DNA of 60,188 nucleotides, taken from NCBI GenBank assembly GCA_947573485.1, contig CANPGB010000019.1, forward strand, positions 1 to 60,188. Reading direction: 5' to 3'. The number at the start of each line of letters is the position of its first letter. Within the stretch, counting starts at the first letter, position 1. Under the pieces are notes generated by a model. The model saw only the letters and a list, made by a program, of their open reading frames with translations. It searched no databases and had not been told where the DNA came from. The translations under genes were made by a program, and so were the position numbers. This document shows positions 1-60,188 of this stretch, piece after piece. The stretch is from an uncultured Porphyromonadaceae bacterium (lineage in GTDB: Bacteria > Bacteroidota > Bacteroidia > Bacteroidales > Muribaculaceae).

Positions 1-708
1 CACAATGACGAGCGATGCGAAATTATCGTCGGCAGCACTTGCCTTGGCCTTGTGACTGTCGAAGGCTCGCAGGCGCAGAGGGTGCTGGAATTGCGGCACG
101 CCGCCGGTGGTCTGCAGATAGCGGTTGCCCATATCGGGTACATACACAGAGTCATAATCCACCAGGACGATGTCCGACGAGTTCTTGCGCACAATGATAT
201 TCTTGCACGAAAGGTCGCCATGGGCAACACTTATCTCGTTCATATGGTGGAACATGAGCACGCACTGATGTATAAACTCCATGCGCTTGTCGGCCGATTG
301 GTGCCGCCACTCGCCGGTGAGGTAGTCGCTGAAGCCCTGCCCCTCGACCCACTCCATATATGTGCCCGGCAGTTCCTCGCCCGTATCCTCCACACGCAGG
401 GCGCGAGGGGCAAAGTCGTAGTCAATCATGAAGCGCATTTTCCACTTGCGCAGATATTGCGCAATGAGGCGGTAACGCTCGATGTCGGCCGCCGACTGGG
501 GCGTTTTCCACACTCGGAAGCATCGGAACTTGCGCCCCGTGGCCTTATCGGCCATTTTGAAAGCGAAGCAGAAGTTACCGCTGCCGCCGTCGGCCTTGGC
601 CCTGCGGCCCACACCATAAATTATGGCGTCATAGTTGTCGCGGGTGTCGGCGTGCAGTATGTTGTCTTTATTTCTTATGCTGTCGTGCAGCTCCCGTAAC
701 TGTGCCAT
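1..708 (-). CDS. Protein kinase-like protein, C-terminus cut by window edge
   Basis: The 236 visible residues start at the ATG complementary to 706-708 and run off the window, so the 3' end is missing. The catalytic loop HGDLSCKN (residues 163-170) fits the HxDxxxxN kinase signature. DYD (184-186) sits where DFG lies in eukaryotic-type kinases. It probably phosphorylates Ser/Thr or acts as a lipopolysaccharide-kinase-like enzyme; which of these cannot be settled. It is the last visible gene of a ten-gene operon, 3 bases after the PP2C phosphatase and downstream of a vWA protein. That trio corresponds to the predicted TerY-P triad of vWA, PP2C and kinase. Substrates are unknown. More operon genes may lie outside the window. 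Confidence 0.8.
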   Translation of the reverse strand, partial: MAQLRELHDSIRNKDNILHADTRDNYDAIIYGVGRRAKADGGSGNFCFAFKMADKATGRKFRCFRVWKTPQSAADIERYRLIAQYLRKWKMRFMIDYDFAPRALRVEDTGEELPGTYMEWVEGQGFSDYLTGEWRHQSADKRMEFIHQCVLMFHHMNEISVAHGDLSCKNIIVRKNSSDIVLVDYDSVYVPDMGNRYLQTTGGVPQFQHPLRLRAFDSHKAKASAADDNFASLVIV

Positions 709-711
709 GGC

Positions 712-1608
712 TCAGAGTTTGAAAATCTTTTTAAAGGTTGCGAAAAAAGGCAGGGCAGGCAGTAGACGCGCCTCGGGCTCGCTCGTGTCGAGGTACTCGG
801 TGACCTCTTCGGGCTCCTCAGCCTCAATTTTCTCGATTACGGTAAATCGCGGAGTGAGTTTTATGATTGTCACGGCCAGATCGTCGTCCATTTCGCCTTC
901 GGCACGCCAACGTTCGGCGAGAGCCTCGAAGTCGGCATTGCTGCGCAGGCCCCACAGAATCTCCTCGGGGTGCTCGCCGCGGAAGTGCATCATCTGGAAC
1001 CACTTGGCCATGGCGTCGGTAAGGAGCACAATATAGCCCTTGCCGAGCGCAAACGACCCTGTTAGCCAACGCCCTGCGAGAGCGCCGTCGCTCTCCACGG
1101 CATTTGTTGACGTCGAGAAATCAATCTTCTCAACCCCGCTGTCGTCGGGCAGCTTTGGCGATGTGCACCACGAGCGGTAGCCGCCTCCGATGAGAGCGAA
1201 AAGCGTGCTGTCGCCTATCACGGCAAAGCGCGCGAGGTCGGCCTCGAGGTCAAGATCAAGACCTATGAATGTCGAGGCGCCGTAGGTGAAGCGCTCGCGA
1301 CGCATATCCTCGTGGCGCAGCTCACGCCCCGCAAGGGTGCCGCGGTAGTTCTCCACCGTCTGCGACCACTCTTCGGCGGCAGGCGGCAGCATGGACTTGG
1401 CAGCGAAGCGCTCCCAGTTATCGAAATCAATGTCGCCGAGAGCGGTGAAAGCACGGCAGAGAGCTTTCGAGAGCATCTCGGGGTGGTAGGAGTTGCTCAC
1501 ACCGTCGGCCACGGCAAAGCGGCCGGCCTGCGGGTCGCTCTCAAGCCAGTCCTGCGTAAGCTCAACATCGTCGTGCTTGGAGAGGAGAAAAGTCTTATAT
1601 TGAATCAT
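712..1608 (-). CDS. PP2C-family protein phosphatase
   Basis: This 298-residue protein shows the metal-binding pattern of PP2C phosphatases: VADGV (D35, G36), GAST (110-113), IGDST (131-135), LLTDAM (D198) and a DDDLAVTII block (241-249). It should be a cytosolic Mn/Mg-dependent Ser/Thr phosphatase. The partner kinase is probably the gene directly after it, 3 bases away; the vWA gene precedes it by 2 bases. This order is the TerY-P arrangement. An insertion of about 70 residues lies between the first two motifs, which is longer than in minimal PP2C domains. No signal peptide or membrane segment is visible. The family call is firm; the specific role is inferred from context. Confidence 0.87.
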   Translation of the reverse strand: MIQYKTFLLSKHDDVELTQDWLESDPQAGRFAVADGVSNSYHPEMLSKALCRAFTALGDIDFDNWERFAAKSMLPPAAEEWSQTVENYRGTLAGRELRHEDMRRERFTYGASTFIGLDLDLEADLARFAVIGDSTLFALIGGGYRSWCTSPKLPDDSGVEKIDFSTSTNAVESDGALAGRWLTGSFALGKGYIVLLTDAMAKWFQMMHFRGEHPEEILWGLRSNADFEALAERWRAEGEMDDDLAVTIIKLTPRFTVIEKIEAEEPEEVTEYLDTSEPEARLLPALPFFATFKKIFKL

Positions 1609-1610
1609 TG

Positions 1611-2432
1611 TCAGTCGATGGGGGTTTCACGTTGGGGGCGCGATGATACCGAAGAGCCGAATTTTATCAGCTCGGCAAGGAGGGCGGCGTTCGATACGTT
1701 CGACACCATGAAGCGGCTGCCCGTCTTGGGAGCGGCCTCGCGCAGCGATGCACCGCGCTTAACAAAAATATCTTCCATGGGCGAACTGATCTCGAAGAGC
1801 AGCTTGCGGCGCGCGTCAGCGGGGGCACTTGTAGGGAAGTAGAGGGGAGTGCCCTCGCCTGCCTTGCCGCTGATGTGCATGTTGAAGAGTATGAGGTTGC
1901 CGTCAGGAACCGATATGTCGAGCAGGCGACGCGCAGCTGCGCGTGCATTGGCGTATGCCACATCGTCGGGCGTATCTTTCTCCTCCGGGTGGCCGTCGGT
2001 TATGTGCAGCACAACGGGCGCGGGCACGGGAGCCCCGGCAGCCTGCTGCTTGCGTATCCACGCCTCGACTTCGGTGCGCACTTTGTCGAAAGCCATGCCT
2101 GTGTGGGTCATGCCGCGGGGCTCGAGGTTGCCGCTTTTCTCGAAGAACATGCACTCGGTGCCGGTATCGTTGAGGCGGTTGTTCACGTCGTTCACGGTGC
2201 CCGAGAATATATCGTAAGTATATTGGTTATAGCCTATTACCTTAACCTCGAAGTTGTCGAGGTAGCGGTTGCCGGGCACCTGCGAAGGCTCTATGGTGTG
2301 GTCGAGCACATCCCAGAGCACCGAACGCACGCGGTCAATCTTATCGTCCCAGCGCATCGAGCCGGAGAGGTCTACAAGGTAAACGAGGAGGCCTGGATGC
2401 TTCGTGCTCCAGCCGAGGTCATATTTTGCCAT
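1611..2432 (-). CDS. vWA-domain protein, TerY-like
   Basis: The 273 residues form a von Willebrand A domain. An intact MIDAS metal site is visible: DLSGS at 21-25, a threonine in MTHTG near 109-111, and D146 in HITDG. Such domains bind partners through a divalent cation. Together with the adjacent PP2C and kinase genes this resembles TerY of the predicted TerY-P triad, although no TerD or TerC gene is in the window. It lies 11 bases after the HD hydrolase gene and 2 bases before the phosphatase gene. No signal peptide is present, so a cytosolic scaffold role is inferred. Whether the kinase and phosphatase act on it is unknown. Confidence 0.85.
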   Translation of the reverse strand: MAKYDLGWSTKHPGLLVYLVDLSGSMRWDDKIDRVRSVLWDVLDHTIEPSQVPGNRYLDNFEVKVIGYNQYTYDIFSGTVNDVNNRLNDTGTECMFFEKSGNLEPRGMTHTGMAFDKVRTEVEAWIRKQQAAGAPVPAPVVLHITDGHPEEKDTPDDVAYANARAAARRLLDISVPDGNLILFNMHISGKAGEGTPLYFPTSAPADARRKLLFEISSPMEDIFVKRGASLREAAPKTGSRFMVSNVSNAALLAELIKFGSSVSSRPQRETPID

Positions 2433-2443
2433 GGTAATTCGGT

Positions 2444-2872
2444 TTAAGAGTTTTCTGTCAATATTTTAAGAGCGGCCTCGTGCTTCTCCACAAGACGTGT
2501 GTAGCCCTGCTTCCGGCCGCGCTCAAGGTTATGGTGCAGGTCGTTTAGCTTCACTGCGCGGGCGAGTGCATTACCCGAGTCGGCTATCCGCTGCACATAT
2601 TCTTTGTAATCGGTGCCCTCGCGGTGTGTGAGCAGGCGCAGGGCATCAACTATATTCGCGGGGATACCTTCGGCAAGGAGGTCGTCGAAAGTCATTGCGG
2701 TGTCTTCAACAACATCATGCAGAAATCCTGCGCACTGCTCGTCGGGCGTCGAGCCCATTAGCCCCACGGTGAGGGGGTGGAGAATCACGGGGTTGCCGTC
2801 GAGGTCACGCTGCCCCACATGCGCTCTCATCGCGATGTCGAGGCTGAGTTCAATAAGTTCATTTGAGGTCAT
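2444..2872 (-). CDS. Small SpoT-type HD hydrolase
   Basis: This 142-residue single-domain protein resembles the hydrolase half of SpoT or stand-alone Mesh1-type alarmone hydrolases. It has AHVGQ (17-21), HP with H32, LHDVVEDT (51-58, H52 and D53, then E56 and D57) and KLNDLHHN (108-115, D111). All four expected metal ligands (H32, H52, D53, D111) are present. No synthetase, TGS or ACT domain follows. It may remove pyrophosphate from (p)ppGpp or act on a related nucleotide. It sits inside the kinase/phosphatase operon, 1 base from the zinc-ribbon gene. The unlinked relA in this window has lost the same residues. Substrate identity is inferred. Confidence 0.78.
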   Translation of the reverse strand: MTSNELIELSLDIAMRAHVGQRDLDGNPVILHPLTVGLMGSTPDEQCAGFLHDVVEDTAMTFDDLLAEGIPANIVDALRLLTHREGTDYKEYVQRIADSGNALARAVKLNDLHHNLERGRKQGYTRLVEKHEAALKILTENS

Positions 2873-2873
2873 A

Positions 2874-3623
2874 TCAGAGCATTGAGACTATTACAAAAAA
2901 GCGGTCGTTGAGATAAAAACGCATTGCCGGGGTGGTGAGGATACCCGTGGAAGGTATGGGCGAGGCGGCCTGACGGATATTTCCCGCGAGGTCGTGAAAC
3001 ACGAGGCGATCGCCGCGAGTCTCCACGGCAAAGTGCTCGGCATTGAAGTTCAGTCCGCGGAAGCCCATTGTCACCTGATGGTGAAGCATGCCGCTCGACT
3101 CGCGGCTGCCGTAGGTGTTACGGCCCTCATACACAAGCATGAAGCATGTGGTGCGCGAGTCCTCGGAGGTAATCATCACCACTCCTTTGGGGCGCGGACC
3201 GCTCTGCGACGACGCCGCCGACGCCTTGCCGAGTTTCTCTCTCAACTCCGCACACTCGCTCATCAGGCGCTGCACCTCGGCCTGGTGCCGGCGGCTGAGG
3301 TCGGCGTTCTCTGCGGAGAGCTTGCTCAGCTCCTGTGTATGAGTGGTTTTCATACTCGCGGCAAGTGCCTGAGCCTGCGTCTCGCGGTTTGTCGCATCGC
3401 TGAGTTTCGCTTTGGCATCATCGAGCTCGCGCGAGAGTTGGGTGCTGCGTTGACGCTCGGCATAGGCCTTGCGGGCGGCTTCGAGACGACGCTGCTCGAA
3501 GTCGGCCACGCGCGGAGGCAGTATGGCAGGCATATTTATGTGAGCCCAGCCGCAGGTGTCGCAGAGCGAACCGCGCATGGGAGCCTCGCACACGGGGCAT
3601 GAAATGTTATTGTTCGGAGCCAT
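2874..3623 (-). CDS. Zinc-ribbon, coiled-coil protein with FHA-like C-terminus
   Basis: I recognise no named family for the whole 249-residue protein. The N-terminus has a four-cysteine zinc ribbon (C9, C12, C21, C24). Residues about 40-130 are a heptad-rich coiled coil. The last 100 residues are beta-rich, with EGRNTYGS and HHQV stretches reminiscent of the phosphothreonine-binding loops of FHA domains. The FHA resemblance is degenerate and only suggestive. If correct, it would read phosphorylation by the operon's kinase. Its first 17 bases overlap the end of the AAA+/protease gene, so translation of the two is probably coupled. A scaffold or reader role is inference. Confidence 0.6.
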   Translation of the reverse strand: MAPNNNISCPVCEAPMRGSLCDTCGWAHINMPAILPPRVADFEQRRLEAARKAYAERQRSTQLSRELDDAKAKLSDATNRETQAQALAASMKTTHTQELSKLSAENADLSRRHQAEVQRLMSECAELREKLGKASAASSQSGPRPKGVVMITSEDSRTTCFMLVYEGRNTYGSRESSGMLHHQVTMGFRGLNFNAEHFAVETRGDRLVFHDLAGNIRQAASPIPSTGILTTPAMRFYLNDRFFVIVSML

Positions 3624-6600
3624 GGTCGTGGAGTTTCACTTTAAGTGTAGGTATTTTGAAGAGCTGGTGAACATCGCTGAAAATGCGCAGGTTATCGGTT
3701 TCGGAGCCTCCGAAGAGGGTGCCAATGAGGGCTAGGTCGGAGGAGCGCAGCAGCGGGCCGCCGGAGCAACCGGGAGCGGCGTCGATAGCCGAGTAAATCA
3801 CATCGAACACGCAATCGCTGTTCACACGCATATGAGGGTCGTAGTTGTTGATATGCCCGGGGTCGGTGAAGAAATTGCTCGATATGCCGGTGCCGCGACG
3901 GTAGCCGCAATGTATCACATTTTCAAGCGGTTGAGGTTCTTCACTGCCGGTATCGACGGCAAAGTGACGGGCGTCGTCGGGCACGCTGCGCGCTCGCAGT
4001 ATGGCGTGGTCGGTAAGGGTGTTGATCCACAGCAACTCAGCCTCAACGGCGTCGGCACCGCGGTGGCGCACGAAGTGGAAATCACTGTGCCCGTTCACAA
4101 CGTGCGCGGCAGTGAGTATAAGGCCGTCGTCTACCGAGATGAAGCACCCGGTGCCTACGCCGTCGGGAGTCTGCACAAGCCCGACGGCATGCTTGAAGTC
4201 GGCAGGGGCGTGCACTCGCCGAGGATGTTCGGCAGCAGGAAGGCTTATGTTTACCATACCGGGGATATTTGCGGGGGTGGCGGCAGTGGCGGCGGCCACA
4301 GGCGAGGCAATAGATGCCTTCGGTGCAATATTCGCGTAGTTGGGAAAATCGACGGGGGCAACCGAGGTATCGGCACTACCCTCGCTGCGTCGGCGCCGAA
4401 GCAGTGCCTTGCGGAGGGTATCGGCGAGTCCTATGGCATCGCGCGCATTGCCGAAATCCTTGCCACGGCGCTGTTTGAGACTGATAAACCAGGCGTCGGA
4501 GAGGGCGCGGCAAAGTTCGGGCTCACGTATACCAAGCTGATTGGAAGTCAAGGTATTGCTGACAATCTGCCACAGAGCCTCTTCGTCGTAATCCTCGAAG
4601 AGCCACATATTGTCTTCGCCAAAACGGCTGGCAAGACCGCTGTTCTCGGCAAGGAGCTGCTGCATGTCGTGGGTATAACCGGCGAATATCACGGCCTGGT
4701 TGCCCATGAAACGCTCGTCGGTGAGGCACTCCGTTATCTGGTCTACGGCCTCGTTGCCACGCAGCTTGTAAGCCTCATCTATAAACAGAACTTTACCCGC
4801 GTTCTTGCGGAAAATATCCTGGATTGCAGCCGCGGTACCGCCCTGGTAGCCCTTGACGAGCTTGTCTTTGGTGAGGGTCACGGTCTGCGGGCTGTTGATC
4901 AGACCCACATTATATAGTATACGCGCCATGAGCCGCGCAACGGTTGTCTTACCCGTGCCGGGGTTGCCGAGGAACACGAAATTGAGGTTTGGTTTCTTGG
5001 TGCTCACTATGCCTAACTCCTCGTTGAGTTTGCGCTCTTCGAGGGTGGTAACGGTGAGTGTCTCCAGGCGCTCCTTGATTTCGGGCAAGCCGGTGAGGGC
5101 GTTGATTTCCTTGAGAATATCGTCGACCGATACCTCTTTCTGAATAGTCTTGGCGAAATTCTCGGGGATGTTGCTTATATCCACCGGGCCACTCGCTCCG
5201 GCCTTGCGCCAGTTGGCGAGGATTGCCGAGGCCAGCACCTCCATTTGGGCGGCATTACGCCACGATGAGTTGCGGCGAACGAACATTGCCGTGATTATGC
5301 GGCGTATGTCTTCGTCAAACTTCGGCGTGGTGGGTGTACCGTGCATGTTTCGCACAAAGATTCGGTAGAGGGCGTCGGGGCGGTAGTCTTCCATGCGTAT
5401 CATGGAGTCCTCGCCATTGAATCGCCCGGCAAGGCCTTCGTTGCCGTCGATGAGCAGATTCTCCATTTGGCCGGGATAGCCTGCGAGAATAACCACTGAG
5501 TCGGAGCGGTTCTCCATAAACTGGATGAGCACTTCTATGGCTTCTTTGCCGTAATCCACGGTCTCGCGGGCGCCGGCGCCGCTCATCAGCCCATAAGCCT
5601 CGTCGACGAAAAGCACGCCTCCGGCAGCGCGGTCGCACAGGGCTTGCGTCTTGATGCGTGTCTCGCCAACGTACTGCCCGATGAGGTCGCCCGCAGTGGC
5701 CTGTATGAGGTGCCCGCGCCCAAGAAGGCCGCGTTCCTGCAGTATCTCGGCAAGGAGGCGCGCAACGGTGGTCTTGCCCGTGCCGGGGTTGCCTATGAAC
5801 ACCAGGTGAGGACGGAAGCGCGGCCCGCGGCCTGCGTTGGCTCGGGCATACTCGAGGTTTTCGAGGTAGTTATCAATCTGCTCAACAACCTTTTCCATAC
5901 CGTCGAGGCGCCGTAGGCGGTCGTAAGCGGTGTCGGTATTGAATTTATTGAGTATCTCCGCAAATTCGGCCTCGGGGAGGTCGCGGTAATGCGAGAGGGT
6001 CTCTTCTTTGCCGGGGAGGGCCTGCTGCCCGGCCTTGGCAGGGGTCGTAATCTGAGCAAGACGGGTGGCGAGGCGGTCGATACCCAAGCCCCCTACAAGC
6101 CCCTGCATACCCTGGCAGAGCCTGCGACGGTTGAGCAGGGCGCGGAACTCTTCTTTCTCGGGACCGCTCAGGCAGTATAGCCCGGGAGCCTCGGCGGGGG
6201 CCGAATTGCCGTCGGAGCTTACGCCCTTGAGCATGGAACAGAAGCTTTCCTGGCGGAAGAAGCTGCTGTTATCAAAGAAGTTGGCAGTCGTAGGCAGCGA
6301 GTACATCATCACTATGCGCGTGCCGTAGCCCTGCGACTTGAATTTATTGCGCCACAGCTCGAAAGTCGACTGATACTGCTGCGCGTTGGGGTACGAGTCG
6401 CTGGTGGCCGTAGCGAAAACAAAGGCGGTGCGGGCGCCGGGCTTGCGCTTCACATAGGCATCGATAATGCTGAAAGGGTCAACGGAGTCGGCGATTCGGA
6501 AATAGCTGTGGGGGCCTTCGTCAACGCGCTGTATCTGGTCATAATCGGGCTCGGCGGCAGGCGCGGGAGCTGCTGCCGGAGCGGGACTTCCGCCCATGCG

Positions 6601-6939
6601 TCGCCGCCCGAAGGGACTCCGCACCTGCGCTACGTAGCGTGCGGGGGCGGCACCTGCGGCAGGCGTCGCGCCTGCGGAGGCACGGCTCGGGGTGAGATTA
6701 TAGACTTCGGCAAGGTCGGCCTTACGGTAGCTGAAAAAGTTGTGGTGCTGCTCCTGCGAGTAGAACACTACCGTATACCCCGCCGCCTTGAACGAGCGGT
6801 AGACGGCCTCATACACATCGAGATAGCGCAAATCGGCGCCGAGGAAAACGTCGTCCATGCCCGGCCCGTAAATTGCCGAGAACATGCCACGGTTGGGGAG
6901 GTCGAAATTGTCGATTCGCTTGATAGATTGCATGGCCAT
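3607..6939 (-). CDS. Tandem CbxX-type AAA+ ATPase fused to trypsin-like protease
   Basis: At 1110 residues this is the largest protein of the operon. An unrecognised N-terminal region (1-330, with a Pro/Ala-rich stretch near 90-130) is followed by two AAA+ modules of CbxX/CfxQ-SpoVK type. Both contain GNPGTGKTT (383-391 and 658-666) and Walker B blocks VLFVDEAY (442-449) and VLFIDEAY (717-724), so both look active. After an Ala/Pro linker (about 855-910) comes a trypsin-like domain with a complete triad: H946 in TAAHV, D977 in TLTDHAIL, S1059 in GCSGGP. This suggests ATP-driven remodelling coupled to proteolysis, or a protease gated by the ATPase. It lacks a signal peptide and is presumably cytosolic. 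Targets are unknown. Confidence 0.85.
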   Translation of the reverse strand: MAMQSIKRIDNFDLPNRGMFSAIYGPGMDDVFLGADLRYLDVYEAVYRSFKAAGYTVVFYSQEQHHNFFSYRKADLAEVYNLTPSRASAGATPAAGAAPARYVAQVRSPFGRRRMGGSPAPAAAPAPAAEPDYDQIQRVDEGPHSYFRIADSVDPFSIIDAYVKRKPGARTAFVFATATSDSYPNAQQYQSTFELWRNKFKSQGYGTRIVMMYSLPTTANFFDNSSFFRQESFCSMLKGVSSDGNSAPAEAPGLYCLSGPEKEEFRALLNRRRLCQGMQGLVGGLGIDRLATRLAQITTPAKAGQQALPGKEETLSHYRDLPEAEFAEILNKFNTDTAYDRLRRLDGMEKVVEQIDNYLENLEYARANAGRGPRFRPHLVFIGNPGTGKTTVARLLAEILQERGLLGRGHLIQATAGDLIGQYVGETRIKTQALCDRAAGGVLFVDEAYGLMSGAGARETVDYGKEAIEVLIQFMENRSDSVVILAGYPGQMENLLIDGNEGLAGRFNGEDSMIRMEDYRPDALYRIFVRNMHGTPTTPKFDEDIRRIITAMFVRRNSSWRNAAQMEVLASAILANWRKAGASGPVDISNIPENFAKTIQKEVSVDDILKEINALTGLPEIKERLETLTVTTLEERKLNEELGIVSTKKPNLNFVFLGNPGTGKTTVARLMARILYNVGLINSPQTVTLTKDKLVKGYQGGTAAAIQDIFRKNAGKVLFIDEAYKLRGNEAVDQITECLTDERFMGNQAVIFAGYTHDMQQLLAENSGLASRFGEDNMWLFEDYDEEALWQIVSNTLTSNQLGIREPELCRALSDAWFISLKQRRGKDFGNARDAIGLADTLRKALLRRRRSEGSADTSVAPVDFPNYANIAPKASIASPVAAATAATPANIPGMVNISLPAAEHPRRVHAPADFKHAVGLVQTPDGVGTGCFISVDDGLILTAAHVVNGHSDFHFVRHRGADAVEAELLWINTLTDHAILRARSVPDDARHFAVDTGSEEPQPLENVIHCGYRRGTGISSNFFTDPGHINNYDPHMRVNSDCVFDVIYSAIDAAPGCSGGPLLRSSDLALIGTLFGGSETDNLRIFSDVHQLFKIPTLKVKLHDHGSEQ

Positions 6940-6941
6940 TT

Positions 6942-8387
6942 TCAGTTACGTGCGCGTTGGCGTATTTTTGCTGCAGCGCCCTTGCGGGTGAGGGCTCCGG
7001 CGTCGGCGAGCTCGGGAATAGCGTGGTTACCGCCGTCGGCAGGGGCATGCGGCGCCTCCACCTTATGCCCGCTCTGCGAAATCTGCTCGCATATGCGGCG
7101 CACGGTGTTGAGGTATTCGGCACCGGTCATGGGGCGTTTGTCATTTCGGTGGAACACGAGGCGGTTTTCAAGCCCGTTCTCATCGGGCTCCACAACAATA
7201 GAAATGTTATCGCCCTGGGCGCTCTTCACCACGGCAAAGAAGCCCTCGCGCCAATCGGCATCGACCTCGCCGCCAACAAAGTCCACGGCGTCGGTGCCGT
7301 CGGCGCGCCGCTCTATCTCCCACCCCTGGCGGCGCAGCGCGGTGACAATATCTTCGGTGACGGTCACACGGTTCTCGCTCAGAATTGCCTGGCGGGCAGC
7401 CGCTTGCACAAGGTTCTCGGCACGTTCATGAAGTTCTGCGGTGCGTGCGCCAATCTCTTTTACACGCTCAAGCGAGGGTTCGGTGGCGAGTTCGCGTTCG
7501 AGATTCTCAAGTTCGGTCTGCACGGCCGAGTATTCACCTCGGCTCCAGAAATCGGTCTCGAGTTCGGCAACATCGCTCGCATCGGCGGGGTTGGGCACGC
7601 GCGTTATGCGGTTGGAGTTTACCTCTCCGAGCACCGTACGCAGGTTTTCGAGAGCCTGGGTGCGTATGGCATCGTATATCATCTTGCAGCGCGTGGCCTC
7701 TTCGGCAGCGCTCTGTATGCGTATTATAAGGTCGGTGGCGAGGGCTACGGTGCCTTCGCTGTCGGGGTTGGCCTCCACGGCGGCGAGGCGGCGACGGATG
7801 TCGGCGCTCTCTTCGGGGCAGAAGCGGGCGATGTCGACAGCCGCTGTGGCGGAGGCATAGGAGCCTCGCACGAGTTCGAGTGCCTCGCGGCGACGTGTGC
7901 CGAGGTCGGCTATGTGGTTGAGTATGCCTTCGACGGTGCTGGTGAGGTCGGCAATCTGACGCCCTTGCGCATCGAGTTGCCGCCCATGGGCGTCGAGTGT
8001 GCTCTGCTGGCTGCGCAGACGGGCATCCACACGGCTTTCGAGTTTGTTGAGGCCACTGTTGAACTCTTTGCGCAGTTCACCTTCAAGACCGTTGAGTGCG
8101 TTATTAACGTTATTGGCAAGCGCTTGCAGACGGCGGCGCTGCTCCTCGTCGAGGAGGCGCACTCCGGCCTCAACGCCCTGCAGACCGTTGGCGAGTTTGC
8201 GGTCGAAATCGTTGCGCATGCGTTCGGCCTCGCGGCGCGCCGTTGCTTCGGCTTCGCGGCGGGCACGCTGGGTGGCCTCGGCCATATTGCGTTCTAACTG
8301 CGCGCGGGTGTTGCGCATGTTGTCGTTAAGGCGGTTAATGGCAAGCTCGGCCTGACGGATAGTAGAAACTTTGATTGCAAGTGACAT
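6942..8387 (-). CDS. Coiled-coil protein of unknown function
   Basis: This protein has 481 residues from the start MSLAIKVSTI. An in-frame extension upstream to 8498 is rejected because it would run into the radical SAM gene. The first 170 residues are strongly charged heptads rich in Glu, Arg and Ala, with lower-density coiled coil to about 360. The last 120 residues are a compact mixed domain that I do not recognise. There are no membrane segments. It lies 13 bases after the radical SAM gene and 2 bases before the AAA+/protease gene. It could be a structural partner or substrate of the ATPase; that is inference from position only. Confidence 0.65.
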   Translation of the reverse strand: MSLAIKVSTIRQAELAINRLNDNMRNTRAQLERNMAEATQRARREAEATARREAERMRNDFDRKLANGLQGVEAGVRLLDEEQRRRLQALANNVNNALNGLEGELRKEFNSGLNKLESRVDARLRSQQSTLDAHGRQLDAQGRQIADLTSTVEGILNHIADLGTRRREALELVRGSYASATAAVDIARFCPEESADIRRRLAAVEANPDSEGTVALATDLIIRIQSAAEEATRCKMIYDAIRTQALENLRTVLGEVNSNRITRVPNPADASDVAELETDFWSRGEYSAVQTELENLERELATEPSLERVKEIGARTAELHERAENLVQAAARQAILSENRVTVTEDIVTALRRQGWEIERRADGTDAVDFVGGEVDADWREGFFAVVKSAQGDNISIVVEPDENGLENRLVFHRNDKRPMTGAEYLNTVRRICEQISQSGHKVEAPHAPADGGNHAIPELADAGALTRKGAAAKIRQRARN

Positions 8388-8400
8388 GATATATAAGCAG

Positions 8401-8967
8401 TTAAATAGTTGGCATACCGACTGTGCGGCTGCAGTTTTCAGAGAATGAGATTTCGATATTACGTGGCCCCTCTTCAAGGGAGTGGCGCATAGGTTCAAGG
8501 CGCGGCGTGAGGAAGTGCAGCCGCTGGTTCGACGAGCCCCGAAGACCGCGGCCGTCGTTCAGGGCCTCCTCATAGGGGCCGTCGACGAGCAGGTCGATGC
8601 TCTTCAGAAGCCTTTGCTGCTCAGGCATAGTAAGCTCCTCAAGGCGGAATCCGGTGAAGAGAATCACCGTGAGCGAAGGTCTTTCGGCGAGTACTTCTTC
8701 AAGCAGTTCGGCCAGCGACGCGGCTTGCACCATGGGCTCACCGCCGCTGATGCTTATGCCGTCGATACCTCGGGCTGCAACTATATCGGCAGCGAGATCG
8801 CCGACGGTCACCAAAGTACCGCCGTCAATGTCGCGCGCCTCGGGGGTGGCACAACCGGGGCAACGAAAGGGGCACCCGCGCGTCCATATGGCGTAGCGCA
8901 GACCTGGGCCAAGCGCCCGTGTACCGCTGCGCTGCAGGTGGTGCAGACTCAGGAGTGCATCGCTCAT
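8401..8967 (-). CDS. Radical SAM activase-like protein
   Basis: The 188-residue protein has the cluster motif CPFRCPGC (32-39), which is CX3CX2C for a single SAM-bound 4Fe-4S cluster. It also has the SAM-binding stretch SGGEP (74-78). Size and sequence order resemble NrdG and other glycyl-radical activating enzymes. No glycyl-radical enzyme is encoded nearby, so it may modify another operon product or a metabolite. It overlaps the preceding small helical gene by 4 bases (ATGA). The last 50 residues are atypical of NrdG. Family membership is clear; the reaction is not. Confidence 0.8.
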   Translation of the reverse strand: MSDALLSLHHLQRSGTRALGPGLRYAIWTRGCPFRCPGCATPEARDIDGGTLVTVGDLAADIVAARGIDGISISGGEPMVQAASLAELLEEVLAERPSLTVILFTGFRLEELTMPEQQRLLKSIDLLVDGPYEEALNDGRGLRGSSNQRLHFLTPRLEPMRHSLEEGPRNIEISFSENCSRTVGMPTI

Positions 8968-9371
8968 AGCTCCCCTACAAGCTTGCTGTCGCGCTCCCCT
9001 ACTCTTGCAGCGAGCATGGAGTCGTAGCGGGTGAGCAGTTGTTCAACCTGTGCATCAAGAGCCGGAAGCTCACCGTCAGGTCCGATGGCATCGAGCACGC
9101 GGCGGTTTTCGGTGCGGTGCTCGTGCATGGCGGCACGGCGGCTGTCGTAACGCTCGCGGGCGGCATCGAGTTCGGCGCGAAGCTTGGCAGGGAAGCCCGA
9201 GGCATCAATGCGGTCGAGCGCCTCCATGGCCTCTCCGGCAAGCATGCTGAGGATTACAGCAGCCTTGACATCGGTGTCAGGACTTATGGCCATGGCGGCT
9301 ATATTATTCTTTATTTCAGCCTCAACCTCTCGCAAGGGCATTGAGGCAAGCATTGTGGCGAGGTCGTTCAT
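8964..9371 (-). CDS. Small helical protein, unknown
   Basis: I do not recognise this 135-residue protein. It is almost entirely predicted helix, with charged heptads between about 60 and 130, no cysteines and no membrane segment. Its start codon overlaps the stop of the PIN-domain gene by 4 bases, and its stop overlaps the radical SAM start by 4 bases. All three are therefore probably translated as a coupled unit. It may be an adaptor for one of its neighbours. The conserved gene packing is the main reason for calling it real. Confidence 0.6.
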   Translation of the reverse strand: MNDLATMLASMPLREVEAEIKNNIAAMAISPDTDVKAAVILSMLAGEAMEALDRIDASGFPAKLRAELDAARERYDSRRAAMHEHRTENRRVLDAIGPDGELPALDAQVEQLLTRYDSMLAARVGERDSKLVGEL

Positions 9372-11053
9372 TGGTCAGATTTTTTGGGCAGGTTCGAGAT
9401 GCGGGTGAAAATCTCACGCCGCAGGCGGTAGAGGCGTTCAAGATTCACGCTGCGGATAAAGGCTGGTTTATGCCGCCCCTCAACACCCTCGTCGGGGATA
9501 TTGGCGCTCCAGCGGTACATCGCTTCGGTATCGTTGGTGAGCACGGTGAGGCGAGCCCCCTCTTCGTAGAGCTCTTTTATACGGTCCATTAGCGTGCGGT
9601 CGGCATAGGCCTTGCGGTCGAGTTCGGCGCGTATGCCGGGCGTGACGGCGAGTCCGAGGCCAAGGAGGCGGTCGGTAATCATACGCTTGGCATTATATGA
9701 GGCGGCAACCCCGGTCTTGGCATGGCGCACGATTTCGTCGTATACGTCGTTGGTAATCTCAAACTTGGGCTTCTGCGGGAGCGTCTGGAATTTCTTAATG
9801 AAGTTCTCGATAAGCCACCCGTAGTACATTTCGCCTTTGCGCAACGGATTCTCCTGCACCCAGAAATTGGTGTCGCACAGAAAAATCTCCGCCGAGAATA
9901 TGCGTTCAAGAACTTTCTCTATGCGTTTACGCCATGTATAGAGGTCTTTAGTCGAAAGCTTGTCAATGTCGGCCATTAGGCGCGCAACGGGGAAATCAAC
10001 CTTATCGAAGGCAAAAGCGCCGTCGAAAACCTTCTGCGGGTCGGTGCTGTGCTCGTTGGTGGCAGCGGCTGCGGTATTGCGCTGAGGCTTGGTGGAGTTT
10101 TGCGGTTTTGGCTGCCCCGGGGCTTTGGCTTGGGCATGCGGCTGAGCCTTGGGCTGTGCCTGCGGCTTGGGCTGCCCAGGGCGCGGAACCGGACGCTCGC
10201 CCCCGAACGGCAGGCGCAGAGGCACTCCGCGCATCGAAGGTTTACCGCTACTGAACACGTTCAGAATCACATTGCCGAACATATCCATGGCAAGCCCGAA
10301 GAGCAGTGTCTTGGCAGGAGTGCCGTCGATTTCGGTATCGGGCTCACGGTTGGGCAGAAGGTCACCCCAGCTTATAGAGCCATGGAAAGGCGATGCGAGC
10401 GTAGCGTCGTCGAGCGGAACATACACAGGAGCACCCTCGGGGTTAAGCACACTCCGCGCGCTATAGTCGCTGCGGTTGAGATTAAAAGGAATCTCAGCGA
10501 GGTCGGTCGGGGTTGCTATACGCTTGCGTGTCACAGTAGCTGCAGCAGCTGCGCCGTCGATAGGTATCACCGTGCCAAAACGCTGTTGCAATGCGTGCAG
10601 CACGGGGCGGTGTGCCGTGGTGGCACCTGTCACAAACACTGTCGCTGCTCCCATTGTATCGAGGGCAGCTATTGCCCCGGCAGTAGCTTCCCGCAAATTC
10701 TCGGGCTCGAGAAAGCGGTCGTTATAATCATCGTAAAGCACTTTGCCGTCGGCTCCGAGGGTAAAAAGCTCGTTCCACCCCTGAGCGTTGGCGGCCACAA
10801 CGTCGTCATTGTAAATCTCAGATAAATTGCAACTTACATCATCGCCCACGCGGTCAACTCCCACGCGGCAAGGCGTGGCGTTGCGGTCTATGCGGCAGTG
10901 GTACGAGCAGGCGTCGCTCCCATCGATAACGATAAGGGTAAAATCGTCGGTGCTACAGCGGTCGGCAGCCCACACCGCAAGATTCTCGAGGTCGGAAACA
11001 TGCCTCGTGTCAAGGAGTTTTTTACTGATGTATTGCGTATAGACTCTTCCCAT
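9368..11053 (-). CDS. PIN-domain protein with long N-terminal region, first gene of operon
   Basis: The 561-residue reading uses the ATG at 11051-11053, 36 bases after the -7 box; the longer in-frame extension to 11158 would cross the promoter. Residues 389-515 look like a PIN nuclease domain: D394 in FLCDTN, E440, D490 in RTLMD and D508 in LTNDTE are candidate metal ligands. A Pro/Gln/Lys-rich linker (about 285-330) separates this from an N-terminal region. Around 139-160 that region (VFVTGATT, then LQQRFG) resembles the C-terminal nucleotide-binding part of Hsp70/actin-fold proteins. That similarity is weak. A toxin-like or RNA-cleaving effector role is possible but inferred. Confidence 0.68.
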   Translation of the reverse strand: MGRVYTQYISKKLLDTRHVSDLENLAVWAADRCSTDDFTLIVIDGSDACSYHCRIDRNATPCRVGVDRVGDDVSCNLSEIYNDDVVAANAQGWNELFTLGADGKVLYDDYNDRFLEPENLREATAGAIAALDTMGAATVFVTGATTAHRPVLHALQQRFGTVIPIDGAAAAATVTRKRIATPTDLAEIPFNLNRSDYSARSVLNPEGAPVYVPLDDATLASPFHGSISWGDLLPNREPDTEIDGTPAKTLLFGLAMDMFGNVILNVFSSGKPSMRGVPLRLPFGGERPVPRPGQPKPQAQPKAQPHAQAKAPGQPKPQNSTKPQRNTAAAATNEHSTDPQKVFDGAFAFDKVDFPVARLMADIDKLSTKDLYTWRKRIEKVLERIFSAEIFLCDTNFWVQENPLRKGEMYYGWLIENFIKKFQTLPQKPKFEITNDVYDEIVRHAKTGVAASYNAKRMITDRLLGLGLAVTPGIRAELDRKAYADRTLMDRIKELYEEGARLTVLTNDTEAMYRWSANIPDEGVEGRHKPAFIRSVNLERLYRLRREIFTRISNLPKKSDQ

Positions 11054-11088
11054 TCTGTAGTTTACAATGATTGGTAAAACGTCGACTA

Positions 11089-11120
11089 CAAAGATAAATA
11101 CAATTCGGCAATTCTCCAAA
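11089..11120 (-). promoter_or_regulatory. Promoter of the ten-gene operon
   Basis: Reading the minus strand, TTTG (11117-11120) is followed after exactly 20 bases by TATCTTTG (11089-11096). This matches the Bacteroidota -33/-7 consensus. Transcription should begin near 11083, giving a leader of about 30 bases before the ATG at 11053. Confidence 0.75.
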
Positions 11121-11162
11121 AAAAACGCGCCGAGAGTGCTGCCCTTGATGTGCGGCACCCTC
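11118..11162 (-). terminator. Terminator of the nucleoside phosphorylase gene
   Basis: Inverted arms at 11132-11139 and 11155-11162 (seven of eight pairs) are followed on the minus strand by a run of eight T (complement of 11118-11125). The T run overlaps the -33 box of the next promoter. Confidence 0.6.
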
Positions 11163-11194
11163 AGCGGGATATTGTTACAGTGTGGAGACGAGAC

Positions 11195-12070
11195 TTAGAT
11201 ACGCTCAAGCACGGTAGCTATAAGGTCGCGGATACCGGCTTTATAGTTGGGGTTGGCCTCGGTGTTGAAGCGGTTGGCTATGATAGAGCACACGGTCATG
11301 CAACGGTGACCCATGAGGCGGCCGAGTCCGGCAAGAGGTGCACTCTCCATTTCGTAGTTCGTAACCTTGCGGCCCTCGAACTCAAACTCCTCGATGCGGC
11401 GGTTGAGGTCGGGGTTGGCAAGTACCAGACGCACTTCGCGTCCCTGCGGACCGTAGAAACCAACGGCCGAAATGGTGTTGCCACGCACCATATCGTCGCC
11501 ACCGATGCGCGCCACAAGTTCTGCGTCGGCATCAACCACATAAGGCTTCGCCCAAAGAGGGTTCCAGCCGGTGTGCTCGCACAGGGCTTTCTCGAAAGCG
11601 AGGTCAGCAACCTCATTGCGGCCGGCGTAGTAGTTGAGCACGCCGTCGAAGCCTATGCTCTTCTCGGCAATAACAGGAGTGCCGAGGGTAAGTTCGGGCT
11701 GCAGGGCGCCGGAGGTACCTATGCGCACCATGGTGAGGCGGCGCAGCTCGTCGCGCACCTCGCGGGTCTTGAAGTCGACATTGGCCAGAGCGTCGAGCTC
11801 GGTGATAACGATGTCGATGTTGTCGGGGCCGATACCGTGACTTATGCACATTATGGGTTTGCCCTTGTATGTGCCGCCTATGGTGTGGAACTCGCGCGAC
11901 GAAACCTCGAAGGTCTTGGTATCGAAGAACGATGCTACCATATCAACGCGCGCAGGGTCGCCAACGAGGATAATACGGTCGGTAAGCTGCTCGGGGAGCA
12001 GGTGGAGGTGGAAAACAGAGCCGTCGGGATTGATGATAAGCTCAGACTCCGGTATAACTTTCTTTGCCAT
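11195..12070 (-). CDS. udp: Uridine/purine nucleoside phosphorylase
   Basis: The protein has 291 residues from MAKKVIPESE. A longer frame to 12247 is rejected because it would lie inside dprA. It belongs to the PNP/UDP phosphorylase family: ILVGDPARV near the N-terminus, CISHGIGPDNIDI, GTSGAL and EMES (ribose contact) are visible. It should split uridine or a related nucleoside with phosphate into base and ribose-1-phosphate in nucleotide salvage. At 291 residues it is longer than E. coli Udp (about 253), as is common in Bacteroidota. It follows dprA by 56 bases and has its own terminator downstream. Base preference is not certain. Confidence 0.88.
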   Translation of the reverse strand: MAKKVIPESELIINPDGSVFHLHLLPEQLTDRIILVGDPARVDMVASFFDTKTFEVSSREFHTIGGTYKGKPIMCISHGIGPDNIDIVITELDALANVDFKTREVRDELRRLTMVRIGTSGALQPELTLGTPVIAEKSIGFDGVLNYYAGRNEVADLAFEKALCEHTGWNPLWAKPYVVDADAELVARIGGDDMVRGNTISAVGFYGPQGREVRLVLANPDLNRRIEEFEFEGRKVTNYEMESAPLAGLGRLMGHRCMTVCSIIANRFNTEANPNYKAGIRDLIATVLERI

Positions 12071-12126
12071 AATAAATAGTTTGATGTCAGGGATGGTATT
12101 AGGTAAACAATCGGGGCCGACAAAAG

Positions 12127-13254
12127 TCAACGGTTGCGCGCTGCAAGGGCATAACGGCCGCCGGGCAGCGCAACTATGAAATCGTCGAGCTCCATTTTGA
12201 AAAGAAGGGCGCTCAGATGCGCGAAAGGCAGGTTTAGCGCCACGCAAAGGTCGTTGACTGTGGCTTCGGGGCGTGCCTTGAGGGTATCGAGCACAGGGCG
12301 GTAAGAGGCGGGGATCTCGAACGACAGCTCCTGCTGCTGACCCTCGGCAGGCTTCTCGCGCCAGCCCATAAGGGCAATGAGATCAGAGGCTTCGCGGATA
12401 AGCGCGGCACCCCCCGAGGCTATAAGCTCATTGCAGCCGCGGCTGTAGGTGTCGCCCACACGTCCGGGTAAGGCCATCACCTCGCGGTCGTAGCCCGCAG
12501 CCATTCGTGCCGTGGCCATGGCGCCGCCCTTGATGTCGCTCTCAACAACAACAGTCACATCGGCAAGACCCGCTATTATACGGTTTCTTGCCAGGAAATT
12601 GCCACGGTGTATCTGGCTCCATGAGCAGTACTCGGTGGCAAGGAAGCCGCCCGAGCGAACTATCTTCTGTGCATCGGCACGGTGGTCGGCGGGGTATACG
12701 GTATTGAGCCCGTGCGCGAGCACGGCTCCCGTAGGTACTCCGGCCTCGAGAGCAGCGCGGTGTGCGCAGATATCCACGCCGTAGGCAAGACCGCTCACTA
12801 TAAGCAGCCCGTCGATACGCGCGGCAAGGTCGGCCACAAGCCGCCGTGTGAAATCTGCCCCATAGGGCGTGCAGTGACGCGTGCCCACGATAGCTACTGA
12901 GTGCGGTGCCGCAGCTGCTGCGGGGTCGCCGGCAACATAGAGCATCGCAGGGCCGTCGGTGCATTGGGCGAGGCGCTGAGGAAAAGCCTCGTCACTATAA
13001 TACAAGGCTTTAACAGACCCCGACTCCACAAAAGCACGCTCACCGACGGCGGCCTCAAGTGCCGCAGCCCGCTTGGCATCGTCGAAGAACGACTGCCGCG
13101 CACCCGTAATCGCAGCCAATAGCGAAGCAGGTTTTGCAAAGAAACACTTAGCATCGACACCGAGCGCAGCAAAACGCTCCGCATTATCAATAGTAATGTT
13201 GCGGTACGAAGCAAAAGCCATGCGGCACGTTATGTCGTCGGGCACGATGTTCAT
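12127..13254 (-). CDS. dprA: DNA-processing protein DprA
   Basis: The 375-residue protein carries the DprA/Smf Rossmann-like core: VAIVGTRHCTPYG, SGLAYGVDICAH, VLAHGLNTVYPADH and GNFLARNRIIAGL. A C-terminal winged-helix region (about 310-375) is present. DprA binds single-stranded DNA and loads RecA during uptake of transforming DNA. The start overlaps the thioesterase stop by one base (TGATG), so the two are co-transcribed. No competence pilus genes are in the window. Confidence 0.93.
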   Translation of the reverse strand: MNIVPDDITCRMAFASYRNITIDNAERFAALGVDAKCFFAKPASLLAAITGARQSFFDDAKRAAALEAAVGERAFVESGSVKALYYSDEAFPQRLAQCTDGPAMLYVAGDPAAAAAPHSVAIVGTRHCTPYGADFTRRLVADLAARIDGLLIVSGLAYGVDICAHRAALEAGVPTGAVLAHGLNTVYPADHRADAQKIVRSGGFLATEYCSWSQIHRGNFLARNRIIAGLADVTVVVESDIKGGAMATARMAAGYDREVMALPGRVGDTYSRGCNELIASGGAALIREASDLIALMGWREKPAEGQQQELSFEIPASYRPVLDTLKARPEATVNDLCVALNLPFAHLSALLFKMELDDFIVALPGGRYALAARNR

Positions 13255-13661
13255 CAGAGATATTTACTGAAAGCCTCGGCAAGCTCCTCGCCGCGCGAGA
13301 GGCGCCCGTTGCAAAACGATGCAATCTCAACCGTTGCCCGTACCACAGGCTCTCCGGAAGGAGTGAATATATCTTGCCGGAATACAAATACAGGCCCGCG
13401 ACGCGAGAGTGCAAGCTTGCTCACCATCGAATCGCCAAGCCCGAGAGGCTTGATATAGCGTACCGTGATGCTGCTCACAACAGGGTCGAGCCCGCGCGCG
13501 TGCATCTCCCTGAAAGTGAAACCGGCCTGCTCGCAGAACTCATGACGCGTGTGTTCGAGGTAGTGGAGGTAGTTGGCATTATTCACAATTCCCTCGGCAT
13601 CCACCTCATAGTCGCGCACCTTGATAGGCAGCTCAAATATGTATTCACAGTCATTTGTCAT
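13254..13661 (-). CDS. Acyl-CoA thioesterase, 4HBT/YbgC type
   Basis: A 135-residue hotdog-fold thioesterase. The signature region VRDYEVDAEGIVNNANYL contains the conserved Asp and the glycine/asparagine turn of the 4-hydroxybenzoyl-CoA thioesterase/YbgC family. It probably hydrolyses short or medium acyl-CoA in the cytosol. It is the first gene of a two-gene unit with dprA. Its promoter puts the transcription start at or within a few bases of the ATG, so the message may be leaderless. Confidence 0.85.
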   Translation of the reverse strand: MTNDCEYIFELPIKVRDYEVDAEGIVNNANYLHYLEHTRHEFCEQAGFTFREMHARGLDPVVSSITVRYIKPLGLGDSMVSKLALSRRGPVFVFRQDIFTPSGEPVVRATVEIASFCNGRLSRGEELAEAFSKYL

Positions 13662-13665
13662 AATG

Positions 13666-13697
13666 CAAAATTACAAATTAAGGTGGGCAACGCCAAA
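13666..13697 (-). promoter_or_regulatory. Promoter of thioesterase-dprA
   Basis: TTTG (13694-13697), 20 bases, then TAATTTTG (13666-13673) on the minus strand. The -7 box ends only four bases before the start codon at 13661. Confidence 0.7.
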
Positions 13698-13706
13698 TTT
13701 ACATAT

Positions 13707-13740
13707 AAAAAAAAAGAAGCCCGACACGTGGCCGGGCTTC
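13707..13740 (-). terminator. Terminator of the exbB-tonB operon
   Basis: Perfect 8-bp arms (13716-13723 and 13733-13740) with a 9-base loop, followed on the minus strand by nine T (complement of 13707-13715). It lies 29 bases after the tonB stop codon. Confidence 0.85.
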
Positions 13741-13768
13741 GGAGAGTTATGGAATTCAAAAGCGAATT

Positions 13769-14620
13769 CTACTGGAGTTTGAAGGTGACGGGGAGGGTGT
13801 AGGTAACCTTAACGGGCTGACCGTTGTTACGGCCGGGCATCCACTTGGGCATTGCCTTCACCACGCGCACGGCTTCTTTGTCGAGAGCCGGGTGACGCGG
13901 GCGTACAACCTTCACGTTATTGATAGAACCGTCCTTGCCTACGACGAATTCAACTACAACACGACCCTGGATACCTTCTTCCGAAGCTGCCGAAGGATAA
14001 ACGATGTTGTCGCTGAGCCACTTGTACATGGCGCTTTCGCCACCGGGGAACTCAGGTTTCTGTTCTACCATAGCGATGTTCACGGGCTGCTCGTCTTCAA
14101 CCTTCGGGGCTGCGATAACCTCTTCCTTGATAGCAATCTTGTTAAGGTCATTGGTACCCTCGGTGATGTCGACTGCACCTACAGCTGCTTCGTTTTCAAG
14201 CACTTCTTCCTGGTTCTTGACCTGCTTGTCTTCTTCGATCTTTTCGTCTTCGACGATAAGGAGGTCAGTCACCTGCTGCTGGTTAGCCACTTCTTCGGGA
14301 GCGATGATTTCTTCGGGTTCGGGAGCCTGGAAGATTTCTTCCTCTTCCTCTTCCTCAAAATCGTCTTCTGCTTCAAAAGTAGCGATTTCCTGCTCGGTAG
14401 AAGTTACTACCTGCTCCTCTTCGGGTTTGGCGAAAACGCCGCTCACTGAGAGGATAAGGAGAACGAGAATAACTGCGAGCGCGATAAGCACCCATACTAC
14501 TGATTTGGTGTGGCGCGAAACAGAGCCTTCACGGAGCTTATATGCACCGAAGTCTTTGTTTTTACCTTCGAATACAATGTCGCGCCACTCTTGTGAGGTA
14601 AGATCTACGTCTTTTGCCAT
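13769..14620 (-). CDS. tonB: TonB energy transducer
   Basis: The 283-residue protein has a short cytoplasmic N-terminus, one membrane segment (about 41-63), a periplasmic linker and a C-terminal TonB domain (about 200-283). That domain includes GRVVVEFVVGKDG and MPKWMPGRNNGQPV. It couples the proton-motive force harvested by ExbB/ExbD to TonB-dependent outer-membrane receptors. The linker is unusually acidic, with long Glu/Asp runs (about 90-125), instead of the Pro-Lys-rich linker of enterobacterial TonB. It is the last gene of the operon, 13 bases after the second exbD, and ends at a clear terminator. Confidence 0.92.
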   Translation of the reverse strand: MAKDVDLTSQEWRDIVFEGKNKDFGAYKLREGSVSRHTKSVVWVLIALAVILVLLILSVSGVFAKPEEEQVVTSTEQEIATFEAEDDFEEEEEEEIFQAPEPEEIIAPEEVANQQQVTDLLIVEDEKIEEDKQVKNQEEVLENEAAVGAVDITEGTNDLNKIAIKEEVIAAPKVEDEQPVNIAMVEQKPEFPGGESAMYKWLSDNIVYPSAASEEGIQGRVVVEFVVGKDGSINNVKVVRPRHPALDKEAVRVVKAMPKWMPGRNNGQPVKVTYTLPVTFKLQ

Positions 14621-14633
14621 TTTGAGTCAGGTT

Positions 14634-15419
14634 TTAAGAGTTAGTAGATTCTGAGGCTGCGGCGGCTGCGGGAGCCTGGGTAGCCTTAGCGCGGACTGTA
14701 GGACGAATTATGGTCTCGCCATTCACTTGCTCGTAGTGGCGGAGAAGAACTGAGTCGGTGTGGTTCGGGAGCTCGATGCTGTAACGTGAAATCTGGTTGA
14801 TGTTCATTTCGTCAATAGCATTGATCAGACCCTCGTAAGTGGTGTTGGGACCGGGCTTGATAACCACAACCGGACGGGTTTTGAGCGAGTCAGAAGCGTT
14901 CTTTTTAGCCAGCTTGTCAAATTCCTCTTTGGTGATTTCTTTGTTTTTCCACTGGTTTTTGAGCTGCTCGTACTCTTTCATTACCTGCTCGTTCTTATTG
15001 CGGAGGATTTTACGGATACCCTGTGCTTCGTGGTTCATATTACCTATGAACTGCTCTTTGCGCAGGTATGCGTTTGTAGAGAACGTTGTATCGGCGATAC
15101 CTTCATAATAATAGATATTGTGAACGGTCTTGCCGGTCTCGGCATCGACTGCGGGCTTGTCGCCGTTGTACTCGGTGTCGAGAATCAGGGTGATAGCTTC
15201 CGACTGCTTGGCCTGGCTCTGCTGCTCTTTCTTCACGTCTTCGTTGGTAGGAAGCACAATCTGAAGAGTCTGCGACTTAATCATGGTCGTACACAGCATG
15301 AAGAAGGTGATCAGAAGCATGTTCATATCCACCATGGGAGTAAAGTCCACATGGATAGACATCTTTTTCTGGGCGCCTTTTTTCTTTTTGCCGCCTGAAG
15401 ATTGTTCTATTTGTGCCAT
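14634..15419 (-). CDS. exbD: ExbD/TolR-family biopolymer transporter
   Basis: The 261-residue protein has a lysine-rich cytoplasmic start, then a membrane segment near residues 24-46 with the key Asp of ExbD in DFTPMVDMNMLLITFFML. A large periplasmic region follows. ExbD is normally about 140 residues; here the periplasmic part carries a charged helical insertion (about 110-190). It works with ExbB in proton-driven energisation of TonB. It is the second of two adjacent, divergent exbD copies, a common Bacteroidota arrangement in which a heteromeric complex has been proposed. Confidence 0.9.
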   Translation of the reverse strand: MAQIEQSSGGKKKKGAQKKMSIHVDFTPMVDMNMLLITFFMLCTTMIKSQTLQIVLPTNEDVKKEQQSQAKQSEAITLILDTEYNGDKPAVDAETGKTVHNIYYYEGIADTTFSTNAYLRKEQFIGNMNHEAQGIRKILRNKNEQVMKEYEQLKNQWKNKEITKEEFDKLAKKNASDSLKTRPVVVIKPGPNTTYEGLINAIDEMNINQISRYSIELPNHTDSVLLRHYEQVNGETIIRPTVRAKATQAPAAAAASESTNS

Positions 15420-15435
15420 AGATGTGTGACTTTAC

Positions 15436-16248
15436 TTAGTTGGTAGGTTCATTTTCCGATTTGAGGGCCGTCATGAGGCTGAACTTGTTCAGCTTCATGG
15501 TCTGGAGGTTGTCAAACACCATCTGCACGGTTGTGAAGGGGGTGTCTTTGTCAGCCTTGATTGCGATACCCTGGCCTTTACGCATAAGGGCTGTGTAAAG
15601 GTTGCTGAGCTGCGAGCGCTCTTCGGCTGTGAGGCCCTCGGCCTGTTCGTTGTTGATGCGCTGCGCAACATTGTAGATAGCCTTGAGCCATACCTGGAAG
15701 TCGTTCAGGTGCTGGTCGCGGTTTTTGTTGCCGTCAATGGGGATACCGACACGGGGGTTGGTCATGTCGCCCATGAACTTGTCGCGCTCGGTGACAGACA
15801 TCGAGAGGACTTCGGGAAGCTCGGAGAAAGGCACGCCAATCATGTTTGATGTGCGGAACTCATTCTTCTGGGCTTCGGTGAGAGTGATGCGATTGTTCTT
15901 GTGCTGGTCGTTGTAGATAGATACCGCTTCGTCGAGCATCATACCGCGAATCTTTTCGCTGGAGAGGGTCGAGTCGGCATCACCTGTAAACGAGATGAAG
16001 AGTTTACCTTCTGCAATGGTCGGGTCATCGAGCTTGCCGCTCTTGTCGGCCGACGATACCAGAACCGTTACCAGATTGTTCATAGGCACCTTTTCTTCTG
16101 ATACCGAAGAGGGGGTGTAGACAATCGTGGGCTCCTTCTGCAGGAAGGTAGAAGTCAACATGAAGAAAGTAAGCAAAAGAACAGTCACGTCGCTCATCGC
16201 GGTCATGTCGATGAGTGTGCTTTTCCTTTTGATTTTTACTTTTCCCAT
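15436..16248 (-). CDS. exbD: ExbD/TolR-family biopolymer transporter
   Basis: The 270-residue protein has a membrane segment near residues 15-37 (MTAMSDVTVLLLTFFML) that includes the conserved Asp. The periplasmic domain is long, with an insertion of roughly 120 residues compared with standard ExbD. The C-terminus (IAIKADKDTPFTTVQMVFDNL) matches the end of the ExbD fold. It lies 46 bases after exbB and 16 bases before the second exbD copy, in the same transcript. It should form part of the inner-membrane TonB energiser. Confidence 0.9.
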   Translation of the reverse strand: MGKVKIKRKSTLIDMTAMSDVTVLLLTFFMLTSTFLQKEPTIVYTPSSVSEEKVPMNNLVTVLVSSADKSGKLDDPTIAEGKLFISFTGDADSTLSSEKIRGMMLDEAVSIYNDQHKNNRITLTEAQKNEFRTSNMIGVPFSELPEVLSMSVTERDKFMGDMTNPRVGIPIDGNKNRDQHLNDFQVWLKAIYNVAQRINNEQAEGLTAEERSQLSNLYTALMRKGQGIAIKADKDTPFTTVQMVFDNLQTMKLNKFSLMTALKSENEPTN

Positions 16249-16294
16249 ATTTACCTGTTGTTATTATTGAGTTTATTAACGGATAAACAGGGGA

Positions 16295-17110
16295 TTAGTG
16301 AGTAGCGGCAAAAGTTTGCACGATAGAGAAACCGATTTCGTCGATAGCGTAGGTGAGGTTATCGATCTTGTTGGTGTAGTAGTTGTAGAAGATTACAGCG
16401 AAAGCACCGGTGGCGATACCGAAGGCGGTGTTGATAAGTGCCTCAGAAATACCGGTCGAGAGTTCGGTCGAGTCAGGAGCGCCCGACTGAGAGAGGGCCT
16501 GGAACGACTTGATCATACCGATTACAGTACCGAGAAGACCTACGAGAGTACCGAGGGTGGTCATGGTAGCGATAATGGGCAGGTTCTGCTGCAGGGTAGG
16601 CATTTCGAGAGCGGTAGCTTCTTCAACCTGCTTCTGGAGGTTGGCAATCTTCTGCTCTTTCGAGAGTACGGTGTTCTTGTCCATTTCTTCGTAGCGTACG
16701 AGAGCCGAGTCAACAACAGCGGCTACAGAGCCTTTCTGCTTGGCGCAGAGGGCGCGGGCACCGGCGATGTCTTTGTTCTCGAGGCATTTCTTTACACCGG
16801 CAACGAAGTTGGCAATATTGCCTTTACCTTTGGCTGCCGAGAGGGCGATACCGCGTTCAACGGCGAGTACGATTACGGTGAGGAAGAGGGTTTGGAGGAT
16901 AGGCACGATCACACCACCTTTATAGATGGTACCCCAAAGGTTCTGGGGATGACCGTCTTCGTCGAAGTGCATGTCGTTACCGAACCAGAAGATGAAGAGG
17001 CATACGGCGATGATCAGGCAGATCACGATGACCCATGCGGCATTCTTGATGCCGGGTGCGTTCTTTTTGCTGCTCTTTACAGCTTTAGCATTGGGCTTTT
17101 GAGCTTCCAT
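16295..17110 (-). CDS. exbB: ExbB/TolQ/MotA-family proton channel
   Basis: This 271-residue inner-membrane protein has hydrophobic segments near 23-44, 68-90, 180-205 and 220-250. The conserved TolQ/ExbB region around PIIATMTTLGTLVGLLGTVIG is visible. It forms the proton channel of the TonB energiser with the two following ExbD proteins. It is first in the operon and has a well-formed promoter 168 bases upstream of the start. A lysine-rich cytoplasmic start (KAVKSSKKN) precedes the first helix. Confidence 0.92.
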   Translation of the reverse strand: MEAQKPNAKAVKSSKKNAPGIKNAAWVIVICLIIAVCLFIFWFGNDMHFDEDGHPQNLWGTIYKGGVIVPILQTLFLTVIVLAVERGIALSAAKGKGNIANFVAGVKKCLENKDIAGARALCAKQKGSVAAVVDSALVRYEEMDKNTVLSKEQKIANLQKQVEEATALEMPTLQQNLPIIATMTTLGTLVGLLGTVIGMIKSFQALSQSGAPDSTELSTGISEALINTAFGIATGAFAVIFYNYYTNKIDNLTYAIDEIGFSIVQTFAATH

Positions 17111-17419
17111 AATTTTGTTTAAAGTGTACTGATAATAGATTAATGTATTAGTTGATGTTTGTTATATTCAATTACTGTTTTTTGAACTGTGTTTTATGAT
17201 ATGTTTAAGGTGTGTTTCGATTGTCAGTCTAAGTGGTACTACATAAGGTTGCTCCGACATAACGCCGGATTTACCCGCAAAATTAGGTAGTAGTTTCCAA
17301 CTTTACAAATATTTCGGCCTGTTTTTTAGCATATGCGGCCGCGCATTAAGTGTTTTTCGTCTGCCAAACCGCATATTGTGTTAAATAGAGTTTATTTTAT
17401 ATAAAAGACCTCAACAGGG
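17111..17419. other. Intergenic region: long exbB leader and promoter
   Basis: This 309-base stretch holds no credible gene. It contains the exbB promoter at 17278-17309 and a leader of about 160 bases. An inverted repeat (ATATGCGG at 17331-17338, its complement at 17369-17376) may mark the end of the glycosyltransferase transcript, but no T run follows it on that strand. Confidence 0.6.
17278..17309 (-). promoter_or_regulatory. Promoter of exbB-exbD-exbD-tonB
   Basis: TTTG (17306-17309), exactly 20 bases, then TAATTTTG (17278-17285) on the minus strand. Both boxes match the Bacteroidota consensus. Confidence 0.78.
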
Positions 17420-18475
17420 CTATTTCATACCCAACTTATCAAAGGTGCGCAGCCCTCTCAGATAGTACGACGAGAGTATTCCCACCCTCGACTCCGCGTC
17501 GGCACCTATGAGGTTGGTCGCGGGGTGCTCGGTGTAGTCGGCACGCATACGCGCGAAATCGCGGTGGGCACGCCACACGGCGCGGGCGTTGGCAAAATCA
17601 AGCGTCGCCACAAATTTCGCCCACGCTATGGTGTCGAGCAGGCGCCGCCGGAAGAGGAAAGGCGCGCGCACTCCGTCGGGCAGATTTTTATGCAGCATCA
17701 GCAGGTTGTTGCGGAAATTCAGATAGGTCTTGCGAGGATTCTCGGCAGGAAGCGAACCGCCCCCAAGGTGATACACCTTAGCAGCAGGAACGGCGGCAAG
17801 GCTATAGCCCGCAAGTCGCATGCGCCAGCAGAGGTCAATCTCTTCCATATGGGCGAAGAAGCGAGGGTCAAGACCTCCCACGGCAAGATAAACCTCGGGG
17901 CGTACCATCAGGCAAGCACCTGAGGCCCAGTGCACTTCGGTAGGGGTGTCGTACTGCCCCGTATCGGTCTCGCAAGTGCCGAAAATGCGCCCGCGGCAGT
18001 AAGGGTAACCGTTGCGGTCGAGGTAGCCCCCCGAGGCTCCGGCATACTCAAAGGTATCGCGATGCTTGTAAGCCAGCAGCTTGGGCTGGCATCCGGCACA
18101 TCGCGGATTAGCCTCCATATAGTTGTAGAGCGTACGGTCCCACCCCGGGGTCGTAGCCACATCGGAGTTGAGCAGCACCACATATTTATATTCAGAACCT
18201 ACCGCGGCAATGGCGCGGTTATAGCCCTCGGCGAATCCGTAATTCTCGGCAAAACGTATGAGCTCAACCTTCGGAGCGTCGGGTTCTGTAAGATAGTCAA
18301 GCGACCCGTCGGTGCTCCCGTTGTCGGCGACTATTATCCGCGACACTTCGGGGTCGGAAGTCGACACCACTTCAGGCAGAAACTCCCGCAGGAGCTTCTC
18401 GCCGTTCCAATTAAGAATTATCACCGCTACCGGAGGGGTAGCTCTACGGGTATTTTCCAGCGATTGTGTGTCCAT
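17420..18475 (-). CDS. Family 2 glycosyltransferase
   Basis: The 351-residue protein begins its catalytic domain with VAVIILNWNG and has the GT2 nucleotide-binding region IIVADNGSTDGSL. A later metal-binding area is visible around VLLNSDV. It resembles rhamnosyltransferase-type GT-A enzymes that extend cell-surface glycans. It is the last gene of the relA-led chain and overlaps the LpxL-like gene by 49 bases. The start MDTQSLEN is the only ATG near the domain, so the overlap is probably real. The sugar donor may be the dTDP-aminosugar made by its upstream neighbours; that is inference. Confidence 0.87.
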   Translation of the reverse strand: MDTQSLENTRRATPPVAVIILNWNGEKLLREFLPEVVSTSDPEVSRIIVADNGSTDGSLDYLTEPDAPKVELIRFAENYGFAEGYNRAIAAVGSEYKYVVLLNSDVATTPGWDRTLYNYMEANPRCAGCQPKLLAYKHRDTFEYAGASGGYLDRNGYPYCRGRIFGTCETDTGQYDTPTEVHWASGACLMVRPEVYLAVGGLDPRFFAHMEEIDLCWRMRLAGYSLAAVPAAKVYHLGGGSLPAENPRKTYLNFRNNLLMLHKNLPDGVRAPFLFRRRLLDTIAWAKFVATLDFANARAVWRAHRDFARMRADYTEHPATNLIGADAESRVGILSSYYLRGLRTFDKLGMK

Positions 18476-19332
18476 AGCCAGATAGGAGGATTTCGTTTAA
18501 TAGTAGCCTCAAGCATAGAGGCATAGCGCTTGGTGAGCTCGCCGGCGGGAAGTTCGGCGGGAGTGTCGCACAGCGGGCGGCAGGTAATGCGGTAATGGCC
18601 GCGCGATATTTTCTCGGTATCCCAGTATATTGCTGCATTGCCCAGGCGCCTGCACAGGGTTTCGGTACCGCTGATAAAAGCTGTGGGCCGACCAAGGAAG
18701 AGCAGCGGCACTGTTGGGTCGCCGTGGCTCGGCTTCTGGTCGCTCATAAAGCCGGTCACGGTGAGCACACCGCTGCGCTGGAGCTTGAATAGGTCGCGGA
18801 AAACAGTGGCCTTGGCAAAGGAGCGCGACCCGAACCGCGAGCGCACGCGCAGCATAAGGCGGTCAAAAACAGCCGACCGCAACGGGCGGTACACCTGGCA
18901 GAACTCCTCTACCCTACCCTCGGGGCGCGTGGCATGCAGCGTCACCGAAGGTGCCCACTCCCAGTTACCCGTGTGAGCGAAGTACACGGTCACTGAGCGC
19001 CCCGCAGCTATGTGCGAGTCTATAAGCCCCACGTTCTCGAACGTCATGCGCCGCTCTATCTCGGCATCGGATATGTGCAGCAGTTTCACCGTCTCCACTA
19101 TATAATCGGCAAAATTGCGGTAGAACTGCTTCTCTATGACAAGCCGCTCGGCGTCACTCTTTTCGGGGAAGCATGCGGCAAGGTTGCGGCGCACGAGTTT
19201 GCGACGGTAGCGCACTACCTTATATACCAAAAAGTAGAGAAAATCGGCAAAGACATAGAGCACACCGAAAGGCAAGAGGGCAAGCGCAGTAAGTATGCCC
19301 AACAGCACGCGGTAGCCAATTCCCTGCATCAT
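18427..19332 (-). CDS. Lipid A acyltransferase, LpxL/HtrB family
   Basis: The 301-residue protein has an N-terminal membrane anchor (about 8-35). The acyltransferase motif HTGNWE supplies the HX4E catalytic pair. It should transfer a secondary acyl chain to lipid A at the inner membrane. It overlaps mtaB by 4 bases at its start and the glycosyltransferase by 49 bases at its end, linking lipid A and glycan synthesis in one transcript. The acyl chain used cannot be read from sequence. Confidence 0.88.
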   Translation of the reverse strand: MMQGIGYRVLLGILTALALLPFGVLYVFADFLYFLVYKVVRYRRKLVRRNLAACFPEKSDAERLVIEKQFYRNFADYIVETVKLLHISDAEIERRMTFENVGLIDSHIAAGRSVTVYFAHTGNWEWAPSVTLHATRPEGRVEEFCQVYRPLRSAVFDRLMLRVRSRFGSRSFAKATVFRDLFKLQRSGVLTVTGFMSDQKPSHGDPTVPLLFLGRPTAFISGTETLCRRLGNAAIYWDTEKISRGHYRITCRPLCDTPAELPAGELTKRYASMLEATIKRNPPIWLWTHNRWKIPVELPLR

Positions 19333-20651
19333 AGGACTGGTATGGCTGTGAGTGTCTCGCCGTCGTCACAAAGCGACACGAGCTTCATCGGGCGCAGCGT
19401 GTTATCGTATTCGGGCGTAAGCTCGGTGGCCACACGCAGGTAGTTGTCGGTATAGCCCCCCAGGGGGTGACCGTCGCGCGAGTGTTCAAGCAGTACGGGG
19501 CGCGTAGTACCCACAAAACGGCTTGCAAAAGCTGCATGCTTCGCAGCGCTCAGGGCTATCATCTCGGCCGACCGCACGTGCTTCTCATGCTGCGACACCA
19601 CATGCTCAATCTGCAGGGCACGCGTGCCGGGGCGCTCTGAGTATGCGAATACGTGCAGATGCGATATATCGAGCCCGGCAATGAAGTCGTGCGACGCCCG
19701 GTAGCGCTCCTCGGTCTCACCTCGCGCACCCACAATAAGATCCACTCCGATAAATGCATCGGGAATAACGCGGCGTATGCGCTCTATCTTCGAGGCAAAT
19801 AGCGCCGTATCATAGCGGCGCCGCATAAGGGCAAGCACCTCATCGTTGCCGCTCTGCAGGGGTATATGGAAGTGCGGCATGAAGCGCTGCGAACCGGCCA
19901 CGAAGTCGATTATACTGTCGGTGAGCAGGTTAGGCTCTATCGAAGATATGCGGTAGCGCTCTATACCCTCCACGCGGTCGAGGGCGCGGCAGAGGTCCTC
20001 GAAATTATCGTCACGGCCATGACCGAAGTCACCGATATTCACGCCCGTAATCACAATTTCCTTACCGCCGCTGTCGGCCACGGCTTTTGCCTGATCCACA
20101 ATCTGTTCTATAGTGCCGGAGCGCGAGCGACCGCGGGCGGCAGGTATGGTGCAATAGGTACACCAATAGTCGCAACCGTCCTGAACTTTAAGGAAATAGC
20201 GTGTACGGTCGCCTCGCGAGCACGACGGCATAAAGTCGCGCAGCTCTTTGGCAGCAGGCACGGCAGGCGCCTGTTGACGACCCTCGAACCATGCCAACGC
20301 ATGATTAACAAGGGCGAGTTTATCGTTAACACCGGCCACCACGCCCACTCCGGGCAGAGCCGACACTTCTTCGGGCTTTAGCTGTGCATAGCAGCCCGTT
20401 ACGAGGATTAGTGCCTCGGGATAGCGGCGGTTGAACGAGCGTATGGCGCTCCGGCATTTGCGGTCGGCCTCGGCGGTAACGCTGCACGAGTTCACCACTA
20501 TTATGTCGGGCGCCTCTCCGTCGGCAACCGATGGGATACCCGCTTTGGCAAAGGTGTCGGCCACCGATGCCGTCTCGGCAAAATTCAGTTTGCAGCCGAA
20601 GGTATGATATTGAGCCTTGAGAGGCTTTGTGAAGACTGAGTCGTCGGTCAT
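19329..20651 (-). CDS. mtaB: tRNA t6A37 methylthiotransferase MtaB
   Basis: The 440-residue protein belongs to the MiaB/RimO/MtaB methylthiotransferases. The N-terminal cluster cysteines appear in FGCKLN, NSCSV and TGCYAQ. The radical SAM motif is CDYWCTYC, followed by TIPAARGRSRS. The C-terminal TRAM-like part is about 375-440. MtaB (YqeV) converts t6A to ms2t6A at position 37 of ANN-reading tRNAs. The FGCKLN signature favours MtaB over MiaB. It is a housekeeping enzyme placed between surface-polysaccharide genes, overlapping both neighbours by 4 bases. Confidence 0.9.
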   Translation of the reverse strand: MTDDSVFTKPLKAQYHTFGCKLNFAETASVADTFAKAGIPSVADGEAPDIIVVNSCSVTAEADRKCRSAIRSFNRRYPEALILVTGCYAQLKPEEVSALPGVGVVAGVNDKLALVNHALAWFEGRQQAPAVPAAKELRDFMPSCSRGDRTRYFLKVQDGCDYWCTYCTIPAARGRSRSGTIEQIVDQAKAVADSGGKEIVITGVNIGDFGHGRDDNFEDLCRALDRVEGIERYRISSIEPNLLTDSIIDFVAGSQRFMPHFHIPLQSGNDEVLALMRRRYDTALFASKIERIRRVIPDAFIGVDLIVGARGETEERYRASHDFIAGLDISHLHVFAYSERPGTRALQIEHVVSQHEKHVRSAEMIALSAAKHAAFASRFVGTTRPVLLEHSRDGHPLGGYTDNYLRVATELTPEYDNTLRPMKLVSLCDDGETLTAIPVL

Positions 20652-21781
20652 TGATTGAAGCGGTTGATAATTCCTGCAATAGCCCTCGCATCGGCCTCCG
20701 ACGTGCCCGATGATATGGGAATACTCACCACTCGTGAGGCAAGATACTCCGTTACAGGCAGTTGAAGCTCTGCAAAAGCGATGTAGCAGGGTTGTTTATG
20801 AGGCGGCACGGCATAGTGTATGTCTGTGCCAACTCCATTATCGGCAAGGTATTGGCGGAAAGCGTCGCGCTCCTCCACCGTCAGAACATATTGGTGCCAT
20901 ACCGCGCGGTCGGGGTCATCTACAAGTGGCTTATGCACAGCCGGATTGTCGATTTCGCTGTCATAGATTGCAGCCAGGCGTCGGCGGTGCGCGGTCTCAC
21001 GCTCGAGGTACGGCAGTTTGGCAAGGAGGAAGGCCGCCTGCACAGGGTCGAGGCGGCAGTTATATCCTTGATATATATTGTGATAGCGCGTATCCGAGCC
21101 GTAATTGGCAAGAGCCCTCACGGTGCGGGCGAGCTCTTCGTCATTGGTGGTCACGGCACCGGCGTCACCGAGCGCCCCGAGGTTCTTGGTCGGATAGAAG
21201 CTGAAGGCAGCGGCATCGCCGAGAGAGCCTGTGCGGGTGGTGCCGCGCGGCGAGGGGGTCGCTGCATCGGCGCCTATAGCCTGCGCGTTATCTTCCACAA
21301 TAATAAGGCCGTGGCGTGCGGCAAACGACGCCAAAGCCTCGTCATAGCAGGGTCGCCCATAGAGATGCACGGTGAGTATGGCTTTCACCGCCGGTGTCAT
21401 GGCAGCCTCGAGGCGCGAGGTATCAAGGTTATGCGTCAGCGCATCGGGCTCGACAAACACCGGGGTCAGCCCGCTGTCGGTAATCGCAAGCACAGAAGCT
21501 ATATAAGTGTTGGCCGGAACCATTACCGCATCGCCCTTGGAGAGGCGACCGAGCTCTATATATGACTTAAATATAAGTCGCAGAGCATCAAGACCATTGC
21601 TGACACCTACGGCATAAGCTGTGCCTGTATGTGCCGCGAGCGCGGCCTCAAAATCGGCACACTCGCCGCCGCCCACATAGCGCCCGGAGTCTATGACTCG
21701 TGCCGCAGCCTCTTTCAAGGCTCCGGCAAAAGGGGCATTGATTACCCCGAGGTCGAGAAAAGGATATTTCAACTCACTCAT
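20648..21781 (-). CDS. Sugar 3-aminotransferase, DegT/DnrJ/EryC1 family
   Basis: This PLP-dependent sugar aminotransferase has 377 residues from the ATG at 21781; an upstream GTG two codons earlier is less likely. VGVSNGLDALRL, VEDNAQAIGAD and FYPTKNLGALGDAG contain the expected Asp and PLP-lysine (K in PTKN). Next to fdtA it most likely acts as FdtB/QdtB, aminating C3 of a dTDP-3-keto-6-deoxyhexose. It overlaps the fdtA stop by 8 bases. An acetyltransferase (FdtC or QdtC) would normally finish the sugar, but none is encoded here. Confidence 0.87.
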   Translation of the reverse strand: MSELKYPFLDLGVINAPFAGALKEAAARVIDSGRYVGGGECADFEAALAAHTGTAYAVGVSNGLDALRLIFKSYIELGRLSKGDAVMVPANTYIASVLAITDSGLTPVFVEPDALTHNLDTSRLEAAMTPAVKAILTVHLYGRPCYDEALASFAARHGLIIVEDNAQAIGADAATPSPRGTTRTGSLGDAAAFSFYPTKNLGALGDAGAVTTNDEELARTVRALANYGSDTRYHNIYQGYNCRLDPVQAAFLLAKLPYLERETAHRRRLAAIYDSEIDNPAVHKPLVDDPDRAVWHQYVLTVEERDAFRQYLADNGVGTDIHYAVPPHKQPCYIAFAELQLPVTEYLASRVVSIPISSGTSEADARAIAGIINRFNQ

Positions 21782-22193
21782 CGACACCCGAAATTTTCAG
21801 AAAACGGTCCATATCGCGTATATAATCGTCCTCATCATAGATTGTCGATGCGAGAACCATGCACACCGAGCCCGACGAGAAATCGTCCATCGTCCGCCAG
21901 TAACCCGCAGGGATATACAGGCCTTGATACGGGCGGTTGAGTATGAAATGGCGCCACGAACGACCGTCGAAAATATTCACCCTGAAGCTGCCAGAGGTCG
22001 CCACAAGTATCTCCTGCCCCTCGATATGGGCATGCCCGCCGCGCGTTTCACCGGCAGGAACATCATATGTCCAGAACACGCGCTCTATGCGGAAAGGCAA
22101 CTGGCTGTCACCTGTCTGTATGAAAGTGAGGTTGCCGCGCGGGTCATAGATGCGCGGCAATTCCACGATTGCGGGATTAAGAGATTTTTCCAT
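21774..22193 (-). CDS. fdtA: dTDP-4-keto-6-deoxyglucose 3,4-ketoisomerase, FdtA/QdtA type
   Basis: The protein has 139 residues from the ATG at 22193; the TTG two codons upstream is less likely. It is a single-domain cupin of the WxcM/FdtA/QdtA family, with [26 protein letters not shown] and YIPAGYWR. It moves the keto group of dTDP-4-keto-6-deoxyglucose from C4 to C3, feeding the aminotransferase next door. The RmlA end overlaps its start by 17 bases. Whether the product has galacto (FdtA) or gluco (QdtA) configuration cannot be told by eye. Confidence 0.85.
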
Positions 22194-23058
22194 TGGCAAG
22201 TTTTTTCAGGTATTGGCCGTAATGTGTTCCTATCATGGTGTCGGCTAACGCGGAGAGTTTCGCCGCATCGATGAATCCGCGGCGGAAAGCTATCTCTTCA
22301 AGGGCAGCCACAAGCAGCCCCTGGCGCTTCTGTATGGCCTCGATGAAAGCCGACGCTTCCATAAGCGAGTCGATAGTACCGGTATCGAGCCACGCGAAAC
22401 CGCGCCCGAAGCGCTGCACGCACAGCTGTCCGGCGTTCATATATGCCTCGTTCACAGATGTTATCTCAAGCTCGCCGCGGGCCGAGGGTTTTACGGCGGC
22501 GGCAACATCGGCAGCCCCCGCGGGGTAGAAGTAGAGCCCAACGACGGCAAGGTCGCTCTCGGGCACCGACGGCTTCTCGACGATTGACACGGGCGTGCCC
22601 GCGGCATCGAGGGTGACAACTCCGTAGCGCGAGGGGTCGTCGACAGGATAACCGAAAATCGTGGCGCAACCTGCCTCGGCGTCGGCACAGGCCTCGGCGA
22701 GCATGGAGCTGAAGCCCTGGCCATAGAAGATATTGTCGCCGAGCACGAGGCACACGGCATCATCGCCCACAAAATCGCGGCCTATAGTCAGTGCCTGCGC
22801 CAGGCCCTCGGGGTGAGGCTGGGGTGCGTATTCTATGGTGATACCGAAGCGGCTGCCGTCGCCCAACAGTCGCTCGAAAAGCGGCAGGTCGGCAGGGGTC
22901 GATATCAGTAGCACCTCGCGGATTCCGGCTAAAAGGAGCACCGACAGTGGGTAATAGATCATCGGCTTGTCGTAAACCGGAACAAGCTGTTTCGATATAC
23001 CCATCGTAATCGGATAAAGACGCGAGCCGGTGCCCCCGGCAAGTATTATTCCTTTCAT
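22177..23058 (-). CDS. rmlA: Glucose-1-phosphate thymidylyltransferase
   Basis: The 293-residue RmlA (RfbA) shows the nucleotidyltransferase N-terminus [16 protein letters not shown], then [16 protein letters not shown] and LGDNIFYG. It makes dTDP-glucose from dTTP and glucose-1-phosphate, the entry step to the aminosugar. Its length matches the family. It starts 2 bases after the rmlB stop and overlaps fdtA by 17 bases. Confidence 0.95.
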
Positions 23059-23060
23059 AA

Positions 23061-24215
23061 TCAGCGGTTGGCGTACATTTCGCGGTAATACGAGCGGTAG
23101 CTGCCGTCAACTATATCGGCAAGCCACTTGCGGTTGGCAAGATACCACCGCACGGTGCTCCGCAGGCCTTCGGCAAAACTTACTTCGGGGCGCCAGCCGA
23201 GCTCTTCGATAGCCTTGGAGGCATCTATGGCATAGCGCAGGTCGTGACCGGGACGGTCGCCCACAAATCGAATCAAGCTTTCGTCAACACCCTCGTTATC
23301 ATCAAGTTCCGAGGCCATTATGGTTATAAGCTCTTTCACGAGGTCGATATTGAGGCGCTCGCTGTAGCCCCCGAAGTTATACACCTCGCCCGCGCGCCCC
23401 TTGCGGGCAGCGGCAAGCACTCCGCGGGCATGGTCGGTCACATAAATCCAGTCGCGCACGTTCAGGCCACGACCATACACAGGCAACTCCTTGCGGTCAA
23501 GGATATTATTGATCATCAGCGGTATGAGCTTCTCGGGATATTGGTAGGGGCCGTAGTTGTTGCTGCAGCGTGTGACTGTCACGGGGAGCCCGAAAGAGTG
23601 ACCGTAGGCAAGCACCATAAGGTCGGCCGAGGTCTTCGACGCCGAGTAAGGCGACGATGGGCAAAGGGGAGAGCTCTCGCTGAAATAGGTGCTGCCGTAG
23701 GTTACGCCTCCTTCGTTCCGGCCAAGGCGTGCCACGGTGGCAGGGGGCAGTGGCGCACCCTCGGGGATGTCGAGGGGCAGCTGACCGTAAACTTCATCGG
23801 TGCTCACCTGCACATATTTTTTGAGCGAGGGCTCTTCTCCGGCGGCAAGCTGGGCCTTGCGCTGAGCCACCGCGCAGTCGAGCAGGTTGAGCGTACCCTC
23901 CACATTGGTGCGCACAAAAGGCCGCGAGTCGGTAAGGCTGCGGTCCACATGTGTCTCGGCGGCGAAGTTTATTATATAATCGGGGCGATGCTCGGCAAGT
24001 ATACGGTTCACGAGCTCACGGTCGGCGATGTCGCCTTTCACAAACTCTATGGCGCCTTCTTCAAGCTCTCGGGCCAGCGATGCAAGATTACCGCAATACG
24101 TAAGGGCATCGAGCACCACAACGCGCGCAGCAGGCTCGGTGGCAAGGAGATGCTTCACAAAGTTCACACCGATAAAACCGGCACCACCGGTCACAAGAAA
24201 GCACTCTTTCATCAT
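23061..24215 (-). CDS. rmlB: dTDP-glucose 4,6-dehydratase
   Basis: The 384-residue extended short-chain dehydrogenase has the NAD site [12 protein letters not shown], the active-site region STDEVYG, and [10 protein letters not shown] supplying Tyr and Lys. It converts dTDP-glucose to dTDP-4-keto-6-deoxyglucose, the substrate of FdtA. It overlaps the lipoprotein gene by 4 bases. rmlC and rmlD are absent here, so rhamnose is not the evident product of this cluster. Confidence 0.95.
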
Positions 24216-25048
24216 TTGCTCTCGGTGGAGGGTTGGGGCAGATTGGCGAGCTGGTCGCGGGCGGTGGCGAGCATACGCTCATATTTCTCGCGACGGAGAG
24301 AGGCAAGGCGCTGCGCCTGAAGTGCCTCGCTATACTGGTAGCAGTCAACGAGCTGCGACCGCAGTTTATCGTCGATTTTCACGGTAGCGTTGCCTTTGCT
24401 GCCGCGGAGTATGAGTTTCGAGGTTCCGGGGTGCTGCTGCAGCCACTCCCCTACTCCTTCGAGTTCCTCGGGGTTGAACGACGCCGACTCCGACCCCTCG
24501 ACCTTCACAAGACGCGAGGGAGAGATTGCCGACGAGGAAACCGACGTGGCGCCGTCCACAAACTCTATAGAGTTAAGCCCTATCGACTTGCCCTGCACAT
24601 TGGCTACGATATAGAAAAAGCCTTTCTCCGACACTCGTGGCTGTATGCCCGTGGCAGTCATCACCTTCTCGGGTGCGTTCTTGGGTATGAAATAGCTCTC
24701 CAGACCAACGCTGCTCTCCACGCGGCGGAAGCGGTCGTTCCACGCCTCGCGGTCTATTGTCGTGCGGGCAAGGTTGGCGTCGGCAACCTGGATGCTGTCA
24801 ATGGCTATGCCCTCTATGGCCTGTGCACGCAGGCGCAGGGCCGAGCGGCGGAGTTCGGTCTGCGCGGGGTAGCGCGAGTTAAGCGTGTCGAGCAGGGTTA
24901 TGGCACCCGCGTAATTATGGTTTTCGAGAGCGGCCTCGCTTTGGGCCACAAGCTCGGCGGCAGCCTCTCGCTCGCCGTCGCCGCACGAGGCCATGGCAAG
25001 AAGCACGAGGGCTGCACCTATGAGTCGTTTACTTGTTTCTATGAACAT
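24212..25048 (-). CDS. Putative lipoprotein, unknown function
   Basis: The protein has 278 residues from the ATG at 25048; a GTG three codons upstream is possible. The N-terminus RLIGAALVLLAMASC is a lipoprotein signal with Cys as the likely lipidated residue. A helical segment with a TPR-like look (about 25-75) is followed by a beta-rich domain, and the C-terminus is helical. I recognise no named family. It overlaps the relA end by 20 bases and rmlB by 4 bases, so it belongs to the same transcript. A periplasmic or outer-membrane position is inferred from the signal. Confidence 0.75.
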   Translation of the reverse strand: MFIETSKRLIGAALVLLAMASCGDGEREAAAELVAQSEAALENHNYAGAITLLDTLNSRYPAQTELRRSALRLRAQAIEGIAIDSIQVADANLARTTIDREAWNDRFRRVESSVGLESYFIPKNAPEKVMTATGIQPRVSEKGFFYIVANVQGKSIGLNSIEFVDGATSVSSSAISPSRLVKVEGSESASFNPEELEGVGEWLQQHPGTSKLILRGSKGNATVKIDDKLRSQLVDCYQYSEALQAQRLASLRREKYERMLATARDQLANLPQPSTESK

Positions 25049-27251
25049 TTTTAACACCTTTTACAGTAGCGATTTTCTTGATGAGCTGGTCAAGCGCGGC
25101 GGTGTCGGAAACCCCGACAACGAGCACGCCCTGGAAGAGCCCGTCGTTCGAATCAATAGATATACTGCGCAAAGATACGGATTTTTCTTTATTTATAATA
25201 GAGGTGATGTTCGTTACGATGCCTATATCGTCTTTACCGACAACTCGGATAGCGGCGGCAAAATCCGCTCCCTTGTTGCCGCTCCACCGCGTGCGTATCA
25301 GGCGGTAGGGATATTTGCGCCGTATGTCGCCGGCGTTAGGGCAGTCGGTACGGTGAATCTTGATAACGCCCTCCGACGACACAAAGCCGAAAACATCATC
25401 GCCGTAAATGGGGTTGCAGCACTTGGCAAGGCGGTAGTTTATACCCTTGATATTATCGCCGATAACAACCACGTCGGAGTTCCCGCTCTCGGCGGCAGCC
25501 TCCTCCTCGCCCGGCTGCAGGGTGTAGCTCGCCGCCGACACGCGCTCGCCGCCCTCGTCGCCCTTGAGCTGGCGGGAGAGGCACTCCAGATAGGTGTCAA
25601 CAACGTCGTTAACCTCGAGCTCGCCGCTACCCAAGGCACTGAAAAAGGCTATGTTGGTCTTATACCCCATGCGGGTGATGGTGCGCGACATATTGGCCTC
25701 GTCGTACTCCATTTTACGGTTCTTGAACCGCCGCTGCAGCAACTCCTTGCCCACATCGGCGCTGCGGTTCTCGTTCTCCTTGAGCACGGCGCGTATCTTG
25801 TTGCGAGCCTTCGAGGTAACGACTATCGACAGCCAGTCGCGGTTGGGCTCCTGCTGTGGCGAGGTAAGAATCTCAACGGTGTCGCCGCTGGCAAGACGGT
25901 AGTTGAGCTTGCGGTTGCGCCCGTTAACCTTGCCGCCAACGCAGCGAGTGCCTATCTTGGTGTGTATATTGAACGCGAAGTCAAGAAGCGTGGCGCCCTG
26001 CGGCAGCTTATAGAGGTCGCCGCGCGGGGTGAACACAAACACCTCGTGGGCATATACGTCCATTTTGAAATTGCGCATAAGCTCCATGGGGCCGGTATGC
26101 GCCGTCTCAAGTATGTCGCGCACATTGGCCATCCATGTGTCGAGGTTGTTCTCGCTCTTTATGCCCTTGTACTTCCAGTGTGCGGCAAGGCCTTTCTCAG
26201 CAATGGCGTCCATACGCCGGGTGCGTATCTGCACCTCAACCCAACGCTCGCCGGGGCCGTAGACGGTGATGTGCAGACTCTCGTAACCGTTGCTTTTGGG
26301 TATGCTCAGCCAATCTTTGAGGCGTCCCGGATTGGGGCGGTACATATCGGTAACAATCGAGTAGGCGAGCCAGCACTCGGGCTTCTCGCGCTCAGGCGGA
26401 CAGTCGATTACTATTCTGATTGCAAAGAGGTCGTAGATGTCGTCAACAGTGTTGTGCTGCTTCTTCATCTTGTTCCATATCGAATAAATCGACTTCGTGC
26501 GACCTTTTATCTCAAAATTCAGACCCTCGGCCTCGAGCTTTTCTTTAACAGGAGCTATGAACTCGGCTATATACTGGTCGCGCTTAACCTTGGTCTCCTT
26601 AAGCTCGCGGGCTATGCGCGAATACATCTCGCGGTTGCTGTATTTCAGCGACATATCCTCAAGCTCACTCTTTATGGCATAGAGGCCCAGGCGGTGTGCA
26701 AGAGGGGCATAGAGGTAGTTCACCTCATAGGCCGTCTCCTTCACAAGGTTCTCGTTGGGGTGGTGGTTGATAGCGCGCATGAGAGCCAAACGGTCAACTA
26801 TCATTATGATTATCACCCTTATATCTTCGGCAAAAGTGAGCAGAAGCTTGCGGAAATTATCGCTCTCCACGGCGGCGCTGCGGCTATAGAGCCCCGCAAC
26901 CTTGTCGATACCGCGCACAAGGGCGGCAACATCATCGCCCCACATTTTCTTCACCTGATCTTCAGCCAGGTGACCGGTGCGGCTTATCGGCGACAGCAGC
27001 ACGGCAAGCACCATATTCGGGTCGGGGTCTACACTCCGGCACAGCGTCTCAGCCGTCTCCACAGCACGCAGAACGCCGTTGAACCCGAAACGGTCGCGCG
27101 TAAAAGCTCCCGCCTCAACAGACGAGGCAAGCGCTCTGCGCACAGCCTTACGCGCCTCGGCATCAACTCGCTCGCCAAGGTGTCCGAGCAAACTCCGGTG
27201 CAACTGCCGCAACCTCTGAAGCTCGTCGTCTTTGAAAAATTTTTCTTCCAT
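25029..27251 (-). CDS. relA: RelA/SpoT-family (p)ppGpp synthetase with degenerate hydrolase domain
   Basis: The 740-residue long RSH protein has the order HD-like domain, synthetase, TGS, zinc-finger region and ACT. The synthetase keeps DDIYDLFAIRIVID and LKDWLSIPKSNGYESLH, so it should make (p)ppGpp. The hydrolase domain has lost its signature: the HDxxED position reads SPISRTGH, and the later motif reads IVDRLALMR with no RLHN. It is therefore RelA-like, synthesis only. TGS is near 400-460 (VFVFTPRGDLYKLP), with a Cys pair near 610 (LAKCCNP). It is the first gene of a nine-gene chain with surface-sugar genes. Confidence 0.93.
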   Translation of the reverse strand: MEEKFFKDDELQRLRQLHRSLLGHLGERVDAEARKAVRRALASSVEAGAFTRDRFGFNGVLRAVETAETLCRSVDPDPNMVLAVLLSPISRTGHLAEDQVKKMWGDDVAALVRGIDKVAGLYSRSAAVESDNFRKLLLTFAEDIRVIIIMIVDRLALMRAINHHPNENLVKETAYEVNYLYAPLAHRLGLYAIKSELEDMSLKYSNREMYSRIARELKETKVKRDQYIAEFIAPVKEKLEAEGLNFEIKGRTKSIYSIWNKMKKQHNTVDDIYDLFAIRIVIDCPPEREKPECWLAYSIVTDMYRPNPGRLKDWLSIPKSNGYESLHITVYGPGERWVEVQIRTRRMDAIAEKGLAAHWKYKGIKSENNLDTWMANVRDILETAHTGPMELMRNFKMDVYAHEVFVFTPRGDLYKLPQGATLLDFAFNIHTKIGTRCVGGKVNGRNRKLNYRLASGDTVEILTSPQQEPNRDWLSIVVTSKARNKIRAVLKENENRSADVGKELLQRRFKNRKMEYDEANMSRTITRMGYKTNIAFFSALGSGELEVNDVVDTYLECLSRQLKGDEGGERVSAASYTLQPGEEEAAAESGNSDVVVIGDNIKGINYRLAKCCNPIYGDDVFGFVSSEGVIKIHRTDCPNAGDIRRKYPYRLIRTRWSGNKGADFAAAIRVVGKDDIGIVTNITSIINKEKSVSLRSISIDSNDGLFQGVLVVGVSDTAALDQLIKKIATVKGVKNVHRNK

Positions 27252-27273
27252 ACTATATGTAACGCTTCTGTTG

Positions 27274-27308
27274 CAAAATTAATAAAAAAAACACGATTCC
27301 AAGCCCTC
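27274..27308 (-). promoter_or_regulatory. Promoter of relA and the downstream chain
   Basis: TAATTTTG (complement of 27274-27281) is a good -7 box 23 bases upstream of the relA ATG. A CTTG lies 18 bases further up, within a 13-mer (27296-27308) also found upstream of the 28799-30331 gene at the same distance from its -7 box. Confidence 0.6.
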
Positions 27309-27314
27309 CGATAT

Positions 27315-27373
27315 AAAAAAGACCGGACGCGCAGGACTGCCCCGATAATTATGGGACTCTCCTGCACGTCCGG
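27315..27373 (-). terminator. Terminator after the Sel1-repeat gene
   Basis: Arms at 27323-27336 and 27360-27373 pair at 13 of 14 positions. A T run follows on the minus strand (complement of 27315-27320). Confidence 0.65.
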
Positions 27374-27431
27374 ATAGTAGCGGCTCTCACGAGTGTGTCC
27401 GAAGCCACGCCCATGCGCAGCCTCTTTTTAT

Positions 27432-28799
27432 TCAACGCTTAAGTCTTTTTCTCACTCTTTCTTCTTGGTATGAAAGTCTAATGCGGGCAGAATCGCTTGC
27501 GCGATCCATTGCGTCAGCAACCACGCCTGCCAACTCTTCGTCGGTCATGATTTCCACATTTTTTATACGCTCATAGAAGCCCCCATACACAGGTGTTATC
27601 TTTTGTTCTTTATCCCTTACGTCATCATTTGGTATCGGGACATCTCTCAACCACTTTTTCCATATGAACTTCCAAGCCTCAAGATCATCGCAGAGCTTGT
27701 CGACATGCAGCGGGTCATCGTTTATCATGTCGTCGTAGAAGAGAATCACCTCATTTTGGGCTCCGGCCATTTTGTAGAGACTGACCACCAACATCGACGG
27801 CATGGGCGCATAACCACTGATAGCGGCGATTCTCTTTGCCCAGGCGAGACCCTGAGGAACGTTTTGGTCACTCATCAACGCCAACGCGTATACCCACATA
27901 GCGGCAAGATTATCATTGAAGGCTGCTTCAGTAATTCCGGCACGGTCACATAATGTGCGGCGCGTACCGTCATTGTCTTTCGATTTCTTTATAGCTTGCT
28001 TTAACAGCGGTAGGTTAGGATCTGCAAATGCCGTTCTTGCATTACGAAGTCGGAACAACCAATAATCTACAGCATCTGCTGTAAGAGCCTTTGCCTTGTG
28101 TTCCTGAATCATGTCGGCCATCACAAGAAACTTTTCCATAGCCGGAGTCTTGCTGCCATGCAATTTCTCATAGTTTGCAATATACTCCCGAGGGATAGTG
28201 ATGCCTCCGTTGGAAAGGCAGATGGGCAAGTACTTTTCCAACCCCTCTTCAATGCCGCCCTCGGCTGCTATCTCGTAGTATCCGGCGAGCCGTTCTTCAT
28301 AGAACTTATAGTTGGCACACATCTCAGGATACATGGCTGCTATCTGTTCGGCAACCTGCTCGCCACAATAACCGGTCATCCATTTTTTGGTAGAGGCGCT
28401 TTCATCTTCAGTTTTCCCGGCGGCAATCTTCTCTTGCAGTTCTTGTTCGAAGAGGCGCGCACGCTCGAGGGCGGTCTTGGGCATTTTTTCCTTAACGCCG
28501 CTGTCAAGGATCTTCATGTATTTTTCGGGATCCTTCTTTATGCCGTCCCACGAGGTGTAGAGTTTGGCATGGCCGATGTAGGCTTCGTCGCATTTTTCCT
28601 TCTCTGCCTTCTTATACCATTCCTCGGCTTTTTTGGCATCTTTAGCCACCCCGTCGCCCTTGGCATATGCATCGCCAACGGCCAGCATGGCCGCAACATC
28701 GCCGCTCTTCGCTTTCTTTTCAAGCTCTTTGGAGTACTGCGCTGTGGCGCTGCCGGCAACAAGCACGGCTGCTAACATCAGCATTATCACTTTTTTCAT
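27432..28799 (-). CDS. Secreted Sel1-repeat-like protein
   Basis: The 455-residue protein starts with a clear signal peptide (KKVIMLMLAAVLVAGSATA). Residues about 28-75 contain a Sel1-like repeat (AMLAVGDAYAKGDGV, then AEEWYKKA). The remainder is helical and I do not recognise it. Sel1 repeats usually mediate protein-protein contacts in the periplasm. Its start codon shares one base with the upstream gene's stop (TAATG), so the two are a translational pair. Its base composition is less GC-rich than its flanks, which could reflect acquisition; this was judged by eye only. Confidence 0.75.
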   Translation of the reverse strand: MKKVIMLMLAAVLVAGSATAQYSKELEKKAKSGDVAAMLAVGDAYAKGDGVAKDAKKAEEWYKKAEKEKCDEAYIGHAKLYTSWDGIKKDPEKYMKILDSGVKEKMPKTALERARLFEQELQEKIAAGKTEDESASTKKWMTGYCGEQVAEQIAAMYPEMCANYKFYEERLAGYYEIAAEGGIEEGLEKYLPICLSNGGITIPREYIANYEKLHGSKTPAMEKFLVMADMIQEHKAKALTADAVDYWLFRLRNARTAFADPNLPLLKQAIKKSKDNDGTRRTLCDRAGITEAAFNDNLAAMWVYALALMSDQNVPQGLAWAKRIAAISGYAPMPSMLVVSLYKMAGAQNEVILFYDDMINDDPLHVDKLCDDLEAWKFIWKKWLRDVPIPNDDVRDKEQKITPVYGGFYERIKNVEIMTDEELAGVVADAMDRASDSARIRLSYQEERVRKRLKR

Positions 28800-30331
28800 T
28801 ATTCGAGTAGTTTAAGGGTTTCTTTCTGAGAGTCGATAAACGTGGTCTGCTGCCGGAGCAGTTGATTGAGGGTTGCTTCGCTGCTGAACACGGGCTTGAA
28901 TTTCTTGATGAAATTCTTATAACTCTTCTCATATTTTTTCACCACTTCCTGGCGTGCCTTATCCTTTTTATAGGCCATGACGGCAGTGTTCAGAGTTTCT
29001 ATTTCCTGAGCTCCGGGGGCTAAGGGGTCTACCTTGGTAGCATCCATTACCAGAGTTCCGTTCTTCTCAATGTGGTAAGTACCCTCCCACATTTCATTAG
29101 GCTTGTAGTATTTCATCACAGCGCTCACCGAGCCGTCTTCACCAAAGGTGTAGTTACCCACCGTATAATCAGGGGTCTCCCCGAAGCGCTCTTTGTCGCG
29201 GAGCACGGCGGTCTTTGTCCGGCGAACTAAACTTTCATAATCACGGCTTATGCCTTTCTCGCGCTTATCGTTGGCAACTTGTTTCCAGTAGTCAAGCTTC
29301 TCGAAAACCTCCTTGTCATATATATCGCCGGGACTCTGAGTTTTCGACGTCAGATGTACCGGCTTGCCGTTCATCGTACCCACAAGCTCTTCAGCTGTAA
29401 GATATTTTACATCGATAGTCACCTCAGGGAATTTCTCGGCAGCCTCCTTGGAGGATTTCTTGTACCTCTCGCGGCCGGCGATAGCGTCTTCATTCAAATA
29501 TTTGAGGTCGTTCTCCTGCTGGCGATTAGCATAACGGCGGTCCGACTCCGATGTATAGTGTGTATTTTCATCGTCATCTTTAATCCATTCTTTGTATGCC
29601 ATGCTTGCATTACCCGTAGGCGTTATGGTGAGCTTGCCGTCGGTGTAGGTCCATTTCATATTAAGCAGAGCGGAGTGTTGCCAGCCAAGGGTGCCGCCCA
29701 TCACAACATTGCCCCTGCGCTTCACACGGTTACCAACCTTTTGCTTGAGTTCGCCACCCATATAGGGGCTGAAATACTCGTAGTAGGGCTTCTGGGTGCA
29801 GAATATCGTACCCTTGCCGTTGCGCTCGAATGTGAAGGCAACAGTCTCATAATTGTCTTCCTTGAACTCCGGAAATCCATTGCGGACGTAGCGGCAGCCT
29901 ACAGGTGTTTTAATTGATTTGGCTTTCAAATCCCTCTCGCGATAGAGGCGGTAATCCTCTCTTGTACCGTCGGCATGCACAATGGTGCCGTAGAAGAGTT
30001 TTACTTTAGTTTTGGGGTGCCTTTTCTTATAGAAATCCCTATCGCTCAGCGCCTCTATTCTGTTGTAGCCGGTGGTAAGCAGACCGTAAAATACGCTGTT
30101 CTCGGCTTTGTTGCTAAGAATTACATAATAGATATACGGGCATCCGTCATACTTGGGGTATGTCCAGCCGGCGAATGTGATAAATACCGGATTTCCTATG
30201 TGGTCGGTTACGCGTTGTGGCTCATGAATTAGATGACGATACTCTGTTTCCCACGTGTCGTTCCCATCTTCAATGGTTGGGTAAGAGTTAACCTTGGGCA
30301 GTCTGAGGTCAACAAAGTCATCTGTTTGCAA
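28799..30331 (-). CDS. Secreted protein of unknown function, true start upstream
   Basis: This frame is drawn from a TTG at 30331, but that codon lies inside the protein. The in-frame codons before it encode a typical signal peptide (RRIALAAVVLLSALATEA), with no ATG, GTG or TTG before the preceding stop near 30477. An ATG at 30457-30459 would enter this frame if one base were added in the C5-A-C4 tract at 30441-30450. So the gene may carry a frameshift, a sequencing error, or a non-standard start. The mature part (at least 510 residues) has no family I recognise; it is rich in aromatic and charged residues and beta-strand-like. It pairs with the Sel1-like gene downstream. Confidence 0.6.
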   Translation of the reverse strand: MQTDDFVDLRLPKVNSYPTIEDGNDTWETEYRHLIHEPQRVTDHIGNPVFITFAGWTYPKYDGCPYIYYVILSNKAENSVFYGLLTTGYNRIEALSDRDFYKKRHPKTKVKLFYGTIVHADGTREDYRLYRERDLKAKSIKTPVGCRYVRNGFPEFKEDNYETVAFTFERNGKGTIFCTQKPYYEYFSPYMGGELKQKVGNRVKRRGNVVMGGTLGWQHSALLNMKWTYTDGKLTITPTGNASMAYKEWIKDDDENTHYTSESDRRYANRQQENDLKYLNEDAIAGRERYKKSSKEAAEKFPEVTIDVKYLTAEELVGTMNGKPVHLTSKTQSPGDIYDKEVFEKLDYWKQVANDKREKGISRDYESLVRRTKTAVLRDKERFGETPDYTVGNYTFGEDGSVSAVMKYYKPNEMWEGTYHIEKNGTLVMDATKVDPLAPGAQEIETLNTAVMAYKKDKARQEVVKKYEKSYKNFIKKFKPVFSSEATLNQLLRQQTTFIDSQKETLKLLE

Positions 30332-30527
30332 TGCAGCCGAATCGATAGGCTCAAATCGCTGAGCCTCTGTAGCAAGAGCGGAAAGCAGAACAACCGCAGC
30401 TAAAGCTATCCTACGGAGTAATCCGCCGCCCTGTAATTGCGGGGTGGGGGTAACAACATATTGTAAATCAGGGTTTTATAAGCGGTCTACCGCTTAGCAT
30501 TTGTAAAAGTGATATGGTTTATTGCCA

Positions 30528-30562
30528 CAAAGATAAGAAAAAAAACGCAATTCCAAGCCCTC
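30528..30562 (-). promoter_or_regulatory. Promoter of the two-gene secreted-protein unit
   Basis: TATCTTTG (complement of 30528-30535) fits the -7 consensus. Bases 30536-30562 match 27282-27308 upstream of relA at 24 of 27 positions, with CTTG at the same spacing of 18. Confidence 0.6.
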
Positions 30563-30633
30563 GCCTTCAAAAATTCCGGTAATCCCACTCCTTTAATATC
30601 AGCCGTCTTTCTTTGACTTCCCGCAAACATATC

Positions 30634-30666
30634 GCAGGCTCCGATTCTTCGCGAGTCGGAGCCTGC
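30634..30666 (-). terminator. Strong hairpin, probable terminator after recQ
   Basis: Perfect 11-bp arms (30634-30644 and 30656-30666) with an 11-base loop, about 110 bases after the recQ stop. The T tract is weak on the minus strand, so the call is tentative. Confidence 0.5.
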
Positions 30667-30774
30667 TGTATCAAAAAAGTTAGTATTACTGCTAAACTCT
30701 AAGAGTGTCTTATTACTTATTTAGTACGACCAAACAAGCCGCCACAGGTTTAATCGGCTCTCCAACATTTAACA

Positions 30775-32760
30775 TCACTTAACTTTAGCTACAAGGTTTC
30801 CCTCGGCTCGGAGCTTCCCCTGCTCCACCATCTCGCCGATATGAGCCACAAGTTCGGCGAAATGACGCGGATACCAAGCCTTCAGCGAACGCACATCAAG
30901 CCACTCCTCAGGAGCTATCATGCCGAAGAAAGCATCAAGACGGCGCTCGAAAGCCGCGCCGTCGAAACTCCCGGAGTGACGTTTGCCGCGGCACACATCG
31001 CAAGTACCGCACTCTCCGGCGGCGTTCTCGCCAAAGTAGCGCAACATGCCGGCCACGCGGCAACGGGCGTCATCGAACATAAAGTCGCTCACAGCCTTGA
31101 TCTGCCGCTCCATGGCCGCACGGCGGTCTTCGTAGATCTCGCGCCCGAAAATCAGTTGCTCCGAAGGCACCCGGTTGGCGGTAAATAGAATATAAGGCGT
31201 GCGGCGCCGGGGGATAAACGACACTATACGGTTGCGGCGCCAGCTTTTAAGTATCTCATATATAGTATCCTCAGCAATACCCGTCCCGCGAGAAATATGC
31301 GATTGGTTTATCTGCACAAGGTCGGTGAAGAGCCCTGTGTAGTTGCGAAGCACAAAGTCCATGAGCAGCTCCTCAGCAGGGCTGAAATCTATCTCATAAA
31401 GCTCGTGACGGCGCACCGTAATCATCAGCTGCGCCTCAATATCAAGCTCCTCGGTAAACTCAAAGTAGCCCGCACGGTGCAAAATGGAGATTGCGCTCAT
31501 CACAAGGTTTGGAGGCATATGGTAGCGCACGCACATCACAGCGGGGTCGAAGTCGAAAATCGCGCCAAAACCCTCGCCCATGGGCAGACTCAGAAACCTG
31601 CAGATCTCATCGTAGGTATGCCTTATGAAATCCTTCTCGGGGAAAGCCGTGGCGAGCCGTCGCGCCAAAGTCGCACGGTCGCGGTTACCCACTAACAGCA
31701 CCGCGAGCGAAGGCAAACCGTCGCGCCCCGCACGCCCCGCCTCCTGGTAGTATTCCTCAAGGGTCGTAGGAGGGTCGTAGTGCACCACAACCCGCACATC
31801 GGCCTTGTCGATACCCATGCCGAAAGCCGTCGTAGCCACCATTATACGCGTCGCTCCGCTCTGCCAGCGGTCCTGCCGCTCAGCCTTCTCGCGCACCTCG
31901 AGCCCGGCGTGGTAGAACAAAGCCCCGAAGCCCTCGCGCACGAGCAGTGCGGCAAGGTCGGAGGCACGCTTGCGGCTGCGCGTATATATTATGGTGCTCC
32001 CCGCCGTGCCCCTGAGCACCTCAAGAAGCTTGCCGTACTTATCAGTGGTATGCCTTACAAGAAACGAGATATTGGCACGGGTAAAACTCAGGGCGAAGCG
32101 CGCAGGCGATTTCATTTCGAGCCTCTGCGCTATATCATCTACAACTTCGGGAGTGGCCGAGGCCGTAAGGGCAAGCACGGGAGCCTCAGGGAAAGCCTCA
32201 CGAAGCAAGGGCAGCCGCAGATACGAGGGGCGGAAATCATAGCCCCACTGCGAGATGCAGTGTGCCTCATCTACAACGATAAGCGACACGTTCCACCCCG
32301 CTATGCGGGCAAGAAAATTCTCCGACACGGCGCGCTCAGGAGCTATGTATAGCAGCTTCGTACGCCCCTGTATGCAGCACTCGCAGGCATAGTTTGTCTC
32401 GGCGCGCGTCATGCCCGAATATATGCAGGCAGCGCGTATGCCCCGGCGCCGCAGGTTATCCACCTGATCCTTCATCAGCGAGATGAGCGGCGTTATCACC
32501 AGCGTGAGCCCCGGCAGCATAAGGGCCGGAACCTGAAAGGTAATCGACTTTCCGCCACCCGTCGGCAGCAGCCCTATGGTATCGCGGCCGCCGAGCACCG
32601 AGCGCACAATCTCCTGCTGCATGGGCCTGAAAGAGTCGTAGCCCCAGTAGCGGCGAAGCACCTCGCAGGGGTCGTCGGGCATGGCAGCAGGAGCGTCGGC
32701 CACATAGCCGTCGCTGTCGCTGAAATCATAATGTCCGTAGGGAGTGGGCTCGTCGGTCAT
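30775..32760 (-). CDS. recQ: RecQ-family ATP-dependent DNA helicase
   Basis: The 661-residue superfamily 2 helicase has LLPTGGGKSITFQ (Walker A), VDEAHCISQWG (DEAH), TASAT (motif III) and QEAGRAGRDG (motif VI). A four-Cys zinc site closes the core (CGTCDVC). An RQC-like part is present, but no recognisable HRDC domain. It should unwind 3'-tailed DNA in repair. Its start overlaps the recJ stop by 4 bases, so RecJ and RecQ, which act together in the RecF pathway, are co-translated. A second, longer RecQ lies 3 kb away. Confidence 0.92.
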   Translation of the reverse strand: MTDEPTPYGHYDFSDSDGYVADAPAAMPDDPCEVLRRYWGYDSFRPMQQEIVRSVLGGRDTIGLLPTGGGKSITFQVPALMLPGLTLVITPLISLMKDQVDNLRRRGIRAACIYSGMTRAETNYACECCIQGRTKLLYIAPERAVSENFLARIAGWNVSLIVVDEAHCISQWGYDFRPSYLRLPLLREAFPEAPVLALTASATPEVVDDIAQRLEMKSPARFALSFTRANISFLVRHTTDKYGKLLEVLRGTAGSTIIYTRSRKRASDLAALLVREGFGALFYHAGLEVREKAERQDRWQSGATRIMVATTAFGMGIDKADVRVVVHYDPPTTLEEYYQEAGRAGRDGLPSLAVLLVGNRDRATLARRLATAFPEKDFIRHTYDEICRFLSLPMGEGFGAIFDFDPAVMCVRYHMPPNLVMSAISILHRAGYFEFTEELDIEAQLMITVRRHELYEIDFSPAEELLMDFVLRNYTGLFTDLVQINQSHISRGTGIAEDTIYEILKSWRRNRIVSFIPRRRTPYILFTANRVPSEQLIFGREIYEDRRAAMERQIKAVSDFMFDDARCRVAGMLRYFGENAAGECGTCDVCRGKRHSGSFDGAAFERRLDAFFGMIAPEEWLDVRSLKAWYPRHFAELVAHIGEMVEQGKLRAEGNLVAKVK

Positions 32761-34487
32761 ACCTCGGCGGTGCGTATCTGCTTGACCATAAGCTGCAGAG
32801 GCGAGGCGGCGTTCTGGTGCTTGTTCTCCTCTATGGTATAGCAGATGTTGAAAGGCTTGCCGGAATGGATATGCTCGAAGTACTGAGCCATGTTGAAGGC
32901 TATACCGTTTATCACACGCCCCGAGGTATCGTCAACAAGCTCAAGCTTTATATGCTCCAGATTGCGGCCCACAAGGCGGCTCGTGCCGAAATCCTTAACG
33001 CGGCGGGTGCAGAAAGTGGGTATGCGGTTGCCGGGGCCGAAAGGTGTGAAGAGCCGCAGCGTCGATATGAACTCGGGCGTAATCTCGGAGAAGGAGAGGA
33101 AGGCGTCAATATCTATCTGCGGTGTAAGCTGTTCGGGCAGGATATTCGCCGCCACATACTCCTCGAAGCGCTGGGTGAAAGCGGGTATGTTCTCCTCGCG
33201 CAGTGAGAGACCCACGGCGTAGGTGTGGCCGCCGAAATTCTCGAGCAGGTCGCGCGCCGACTCCACTGCCTTGTAGATGTCGAAACCCTGCACAGAGCGC
33301 GAAGAGCCCGTGGCAAGACCGTTGGAAAGCGTAAGCACAACCGACGGCTTATAGTACAACTCAGTGAGGCGCGAGGCCACGATGCCTATTATACCCTTGT
33401 GCCAGTCTTTATTATAGATAACTATCGACTTCTTGGGCGAGTGCACCTCGCCGCGCGCCTCAAGGATAGCGTTGGCCTCCTCGGTAATGCGCTTGTCGAG
33501 CTCCTTGCGGTCTTTGTTATACTGGTCAATCTCAAGTGAGCGACGGGCTGCCTCCTTGGAGTCGCGGGCCACGAGAAGCTCAACAGCCTCGCTGCCACTC
33601 TGCATGCGCCCCGACGCATTGATGCGCGGACCGATTTTAAATACTATATCGTTGATCGTTATCTCCTTGCCGCCAAGCCCGCAGGTGCGGATAATGGCGC
33701 GCAGACCCATATTAGGGTTGGTGTTCAGGCGTTTGAGACCGGCATAGGCAAGCACGCGGTTCTCATCGACCATAGGCACGATGTCGGCCGCGATACTCAC
33801 GGCCACAAGGTCGAGCATACACTCGAGCTCGGCGGTGGCTATGCCGTTGCTTATCGAGAACGCCTGCATGAACTTATAGCCCACGCCACAGCCCGAGAGG
33901 TGGGGGCAGGGGTAGGTCGAGCCTTCGAGTTTGGGGTTGAGGATAGCCACAGCCGGGGGAAGCTCGGCATCGGGCATATGGTGGTCGCAGATAATGAAAT
34001 CGATGCCCAACGACGCCGCATAGGCTATCTCATCGTTGGCCTTGATGCCGCAGTCGAGGATTATGACGAGCTTCACACCCTGAGAGGCGAGGTCGTCGAT
34101 AATCTTGTGCGATATACCGTAGCCCTCCTCATAGCGGGTGGGAATGTAGAAATCGAGCTCGGAGTAGAAATTCTGCAGGTAGCGGTAAACGAGAGCCACG
34201 GCAGTGGTGCCGTCCACATCATAGTCGCCGTAAACAAGTATTTTTTCTTTGGCGCCCATGGCCCGGTTGAGACGCTCGACGGCCTTATCCATGTCGGGCA
34301 TGAGGAAGGGGTCGTGCAGGTCGCGGAGCGAGGGGTGGAAAAATTTCTCGGCAGCATCAAGCGTGGTAATGCCGCGCTGCACAAGCAAATCACTGACAGG
34401 CGGGCAATTGGCAAAACGGCGCGCGAGTTCGGCGCCGAGCTTCTGCTCTTCGCTTGACAAAGACGGGAAGTTCCATTTGCGTGTCAT
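32757..34487 (-). CDS. recJ: Single-stranded-DNA exonuclease RecJ
   Basis: The 576-residue DHH-family nuclease has YGDYDVDGTTA (motif I), DCGIKANDE, the DHH motif in ICDHHMPDAELPP, and GRMQSGSEA near the DHHA1 boundary. It digests single-stranded DNA 5' to 3' during recombination and base-excision repair. Length matches the family. A -7-type box (TATCTTTG, complement of 34512-34519) lies 25 bases upstream. It forms a two-gene unit with recQ. Confidence 0.95.
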   Translation of the reverse strand: MTRKWNFPSLSSEEQKLGAELARRFANCPPVSDLLVQRGITTLDAAEKFFHPSLRDLHDPFLMPDMDKAVERLNRAMGAKEKILVYGDYDVDGTTAVALVYRYLQNFYSELDFYIPTRYEEGYGISHKIIDDLASQGVKLVIILDCGIKANDEIAYAASLGIDFIICDHHMPDAELPPAVAILNPKLEGSTYPCPHLSGCGVGYKFMQAFSISNGIATAELECMLDLVAVSIAADIVPMVDENRVLAYAGLKRLNTNPNMGLRAIIRTCGLGGKEITINDIVFKIGPRINASGRMQSGSEAVELLVARDSKEAARRSLEIDQYNKDRKELDKRITEEANAILEARGEVHSPKKSIVIYNKDWHKGIIGIVASRLTELYYKPSVVLTLSNGLATGSSRSVQGFDIYKAVESARDLLENFGGHTYAVGLSLREENIPAFTQRFEEYVAANILPEQLTPQIDIDAFLSFSEITPEFISTLRLFTPFGPGNRIPTFCTRRVKDFGTSRLVGRNLEHIKLELVDDTSGRVINGIAFNMAQYFEHIHSGKPFNICYTIEENKHQNAASPLQLMVKQIRTAEV

Positions 34488-34511
34488 TCGTTGCTACTCC
34501 TTTTCGGAGTG

Positions 34512-34519
34512 CAAAGATA
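34512..34519 (-). promoter_or_regulatory. -7 box of recJ-recQ
   Basis: TATCTTTG on the minus strand, 25 bases before the recJ start. No clear TTTG is seen at the expected distance upstream. Confidence 0.5.
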
Positions 34520-34572
34520 CGAAAAATAAACGAGAAAACGAGCGCCGCCCGCACAATTTCTTTGCCCCTCTG

Positions 34573-35598
34573 TCAATTGCCGAGGGCATTGTCGAGAATC
34601 GCCTCAAGGATAGCGCCTCCGATAGGCACGAGCCATAGCGAGCCTTCATCAGTTACCGTAGGCGTCGGGCGGTTGGGCTTCCCTGCAGGCTGCGTACCCG
34701 AGAGAGCATAGTCGGAGTCGGCCACCTGCATGGCACTCCACACGGCCTCCGAAATCGCTGCTACAAGACGCTCGGCCTCCTCCGGCGCTCCCTTGCGGTC
34801 GCGCAGAAAAACGGCTATGGTATAGAAGCCGAACGAGCCGTCGGAGCGCGGATAGTAAACAAAGCCAACATCGTTGGTGTTGCCGGTACCGCCCTCCGAA
34901 GCAAAACCGGTACCTGTTTTATGGAAAATGGTAGCACGGCCCGCGGGCAGTCCCGCAGGCAGACGGGTGGCACCGAAAACCGTAGGCTGCGACATCACCG
35001 CACGCACAATCATCGAAGTGGTGTCGGAGCAGAAAAAGCTATGCATCAGCGTGGCGGCATCGGCGGGCGTTGCATGGTTCGAGCTGCACCGCGCAGGGTC
35101 GGCGTGCATCTCATCTTCGGTATATCGCAGGCCGAAATCGCGGGCAGGCGACACGCGCCGAAGCACACTGTCAATAAGCGCAGGCGAGCCGTAGCGGTCA
35201 AAGAGAATATCGGCGGCATTATTGTCGCTCATCAGCATGGTGTACTCCAGCAGCGACACAGGCGAAATATAATAGCCACCCGCAGGATAGCGCGCCCTCA
35301 GCGGGCTCCACGTACCGGCCTTAAGGTCGCTCTTGGCAACGAGGATACTGTCGGTAAGCAGCCGATCGCCGAGCATATGCGAGAGCGCCACCGCCTGGTA
35401 GAATTTCACCACACTTTCCAGGGCAAAGACACTGTCGGCGTTCACTCCCGCAGTATCGCCCTGCGAAGTTATCACGGCGATACCCACTCCCGGCACCCCG
35501 GCAAAGCGGTCGAGAGCCTTCTGCAAGTGAGCCGACGGGGTTGCCATGGCAGCGCACGCCATGGCAAGAGCAACTGCGATGATAATAAGTTTTCGCAT
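34573..35598 (-). CDS. Class A beta-lactamase with C-terminal extension
   Basis: The protein has 341 residues from MRKLIIIAVA; an ATG five codons upstream (35613) is possible but would precede the signal peptide. The signal MRKLIIIAVALAMACAAMA is followed by class A motifs: S62-V-V-K65, SDN at 124-126, an omega-loop Glu in YTEDEMHAD (E161) and KTG at 227-229. The omega loop resembles CfxA/CepA of Bacteroidota (subclass A2). It should hydrolyse beta-lactams in the periplasm; the spectrum cannot be read. After the enzyme fold a Pro-rich segment and a hydrophobic tail (about 295-341) are unusual for the family. Confidence 0.9.
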   Translation of the reverse strand: MRKLIIIAVALAMACAAMATPSAHLQKALDRFAGVPGVGIAVITSQGDTAGVNADSVFALESVVKFYQAVALSHMLGDRLLTDSILVAKSDLKAGTWSPLRARYPAGGYYISPVSLLEYTMLMSDNNAADILFDRYGSPALIDSVLRRVSPARDFGLRYTEDEMHADPARCSSNHATPADAATLMHSFFCSDTTSMIVRAVMSQPTVFGATRLPAGLPAGRATIFHKTGTGFASEGGTGNTNDVGFVYYPRSDGSFGFYTIAVFLRDRKGAPEEAERLVAAISEAVWSAMQVADSDYALSGTQPAGKPNRPTPTVTDEGSLWLVPIGGAILEAILDNALGN

Positions 35599-35627
35599 AT
35601 CAGTGTATTGCATTGGTTTTACAAAAG

Positions 35628-35659
35628 CAAAATTAATAAATTTTCATCATCCCGCCAAT
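35628..35659 (-). promoter_or_regulatory. Promoter of the beta-lactamase gene
   Basis: TAATTTTG (complement of 35628-35635), with ATTG 20 bases upstream (complement of 35656-35659), three of four matches to TTTG. Confidence 0.6.
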
Positions 35660-35673
35660 TTTCAGTAATTTTG
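35642..35673 (+). promoter_or_regulatory. Promoter of the second recQ
   Basis: TTTC at 35642-35645, 20 bases, then TAATTTTG at 35666-35673. It overlaps the divergent beta-lactamase promoter, so the two may interfere. Confidence 0.6.
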
Positions 35674-35680
35674 TCACTCC

Positions 35681-35730
35681 AACCCTAACTCCCCAACTCC
35701 CAACCCCTAACCCCCAACTCCTAACCCCCG
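35681..35730 (+). repeat. C/A/T tract of CTAACCCC-like units in the recQ leader
   Basis: Fifty bases made of variants of AACTCC and CTAACCCC fill the 5' leader of the second recQ, with no G until the last base. A related tract is at 41571-41608. Confidence 0.7.
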
Positions 35731-35732
35731 AA

Positions 35733-37859
35733 ATGTCCGAAATAGAACAACGCGCCCTAAGTTTGCTCAGCCGCTTCTACGGCTACCGCTCATTCCGCCC
35801 CGGCCAACTCGAGACAATCGAAGCCCTCGCCTCAGGGCGCGACGCCGTTGTGCTCCTCCCCACGGGCGGCGGCAAATCGCTGTGCTTCCAGATTCCGGCC
35901 CTGCTTTCGGAGCGCGGCGTTGCCGTTGTCGTCTCGCCCCTTATCGCCCTTATGCAGGACCAGACACAGGCTTTGGTGGCAAACGGAATCCCGGCGGCGG
36001 CGATACATTCAAATCAGGACGAGGGTTACAACCGCTCGGTGCTCGACGCCGCTTTTGCCGGAAAAATCAAGTTGCTATACACCTCGCCCGAACGCTTGCT
36101 AATGGAGTTGGAGCACTGGAAACATCTCAACATAAGCCTGTTTGCAATCGACGAGGCGCACTGCATATCGCAATGGGGGCACGACTTCCGACCCGACTAC
36201 ACCCAGCTCTCGCGCATCAAAGAAGAGTTCCCCTCGGTGCCGGTGATAGCCCTAACGGCCACCGCCGACAAGCTCACCCGCGACGACATCATCACGCAGC
36301 TCAGGCTCCGCGACCCTTTCTGCCTCCTGGGCTCCTTCGACCGCCCCAACATATCGCTCCGCGCCTACAGTAACCCGGGCATGAAAGCGCGCATGCAGTT
36401 CATTGCCAACCTCGCCCGTAAATATCCCCAGGACTCGGGAATCGCCTACTGCATATCGCGCGACGGCGCCGAGAAAACCTGCGCCGCACTCTCGGCCATG
36501 GGTCTGCGCGCGGTGTGCTACCACGCGGGCATGAGCGCCGATGCACGCAACCGCTCGATGCGCGCCTTCCTCGACGGCTCGGCGCAGGTAGTATGCGCCA
36601 CCGTAGCCTTCGGCATGGGCATCGACAAGAGCAACATACGCTGGGTGGTGCACAACAATATGCCGGGCAATATCGAGAGCTATTATCAGGAGATTGGCCG
36701 CGCAGGGCGCGACGGCCTCCCCGCCGAGGCCGTGCTCTTCTACTCGTATTCCGATGTTATAATGCAGCGCAAATTCGCCGAGGAATCCGGCCGCCAAGGC
36801 CTCAACATCGAGAAACTCGGCCGCATGCAGGCCTACGCCGAAGCCCGTGTGTGCCGCCGCCGCATACTTCTGAGCTACTTCAGCGAGGAGCGTGCCGCCG
36901 ACTGCGGCAACTGCGACATATGCCGCAACCCGCCCTCGCGCTTCGATGGCACGATTTTGGCGCAGAAAGCTCTCAGCGCCGTTATGCGCACAGGTGGCAC
37001 CAACATTGGCGTTTTCACCCTCATAAACATACTGCGCGGTGCCCGCCGCTCCGACATTGTACGCGCCGGATACCACACCATACGCACCTTCGGAGCAGGC
37101 ATAGACCTCCGCCAGGAAGAATGGACCGACTACATAGGCCAGATGATTCAGCTCGGAGTATTCGAGATAGCATACGACGACGCCAATCACCTACGAGTTA
37201 CGCCCTTGGGCATGCGCATACTCAAAGGCGAGGAGAAGCTAACCCTCTCTACCTACGTACCCGCGCAGCAGGGAGCCAAGGGCCGTAAGAGAGCCGTGGA
37301 AAGCGGCCCCGAAATTTCGGCCGACCCCGTTCAGCAGCTCTTCGGTCAGCTCAAAGCCGTGCGCACCGACGTCGCTCGCAAGGAGGGTCTTCTGCCCTAC
37401 CTCGTGTTCAGCGACGCTACCCTCCTCGACATGGCACGCCAACGCCCCGCCGACATCGACGAGCTCCTGCAGGTGAGTGGCGTAGGCGAGAAGAAAGCCG
37501 TGCGCTTCGGCAAATATTTCATTGCCGCCGTGCGCAAGTTCGAGGGCCTCACAGCACGACAGGATACGGGAGCGAGTCTCCGCGAGACTCTCGTACTCTT
37601 CAACGCAGGAGTGAGCCCCTCCGAAATCGCCGAGATAAAAAAGATAAAGCTCTCCACAGTGCACTCGCATCTGGCAAACCTCATTGCCGAAGGCATGATA
37701 ACAACCTACGGCACCCTCATCTCACGCAAGGAATATGAGACCATCGTCGCAGCCATGCAGGCCGACCGCGCCAAAGCATACGAGACCCTCTCCGAGACTT
37801 TCTCGCGCGGCATAATCGACATCGCCCTTGCCATTGCCCGCGTAAAAGGTGTGCTGTAA
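35733..37859 (+). CDS. recQ: RecQ DNA helicase with HRDC and helix-turn-helix tail
   Basis: The 708-residue helicase has LLPTGGGKSLCFQ, IDEAHCISQWGHDFRPDY, TATAD and QEIGRAGRDG, then a Cys4 zinc site (CRRRILLSYF, CGNCDIC). RQC is near 400-510 and an HRDC domain near 530-605 (GLLPYLVFSDATLLDMA). The last 90 residues form an HTH_40-type domain (AGVSPSEIAEIKKIKLSTVHSHL). This is the full-length RecQ architecture of Bacteroidota, longer than E. coli RecQ (about 609). It is transcribed alone, divergent from the beta-lactamase gene. Confidence 0.94.
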   Translation: MSEIEQRALSLLSRFYGYRSFRPGQLETIEALASGRDAVVLLPTGGGKSLCFQIPALLSERGVAVVVSPLIALMQDQTQALVANGIPAAAIHSNQDEGYNRSVLDAAFAGKIKLLYTSPERLLMELEHWKHLNISLFAIDEAHCISQWGHDFRPDYTQLSRIKEEFPSVPVIALTATADKLTRDDIITQLRLRDPFCLLGSFDRPNISLRAYSNPGMKARMQFIANLARKYPQDSGIAYCISRDGAEKTCAALSAMGLRAVCYHAGMSADARNRSMRAFLDGSAQVVCATVAFGMGIDKSNIRWVVHNNMPGNIESYYQEIGRAGRDGLPAEAVLFYSYSDVIMQRKFAEESGRQGLNIEKLGRMQAYAEARVCRRRILLSYFSEERAADCGNCDICRNPPSRFDGTILAQKALSAVMRTGGTNIGVFTLINILRGARRSDIVRAGYHTIRTFGAGIDLRQEEWTDYIGQMIQLGVFEIAYDDANHLRVTPLGMRILKGEEKLTLSTYVPAQQGAKGRKRAVESGPEISADPVQQLFGQLKAVRTDVARKEGLLPYLVFSDATLLDMARQRPADIDELLQVSGVGEKKAVRFGKYFIAAVRKFEGLTARQDTGASLRETLVLFNAGVSPSEIAEIKKIKLSTVHSHLANLIAEGMITTYGTLISRKEYETIVAAMQADRAKAYETLSETFSRGIIDIALAIARVKGVL

Positions 37860-37878
37860 ACAACCAATCTTCCATTTA

Positions 37879-37910
37879 TTTGTTATTGTAATACAAATGT
37901 ATTAACTTTG
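37879..37910 (+). promoter_or_regulatory. Promoter of the toxin-antitoxin pair
   Basis: TTTG (37879-37882), exactly 20 bases, then TAACTTTG (37903-37910). The antitoxin ATG lies 19 bases further on. Confidence 0.72.
37889..37904. promoter_or_regulatory. Palindromic operator in the toxin-antitoxin promoter
   Basis: Arms TAATACA and TGTATTA flank a two-base centre between the promoter boxes and touch the -7 box. Antitoxins with a ribbon-helix-helix fold bind such sites to repress their own operon, so this is the likely operator. Confidence 0.65.
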
Positions 37911-37928
37911 CACACAAAACAATTTATT

Positions 37929-38180
37929 ATGGATTTAGCAATACAAAAGAAAGCCCAGAGTTTCAGATTACCCGTCGAACTCATCGATCGTCTAAAAATA
38001 TTGGCACGCAAACAAAACAGAAGCCTTAACAATTTTGTGGAATGTGCGCTGCTTGATTTGGCTTACTCTGAGCCAAACAAAGATACTATAGCCGCAATAA
38101 ACGAAGCAAAAGCCGGTGACCTTCAAGGTCCTCTCGATGTATCAAGTGTCGAGGCCATGTATAAATCCATGGGGCTATGA
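37929..38180 (+). CDS. Ribbon-helix-helix antitoxin
   Basis: The 83-residue protein starts at MDLAIQKKAQ; a longer reading from 37908 would begin inside the -7 box. The first 50 residues (AQSFRLPVELIDRLKILARKQ then SLNNFVECALLDLA) fit a ribbon-helix-helix DNA-binding domain. The C-terminal tail (SEPNKD onward) would wrap the toxin. It overlaps the toxin gene by 4 bases (ATGA), the usual antitoxin-first arrangement. It should neutralise the toxin and repress the promoter through the palindrome at 37889-37904. Confidence 0.82.
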   Translation: MDLAIQKKAQSFRLPVELIDRLKILARKQNRSLNNFVECALLDLAYSEPNKDTIAAINEAKAGDLQGPLDVSSVEAMYKSMGL

Positions 38181-38449
38181 AAGTTTTACGCTTCTCAAGC
38201 CAATACAAGAAGGACGTCAAACGCTACCGCAACCAACCAAAAAAAATGGAAAAGGTTGTGGAGATATTGGGCAAACTCAGAGACGGGCTCCCAATTCCTG
38301 AAGAGAATAATCCTCACATGTTGAAAGGGAATTACAAAGGTTGCATGGAGTGCCATATCGAGGGCGACTTTCTGCTCATATGGATTGACGAGACCGAAAA
38401 TCAGATTGGCGTGTTGCGTCTTGGCTCTCACTCCGAATTGTTTGGGTAG
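38177..38449 (+). CDS. RelE/YafQ-family toxin
   Basis: The 90-residue basic protein fits YafQ-type mRNA interferases: HMLKGNYKGCMECHIEGDFLL in the core and RLGSHSELF at the end. The conserved histidines and acidic residue of YafQ (HxLxG, H near the centre, D in GDFLLIW, SHSELF) are present. It probably cuts mRNA on the ribosome. It is translationally coupled to the antitoxin. All catalytic positions seem intact, so the module is likely active. Confidence 0.87.
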   Translation: MKVLRFSSQYKKDVKRYRNQPKKMEKVVEILGKLRDGLPIPEENNPHMLKGNYKGCMECHIEGDFLLIWIDETENQIGVLRLGSHSELFG

Positions 38450-38521
38450 CGGTATCTTCTTTACATTTGGCCTAAAAGATTATAGCCAATTTATTTGCTT
38501 GCTCAACCGGCGCCACGAGGT

Positions 38522-38553
38522 TTTGCCCGTTTGCCCGTTTTTTCGTAATTTTG
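38522..38553 (+). promoter_or_regulatory. Promoter of lepA
   Basis: TTTG (38522-38525), 20 bases, then TAATTTTG (38546-38553). A longer lepA reading from 38551 would start within the -7 box, which fixes the start at 38572. Confidence 0.75.
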
Positions 38554-38571
38554 CATCAAATTTACCCATTG

Positions 38572-40359
38572 ATGAAAAATATCCGCAACTTCTGCATAAT
38601 AGCGCATATCGACCACGGCAAATCGACCCTGGCCGACCGTCTGCTTGAATATACCAACACCGTCTCCGCCAAAGATATGGAGGCTCAGGTGCTCGACGAC
38701 ATGGACCTCGAGCGCGAGCGCGGCATAACTATCAAGAGCCACGCCATACAGATGGACTATGAGCTCAACGGCGAGAAATACGTGCTCAACCTAATCGACA
38801 CCCCGGGGCACGTCGACTTCTCTTACGAGGTATCGCGCTCCATAGCAGCCTGCGAGGGCGCACTGCTCATTGTCGATGCCTCGCAGGGTATTCAGGCTCA
38901 GACTATCTCCAACCTCTACATGGCTATCGACAATAACCTCGAGATTATTCCCGTGGTAAACAAGGTAGACCTCGACTCGGCAAACCCCGAAGAAGTTGAA
39001 GACCAGATTGTGGACCTCCTCGGCTGCAAACACGAGGAGATAATTCGTGCATCGGGCAAAACAGGCATCGGCGTTCCCGAAATACTCCAGGCTATTGTGG
39101 AGCGCATACCCGCCCCCGAAGGCGACCCCTCGGCACCCCTCCAGGCGCTTATCTTCGACTCGGTGTTCAACCCCTTCCGAGGTATCATCGCTTACTACAA
39201 AATCGTAAACGGCACTATCCGCAAAAACGATTTCGTGAAATTCGTGGCCACCGGCAAAGAATACCACGCCGACGAAATAGGCGTGCTCAAACTCGACATG
39301 GCTCCCCGAGCCGAACTCTCGGCTGGCAATGTAGGATACATCATCTCGGGCATAAAATCGAGTAAGGAAGTAAAGGTTGGCGACACCATAACACACGTCG
39401 AGCGCCCCTGCACCGAAGCTATCGACGGCTTCGAGGAGGTAAAACCCATGGTATTCGCCGGCGTTTACCCCATTGAGACCGAAGACTTCGAGAACCTCCG
39501 CACATCGCTCGAGAAACTCCAGCTCAACGACGCCTCGCTCACCTTCACCCCCGAGTCGTCGGCAGCCCTCGGCTTCGGTTTCCGTTGCGGCTTCCTCGGA
39601 CTCCTCCACATGGAGATTATCCAGGAACGCCTCGGCCGTGAGTTCGACATGGACGTCATCACCACTGTGCCCAACGTTAGCTACCGCGTGTACGACAAAC
39701 GCGGAACAATGACCGAGGTACACAACCCCTCGGGCCTCCCCGACCCCACGCTCATCGACCACATCGAAGAGCCCTACATCCGCGCATCGATCATCACCAC
39801 TGCCGACTACATAGGCCCCATTATGACACTCTGCCTGGGCAAGCGAGGCGAGCTCATAAAACAGGAATACATCTCGGGCAACCGCCTCGAACTCACCTTC
39901 GACCTCCCCCTCGGCGAAATCGTAATCGACTTCTACGATAAGCTCAAGAGCATATCCAAGGGCTACGCGTCGTTCGACTACCACATCCACGACTACCGCG
40001 AGAGCAAGCTCGTTAAGCTCGACATCCTGCTCAACGGCGAGAGCGTCGACGCCCTCTCTACCCTCACCCATGCCGACAACGCCGTGACATTCGGCCGCCG
40101 CATGTGCGAGAAGCTCAAAGAGTTAATTCCCCGTCAGCAGTTCGAAATAGCTATCCAGGCAGCTATCGGCGCAAAAATCATTGCCCGCGAAACTATCAAG
40201 GCCGTGCGTAAAGACGTGACCGCCAAATGCTACGGCGGCGACATCTCGCGTAAACGCAAACTCCTCGAAAAGCAGAAGAAAGGCAAAAAGCGCATGAAGC
40301 AAATCGGCCAGGTGGAAGTGCCCCAGAAAGCATTCCTCGCCGTTCTCAAACTCGACTGA
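38572..40359 (+). CDS. lepA: Elongation factor 4 (LepA)
   Basis: The 595-residue translational GTPase starts at [19 protein letters not shown], which contains the G1 motif. [11 protein letters not shown] is G3, [12 protein letters not shown] is G4, and the LepA-specific C-terminal domain ends with [12 protein letters not shown]4 promotes back-translocation on stalled ribosomes. Length equals the family norm. It stands alone behind its own promoter and is followed by a repeat array rather than a clear terminator. Confidence 0.96.
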
Positions 40360-40950
40360 CGCCGAGGCTTCTTACCCGTGCCTTTAGAGCGTGCGAGGGC
40401 AGAAAGCCCGAGCCTCGCGCCGCATAATTTGTTCAAGCACGGTAGCTTCAGCTACCGCATTATCCCTCACCGCCTTTGGTGTTGTGCGAGGGCGGAAAGC
40501 CCGAGCCTCAGGCCACCACTAATCAAGCCCCGGAGGGGCTGCATATGGTTAACCCGGGGTGCATGTCACCCCGGGCACAGCACCTCTTAGTCAAAGCCGC
40601 ACCGAAGGTGCGGTTCCCCTGCGCCCTCGCTCGTGAAGGCTGCTTTGAAGTTGTACGAGGGCGGAAAGCCTGAGCCTCGCGCCGCCACTAATCAAGCCCC
40701 GGAGGGGCTGCATATCGTTAACCCGGGGTGCATGTCACCCCGGGCACAGCACCTCTTAGTCAAAGCCGCACCGGTGGTGCGGTACCACTGCACCCTCGCT
40801 CGTGCAGGCTGCTTTGAAGTTGTGCGAGGGCGGAAAGCCCGAGTTCGGGTTTCCCACGCATCACCACAAAAGGCCGCATGCTATCTTTGCAGCACCACTT
40901 TATCCTTTACCCTCTTGCCTTTTGCCTTAAGGCCGAAGGCCTTCTGCCTT
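40360..40950. other. Repeat-filled intergenic region
   Basis: This 591-base stretch holds the 169-bp tandem repeat and its flanks. Reading frames crossing it have codon use unlike real genes and are discounted. The last 50 bases before the orphan gene contain TTGCCTT-type short repeats and an AAGGCC inverted repeat. Confidence 0.7.
40389..40845 (+). repeat. 169-bp tandem repeat with hairpin-forming segments
   Basis: Two full copies (40481-40649 and 40650-40818) with a third truncated start (40819-40845) and a diverged start at about 40389. Each copy contains several short palindromes, including CCCGGGGTG-CACCCCGGG and CCGCACC-GGTGCGG. Loop bases differ between copies while the stems are kept, which suggests the folded form matters. 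It resembles REP-type elements of Bacteroidales rather than a CRISPR array, since copies abut with no spacers. Confidence 0.8.
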
Positions 40951-41673
40951 ATGCTCACTCCGCTTCCACATAGGCTCCGCCACAGGCGCACCCGCCCCGA
41001 TATCACCGCCGAATTTCAGCGGTGGTACGGTCGCGCACTCCGTTGGTGGGAGCGCAAAGCCATCTACACCCTCGAGCGTCAGCGCCGCGCGGGCCTCACA
41101 ATCCGAGCACAGATCATCGACTGGCCGGGCACCGACACCACACCCGTCCTCACAGCCTATATAAACTGGCTCCTCACTCGCGCCGAGTGGGCTGAGGTAT
41201 CAGTAGTCTCCAAAACCACAAAAGAGGCAAAAGAGATAGCCAAAAGCATAAACCGTAAGCAAGTATTCACAGCCTCACACCGCAACGCCGACCGCCTCCG
41301 AGGCTGCAACTTCCACATTTGCCTCATCCATAATCTCTCAAATAAAGACTGGCGAACAGTCAACTCAGCCCTTGCCCCCGTCATACCCGACTACGGCATG
41401 GGCTGCGCCATTATCTACCACACCGGCAGCGGCACCCGTCGTCCCGAGCTCCCTCCCGCCTTCATTCCGCAGCCCACAATACGCGAGTATAAACAGCTCC
41501 ACCCACACATCCCCTTCGACCACCCCGAGTCAACAGAGGCAGACCCCGACCCGCCCCCAAATAAACCCTCGCTCCTAACTCCTAACCCCTACCTCCTAAC
41601 CCCTAACAGCCCCGTAGTCTTCTACGGGTCTGCGGCAGCTGCCCCGCCCCAATCGCAGCGAAGTGAAGCTTGA
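40951..41673 (+). CDS. Orphan protein of unknown function
   Basis: The gene is drawn from the ATG at 40951, giving 240 residues; upstream in-frame codons to 40633 are translated repeat sequence. The core (residues 10-170) starts DITAEFQRWYGRALRWWERKAIY, and includes a Rossmann-like strand-helix stretch (EVSVVSKTTKEAKEIAKSI). I do not recognise the family. The last 50 residues are Pro-rich and partly encoded by a CTAACCCC-type repeat, so the C-terminus may be eroded. It stands between repeats with no operon partners. Confidence 0.5.
   Translation: MLTPLPHRLRHRRTRPDITAEFQRWYGRALRWWERKAIYTLERQRRAGLTIRAQIIDWPGTDTTPVLTAYINWLLTRAEWAEVSVVSKTTKEAKEIAKSINRKQVFTASHRNADRLRGCNFHICLIHNLSNKDWRTVNSALAPVIPDYGMGCAIIYHTGSGTRRPELPPAFIPQPTIREYKQLHPHIPFDHPESTEADPDPPPNKPSLLTPNPYLLTPNSPVVFYGSAAAAPPQSQRSEA
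41571..41608 (+). repeat. C/A/T tract of CTAACCCC-like units at the orphan gene's 3' end
   Basis: Units CTCCTAA and CCCCTAA repeat here within codons for the tail of the orphan protein. The same unit family fills the leader of the second recQ at 35681-35730. Confidence 0.65.
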
Positions 41674-41700
41674 CATGTTGAAATTAACCACCGCTCAAAA

Positions 41701-41729
41701 ATAAAAAGAGCGCTCCGGGTGGGGCGCTC
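41701..41729 (-). terminator. Terminator of the Spy-like gene
   Basis: The hairpin GAGCGCTCC with complement GGGGCGCTC (41708-41729) is followed by a T-rich stretch on the minus strand, 38 bases after the stop codon. Confidence 0.7.
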
Positions 41730-41767
41730 TCGGGTTATAGAGGTTAGAGGAGAATGAAGCTGAGTTA

Positions 41768-42271
41768 TCAGCTATTTTGTGCAGCCTGGGGCTGTTGTGC
41801 GTTTTTCTGCTGACGTGCGGGACGGTCGCCTTTGTTGGCCTTACGGGGACGGTCGGCGCGTGCGCGGTCGGCATTGAGTTTGCCCATGCGGGGGCCGCCG
41901 CCGTTGATGAACTGGTTTTCGAGGAACTGGACGTACTGCTCGGGGGTGAGGACGGCCTTAACGTCGTTGAGGTAGTTCTGCTTGCGGGCTTTGCTTTCGT
42001 CGCGACGGGCGTCGGCAGCCTGCTTGCGGTCGGTTTTATTCTTTTCGGTATTTGCCTTGCGGAGGTCGTCGAGCTTGGTCTTCTGAGCCTCGGTGAGGTT
42101 GAGCCCTTCGAAGGGGTTGGGAGCCTGGCAGGCGCGCTGCTTGGTAGCGGTCTTGCCACATTTCTGAGTGGTGAGGTTCTGAGTGCAGGTGCTGTTGTTA
42201 TCGGACTGAGCTGCTGCGGGGAGAACTGCTGCCATAGCGAGGAGTGCAATACCTAAAATTTTCTTCTTCAT
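41768..42271 (-). CDS. Spy/CpxP-like periplasmic protein
   Basis: The gene encodes 167 residues from MKKKILGIALLA; longer frames to 42361 lack a signal at their start. A signal peptide (KKKILGIALLAMAAVLPAAA) precedes a helical basic protein with LTEAQKTKLDDLR and LTPEQYVQFLEN, two LTxxQ-type motifs of the Spy/CpxP family. Those proteins are periplasmic chaperones that sense envelope stress. The C-terminus is very rich in Arg, Lys, Gln and Ala, unlike E. coli Spy. It is monocistronic, with its own terminator. Confidence 0.78.
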   Translation of the reverse strand: MKKKILGIALLAMAAVLPAAAQSDNNSTCTQNLTTQKCGKTATKQRACQAPNPFEGLNLTEAQKTKLDDLRKANTEKNKTDRKQAADARRDESKARKQNYLNDVKAVLTPEQYVQFLENQFINGGGPRMGKLNADRARADRPRKANKGDRPARQQKNAQQPQAAQNS

Positions 42272-42438
42272 ATTCAATTGTAGTTTTAGAGGGTTATCTG
42301 TTTTTGTTATCGTTTGTCTTTTTGACAGGAATAACACCGCAGAGTTTAAAAGTACGCACACGATTAACTACATTTTAACCATTTTGCAGGTCAAAACGTA
42401 ATAAATATAAAAAATCTACTGTGTGGATTAAACCTTTG

Positions 42439-43134
42439 CTACAGCAAACCCTCGTCGTGGAAGGAATAATAGGCGTTGTTGCCCACTATAATATGGTCGA
42501 GCACGCGTATGCCGAAGTAGGCTGCCGCATCGACAATCTTTTTGGTGAGGGCTTTATCTTGCGGACTGGCCTCGAGGGCGCCCGAGGGGTGGTTGTGGAA
42601 TATCATCATGGCAGCGGCATTGGCGATGAGTGCCTCGCGCATGATTACTTTGACATCTACGGCAGTGGAAGCGAGGCCACCCTGCCCTGCCTTGAACTCG
42701 CGCAGGGGTTTGAGGTTGCTGCGTAGCATGAGCACCCAAAACTCCTCGTGGTCGAGGTTATAGAGGTGCGGGTGCATGTACTCGAAGGCGGCTTTGGAGG
42801 AAGCCATGCGTGGGTCGTCGAGGCGTACGGCGTCGGCAGCGGCACGCACACCGAGTTCGATACCGGCAAGCAGTGTGAGGGCTTTAGCCGGGCCTATGCC
42901 TTTATGCTGCTTAATAAAATCGCGCGCGGGAGTTCCGGCAATCTTGCTAAGATGGCCGCCGTGGGCAGCGAGAATTTCTTCGCAGAGTGCGAGTACGCCT
43001 TTGCCTTTTATTCCTGTACCGAAAACTATTGCCATGAGTTCGGCGTCGGAGAGCGCGCCCATGCCGTTTGTCAGGGCTTTCTCGCGTGGACGTGCATCGC
43101 CGGGGAGGTCGGCTATGAGTTTAAAGTCGCTCAT
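42439..43134 (-). CDS. radC: RadC-family JAB-domain protein
   Basis: The 231-residue protein has the JAMM/JAB metal motif FHNHPSGALEASPQD and an N-terminal helix-hairpin-helix-like region (HKGIGPAKALTLLAGIELG). It is named DNA-repair protein RadC by family, although the molecular role is uncertain. It is the last gene of the EamA-uvrD-nspC chain, overlapping the glycosyltransferase stop by 14 bases. Confidence 0.93.
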   Translation of the reverse strand: MSDFKLIADLPGDARPREKALTNGMGALSDAELMAIVFGTGIKGKGVLALCEEILAAHGGHLSKIAGTPARDFIKQHKGIGPAKALTLLAGIELGVRAAADAVRLDDPRMASSKAAFEYMHPHLYNLDHEEFWVLMLRSNLKPLREFKAGQGGLASTAVDVKVIMREALIANAAAMMIFHNHPSGALEASPQDKALTKKIVDAAAYFGIRVLDHIIVGNNAYYSFHDEGLL

Positions 43135-44140
43135 TTTTTCCTTTGCGTATGTTGATTTCCTCGTCGATATTACGGCCTCGGCGGAGCAGGATTTTTGTAG
43201 TATAGGCTTTAATAAAACCTATGCCGTAGCCTCCGAGTTGTATGACGGCGGCAGGAAGTGCGAGCAGGGCTATGCGCAGCGAGCGTGTTTTAAGCAATGC
43301 TCCGCAGAAGAGGGCGGCGAAGTAGATGCCGAGAGGCAGAAGCCACCAGGGCGACACGAAAATGCCAAGGAGGATTAGCGCCAGACAGCCAAGCACAAAC
43401 ACCGCCGGGAGCAGGTGCACGGCTTTGAGGGAGCCCGGGTAGAGCAACTGCAGTGTGACGCGCGACATGCCGAAAACATATACCTGTCGGAAAAATTTGC
43501 GGAAGTCGACGCGCCTCTTGTGCCAGACGTAAGCCGGGCGCACGAGGGCTATGGAGAAACCGGCGCGGCGTATGCGGGTGCTCATGTCGATATCCTCGGA
43601 GAACATCTCGCGGAAGCCCCCGACACGCTCGTAGACGGCGCGGCTGAAGCCCATGTTGAAGGTGCGTGGCACAAATTTCTCGAGCTGCACCTTGCCGCCG
43701 CGTATGCCTCCCGTTGTAAGGAAGGCGGTCATGGAGTAGTTTATTGCCTTCTGCACGGGTGAGAAAGACTCGTGGGCGGCATCGGGGCCACCGAAGCAAT
43801 CGACCGGCTGCTTATCCAACTCGGCGGCAATTGTTGCGAAATAGTCGGGCGGAATAACGCAGTCGGAGTCAAAGAAAATAAAATACTCGCCGCGTGCATT
43901 CTCCAGACCGTGATTTCGGGCTATGGAGCGCCCTTCGTTCTCCTTATAGAAATAACGTGCTTCGAGACCGCGCGCCACAGCGCTCTCCACAATATCGCGG
44001 CAGGGCACGGTGGAGCCGTCTTCAACGATTACGAGCTCGAAGTTGCGGGCCGTCTGGGAGAGGAGGCTCTCGCAGAGGTCCGCGACCTCGGCGGGACGGT
44101 TGTAGACGGGCACTATAATGGAGAAACGGGGCTTGCTCAT
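43121..44140 (-). CDS. Membrane-anchored family 2 glycosyltransferase
   Basis: The 339-residue protein has a GT2 domain (FSIIVPVYNRPAEVADLCESL, IVEDGST, FFDSDCVIPPDYF as the DxD region) and two or three C-terminal membrane segments (about 240-310). It resembles bactoprenol-type glucosyl- or mannosyltransferases acting at the inner membrane. It shares one base with the nspC stop (TGATG) and overlaps radC by 14 bases. Substrates are unknown. Confidence 0.87.
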   Translation of the reverse strand: MSKPRFSIIVPVYNRPAEVADLCESLLSQTARNFELVIVEDGSTVPCRDIVESAVARGLEARYFYKENEGRSIARNHGLENARGEYFIFFDSDCVIPPDYFATIAAELDKQPVDCFGGPDAAHESFSPVQKAINYSMTAFLTTGGIRGGKVQLEKFVPRTFNMGFSRAVYERVGGFREMFSEDIDMSTRIRRAGFSIALVRPAYVWHKRRVDFRKFFRQVYVFGMSRVTLQLLYPGSLKAVHLLPAVFVLGCLALILLGIFVSPWWLLPLGIYFAALFCGALLKTRSLRIALLALPAAVIQLGGYGIGFIKAYTTKILLRRGRNIDEEINIRKGKNERL

Positions 44141-45273
44141 CAGCTCATGCGGTTTTTATAGTCGGAGTAATCGAAACGGCGGAGGTACTCGCACGAGCCG
44201 TCGGCGCGGCACAGCACGAGGTCGGGGTGATGCACACCGTTGAACATGGTGGTCTTCACGGTGGTGTAGTGGTTCATGTCGCGGAGCGTTATGCGGTCGC
44301 CCGGCTTGGGGACTTCAGCAAAGAAATAGTCGCCTTTATAGTCGCCGCTGAGGCATGAGTTGCCGCCGAGGCGATAAGCCTTGCCGTCGGAGAGCTCCTT
44401 CGGCACGGTCTGAGCCACTGCGGGGAGGTAAGGCATCTCCAGAGTGTCGGGCATGTGGCATGCGAAGGAGACATCGAGTATAGCCGTTGTCACGCCACGG
44501 TCGGTGACGGTATCGACAACCGAGGCCTCAAGGTCGCCGGTCTGCCAAGTGAAGGCGCTGCCGGGCTCAAGTATGACTTTGAGGTTGGGGTGACGGCTGC
44601 GGAAGCCGCGGATGATTTCGACGAGGCGGTCGGTATCGTAGCCCTTGCGCGTCATGAGGTGGCCGCCGCCCATATTTACCCATTTGAGCGTAGGCAGCAA
44701 GTGGCCGAATTTCTGCTCGAAGGCTTCAAGAACCTTTGCAAGGTCGTCGGCCGACGACTCGCAGAGGGCATGGAAGTGCAACCCCTCGACACCTTCGGGG
44801 AGCCCGTCGGCGAGATCCTCGGCAGCGACACCGAAGCGTGAGCCGGGGAGGGCGGGGTTATAGAGGTCGGTGTCGATAACCGAGCACATGGGGTTTACAC
44901 GCAGGCCTACCGACACTCCCGCATTACGCGCCCGGGCGCCGAAGCGCTCAAGCTGAGTGAGGGAGTTGAAAGTTATGTGGGTGCTGTGCTTTATAAAGGT
45001 GTCGATGTTGGCTTCGGTATATGCCGGAGTGTAGCTGTGAATCTCGCCGCCGAGAGTCTCGGCACCGAGGAGGAGCTCATTGACGGAGCTTGCTGTGCAG
45101 TCGCGGCAATACTCAGCCACAATGGGGAACGAGCGCCATAGCGCGTTGGCCTTGAAAGCCATTATTATCTGCGCTCCCGAGCGACGGGCCACGTCGGAAA
45201 TAAGCTCGAGGTTAGCGCGCAGGCGGTCTTCGTATACTATATAATAAGGTGTGGGTATATCTTCTTTTTTCAT
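44140..45273 (-). CDS. nspC: Carboxynorspermidine decarboxylase
   Basis: The gene encodes 377 residues from MKKEDIPTPYYIVYEDRLRA; a longer frame to 45687 runs inside uvrD and is rejected. It is a PLP-dependent alanine-racemase-fold decarboxylase. IIMAFKANALW carries the PLP lysine, HFHALCESS and GGGHLMTRKGYD match NspC. It makes norspermidine or spermidine from the carboxy form, the last step of the alternative polyamine route. The dehydrogenase partner is not encoded nearby. Its start overlaps the uvrD stop by 4 bases. Confidence 0.93.
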   Translation of the reverse strand: MKKEDIPTPYYIVYEDRLRANLELISDVARRSGAQIIMAFKANALWRSFPIVAEYCRDCTASSVNELLLGAETLGGEIHSYTPAYTEANIDTFIKHSTHITFNSLTQLERFGARARNAGVSVGLRVNPMCSVIDTDLYNPALPGSRFGVAAEDLADGLPEGVEGLHFHALCESSADDLAKVLEAFEQKFGHLLPTLKWVNMGGGHLMTRKGYDTDRLVEIIRGFRSRHPNLKVILEPGSAFTWQTGDLEASVVDTVTDRGVTTAILDVSFACHMPDTLEMPYLPAVAQTVPKELSDGKAYRLGGNSCLSGDYKGDYFFAEVPKPGDRITLRDMNHYTTVKTTMFNGVHHPDLVLCRADGSCEYLRRFDYSDYKNRMS

Positions 45274-47603
45274 GAGAGGATTTTGAAACGGGCGAATTTG
45301 AGAAGGAGAGTGCGCGAGGAGCCGTCGGCCGAGAAGCGCACGGTGATGCGGTCGTCGGCACGCGAGGTATCGACACTCTGAATCACTCCGAGGCCGAAAG
45401 TGGGGTGCTCTATGCGCTGCCCCTCGGCGAGGTCGGCGGCAGAGTGTGTTGAGTGGCCCGCAGCGGTGACGGGCGCCTGCGCACGAGGCTTCGGTGCCTG
45501 CGGTGCGGGGTTGTCGCGCAGGGCTTCGGGTATGGCAGAGCGCGGAGCCGGCCGCGGGGGCACTTCGGTGACGGGCGGCGGGGTGTGGAACGCCGGTTGC
45601 GAAGAGCGCGGCCCTGCTATGGAGGTGCCTGTCATGAGGCGCAAGTAGCGCGGCGCTATATCGCGGATGAATCGCGAGGGGAAACACTGCTCTACTTTAC
45701 CCTTGACGTTGCGCTGCTTGTTGAACGACACCATGCAGAAGCGCTTGGCGCGGGTGACGGCCACGTACATAAGGCGCCGCTCCTCTTCAATCTCGGAGGG
45801 AGATACGCAGCGCGACGAGGGCATGATATTCTCCTCTACCCCGACAATGAATACCCCTTCGAATTCGAGGCCTTTAGCCGAGTGTATGGTCATGAGAGTG
45901 ACGCAATCTCCGTCGTTGGCGGCCTCGGTATCCTGGTCGGTGAGGAGCGATACCTCGGCAAGGAAGTCGGCCATGCCTCCGGCGGTCTCGCCACGGGTCT
46001 CGCGTGCGTTGGCAGAGGAGCGCTCTACGGCTGCGAGGAGCTCCTGCAGGTTCTCGCACTTGGCCACGTTCTCGGGCGTGGAGTCGGAGAGGTACTCGCG
46101 CAGGAGTCCCGTGCGCTCCATGATGTCGGTGGCGAGGTCGTAGGCCGAGGTGCCGTTGTTGTTGCTGCTGACAAAGGCGTCGATAAGCGATGCGAAGCCC
46201 TGCAGCTTGGCCATTGTGCCACGGTTGACGTCGAGGCCGTATTTGCCGGGGTCGTTGAGGACGGCAGCCATGCTCACGCTGTTGTTAATGGCGCAGGACT
46301 GGAGTTTCTTGACCGTTGTCTCGCCTATTCCGCGCTTGGGGGTGTTGATTACGCGGCGGAGAGCTTCGTCGTCGTCGGGGTTTACGGCGAGTCGGAAATA
46401 GCTCACGGCGTCTTTAATCTCCTTGCGTTGGTAGAACGCGAGTCCGCCGTAGACGCGGTAGGCTATGTTGCGGTTGCGCAGGGCCTCCTCGAGGGCACGG
46501 CTCTGGGCGTTGGTGCGGTATAGCACGGCAAAGTCGCTCAACGGCAGACGTGTGCGCATACGCAGGCGGGCAAGGCGGTTTGCCACCATGTAAGCTTCCT
46601 CGTAGTCGTTATAGCACTGCACTACCTCTATTGGGTCGCCGTCGGTCTTGTTGGAGAACACTTCTTTGGGAATCTGCTCTTTGTTGGCGGCGATAAGGGT
46701 GTTTGCGGCGCCAATAATGTTGCGGGTCGAGCGGTAGTTCTCCTCGAGCTTGAAAGTGCGGAGTGCGGGGAACGATTTGCGGAGGTCGAGAATATTGCGG
46801 ATATTGGCGCCACGGAAGGAATATATGCTCTGTGCGTCGTCGCCGACGACACATAGCGCCTGCCTCTCGCCTGCGAGCTGGCGCACAATGAGGTGCTGTG
46901 CGAAGTTGGTATCCTGATACTCGTCGACAAGGATATATGAGAAGAAAGAGCGGTAGTAGTCGAGTACGTCGGGGTTGTCGCGCAGGAGAACGTTGGTGTA
47001 GAAGAGGAGGTCGTCGAAGTCCATGGCTCCGGCAATGCGGCAGCGGTCGCGGTACACGCGGTAAATCTCGGCAGTCTCGGGTCGGCGCGCATCGGCAGCG
47101 GCACGCATCAGGCCTGCATCGGCGGCGTAAGCCTCGGGCGAGTACAGTTGGTTTTTGGCGTAGGAAATATCGGCCTGAATTTTGCCGGGACGGTACCACT
47201 CGGTGTCGAGGCCTTTCTCCACCACGATACTTTTTATGAGCGATTTGGAGTCGGCGGTGTCGTAGATAGTGAAGTTCTGCGGGAAGCCGAGCCTGTCGGC
47301 ATGGCGGCGCAGGAGGCGAGAGAAAATTGAGTGGAAGGTACCCATCCACAGTCGCGATGCAGTTTCTTCGCCAACGAGTGCTGCTATGCGCTCGCGCATC
47401 TCGCGTGCGGCTTTATTGGTAAATGTGAGCGCGAGGATGTGTCCGGGGCGGTGGCCGTTTTCGAGCAGGTGCACAATCTTGTAGGTGAGCACTCGTGTCT
47501 TGCCCGAGCCTGCCCCGGCAATAACAAGCTGCGGGCCGTCGAGGTATTCAACGGCCGCTCTCTGCACATCGCTAAGCTGCGCAAGATAGTCGTTATCTGC
47601 CAT
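45270..47603 (-). CDS. uvrD: UvrD/PcrA-type DNA helicase
   Basis: The 777-residue superfamily 1A helicase has the Q motif near LSDVQRAAV, Walker A in VIAGAGSGKTRVLTYKI, DEYQDTN (motif II), QSIYSFRGA (motif III), and VTLMTIHSAKGLEFEGVF plus LMYVAVTRAKR (motifs V-VI). It unwinds DNA in nucleotide-excision and mismatch repair. A Pro-rich linker (about 665-710) precedes a C-terminal PcrA-like Tudor region. It starts 10 bases after the DUF4250 gene. Confidence 0.95.
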   Translation of the reverse strand: MADNDYLAQLSDVQRAAVEYLDGPQLVIAGAGSGKTRVLTYKIVHLLENGHRPGHILALTFTNKAAREMRERIAALVGEETASRLWMGTFHSIFSRLLRRHADRLGFPQNFTIYDTADSKSLIKSIVVEKGLDTEWYRPGKIQADISYAKNQLYSPEAYAADAGLMRAAADARRPETAEIYRVYRDRCRIAGAMDFDDLLFYTNVLLRDNPDVLDYYRSFFSYILVDEYQDTNFAQHLIVRQLAGERQALCVVGDDAQSIYSFRGANIRNILDLRKSFPALRTFKLEENYRSTRNIIGAANTLIAANKEQIPKEVFSNKTDGDPIEVVQCYNDYEEAYMVANRLARLRMRTRLPLSDFAVLYRTNAQSRALEEALRNRNIAYRVYGGLAFYQRKEIKDAVSYFRLAVNPDDDEALRRVINTPKRGIGETTVKKLQSCAINNSVSMAAVLNDPGKYGLDVNRGTMAKLQGFASLIDAFVSSNNNGTSAYDLATDIMERTGLLREYLSDSTPENVAKCENLQELLAAVERSSANARETRGETAGGMADFLAEVSLLTDQDTEAANDGDCVTLMTIHSAKGLEFEGVFIVGVEENIMPSSRCVSPSEIEEERRLMYVAVTRAKRFCMVSFNKQRNVKGKVEQCFPSRFIRDIAPRYLRLMTGTSIAGPRSSQPAFHTPPPVTEVPPRPAPRSAIPEALRDNPAPQAPKPRAQAPVTAAGHSTHSAADLAEGQRIEHPTFGLGVIQSVDTSRADDRITVRFSADGSSRTLLLKFARFKILS

Positions 47604-47613
47604 AGGCTGCGCG

Positions 47614-47790
47614 CTATCGGAACTGGTTTATTTCGGGCATATATTCGAAACCGGCGTCGGCCAGGCGAGCGCACAGGGCGTCGCGGTCGATGTCTTCGGA
47701 AGCGCAAAGCTCGTCGAGCGAGGGATATTCGTCGCGCAACTTGGTATTAATCACGCTGAGGAGCATGAAGGGGTCTTGAGGAAAGTCCAT
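47614..47790 (-). CDS. Small DUF4250-type protein
   Basis: This 58-residue gene begins at the ATG complementary to 47788-47790. The sequence contains DPFMLLSVINTKLRDEYPSL and ends in EYMPEINQF, as in DUF4250 proteins. It is two bases before the EamA gene's stop boundary and 10 bases before uvrD in the same strand. The function of the family is unknown; it looks like a small helical DNA-binding fold. Confidence 0.8.
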   Translation of the reverse strand: MDFPQDPFMLLSVINTKLRDEYPSLDELCASEDIDRDALCARLADAGFEYMPEINQFR

Positions 47791-47792
47791 GT

Positions 47793-48740
47793 TCAGAGTC
47801 TGTTCCGGCGTTTATCCAGAATTTTGTTAATGTTGTCGCCGAGCCAAAGGCCGCCGATAATAAGTACTATGCCGAGGTAGCCGATGAAGTTCACATGCTC
47901 ACCGAGGACGAGCGCCGACACCACAAGGGTGACAATCGACTGGAGATACATGTAGTTGTTGGCTTTGAGCGGCCCGAGGTTCTTGACGGTAAGTGCCCAA
48001 AGCACGTATGCGACCGTAGATGCCCCGACGCCGAGGAAGAGGAGGTTTCCGTATACTTCCGGTCGGACGAGGACCTCGGCTACATCGACGGAGCCTCGCT
48101 CGAAGAGGAGGAATGGCAGGGCTGTTATGAGCCCGTAGAAGAAAGTCTTGCGGCTTATGAACCATACGTCGTAGTGGGCGTTGAGGCTGCGAAGGATAAG
48201 CGAATAGAACGCCCAGCTGAAGGCGGCAGCGAGCGAGAGAAAGTCGCCCAGTGGTCGCACTTCGAGCGATGTGGAGCTGTTGAACACCACACATGCCACG
48301 CCCACAATTGCCACTGCTGAGCCTGCCCATGTGCCGAGGCCGAGGCGCTCGTTTTTGTAAATGAAGCCTATGAGGAAGGCGGTTACGAGCGGCGACATTG
48401 ATGTGAGGAGCGATACGTTTGTGGCCAGGGTGTACTCGAGGGCGGTGTTCTCGGCTATGAAGTAAAGGGAGCCGGCGAGGAGGCCGCAGAGTGCGAAGAG
48501 GCCTTCTTCACGCCAGTTTGAGGCAAACATGCGTTTGTGGCTTATGCAGGCCACAAGTGCGTATGCAAGGACGAAACGCAGGACGTAGATAGTGACGGGT
48601 CCGAGTCCGTTGTCGAGCAACACTTTGGAAGATACAAAAGAATAACCCCACATCGCAACGGCGCAGAATGCCGCGATGTGGCTTAATAAAGTGCCGCCAA
48701 GCATTCGCTTGCCAACGGTCTCTGAACGTGTCTGTCTCAT
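47793..48740 (-). CDS. EamA/DMT-family transporter
   Basis: The 315-residue protein has about ten hydrophobic segments in two EamA halves (roughly 20-145 and 160-300), typical of drug/metabolite exporters. The first half contains MWGYSFVSSKVLLDNGLGPV. A substrate cannot be assigned. It heads the six-gene chain EamA-DUF4250-uvrD-nspC-glycosyltransferase-radC and has a promoter 26 bases upstream. A start at the second Met (MLGG) is possible. Confidence 0.9.
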   Translation of the reverse strand: MRQTRSETVGKRMLGGTLLSHIAAFCAVAMWGYSFVSSKVLLDNGLGPVTIYVLRFVLAYALVACISHKRMFASNWREEGLFALCGLLAGSLYFIAENTALEYTLATNVSLLTSMSPLVTAFLIGFIYKNERLGLGTWAGSAVAIVGVACVVFNSSTSLEVRPLGDFLSLAAAFSWAFYSLILRSLNAHYDVWFISRKTFFYGLITALPFLLFERGSVDVAEVLVRPEVYGNLLFLGVGASTVAYVLWALTVKNLGPLKANNYMYLQSIVTLVVSALVLGEHVNFIGYLGIVLIIGGLWLGDNINKILDKRRNRL

Positions 48741-48765
48741 GGTGAGAATTGAGTGGATTGTCTCA

Positions 48766-48798
48766 CAAAATTAGTTAATTTTTTTGGCATTGCCCAAA
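48766..48798 (-). promoter_or_regulatory. Promoter of the EamA-radC chain
   Basis: TTTG (complement of 48795-48798), 21 bases, then TAATTTTG (complement of 48766-48773). It overlaps the divergent ompA-like promoter. Confidence 0.68.
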
Positions 48799-48814
48799 CT
48801 TATTGATAATTTTG
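48783..48814 (+). promoter_or_regulatory. Promoter of the OmpA-like lipoprotein
   Basis: TTTG (48783-48786), 20 bases, then TAATTTTG (48807-48814). The leader is about 65 bases. Confidence 0.75.
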
Positions 48815-48883
48815 AACGTATGAATTACATGCTGACAAGGTCGGCAGACACTAAACGTATTCTAACATAAACAGATAACAACG

Positions 48884-49588
48884 ATGAAACTATTTAAGAC
48901 CGCATGTATAGCAGTCCTCGCCGGAGGGCTTTTAGTGGGCGAGTGTGGATGCTCCTCGATGACACAGACCGGAAAAGGCGCCCTTATAGGCGGTGGTGGC
49001 GGTGCGGCCCTCGGAGCCGGTCTCGGCGCCATAATCGGCGGTGGTAAAGGCGCGGGCATAGGCAGTGCCATAGGTGCCGCGGTAGGTGCCGGCGCCGGCG
49101 CTCTCATCGGCCGTAAAATGGATAAGCAGCAGAAGGAACTCGAGGAGCAACTCGGCAATCAGGCTACCGTTGAGCAGACGACCGACAAGAACGGTCTGCA
49201 GGCTATCAAGGTAACGTTCGACGGTGGTATCCTCTTCCCCACCAACGGCTATACGCTCAACTCGCAGGCTAAAGCCGACCTCTCGCGCTTCGCCACCTCG
49301 CTGCGTGACAACCCCGACACCGACGTGCAGATTTACGGCTTCACCGACAATACGGGCACATATGAGGTTAACCAGCGCATCTCGACTGAGCGCGCCGACG
49401 CCGTGCTGAGCTACCTTGCCAACAGCGGTGTATCGCCCACACGCCTTAGAGCTCAGGGCGTGCCAATGGCTGACTATGTGGCCTCGAACGAGACAGCAGC
49501 CGGCCGTGCGCAGAACCGCCGCGTTGAAATCTATATCTCGGCTAACAAGGCCATGATTGAGCAAGCCGAAGCCGGCACCCTCAAATAA
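48884..49588 (+). CDS. OmpA-family lipoprotein with glycine zipper
   Basis: The 234-residue protein has a lipoprotein signal (KLFKTACIAVLAGGLLVGECGC, two candidate cysteines). A Gly-rich zipper domain (about 30-77) follows; such segments embed in membranes. The C-terminal OmpA domain (about 105-225) has DVQIYGFTDNTGTYEVNQRIS and AGRAQNRRVEIYI, the peptidoglycan-binding signature. It resembles YiaD-type proteins and should tether the outer membrane to the wall. It is monocistronic with a strong terminator. Confidence 0.9.
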   Translation: MKLFKTACIAVLAGGLLVGECGCSSMTQTGKGALIGGGGGAALGAGLGAIIGGGKGAGIGSAIGAAVGAGAGALIGRKMDKQQKELEEQLGNQATVEQTTDKNGLQAIKVTFDGGILFPTNGYTLNSQAKADLSRFATSLRDNPDTDVQIYGFTDNTGTYEVNQRISTERADAVLSYLANSGVSPTRLRAQGVPMADYVASNETAAGRAQNRRVEIYISANKAMIEQAEAGTLK

Positions 49589-49620
49589 TGGTTTAATAAG
49601 ACTTTTTTCACACACAATAT

Positions 49621-49668
49621 CGCCCCGTAAGGCCTAAAAAGTGCCCTACGGGGCGAATTTTTCGCTTT
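49621..49668 (+). terminator. Terminator of the OmpA-like gene
   Basis: Perfect 9-bp arms CGCCCCGTA and TACGGGGCG (49621-49655), followed by a T-rich stretch on the plus strand. Confidence 0.82.
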
Positions 49669-49689
49669 TTCATCGCTTTTATGGCGTAT

Positions 49690-49723
49690 TTTGTTGCGGA
49701 GAAAAGATTTTTCACTACATTTG
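49690..49723 (+). promoter_or_regulatory. Promoter of the BspA-like gene
   Basis: TACATTTG (49716-49723) is a consensus -7 box; a TTTG lies 22 bases upstream (49690-49693), slightly beyond the usual spacing. Confidence 0.55.
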
Positions 49724-49820
49724 CCTCCGAAAAGCATTCACAATGTTTCTTTCCATGCACATGAGCCATCACACAATGTCCACCTAATCCTATTTCTTAA
49801 CCCTATCAAATTTCATTCCA

Positions 49821-52502
49821 GTGAGAAAACTCTATCCCGGAAGATTTAAGAGCAGCCCAATCGCTCTTGCCATGGCTCTTTTGCTCGGCAGCGCGACTCT
49901 CGCCAATGCGGAAAGCTTCGAGAGCGCCGGCATCAGCTACGAAACCATTGACGGCAGCAGCTGCCGCCTCGTGACTGTCACCACTATCCCCGATGTGCTC
50001 GATATTCCTTCGAGCGTTGACTTCGGCGGGAAAAAATATACCGTGAGCGCAATTGGCGACGACGCATGCAAAAACAGTGATAATCTGCAGAGCCTGACCA
50101 TACCCGGAACAGTGACAACAATCGGCGTCAACGCTTTCTACGGCAACTGGGGTCTGACGACCATAAGCATAGGTGAAGGTATGCAGATCATCGGGCGCCA
50201 GGCTTTTGACTCTTGCCCCGCCGTGACTCTCGTGAAGTGCTACGCAACTGTTCCTCCCAAGGGGAGCGGCGCTCAGATGTTCAGCCCGAGCGCTCAGGCA
50301 AAGGCCACTCTCCAGGTGCCTGCAGCATCGGTAGAGGCATATAAGAACGATATAATGTGGTGGGGCGGTTTTGCCAACACCATAGCTTTCCCCGAGGCTA
50401 CGGGCACGCCTGAGGCCTTTGAGTTTGACGGCATGAAATTCACCGCCACCACCGACGGTGCATGCATTCTTCTGGAGGTTAGCCCCGTGCCGACAAAACT
50501 CAGCATCCCCGAGTCGGTATCGCTCGACGGCAAGGAATATGCCGTGACGGAAATTGCCGACAACGCCTGCAAGGGCAGTGATACTCTTGAGACACTTGAA
50601 ATACCGAACTCCGTTACTAAAATCGGCGCCAACGCTTTCTTCGGCAACTGGAAACTTAGCACCGTGAGCATAGGCTCGGGCGTGGAGAGCATCGGCCGCC
50701 AGGCTTTCGACGGCTGCAGCGCCATTACGCTCGTAAAGTGCTACGCACCCGTGCCTCCCAAGGGCAGCGGCGCCAACATGTTCAGCGCCAACGCTGTTTC
50801 GAAGGCTGTTCTGCAGGTGCCAGAGGCATCGGTGGAGGCCTACAAGAACGATGTAATGTGGTGGGGCGACTTCGCCAAGGTGACTTACCTGGGCGACAAC
50901 ACCGGTCTTACCCCCGGCGGCGATGAGCCCGAGATACCTTCAGACCACCAGCTCGTGCTTACACGCCTCACCCCGGCCGACAAGAGCGCCCGCCACTCTC
51001 TGTCGACCTTCAAGCTTTCTTTCTACCTCACTCCTGACGAGGAGGATATGCACATGATTTTCCCCGTGCGCGGAGAAACCTCGGGCATCCGCCTCGAGCG
51101 CGAGGGCTTCGAGCCTGTCTACGCAAGCCGCGTATCGAATATCGACGACTACCCTGCCACTTCGGTGGAAATCGTATTCCCGACCCAGACTGCCGACGGC
51201 AACTACAAGCTCATTATCCCCGCCGGAAGCATAGGTAAATTTGTGTGGGATGTTGCCCAGCAAAAAGAAGTGCTCCTCGACAACATGACCAACGCCGAAA
51301 TCACAGCCGAATATACAGTATCGGCCGCCGTACCCTCGATTTTCGGCCGCTACGTGCTCACCCCGGCATCGGGCAAGGAGCTTGCAAGCATCAATGAGAT
51401 AAGCCTCACGTTCCCCGACACACCTTATGCCCTTGACATAGACGAGGACATCGCAATCACCCTCAGCGACGGCACCGACACCTACACCGGCGACATCGGC
51501 GGCTGGGGTAACGAGCGCCGACTCACTTTCAGAAACAAGGACAACAGAACGGTGACTATCGACAAGAAGGGCACTTACACCCTGACGATTCCCGCCGGCG
51601 TCTTCTCTGCCGAGGGCGAGAGCAACGATGCAATCATTGCCACCTATACCATTACCGATGACATCAACTTCGACTATACCTGCACACCTCTTAACCTCAG
51701 CGACCAGGAAATTCCTGACGGCTACCTGGTGACGGTAACGTTCGATTTCCCGGACGCGAGCGAAATCAGCACCAAGGCTTTCGACAGCGAGGCAAGCTTC
51801 GTTGTAAAATACGGCGATCAGGAAGTGCAGAAAGTGGGTAACGCCACCACGGGCTTGGGCTATCAGCTCATGGCATCGGTAGGCGAGGCCACGCTCACGG
51901 TTCGCATCAACGACCGCGTGTTTGCCGAACCCGGCATTCTTACCATCTGCGCCGACAAGGGAGCGTTTACAGTCGATGGCCTTGCATCGCCCGCTATCGA
52001 TTATGCCCTCAACTACGGTGTGGTACGCACTTTCGAGTACACCGTTACTCCCGAAAAGGGCACTTATGCCAAGGAGTTCTCGACCTTTACCGTAAGCTTC
52101 CCGACTGCTACCGAAGGCTACTATAACGAAGCCGAGGCCTGGGCAGTGCTCTTCAAGGCCAACAACTCGTGCACCGAGTACACTGTGAAAACAGTAGAAG
52201 GTGCATCGTGCCCCACTTTCGAGTTCACTTTCGACCCGGCACCCACCGTACTTGGCGAATACTCGTTTACTGTTGACTCCGGCTCGTTTATCCTCGACAA
52301 ATACTTCCACAGCCCCATTATCACCGGCAAGTACTACCTTACCGATGAATCGGGCGTTGAGAACGTAAGCGCGGAAGCAAGCAGCTACACAGTGTTCAGC
52401 ATCGACGGCCGCCTCGTAATGCAGGCTGCAGAGCGCAGTGCCCTTGACAGCCTGAAGCCCGGCCTCTATATTGTGAACGGCCGCAAGCTCTTCATCAAAT
52501 AA
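49821..52502 (+). CDS. BspA-like leucine-rich repeat surface protein
   Basis: The 893-residue secreted protein appears to start at a GTG (49821); the only upstream in-frame ATG is closed by a stop. A signal peptide (SSPIALAMALLLGSATLANA) is followed by two BspA-type LRR_5 modules that duplicate each other with a 167-codon period (roughly residues 32-190 and 199-355). Beta-sandwich repeats follow (about 375-840). The C-terminus, YTVFSIDGRLVMQ then LKPGLYIVNGRK, resembles a type A sorting domain of the type IX secretion system. A role in surface adhesion is inferred from BspA. Confidence 0.88.
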   Translation: MRKLYPGRFKSSPIALAMALLLGSATLANAESFESAGISYETIDGSSCRLVTVTTIPDVLDIPSSVDFGGKKYTVSAIGDDACKNSDNLQSLTIPGTVTTIGVNAFYGNWGLTTISIGEGMQIIGRQAFDSCPAVTLVKCYATVPPKGSGAQMFSPSAQAKATLQVPAASVEAYKNDIMWWGGFANTIAFPEATGTPEAFEFDGMKFTATTDGACILLEVSPVPTKLSIPESVSLDGKEYAVTEIADNACKGSDTLETLEIPNSVTKIGANAFFGNWKLSTVSIGSGVESIGRQAFDGCSAITLVKCYAPVPPKGSGANMFSANAVSKAVLQVPEASVEAYKNDVMWWGDFAKVTYLGDNTGLTPGGDEPEIPSDHQLVLTRLTPADKSARHSLSTFKLSFYLTPDEEDMHMIFPVRGETSGIRLEREGFEPVYASRVSNIDDYPATSVEIVFPTQTADGNYKLIIPAGSIGKFVWDVAQQKEVLLDNMTNAEITAEYTVSAAVPSIFGRYVLTPASGKELASINEISLTFPDTPYALDIDEDIAITLSDGTDTYTGDIGGWGNERRLTFRNKDNRTVTIDKKGTYTLTIPAGVFSAEGESNDAIIATYTITDDINFDYTCTPLNLSDQEIPDGYLVTVTFDFPDASEISTKAFDSEASFVVKYGDQEVQKVGNATTGLGYQLMASVGEATLTVRINDRVFAEPGILTICADKGAFTVDGLASPAIDYALNYGVVRTFEYTVTPEKGTYAKEFSTFTVSFPTATEGYYNEAEAWAVLFKANNSCTEYTVKTVEGASCPTFEFTFDPAPTVLGEYSFTVDSGSFILDKYFHSPIITGKYYLTDESGVENVSAEASSYTVFSIDGRLVMQAAERSALDSLKPGLYIVNGRKLFIK

Positions 52503-52527
52503 ACCGAGGCCAGTCACACCTTATAAC

Positions 52528-52562
52528 AGCAGAGGCTGCTCCTGAGCGGGGCAGCCTCTGCT
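52528..52562. terminator. Bidirectional terminator hairpin
   Basis: Perfect 12-bp arms (52528-52539 and 52551-52562) lie between two convergent genes. A T-rich sequence follows on the plus strand. Confidence 0.72.
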
Positions 52563-52583
52563 TATTTAATGAAAACGGTAATG

Positions 52584-54833
52584 TTAGAGTTGCTCGATGA
52601 TTACAGCGTCGAGAAGTGCGTGGTTGGTGTTGAGGTTCATGTTGGCGTTCTCGGGGCGGTAGTCGATTGTAATGGTGTGATTACCGGCCTTGAGGGGGAG
52701 CTGGAGATAGTTGGAGAAGCCCCAGTCGTTCCAGTTAGCTACGCCTCGGTGAGGCATCACTACTACGCCCTGACGGTTGCCGTCGACGCTGAGAGTGCGG
52801 ATAGCGCACTTGTTCTCGGTGTTGACGGGGCCGTTGCCGTTGGCGTAGCGGAGTACTACGGAGTAGATGCCGTCGGCAGGAGCGTTGAAGCTGAGGGTTA
52901 CGGGAGCTGTCTTTTGGTCGAGTTCAACGAAACCGTCGCCCAGGAAACCTGCGAGCGCCTCTTCAGGCGCATAGGAAACTTCGGCGGATTTTATAGCTGT
53001 GCCTTCGCCGGGAATTTGCAGGACAGTGCGCGCGCGCGATGAGCGGGGCTCTGAAGCGAAGCCTTCGACGCCGTCGCCCGACACGCCGATAACCTGGTAT
53101 TCACCGGGGATGTCGACGGGGAAAGTTGTCTGGCGTGTTTCGGCCACGACTTTGCCGTCGCGGAGGACTTTATACCGGCCTATGTATTCGATGGGGTTCC
53201 AGCGGAGCATGCCGTCTTCAATCCATGTGATTGGAGTGAGGGGTGCTTTTACGTTGGGGGTATGGTTCACTTTGAGGGGCTCGATGTCGTTGTCGGCCAT
53301 TGTGATGACAATCTTGTTGTCGCCCTTGATGTTGGCGGGGATAAACGGTTTGTGTTCCTTGCCGTTGAGAGTGAACGATTTAATCTGATTGCCGTAACCC
53401 TTGACTGTAATCGAGAGCTTTGCGTCGCGGTATGTGAAGTTGTCGAGGATGCGCTCAGCGGCGAGTGCCTTGGGCACGAATGGAGCGAAAGCAAGGCCGT
53501 CTTTCTCGAAGTTTATACCGAAGAGTATGCGGTTTGTCAGAGCGAGGTTACCGGCGAGGCACCAGAGCATGTTAGAAGAGTTGAGCTCTGTGGCGATGTC
53601 GCCGTTATCGAGCACAAAGTTTTCTTTATTGGTAGCGAAGAGGGCCGCAGGCCGGAAGATAGAGCCTATGGCTTCGAGGGTACCCTGCTCGTTGCCGGCT
53701 TTGGCGTTCGCTATAGCCCAATATGCAGCCACCCAGGGCCAGAGAGCGTTGTTGTGGTAGGGAGGCATGTCGGCAATCTGCGGGAAGAAGATTGCGGCTC
53801 CGAAGGGTGTTGTGGGGTTTGACTCGGTGATAGTCCGTGCACGCTCGGGCGAGGCAACGTCGTAGAGAATAGCGAGCGACTCGCCGAGAGTCTCGGCACG
53901 GGGGTTGAGTACGGGGAAGTTGCGGCCGTAGTCATACATGGCGTAGTAACCCTTGTCGTCGAGCCATAGCTTGTCGTTTACGGCTTTCTCTATGGCCTCG
54001 GCACGCTCGATGTATGCGGGTGCTTCCTTTTTGTGGCCGAGCTCGGTGGCGATGTCGGCGAGGACACGGAGAGCCTGCGCGTGGACGATAGAAGTACTAA
54101 GGGCACGCGAGTTATATATGTCGACTGTCTGCATCCACTTCGGATAGCTCTGCTCACGCCAGTCGATGAAAGAAGTTTCGCCTTTTATGAGTCCGTCGTC
54201 GCTGAGGACAGTGAGGGCATCATCGTCGAGCGATTTTTTGATTACGGGGTATATATATTCGAGCCACTTGCGGTCGCCGGTAACTTTATATACCTCGTAG
54301 GCAGCGAGGGCCCAAATCTCGCGGTCGGAGCTTACGGGCCATGCGCCACCGCTGCCGGTATCCTGGATTATGACACCTGCGGGCGACACTTTTTTCTCAA
54401 GCGAGATACGGGAGGCTTCGGGCTGGAGGTAAGCCATAGAGAGGAGTATGGAATAGGAAACGTCGCGGGTCCATACACCGGCCCACTCGCGGCCTGTGCG
54501 CAGAGTTGTGTCGGGTTCAACGGCGTTTACCATTTCATCGAGCCCCATGTTATAGATAGCAGCGTGGAGGGTGTTGGGAGTAGTGAGCCTGGGATATGAG
54601 CTGATGTCGTTGCGGAGCTTCCACTGCTTGTCGATGGGGAAACCGTAACCGGGCTCGGCCGAGTAAGTTGAAATAATCTCGAACGGCGAGGGTGCGGTGG
54701 CCATATACCCGGCTTGGGTAATGGTATCGCCGTGCCAGCGGTAGGCTTTCGTCTGCACAATGTCGGCAGCCGAGGCCTGATGAGCGACAGCGGCGGCCGC
54801 CACAATGGCGAAGGTCTTTATAAAGCTGTTCAT
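52584..54833 (-). CDS. Secreted (alpha/alpha)6 glycosidase with C-terminal carbohydrate-binding-like domain
   Basis: The gene encodes 749 residues from MNSFIKTFAIVA, the ATG directly before a signal peptide (IVAAAAVAHQASA); a longer frame to 55217 runs into tilS. The catalytic part (about 85-490) is a six-hairpin barrel with WTRDVSYSI, GGAWPVSSDREIW and PPYHNNALWPWVAAYW, similar to MGH1/GH63-clan enzymes. The exact GH family is uncertain. After a beta-sandwich linker, a CBM35-like domain ends the protein. It probably trims glycans in the periplasm or at the surface. It is monocistronic. Confidence 0.8.
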   Translation of the reverse strand: MNSFIKTFAIVAAAAVAHQASAADIVQTKAYRWHGDTITQAGYMATAPSPFEIISTYSAEPGYGFPIDKQWKLRNDISSYPRLTTPNTLHAAIYNMGLDEMVNAVEPDTTLRTGREWAGVWTRDVSYSILLSMAYLQPEASRISLEKKVSPAGVIIQDTGSGGAWPVSSDREIWALAAYEVYKVTGDRKWLEYIYPVIKKSLDDDALTVLSDDGLIKGETSFIDWREQSYPKWMQTVDIYNSRALSTSIVHAQALRVLADIATELGHKKEAPAYIERAEAIEKAVNDKLWLDDKGYYAMYDYGRNFPVLNPRAETLGESLAILYDVASPERARTITESNPTTPFGAAIFFPQIADMPPYHNNALWPWVAAYWAIANAKAGNEQGTLEAIGSIFRPAALFATNKENFVLDNGDIATELNSSNMLWCLAGNLALTNRILFGINFEKDGLAFAPFVPKALAAERILDNFTYRDAKLSITVKGYGNQIKSFTLNGKEHKPFIPANIKGDNKIVITMADNDIEPLKVNHTPNVKAPLTPITWIEDGMLRWNPIEYIGRYKVLRDGKVVAETRQTTFPVDIPGEYQVIGVSGDGVEGFASEPRSSRARTVLQIPGEGTAIKSAEVSYAPEEALAGFLGDGFVELDQKTAPVTLSFNAPADGIYSVVLRYANGNGPVNTENKCAIRTLSVDGNRQGVVVMPHRGVANWNDWGFSNYLQLPLKAGNHTITIDYRPENANMNLNTNHALLDAVIIEQL

Positions 54834-54891
54834 TTTAAGATAATGGATAGGCTGTAACTGTACATTACAGAGGTTAGGTAAGAGTATATGG

Positions 54892-56253
54892 TTAAGGTTT
54901 GTATTCGGTGAAGAGGCGCACGAAGCGCTTGGTTCCGGGTCCGACGGCGAAGAGAGCCGAACAACGGAGGCCTGGCAACCAAACAATCTCGCCATTGCGG
55001 GTGAGAATCCACGCCTCGCGTTTCTGCGCGGGCGAGAAATGAGCGGCGGCGAAGATGTCGCTGAGGAGTTTGGACTTGCGGGCACCGAAAGGCACCATGC
55101 GGTCGCCGCGACGCCAGTGGCGGAGTTCCCAAAGGGGTGAGCCGTCGAAGGCTGCGGCATCGAGGTAAGCCACTGCGGGCCCGAGGTTTTCGGGTCGGAA
55201 GAAAGCGACGTCGGCATTGCTTGCCTGAATGGCTATGGGCTCGGCGATGTCGCGAGCGGGATTCACGGTGAAGCACTCACCGGCAGCGAGTTTGAGGCGC
55301 CTTGCGTCGCACACTTCGAGCACACCGCGGTTTATCTCCGCTACAGCAACGTCGTCGGTGGAGTGGAAAACGGCGCCGGATGCGGGAGCGGCGAGCATGT
55401 CGCACACCTGGGTGAAGGTGAAACTCAGGGGTCGCAGGAGCTCGAAAAGCACCGTGGGTGCTTCGCGCTCGGTTTGTTGCAGTTCACGGAGGTCGATGTG
55501 GCGTGCATCGGCGAAGTAGCGCCGGCGCCGATCGGCAATGGCGTCGTCGTAAATCGCTGCAGCGGATTCGAGATGAGCTACAGAGCGAAGTACGGCATCG
55601 GTAGCTCCGGGGAAAAGTTCTTCAAGAAGGGGGTATACGCGGTTGCGGAGCCTGTTGCGGCGGTGTGCGTCGGAAGCGTTGCTGCTGTCGGTGATAAAAT
55701 CGAGGCCAATGGCAGCGAGGTATTGCTCTATTTCGGAGCGGGAGAATGGGAGCAAGGGGCGGACTACTGCACCGCTTCGGGGTCGCATGGATGTGAGGCC
55801 AGCTATGCCGGCACCGCGCATTAGGTTGAGCATGAAGGTTTCGGCGCGGTCTTCACGATGATGCCCGACTGCCACAGCCTGAGCGGCGTCTCGGTCGAGA
55901 AGATCGGCAAACCAGGCGTAACGCAATTCGCGGCATGCCATTTCGACCGACTCGCCGGGGTGCTCTCGTCGCCTTGCCTCGACATCGAAGTCGCGCACGT
56001 AGAGGTCGACGTCGAGACGTCGGCAGACTTCGTGGCAGTGCCTGCAGTCGCGCATCGACTCCTCTCCCCTAAGGTGGAAGTTGCAGTGGGCGGCGCGGCA
56101 GTCGTAGCCGAGAGCCGAGAGCACAGCGAGGAGGGCGACAGAGTCGGCACCTCCGCTAAGTGCAACTACAACGGGAGCGCTGTGGTGCAGTAACCCGCGC
56201 TCTTCGATAAAAGCACGGGTGCGGCTTATGAAATCTTTGGCAATATCGGTCAT
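54892..56253 (-). CDS. tilS: tRNA(Ile)-lysidine synthetase TilS
   Basis: The 453-residue N-type ATP pyrophosphatase carries VVVALSGGADSVALLAVL (PP-loop) near residue 28 and HCNFHLRGEES further on. The C-terminal region (about 370-450) matches the TilS substrate-binding domain. It converts C34 of tRNA-Ile(CAU) to lysidine, which is essential for reading AUA. Its ATG lies only 10 bases after the hairpin that terminates fba, so expression may depend on read-through or on a promoter hidden in that hairpin. Confidence 0.94.
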   Translation of the reverse strand: MTDIAKDFISRTRAFIEERGLLHHSAPVVVALSGGADSVALLAVLSALGYDCRAAHCNFHLRGEESMRDCRHCHEVCRRLDVDLYVRDFDVEARRREHPGESVEMACRELRYAWFADLLDRDAAQAVAVGHHREDRAETFMLNLMRGAGIAGLTSMRPRSGAVVRPLLPFSRSEIEQYLAAIGLDFITDSSNASDAHRRNRLRNRVYPLLEELFPGATDAVLRSVAHLESAAAIYDDAIADRRRRYFADARHIDLRELQQTEREAPTVLFELLRPLSFTFTQVCDMLAAPASGAVFHSTDDVAVAEINRGVLEVCDARRLKLAAGECFTVNPARDIAEPIAIQASNADVAFFRPENLGPAVAYLDAAAFDGSPLWELRHWRRGDRMVPFGARKSKLLSDIFAAAHFSPAQKREAWILTRNGEIVWLPGLRCSALFAVGPGTKRFVRLFTEYKP

Positions 56254-56260
56254 GATAAAA

Positions 56261-56309
56261 AGAAGACCATGGAGCAGAACGCTACGGAAAGCGCGCCCTC
56301 CATGGTCTT
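56261..56309 (-). terminator. Terminator between fba and tilS
   Basis: Perfect 12-bp arms AAGACCATGGAG and its complement (56263-56274 and 56298-56309), followed on the minus strand by a T-rich stretch that runs up to the tilS start codon. Confidence 0.78.
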
Positions 56310-56332
56310 TATACAGGCTTACTTATAAAGTA

Positions 56333-57331
56333 TTATTCAGCTTTGCCTTTGCTACCGAGCACGTTTACGATTTTGTGACGGTAGAGTTTCTCCATGTTGT
56401 CGCGAGCGGGACCGAGGTATTTGCGGGGGTCGAACTCAGCGGGCTTCTCGGCGAATACGCGGCGGATAGCAGCGGTCATAGCGAGGCGGCTGTCGGAGTC
56501 GATGTTGATTTTGCAAACGGCGCTCTTAGCGGCTTTGCGGAGCTGCTCTTCGGGGATACCGATAGCGTCGGGGAGCTTGCCACCGAACATGTTGATAGTG
56601 TCAACTTCGTCCTGGGGAACCGACGACGAGCCGTGGAGCACGATGGGGAAGCCGGGGAGCTTAGCCATAACTGCGTCGAGGACGTCGAAAGCCAGGGGAG
56701 GAGGCACGAGTTTGCCTTCTTCGTTGCGGGTGCACTGCTCGGGAGTGAACTTGTAAGCACCGTGCGAAGTACCGATAGAGATAGCGAGGGAGTCGCAGCC
56801 TGTGCGGGTAGCGAAGTCGATAACTTCTTCGGGGTCGGTGTAGGTGTGGTGGTCCGACGAAACTTCGTCTTCAACGCCTGCGAGTACGCCGAGCTCGCCT
56901 TCAACGGTAACGTCGAACTGGTGAGCGTAGTCTACAACCTGCTTGGTAAGGGCAACGTTTTCTTCGTAGGGGAGGTGCGAACCGTCGATCATCACCGAGC
57001 TGAAGCCGCTGTCGATGCAGCTCTTGCAGAGCTCGAAGCTGTCGCCGTGGTCGAGGTGAAGAACGATCTGGGGTTTCTCCCAGCCGAGTTCCTTAGCATA
57101 TTCAACAGCACCCTGAGCCATGTAGCGGAGAAGGGTTGCGTTAGCGTAGTTGCGGGCACCCTTAGAAACCTGGAGGATAACGGGCGATTTTTCTTCAGAA
57201 GCAGCCTTGATTATAGCCTGGAGCTGCTCCATGTTGTTGAAGTTGAATGCGGGAATAGCGTAACCGCCTTCGATAGCCTTCTTGAACATCTCACGGGTGT
57301 TCACGAGGCCGAGTTCTTTATAACTTACCAT
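56333..57331 (-). CDS. fba: Class II fructose-bisphosphate aldolase
   Basis: The gene encodes 332 residues from MVSYKELGLVNTREMFKKA; the longer frame to 57361 adds only an untypical leader. The zinc-binding region VLHLDHGDSFELC and the later VLHGSSSVPQDEV are class II signatures, along with VDGSH-like IDGSHLPYEENV. It splits fructose-1,6-bisphosphate in glycolysis. A -7 box (TAACTTTG, complement of 57400-57407) lies about 70 bases upstream. A strong terminator follows. Confidence 0.94.
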   Translation of the reverse strand: MVSYKELGLVNTREMFKKAIEGGYAIPAFNFNNMEQLQAIIKAASEEKSPVILQVSKGARNYANATLLRYMAQGAVEYAKELGWEKPQIVLHLDHGDSFELCKSCIDSGFSSVMIDGSHLPYEENVALTKQVVDYAHQFDVTVEGELGVLAGVEDEVSSDHHTYTDPEEVIDFATRTGCDSLAISIGTSHGAYKFTPEQCTRNEEGKLVPPPLAFDVLDAVMAKLPGFPIVLHGSSSVPQDEVDTINMFGGKLPDAIGIPEEQLRKAAKSAVCKINIDSDSRLAMTAAIRRVFAEKPAEFDPRKYLGPARDNMEKLYRHKIVNVLGSKGKAE

Positions 57332-57399
57332 TATTGTTGATATTATATTGGATATTTGCACAAAATCTTAGAGCGGAGCCGAGCCCCGCTTTTGTGCCG

Positions 57400-57407
57400 C
57401 AAAGTTA
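57400..57407 (-). promoter_or_regulatory. -7 box of fba
   Basis: TAACTTTG on the minus strand. No matching TTTG is evident upstream, but only A/T-rich sequence. Confidence 0.5.
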
Positions 57408-57439
57408 GCAAATATTTCTGAAAAAAACTGCAGGGCAAC

Positions 57440-57470
57440 TTTGAAATTACGATAAATAAGTTTAATTTTG
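57440..57470 (+). promoter_or_regulatory. Promoter of the sodium symporter gene
   Basis: TTTG (57440-57443), 19 bases, then TAATTTTG (57463-57470). A longer reading from 57468 would begin inside this box, so the start is at 57501. Confidence 0.7.
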
Positions 57471-57500
57471 CCGCGCTATTCCAAATTTCAACTGTTACAC

Positions 57501-58862
57501 ATGGCATCAAAAAAACAATTCGGCACCCGTATAGGGCTGATAGCGGCGACTGTAGGTTCGGCTATCGGGCTTGGCAACGTATGGCGTTTCCCCGGCGAGA
57601 CGCAGGCAAACGGGGGCGCGGCGTTCCTCCTCCTTTATATAATCTGCGTTCTCTGTTTAGGTATACCGGTAATGCTGGCAGAGTTCTCGCTCGGCCGTGG
57701 CGGTCGTTCGGATTCGATAGGAGTTTTCCGGAAGCTCTCGCCGGGCAAGGCGTGGTGGATAGTTGGCGTGCTTGCCGTACTTGCCTCTTACTTGATATTA
57801 TGCTACTACATGGTTGTGGCCGGCTGGACTCTGGAGTACCTTGTTGAGAGCATTACGGGCGGCCTCTTTGACACCGGCGCCGAAGCAGGGGGCCTTCGCG
57901 AAGCCTTCAACAGCAAAATGGATCTTTACGTGGCCGATGACCTCAGGCCGCTGCTCTACACTTATGCTCTGATAGCGATTAACATAGGTGTTCTACTCGG
58001 AGGTGTGCAGAAGGGTATAGAGAAGCTGTCGAACATATTGATGCCGCTGCTCTTCATAATCCTGATAGGCATGGTGTGCTTCACCCTCTCGCTGCCCGGA
58101 GCGGGTGAAGGGGTGTCGTTCTTCCTTGAGCCGGACTTCTCGAAGATAGATATGCCTGTGATAATAAACGCCTTGGGCCAGGCATTTTTCAGTCTGAGCC
58201 TCGGTATGGGCATTCTGATAACCTATGCTTCCTACTACCCTGCCGAGACGCGGCTTACGCGCACGTCGGTGATAGTTGCTCTGCTGAGCTTGCTTGTGGC
58301 GGTGCTCATGGGGCTTATAATCTTCCCGGCAGTAAAGAGTTTCGGGCTTGACAGAGAGCCACTTGAAGGCGCCACCTTAGTTTTTGTAACGCTCCCCGAG
58401 GTATTTGCCCAACTGCTATGGCCGCAGCTGTGGTCGGCACTTTTCTTTGTGCTTCTGTTGGTGGCAGCGCTGACGTCGACGGTGTCGATTGCCGAGGTAT
58501 CGATAGCCATGATGCAGGACCGCTTCAACATGAGCCGGCGCCGAGCGGTGTTTACAGTAATGCTGCCACTTGTGGTGTTCAGTTCGGCGTGCTCGCTGTC
58601 GTTCGGGAGCCTCCAGGACTTCACAATTTTCGGCAAGACAATCTTCAATTTCCTTGACAGTTTCACCACCGACATACTGCTGCCTGTTGTTTCGATAGGG
58701 GTGTGCCTTTACATGGGTTGGTTTGCCCCCAAGGGTCTGTTGGCCAAAGAGCTGAGTAACGACGGAGCCTACCGCTCGCGCTCAACGGGACTCATTACGG
58801 CGATAGTGCGCTATGTGGCGCCGCTGCTGATTGCCATGATACTGATTTTCAATTATCTGTAA
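57501..58862 (+). CDS. Neurotransmitter:sodium symporter (SNF) family transporter
   Basis: The 453-residue membrane protein starts at MASKKQFGTRIGLIAATVGS. Its first helix contains the NSS signature AIGLGNVWRFPGETQANGGAAF, and about twelve hydrophobic segments follow. LeuT-type transporters carry amino acids with sodium. The substrate is not clear. The stop shares a base with the start of the next small gene (TAATG). Confidence 0.92.
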   Translation: MASKKQFGTRIGLIAATVGSAIGLGNVWRFPGETQANGGAAFLLLYIICVLCLGIPVMLAEFSLGRGGRSDSIGVFRKLSPGKAWWIVGVLAVLASYLILCYYMVVAGWTLEYLVESITGGLFDTGAEAGGLREAFNSKMDLYVADDLRPLLYTYALIAINIGVLLGGVQKGIEKLSNILMPLLFIILIGMVCFTLSLPGAGEGVSFFLEPDFSKIDMPVIINALGQAFFSLSLGMGILITYASYYPAETRLTRTSVIVALLSLLVAVLMGLIIFPAVKSFGLDREPLEGATLVFVTLPEVFAQLLWPQLWSALFFVLLLVAALTSTVSIAEVSIAMMQDRFNMSRRRAVFTVMLPLVVFSSACSLSFGSLQDFTIFGKTIFNFLDSFTTDILLPVVSIGVCLYMGWFAPKGLLAKELSNDGAYRSRSTGLITAIVRYVAPLLIAMILIFNYL

Positions 58863-59164
58863 TGGGAAATAACAGCCGTCGCACCGAAATTGTCGTTTTA
58901 CTGGGCATAGTGCTGCTTGTGGCGCTTGTGCGCTTCGGCGTACATGTGGTGCATAGCTACCGAGCACCTGAACCGGTGCGGCCGCCCGTGGTAGAGACGG
59001 CCTGCGACAGCGTGGAGGCTGTTATAGAACAACGCGCTGCAGAGCGGCAGACTGCCGACTCGCTACGCAAGGCCAATAAAAAGAAGGGCGCCAAGAAGGG
59101 GCCGCTGCAACGGTGGCACCTTGATGAGCCGGTGCCGACGGAGATTAATCAAGGTAAACCTTGA
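58862..59164 (+). CDS. Small membrane protein with altered C-terminus
   Basis: The 100-residue protein has one N-terminal membrane segment (about 10-27), then a basic cytoplasmic or periplasmic tail (KKKGAKKG). It is translationally coupled to the symporter gene (shared base). I do not recognise the family. The last residues HLDEPVPTE are encoded by a sequence repeated at 60015-60050, where the frame would end with EL and a stop. So the original 3' end may lie there, with the intervening segment inserted. Confidence 0.62.
   Translation: MGNNSRRTEIVVLLGIVLLVALVRFGVHVVHSYRAPEPVRPPVVETACDSVEAVIEQRAAERQTADSLRKANKKKGAKKGPLQRWHLDEPVPTEINQGKP
59108..59143 (+). repeat. Left copy of 36-base direct repeat
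   Basis: Matches 60015-60050 at 34 of 36 positions, including an unbroken stretch of 28 (59116-59143). It lies in the 3' end of the small membrane-protein gene. Confidence 0.85.
59149..59164. repeat. Palindrome at the left junction
   Basis: TCAAGGT and ACCTTGA flank two bases just after the left direct repeat. It contains the stop codon of the small membrane-protein gene. Confidence 0.6.
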
Positions 59165-59259
59165 TGCCAAGACAAATTTTTTTCGTTTAGGCAAAGCACA
59201 CTCGCTCCGCAAGGCCCGTAAAAGAAGTTCCGGCATCCTCTATCGTGGCGATACACCCG

Positions 59260-59742
59260 CTATTTTTCCATTATTATATTTCCCAATAACTGAACTGCAG
59301 GCAAATACTTTTCAGGTGTGATAAAATGAGCAAATCGAGGCTTGCCGTTATCCTCAATCTTGATTCGATAATTTACCACTCCGGTAATGCGGTTTGATTT
59401 TATATACAAATCAAACATTTTTGAAAACAATCGGCTCCTGTATTCTTGAGGAGAAAACTCATTGTGCCTGCGAGAGACATCTGTAAGGTCGTCGCAATAA
59501 AAGCATAATACCGCAGTCTCGTTATCATTCATAAAGCGAAACAGCACGTCACAAATTGCATTCAGAGTCTTTGTTCCCACAGGATTATCTCCAGCCAACC
59601 GAACTAAAGCAACATCATAAAACACCAAGGTCAGAGTAAGCGGGTCGTTAGTGAAGGCCTGGAGACTTTCTGTATCATAATACGAAAGGGCGACCCTTAT
59701 CTGATCGCCCCTATCGTTATGTATGTCAAAGGAAATGTCCAT
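59260..59742 (-). CDS. Hypothetical protein, second gene of the inserted cassette
   Basis: I do not recognise this 160-residue soluble acidic/aromatic protein. It contains VLFRFMNDNETAVLCFYCDD and a lysine-rich end. It is AT-richer than the surrounding genes, consistent with acquisition. It follows a 44-residue gene by one base, and both lie between the two direct repeats. A toxin-antitoxin-like pairing is possible but not supported by motif. Confidence 0.6.
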   Translation of the reverse strand: MDISFDIHNDRGDQIRVALSYYDTESLQAFTNDPLTLTLVFYDVALVRLAGDNPVGTKTLNAICDVLFRFMNDNETAVLCFYCDDLTDVSRRHNEFSPQEYRSRLFSKMFDLYIKSNRITGVVNYRIKIEDNGKPRFAHFITPEKYLPAVQLLGNIIMEK

Positions 59743-59743
59743 A

Positions 59744-59878
59744 TTACACTTTTAATGTAAAGACACACTCCTTTTTCTCCGTCAACTTTTCAATTTGTTT
59801 ACGTTTCTTTTCTCTCAAAGCATCAAAAATTTGAATCATCCTTTGAGTAGGCTGTTTTATTGTAATGGTTCGAGTCAT
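59744..59878 (-). CDS. Small basic protein of unknown function, first gene of cassette
   Basis: This 44-residue gene has start ATG at 59876-59878. It is basic and helical (FDALREKKRKQIEKL). A consensus promoter lies 25 bases upstream (59903-59934), and it is followed after one base by the 160-residue gene. That promoter and spacing argue it is real. No family is recognised; its size suits an antitoxin or regulator. Confidence 0.6.
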   Translation of the reverse strand: MTRTITIKQPTQRMIQIFDALREKKRKQIEKLTEKKECVFTLKV

Positions 59879-59902
59879 AAACATTAATATTATTGCTCTG
59901 CG

Positions 59903-59934
59903 CAAAGTTAATAAAATTTTTCAGAAGAACCAAA
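59903..59934 (-). promoter_or_regulatory. Promoter of the two-gene cassette
   Basis: TTTG (complement of 59931-59934), exactly 20 bases, then TAACTTTG (complement of 59903-59910). Transcription should start near 59897. Confidence 0.72.
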
Positions 59935-60014
59935 TTATCAAGTATTAAAACCTGCAACTATAATTAAAACAATTTGCCTTGCAATTTGCTCAGCCTGTAA
60001 TCGCAAAATAATTT

Positions 60015-60050
60015 CAACGGCAGCACCTTGATGAGCCGGTGCCGACGGAG
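60015..60050 (+). repeat. Right copy of 36-base direct repeat
   Basis: Same sequence as 59108-59143 apart from two adjacent bases. It is followed by CTGTAA, which would end the frame of the small membrane protein with Leu and a stop. Confidence 0.85.
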
Positions 60051-60099
60051 CTGTAATAAATAGTTAGATTAATCTCTATACGCCTTACGGTTTTAATCA

Positions 60100-60115
60100 G
60101 CGTCCTGGCGGACGC
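60100..60115. repeat. Short perfect inverted repeat
   Basis: GCGTCC and GGACGC flank TGGC. No T run follows, so it looks like a dispersed repeat rather than a terminator. Confidence 0.5.
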
Positions 60116-60136
60116 TACTGTGTAGGGTTGCCAATC

Positions 60137-60173
60137 CGGGCACGCCTCCGCCTGCGGCTACGGCGTACCCGGA
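60137..60173. repeat. Longer inverted repeat at the window end
   Basis: Arms of 11 bases around 60137-60147 and 60163-60173 pair with one mismatch, enclosing a GC-rich loop. It resembles a REP-type element. Confidence 0.5.
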
Positions 60174-60188
60174 AATCTAGGACTTGCG

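Follow-up and report, generated by a model that had tools for sequence, protein, structure and literature searches.

A 12-gene operon in Bacteroidales joins a TerY-P triad to a tandem AAA+ protease, a radical SAM enzyme and a probable nuclease effector that is exchangeable

Introduction

To our knowledge, the output of the TerY-P triad, composed of a vWA protein, a PP2C-type phosphatase and a kinase, has not been established. The locus analyzed here raises the question of what such a phosphorylation switch might act on. The text of PMC10889362 reports that TerY-P protects P. aeruginosa PAO1 against Autographiviridae phages, while it is cited as tellurite-linked and possibly metal-sensing in the main text of PMC11090510. 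The window, i.e. the whole stretch of 60,188 nucleotides that was analyzed, is derived from an uncultured Porphyromonadaceae bacterium (Muribaculaceae in GTDB; contig CANPGB010000019.1). An earlier note had read its left end as a ten-gene operon that suggested a phosphorylation-controlled stress or defence system, in which a signal triggers proteolysis, nucleotide turnover or RNA cleavage. Our analysis supports this interpretation in part.

Results

Layout of the operon

All ten open reading frames of the block (Table 1) are located on the minus strand (window 1..11053). The gaps from gene 1 to gene 10, determined by script, are -4, -4, 13, 2, -17, 1, 11, 2, and 3 nt; several neighbours overlap and the widest intergenic gap is 13 nt, in agreement with the tightly packed single unit proposed earlier. 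The gene count, in contrast, had to be corrected. The window edge, which is an assembly break, cuts gene 10, and bases 1-55 of the window are identical to the final 55 bases of contig C2. Following the earlier suggestion to look past this edge, we found that contig C2 completes the kinase gene and adds two more zinc-ribbon membrane genes (11 and 12), giving a full operon of 12 genes and about 13.0 kb (window plus contig C2).

A putative promoter element with the sequence TTTG-N20-TAnnTTTG, which we take to be the Bacteroidota promoter pattern, ends 35 nt upstream of the first ATG (11053) and is situated after the uridine phosphorylase gene; searching with a generic sigma-70 model was not informative, as 8 sites were obtained vs 4.9 expected. 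The GC content of the operon is 0.589 compared to 0.553 right of 11195 in the window, and a foreign origin is not clearly indicated by composition.

Table 1 Features of the operon in the window and on contig C2
Feature	Length (aa)	Description	Coordinates	Strand	Basis
Putative promoter		TTTG-N20-TAnnTTTG	11089..11120	-	Script pattern search
Gene 1	561	PIN-like nuclease domain protein	9368..11053	-	Weak CARF_PIN match and relatives
Gene 2	135	Small protein without assigned function	8964..9371	-	Present in 4/4 loci
Gene 3	188	NrdG-like radical SAM enzyme	8401..8967	-	CxxxCxxC and GGEP motifs intact
Gene 4	481	Long coiled-coil-like region, conserved C-terminal domain	6942..8387	-	
Gene 5	1110	N-terminal domain, two CbbX/SpoVK-type AAA+ domains, Trypsin_2	3607..6939	-	
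Gene 6	249	Zinc ribbon at the N-terminus followed by a coiled coil; C-terminal part FHA-like by eye (unproven)	2874..3623	-	
Gene 7	142	SpoT-type HD hydrolase (predicted) with HD and ED residues	2444..2872	-	
Gene 8	273	TerY-like vWA protein, DxSxS...T...D site intact	1611..2432	-	PADLOC TerY
Gene 9	298	PP2C-type phosphatase, conserved Asp residues	712..1608	-	PADLOC PP2C
Gene 10, first part		Ser/Thr kinase (HGDLSxxN, DYD)	1..708	-	PADLOC STK_OB
Gene 10, remainder		C-terminal zinc ribbon (CxxC...CxxC)	Contig C2, L002:15201-15680		
Gene 11		Zinc ribbon, hydrophobic stretch, WG-like repeats	Contig C2, L002:14048-15196		
Gene 12		Zinc ribbon, hydrophobic stretch	Contig C2, L002:13692-14033		

Conservation, distribution and genomic site

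Gene co-occurrence and order across Bacteroidota had been set beforehand as the test that could refute the proposal, and the outcome favours it. Four of four Bacteroidales loci, including that of the window, share ten genes in the same order at 22-47% protein identity; two of the four are close relatives, and all save the window's are from MAG records. We consider this conservation to be beyond chance, as a judgement rather than by calculation. A mere adjacency of unrelated genes, for which nothing speaks except that a known joint function is absent, is contradicted by this synteny as well as by four genes that are also kept in order on a cyanobacterial plasmid (see below), and is hardly credible.

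Among 393 genomes of the order, the operon was found in its own genome and in one other (G022); a G580 match to gene 4, scoring 26.7 bits over positions 15-188 of the model, covered the coiled-coil part only and was dropped as chance. In a relative of the same genus (G032) the site is empty, with the flanking genes 158 bp apart, and thus the block is gained or lost as a whole. The operon lies between two housekeeping-type genes, and the neighbouring genes differ at three places among the four loci. As to the earlier question of whether such loci sit in defence islands, the ten flanking genes tested include no defence genes. Presence or absence of the entire block, together with ParA and ParB genes adjoining a plasmid-borne relative from Calothrix, would also fit a module for maintenance or addiction by which an integrative element or plasmid secures its own retention, through harm to cells from which it is lost. 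However, no integrase, relaxase or transposase was noticed among the flanking genes read or tested (window up to 14.6 kb), the operon contains no antitoxin-like pair, and its site lies between the two housekeeping-type genes, which makes this explanation improbable.

The vWA-PP2C-kinase triad

The assignment of genes 8 to 10 to a TerY-P triad was confirmed by the PADLOC models TerY (2.9e-15), PP2C (6.8e-12) and STK_OB (1.5e-22, first part of gene 10), which also match the triad in both relatives scanned (L005 and L007). In Pfam, VWA_2 and the protein-kinase model remained below cutoff, as did the zinc-ribbon and WG matches of genes 10-12, and gene 9 had no match. The vWA metal site (D21, S23, S25, T109, D146) and the PP2C residues D20, D35, D133, D198, D242, and D243 are invariant in 4/4 aligned rows. 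The vWA gene had no match among plasmids.

As in TerY-P, all three proteins are present, in the order vWA-PP2C-kinase and with MIDAS and catalytic residues, and the kinase ends in a zinc ribbon, a feature that the text of PMC11090510 describes for CoCoNuT-linked TerY-P. Unlike the stand-alone three-gene TerY-P, the triad is here embedded in a 12-gene operon, ten genes of which are common to 4/4 loci. Seven further proteins beyond the triad, including the motor-protease and the radical SAM enzyme, are kept in all four, in addition to an exchangeable nuclease.

The tandem AAA+ motor-protease

Gene 5 is, as predicted, an ATPase-protease fusion with intact catalytic residues: both AAA+ domains possess the Walker A lysine and the Asp-Glu pair of Walker B, and the Trypsin_2 domain contains His946, Asp977, and Ser1059. 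The top AAA+ models were SpoVK (3.1e-80), CbbX (6.6e-78), and EccA (TIGR03922, 9.1e-69) among the best 25 of 68 families. SpoVK and CbbX are families of assembly or activase motors. In plasmids, 268 records match gene 5, none of them over 80% of its length.

The EccA match, together with that of EccA1 chain 9lur (1.2e-42), could indicate that the operon regulates an apparatus for secretion or of contractile type, with kinase and PP2C as in type VI/VII secretion. This is very unlikely, given that CbbX and SpoVK outscore EccA and that no WXG100, sheath or channel protein appeared in the family lists of the 12 genes (for gene 5, the best 25 of 49 and the best 25 of 68).

Genes 2 to 4, 6 and 7

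Gene 3 is a radical SAM enzyme, as noted previously, that resembles NrdG, the anaerobic ribonucleotide reductase activase, in cluster motif and fold family. It differs in that its score (101.8 bits) is below the equivalog cutoff of 126.1 and that no NrdD partner was recognized in the operon by family-model scans. The second NrdG match of the genome, on contig C12, is probably its housekeeping NrdG. Gene 2 shows 28-31% identity across loci; a relation to the terminal part of the STAND-TPR protein from Calothrix, at 0.4%, is not claimed.

Gene 4 is a distant homologue of the Calothrix coiled-coil protein (profile comparison, 97.6%). This value is not due to the coiled coil alone, since two coiled-coil misses (the 0.4% above and the 2.2% below), serving as rough controls, scored low. 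Homology to the coiled-coil proteins of proteobacterial PIN/radical SAM cassettes (2.2%) is not claimed.

The FHA-like reader proposed for gene 6 could not be confirmed: neither Pfam nor a further search provided database support, and the structure model of the C-terminus was unusable (mean pLDDT 43.2). For the alarmone-type hydrolase, gene 7 has a SpoT-type HD match (3.9e-10; 38.7 bits vs a whole-protein cutoff of 499.2), but the three other loci yielded no counterpart in ORF lists with a minimum length of 100-110 aa. Because it is present in one locus of four only, the SpoT-like HD gene is accessory.

Gene 1 and the exchangeable nuclease

Gene 1 consists of a conserved N-terminal part without assigned fold (about residues 1-200), a segment that also occurs in separate PIN proteins of relatives (about 200-280), and a Pro/Gln-rich linker followed by a C-terminal PIN-like domain (about 380-540). 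The CARF_PIN match of 0.0022 is weak and below standard thresholds, and relatives carry the same acidic residues. The PIN domain is probably an RNA-cutting effector, in line with the effector nuclease suggested before. The AlphaFold model was unusable (mean pLDDT 43.0). Between loci the nuclease part varies, being a fused PIN domain, a PIN on a separate protein, or MIT_C (6.7e-23), and is thus an exchangeable effector; in L006 and L007, the PIN on a separate protein matched no PIN model. A baeRF_family2 match of gene 1 (0.015) was below cutoff and considered noise.

Relatives on plasmids

On plasmid pCAL6303.02 of Calothrix sp. PCC 6303 (L026), counterparts of genes 3 to 6 follow one another as in the operon: a radical SAM protein, the coiled coil of gene 4, a tandem CbbX-type AAA+ protein sharing the N-terminal domain of gene 5, and the zinc ribbon-coiled coil of gene 6. 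Neither the triad nor trypsin or PIN was annotated or aligned in this cassette, which is instead preceded by Hsp70 and STAND-TPR proteins. For the gene 4 and AAA+ counterparts of Calothrix, no other plasmid record of high coverage was found. Three proteobacterial plasmids carry PIN, AAA, and radical SAM genes together. Reading of the protein, along with the equivalent position of the Hsp70 gene on the Calothrix plasmid, had suggested Hsp70 homology for the gene 1 N-terminus; at a profile comparison probability of 0.3% it is not claimed.

Discussion

The closest kinds of known systems are TerY-P, Type III-A CoCoNuTs, and NTP-dependent conflict systems, and beyond the triad the operon falls outside the definition of each. 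With Type III-A CoCoNuTs bearing a SpoVK-like ATPase extension, as presented in the text of PMC11090510, it has in common TerY-P with STK-zinc ribbon, coiled coils, a predicted RNase effector and tandem SpoVK-type AAA+ domains. In contrast to these, no gene was found for the McrB GTPase, McrC/DUF2357 or the SF1 helicase: neither the McrB NxD GTPase nor the McrC N-terminal domain (DUF2357) was among the Pfam matches listed for the 12 genes (gene 5: best 25 of 49), and helicase models gave only P-loop cross-matches in gene 5. No HEPN RNase was matched by Pfam, although short HEPN domains may escape detection. Furthermore, both AAA+ domains keep their Walker motifs and are followed by a trypsin domain, and a radical SAM enzyme is present, a term that occurs 0 times in the main text of PMC11090510. 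The NTP-dependent systems of Kaur et al. 2020, according to the text of PMC7159879, follow the same grammar: an NTPase core is combined with vWA and with kinase-zinc ribbon/PP2C/vWA sets, effectors are exchangeable, and components such as radical SAM, trypsin and PIN occur occasionally. The operon differs from these, and from the MoxR-vWA ternary systems, in its AAA+ of CbbX/SpoVK type: MoxR, VMAP, iSTAND or FtsH were not recognized, the best models being SpoVK, CbbX, and EccA (best 25 of 68). For the GTPase-centric systems that carry kinase-zinc ribbon/PP2C/vWA, DO-GTPase and GAP1 gave no match among the lists shown, from libraries that possibly contain no such models. As the earlier note had presumed, no named system with this exact set was found in the open-access papers searched, including the portions of PMC10853773 covered.

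We put at about even the chance that the operon encodes a transferable, phosphorylation-gated, multi-protein conflict (immune-type) system with an RNA-cleaving effector. This reading is favoured because the triad matches TerY-P models and the text of PMC10889362 reports anti-phage activity for TerY-P; because the block is rare, present or absent as a unit, and flanked by differing neighbours; because the effector is exchanged while motor, protease, phosphatase, kinase and vWA residues are kept; and because the Calothrix version adjoins STAND-TPR and Hsp70 on a plasmid and PIN, AAA and radical SAM genes occur together on proteobacterial ones. It is weakened by the ten tested flanking genes being free of defence genes, by the sub-threshold PIN match and by the number of only four loci.

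A stress- or metal-responsive signalling and maturation system draws on the same evidence. Here, the switch would control a CbbX-like activase/protease in charge of repairing or assembling a target, maturation of this target would fall to the radical SAM enzyme, and PIN and HD proteins would tune RNA and nucleotides, with no immune role. The SpoVK and CbbX matches, the zinc ribbons of several proteins, the housekeeping flanks and the tellurite link cited in the text of PMC11090510 are consistent with it. Patchy presence, the empty site, exchangeable nucleases and plasmid-borne relatives fit conflict systems better. Moreover, as noted earlier, no TerD or Ter membrane gene is present: none was matched among the 14 proteins or pieces of the 12 genes in the Pfam scan (gene 5: best 25 of 49 families). 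We regard this alternative as somewhat unlikely.

In the conflict system, the coiled-coil and zinc-ribbon proteins (genes 4, 6, 11, and 12) may form a scaffold that holds the motor-protease and gene 1 as the adaptor bearing the effector. Kinase and PP2C would set a phosphorylation state, which the vWA protein, via its metal site, could pass to the motor. As the signal we infer invasion or damage, upon which the motor would remodel the complex and the trypsin domain would cut a component, releasing or arming the PIN nuclease; cleavage of RNA, its presumed target, might then block either growth or the invader. By modifying a subunit, its supposed substrate, the radical SAM enzyme may render the complex competent, and the SpoT-like hydrolase of this strain may contribute turnover of nucleotides.

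Speculatively, and rather unlikely at present, the operon could represent an undescribed class of immune machines in Cyanobacteriota and Bacteroidota, in which four core proteins (an NrdG-like radical SAM enzyme, a scaffold of coiled-coil type, a tandem CbbX-type AAA+ protein with an N-terminal domain of its own, and a zinc-ribbon coiled-coil protein) are combined with varied nucleases and sensors, the latter being STAND-TPR plus Hsp70 or the kinase-PP2C-vWA switch, and with radical chemistry on a subunit arming the complex. The data suggest that the radical SAM-AAA+ module is a reusable conflict-system core in distant phyla. The operon places a TerY-P triad and a candidate output chain of motor-protease, radical SAM enzyme and exchangeable nuclease within a single transcription unit, which makes the target of the phosphorylation switch a directly testable question.

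Among viral contigs, 55 pattern stretches yielded no relative of gene 4, and 10 loci carry radical SAM relatives with 27-43% identity to gene 3.

A twelve-gene operon across an assembly break

The earlier note had described a ten-gene operon at the left end of the window, and the ORF listing confirmed the ten minus-strand reading frames as claimed. Genes 1 to 10 encode a PIN-like protein, a small protein, an NrdG-like radical SAM protein, a coiled-coil protein, an AAA+-AAA+-trypsin protein, a zinc ribbon-coiled coil protein, a SpoT-type HD hydrolase and the TerY-P triad of vWA, PP2C, and kinase proteins, with intergenic gaps of -4, -4, 13, 2, -17, 1, 11, 2 and 3 nt. The first ATG lies at 11053, and a TTTG-N20-TAnnTTTG element (11089-11120), which we take to be the Bacteroidota promoter pattern, ends 35 nt upstream; a generic sigma-70 scan was uninformative (8 sites vs 4.9 expected).

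At the left edge of the window the assembly is interrupted within the kinase gene: the final 55 bases of a second contig of the same genome (C2) are identical to window bases 1-55. The kinase reading frame runs on into C2, terminating in a CxxC...CxxC zinc ribbon, and is followed by genes for a 382-aa protein (zinc ribbon, hydrophobic stretch, WG-like repeats) and a 113-aa protein (zinc ribbon, hydrophobic stretch); the Pfam zinc-ribbon and WG matches of these C2-encoded parts are below cutoff. An alpha/beta hydrolase gene begins 153 nt beyond the 113-aa gene. With the kinase completed and two further genes on C2, the operon therefore comprises 12 genes and ~13.0 kb rather than ten genes.

G032, a genome of the same genus, carries a uridine phosphorylase and an alpha/beta hydrolase gene 93% and 92% identical to the operon-flanking genes on one contig, with 158 bp separating the matched stretches, and the intervening DNA can be aligned to the stretch that precedes the hydrolase gene in the operon-bearing genome. 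This operon-free site shows that the operon was acquired or lost in one piece, and it also supports the contig join. Among 31 same-genus genomes, the operon-bearing one included (hydrolase present in 28), the two flanking genes are adjacent in G032 only; they lie on one contig 18 kb apart in G933 and 63 kb apart in G929, and on separate contigs in 24 others. The ten flanking genes that were tested gave matches to families of housekeeping proteins or generic enzymes (e.g. uridine phosphorylase, DprA, TonB, YgiQ, Ddl, MurF), some below curated cutoffs, and no defence or mobility genes were noticed among these ten.

Rarity and conserved gene order

The system is rare. Gene 1 is present in 2 of 149 family genomes (its own and a second genome, G022) and in 1 of 395 phylum genomes, the N-terminal profile of gene 5 matches 1 of 375 phylum genomes (in both cases its own), and the gene 4 profile matches 3 of 393 order genomes (its own, G022, and G580); these samples overlap and their counts are not additive. 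The G580 match was discarded as chance coiled-coil similarity. The gene 4 pair alignment was also run against a collection of 84,980 species, each represented by a single genome. The method looks for two short peptide patterns, and some members will escape it; it yielded 63 pattern stretches, 3 of them encoding relatives. These belong to two Bacteroidaceae MAGs of sheep origin (L006, L007) and to a Prevotellaceae MAG (L008), the latter being, to judge by its length, the same contig as the G022 locus L005.

All four Bacteroidales loci have a common order that starts with the N-terminal part of gene 1 and continues with gene 2, radical SAM, gene 4, AAA+-AAA+-trypsin, gene 6, vWA, PP2C, kinase, and zinc ribbon-hydrophobic-WG protein, the last having been paired by reading the sequences. 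In G022 the kinase and WG genes are separated by an additional gene, whose product has a zinc ribbon and a hydrophobic stretch. L006 has two additional genes between genes 5 and 6, where both L006 and L007 have a separate PIN-like gene. Identities to the window proteins are 25-26% (gene 1), 28-31% (gene 2), 44-47% (gene 3), 27-31% (gene 4), 33-34% (gene 5), 26-33% (gene 6), 33-36% (vWA) and 22-31% (PP2C). The neighbouring genes, as read, differ at three distinct sites (window, G022, and one common to L006 and L007), so the operon has moved.

Directly in front of the G022 operon lies a gene for a UpxY-family antiterminator (L005:3250-3831; 2.5e-36, above cutoff), a family associated with long surface-polysaccharide operons; such a protein would be in keeping with an operon of this length. 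Some 500 bp beyond the same operon, L005:17761-19722 encodes a further, separate protein of 653 aa, in which an unassigned N-terminal half is combined with one CbbX/SpoVK-type AAA+ domain.

Relatives outside the operon

The vWA profile matched 13 of 296 phylum genomes, its own included. From the 12 others, three loci were fetched and two listed and partly scanned (4 of 8 and 6 of 23 listed ORFs). A vWA match is present in each of the two, together with a PP2C match in one and a WG-fused kinase in the other, and no match of radical SAM or CbbX type came from the ten scanned proteins. As a module, the triad thus also occurs outside this operon. The kinase-WG fusion in the TerY-P-like locus of another Bacteroidota genome (L064:5376-10072) echoes the separate zinc ribbon-WG protein described here.

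A radical SAM relative is encoded on 150 plasmid records, seven of which were inspected.

Plasmid neighbourhoods of radical SAM relatives
Feature	Coordinates	Remarks
Calothrix sp. PCC 6303 plasmid pCAL6303.02 cassette	L026:6403-17924	adjoins ParA, ParB genes
Five-gene cassette, three Proteobacteria (Polaromonas, Moellerella, Leisingera)	L025:2671-12582, L027:632-10585, L028:168-10570	from annotation
AAA ATPase, DUF1257, DUF2997, NrdG-like radical SAM in a row	L029:7688-10555	Paenibacillus plasmid
Similar row, hypothetical protein replacing DUF1257, one extra gene	L030:4564-8257	Paenarthrobacter plasmid

The Calothrix cassette encodes, in order, an Hsp70 (PF00012, 3.9e-12), a STAND-TPR protein (AfsR-like N-terminus, 2.1e-12; FxSxx_TPR, 279 bits vs a cutoff of 300), a radical SAM protein (39% identical), a gene 4 homologue (hhalign, 97.6%, 4.2e-12), a tandem CbbX-type AAA+ protein whose N-terminal domain matches that of gene 5 and which stops before the trypsin start (5.6e-69), and a zinc ribbon-coiled coil protein resembling gene 6 (95.5%, 1.4e-8), these E-values applying to single comparisons. 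The annotation of this stretch, with its 15 features, names no vWA, PP2C, kinase, or PIN protein.

By annotation, the proteobacterial cassettes all run from an AAA-domain protein through a PIN protein, a hypothetical protein, and an AAA ATPase to an NrdG-like radical SAM protein. In the Polaromonas cassette, the one scanned with Pfam, the AAA-domain protein proved to be an SF1 helicase, the PIN protein matched PIN_4 (7.3e-24), and the AAA ATPase was ClpB-like. Their hypothetical protein showed no demonstrable relationship to gene 4 on comparison. A Geminocystis plasmid has nothing annotated as AAA or PIN next to its radical SAM gene. From these neighbourhoods, the radical SAM-AAA partnership recurs on plasmids, and the strict core of genes 3-6 is shared with one cyanobacterium among the plasmids inspected.

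Catalytic residues and a proposed conflict system

Throughout the four loci, gene 5 retains the Walker A lysines 389 and 664, the Walker B Asp-Glu pairs 446-447 and 721-722, and the protease residues His946, Asp977, and Ser1059, with Walker A positions 384 and 390 variable. Equally invariant are the metal site of the vWA protein, the aspartates of PP2C, and the CxxxCxxC motif of the radical SAM enzyme. The window kinase has HGDLSxxN and DYD, and the SpoT-like hydrolase has its HD/ED residues. All these motifs are read here in their customary roles.

We propose that the operon is a phosphorylation-gated conflict system, in which the motor-protease encoded by gene 5 would arm the PIN RNase; its role in immunity, the RNA that it would target, the order in which the steps take place, and the substrate of the radical SAM enzyme are what we infer. 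The main rival is a role in stress signalling or maturation. With regard to a conflict system, one study describes TerY-P as protective in P. aeruginosa PAO1 against phages of Autographiviridae (PMC10889362), and Kaur et al. set out a general grammar including kinase-zinc ribbon/PP2C/vWA sets, one subsystem having a radical SAM component (PMC7159879). Searches of an open-access library found no description of the present gene set; Anantharaman et al. 2012, cited as a source for TerY-P, could contain a related neighbourhood.

An exchangeable putative nuclease

The C-terminus of gene 1 is a PIN-like domain in the window and MIT_C, a phospholipase D-like domain, in G022 (6.7e-23). In L006 and L007, gene 1 is confined to its N-terminal part (285 aa); a counterpart of its sequence from ~residue 200 onwards, together with the PIN-like domain, is carried by a separate protein encoded behind gene 5. 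Single BLASTP comparisons aligned window gene 1 with the separate protein of L007 over residues 202-530 (1e-6) and with that of L006 over residues 382-530 (2e-5). The PIN parts have in common DTN, the VYxEI glutamate, and TND; the separate L006 and L007 proteins gave no PIN model match. Among the four loci, the SpoT-like HD gene was seen in that of the window only.

Residues 64-181 of gene 1 (window 9368-11053) match bacterial archaeo-eukaryotic release factor family 2 below cutoff (E 0.015), a match absent from the two gene 1 relatives scanned (L005, L006), which may offer a weak lead to a translation-linked fold.
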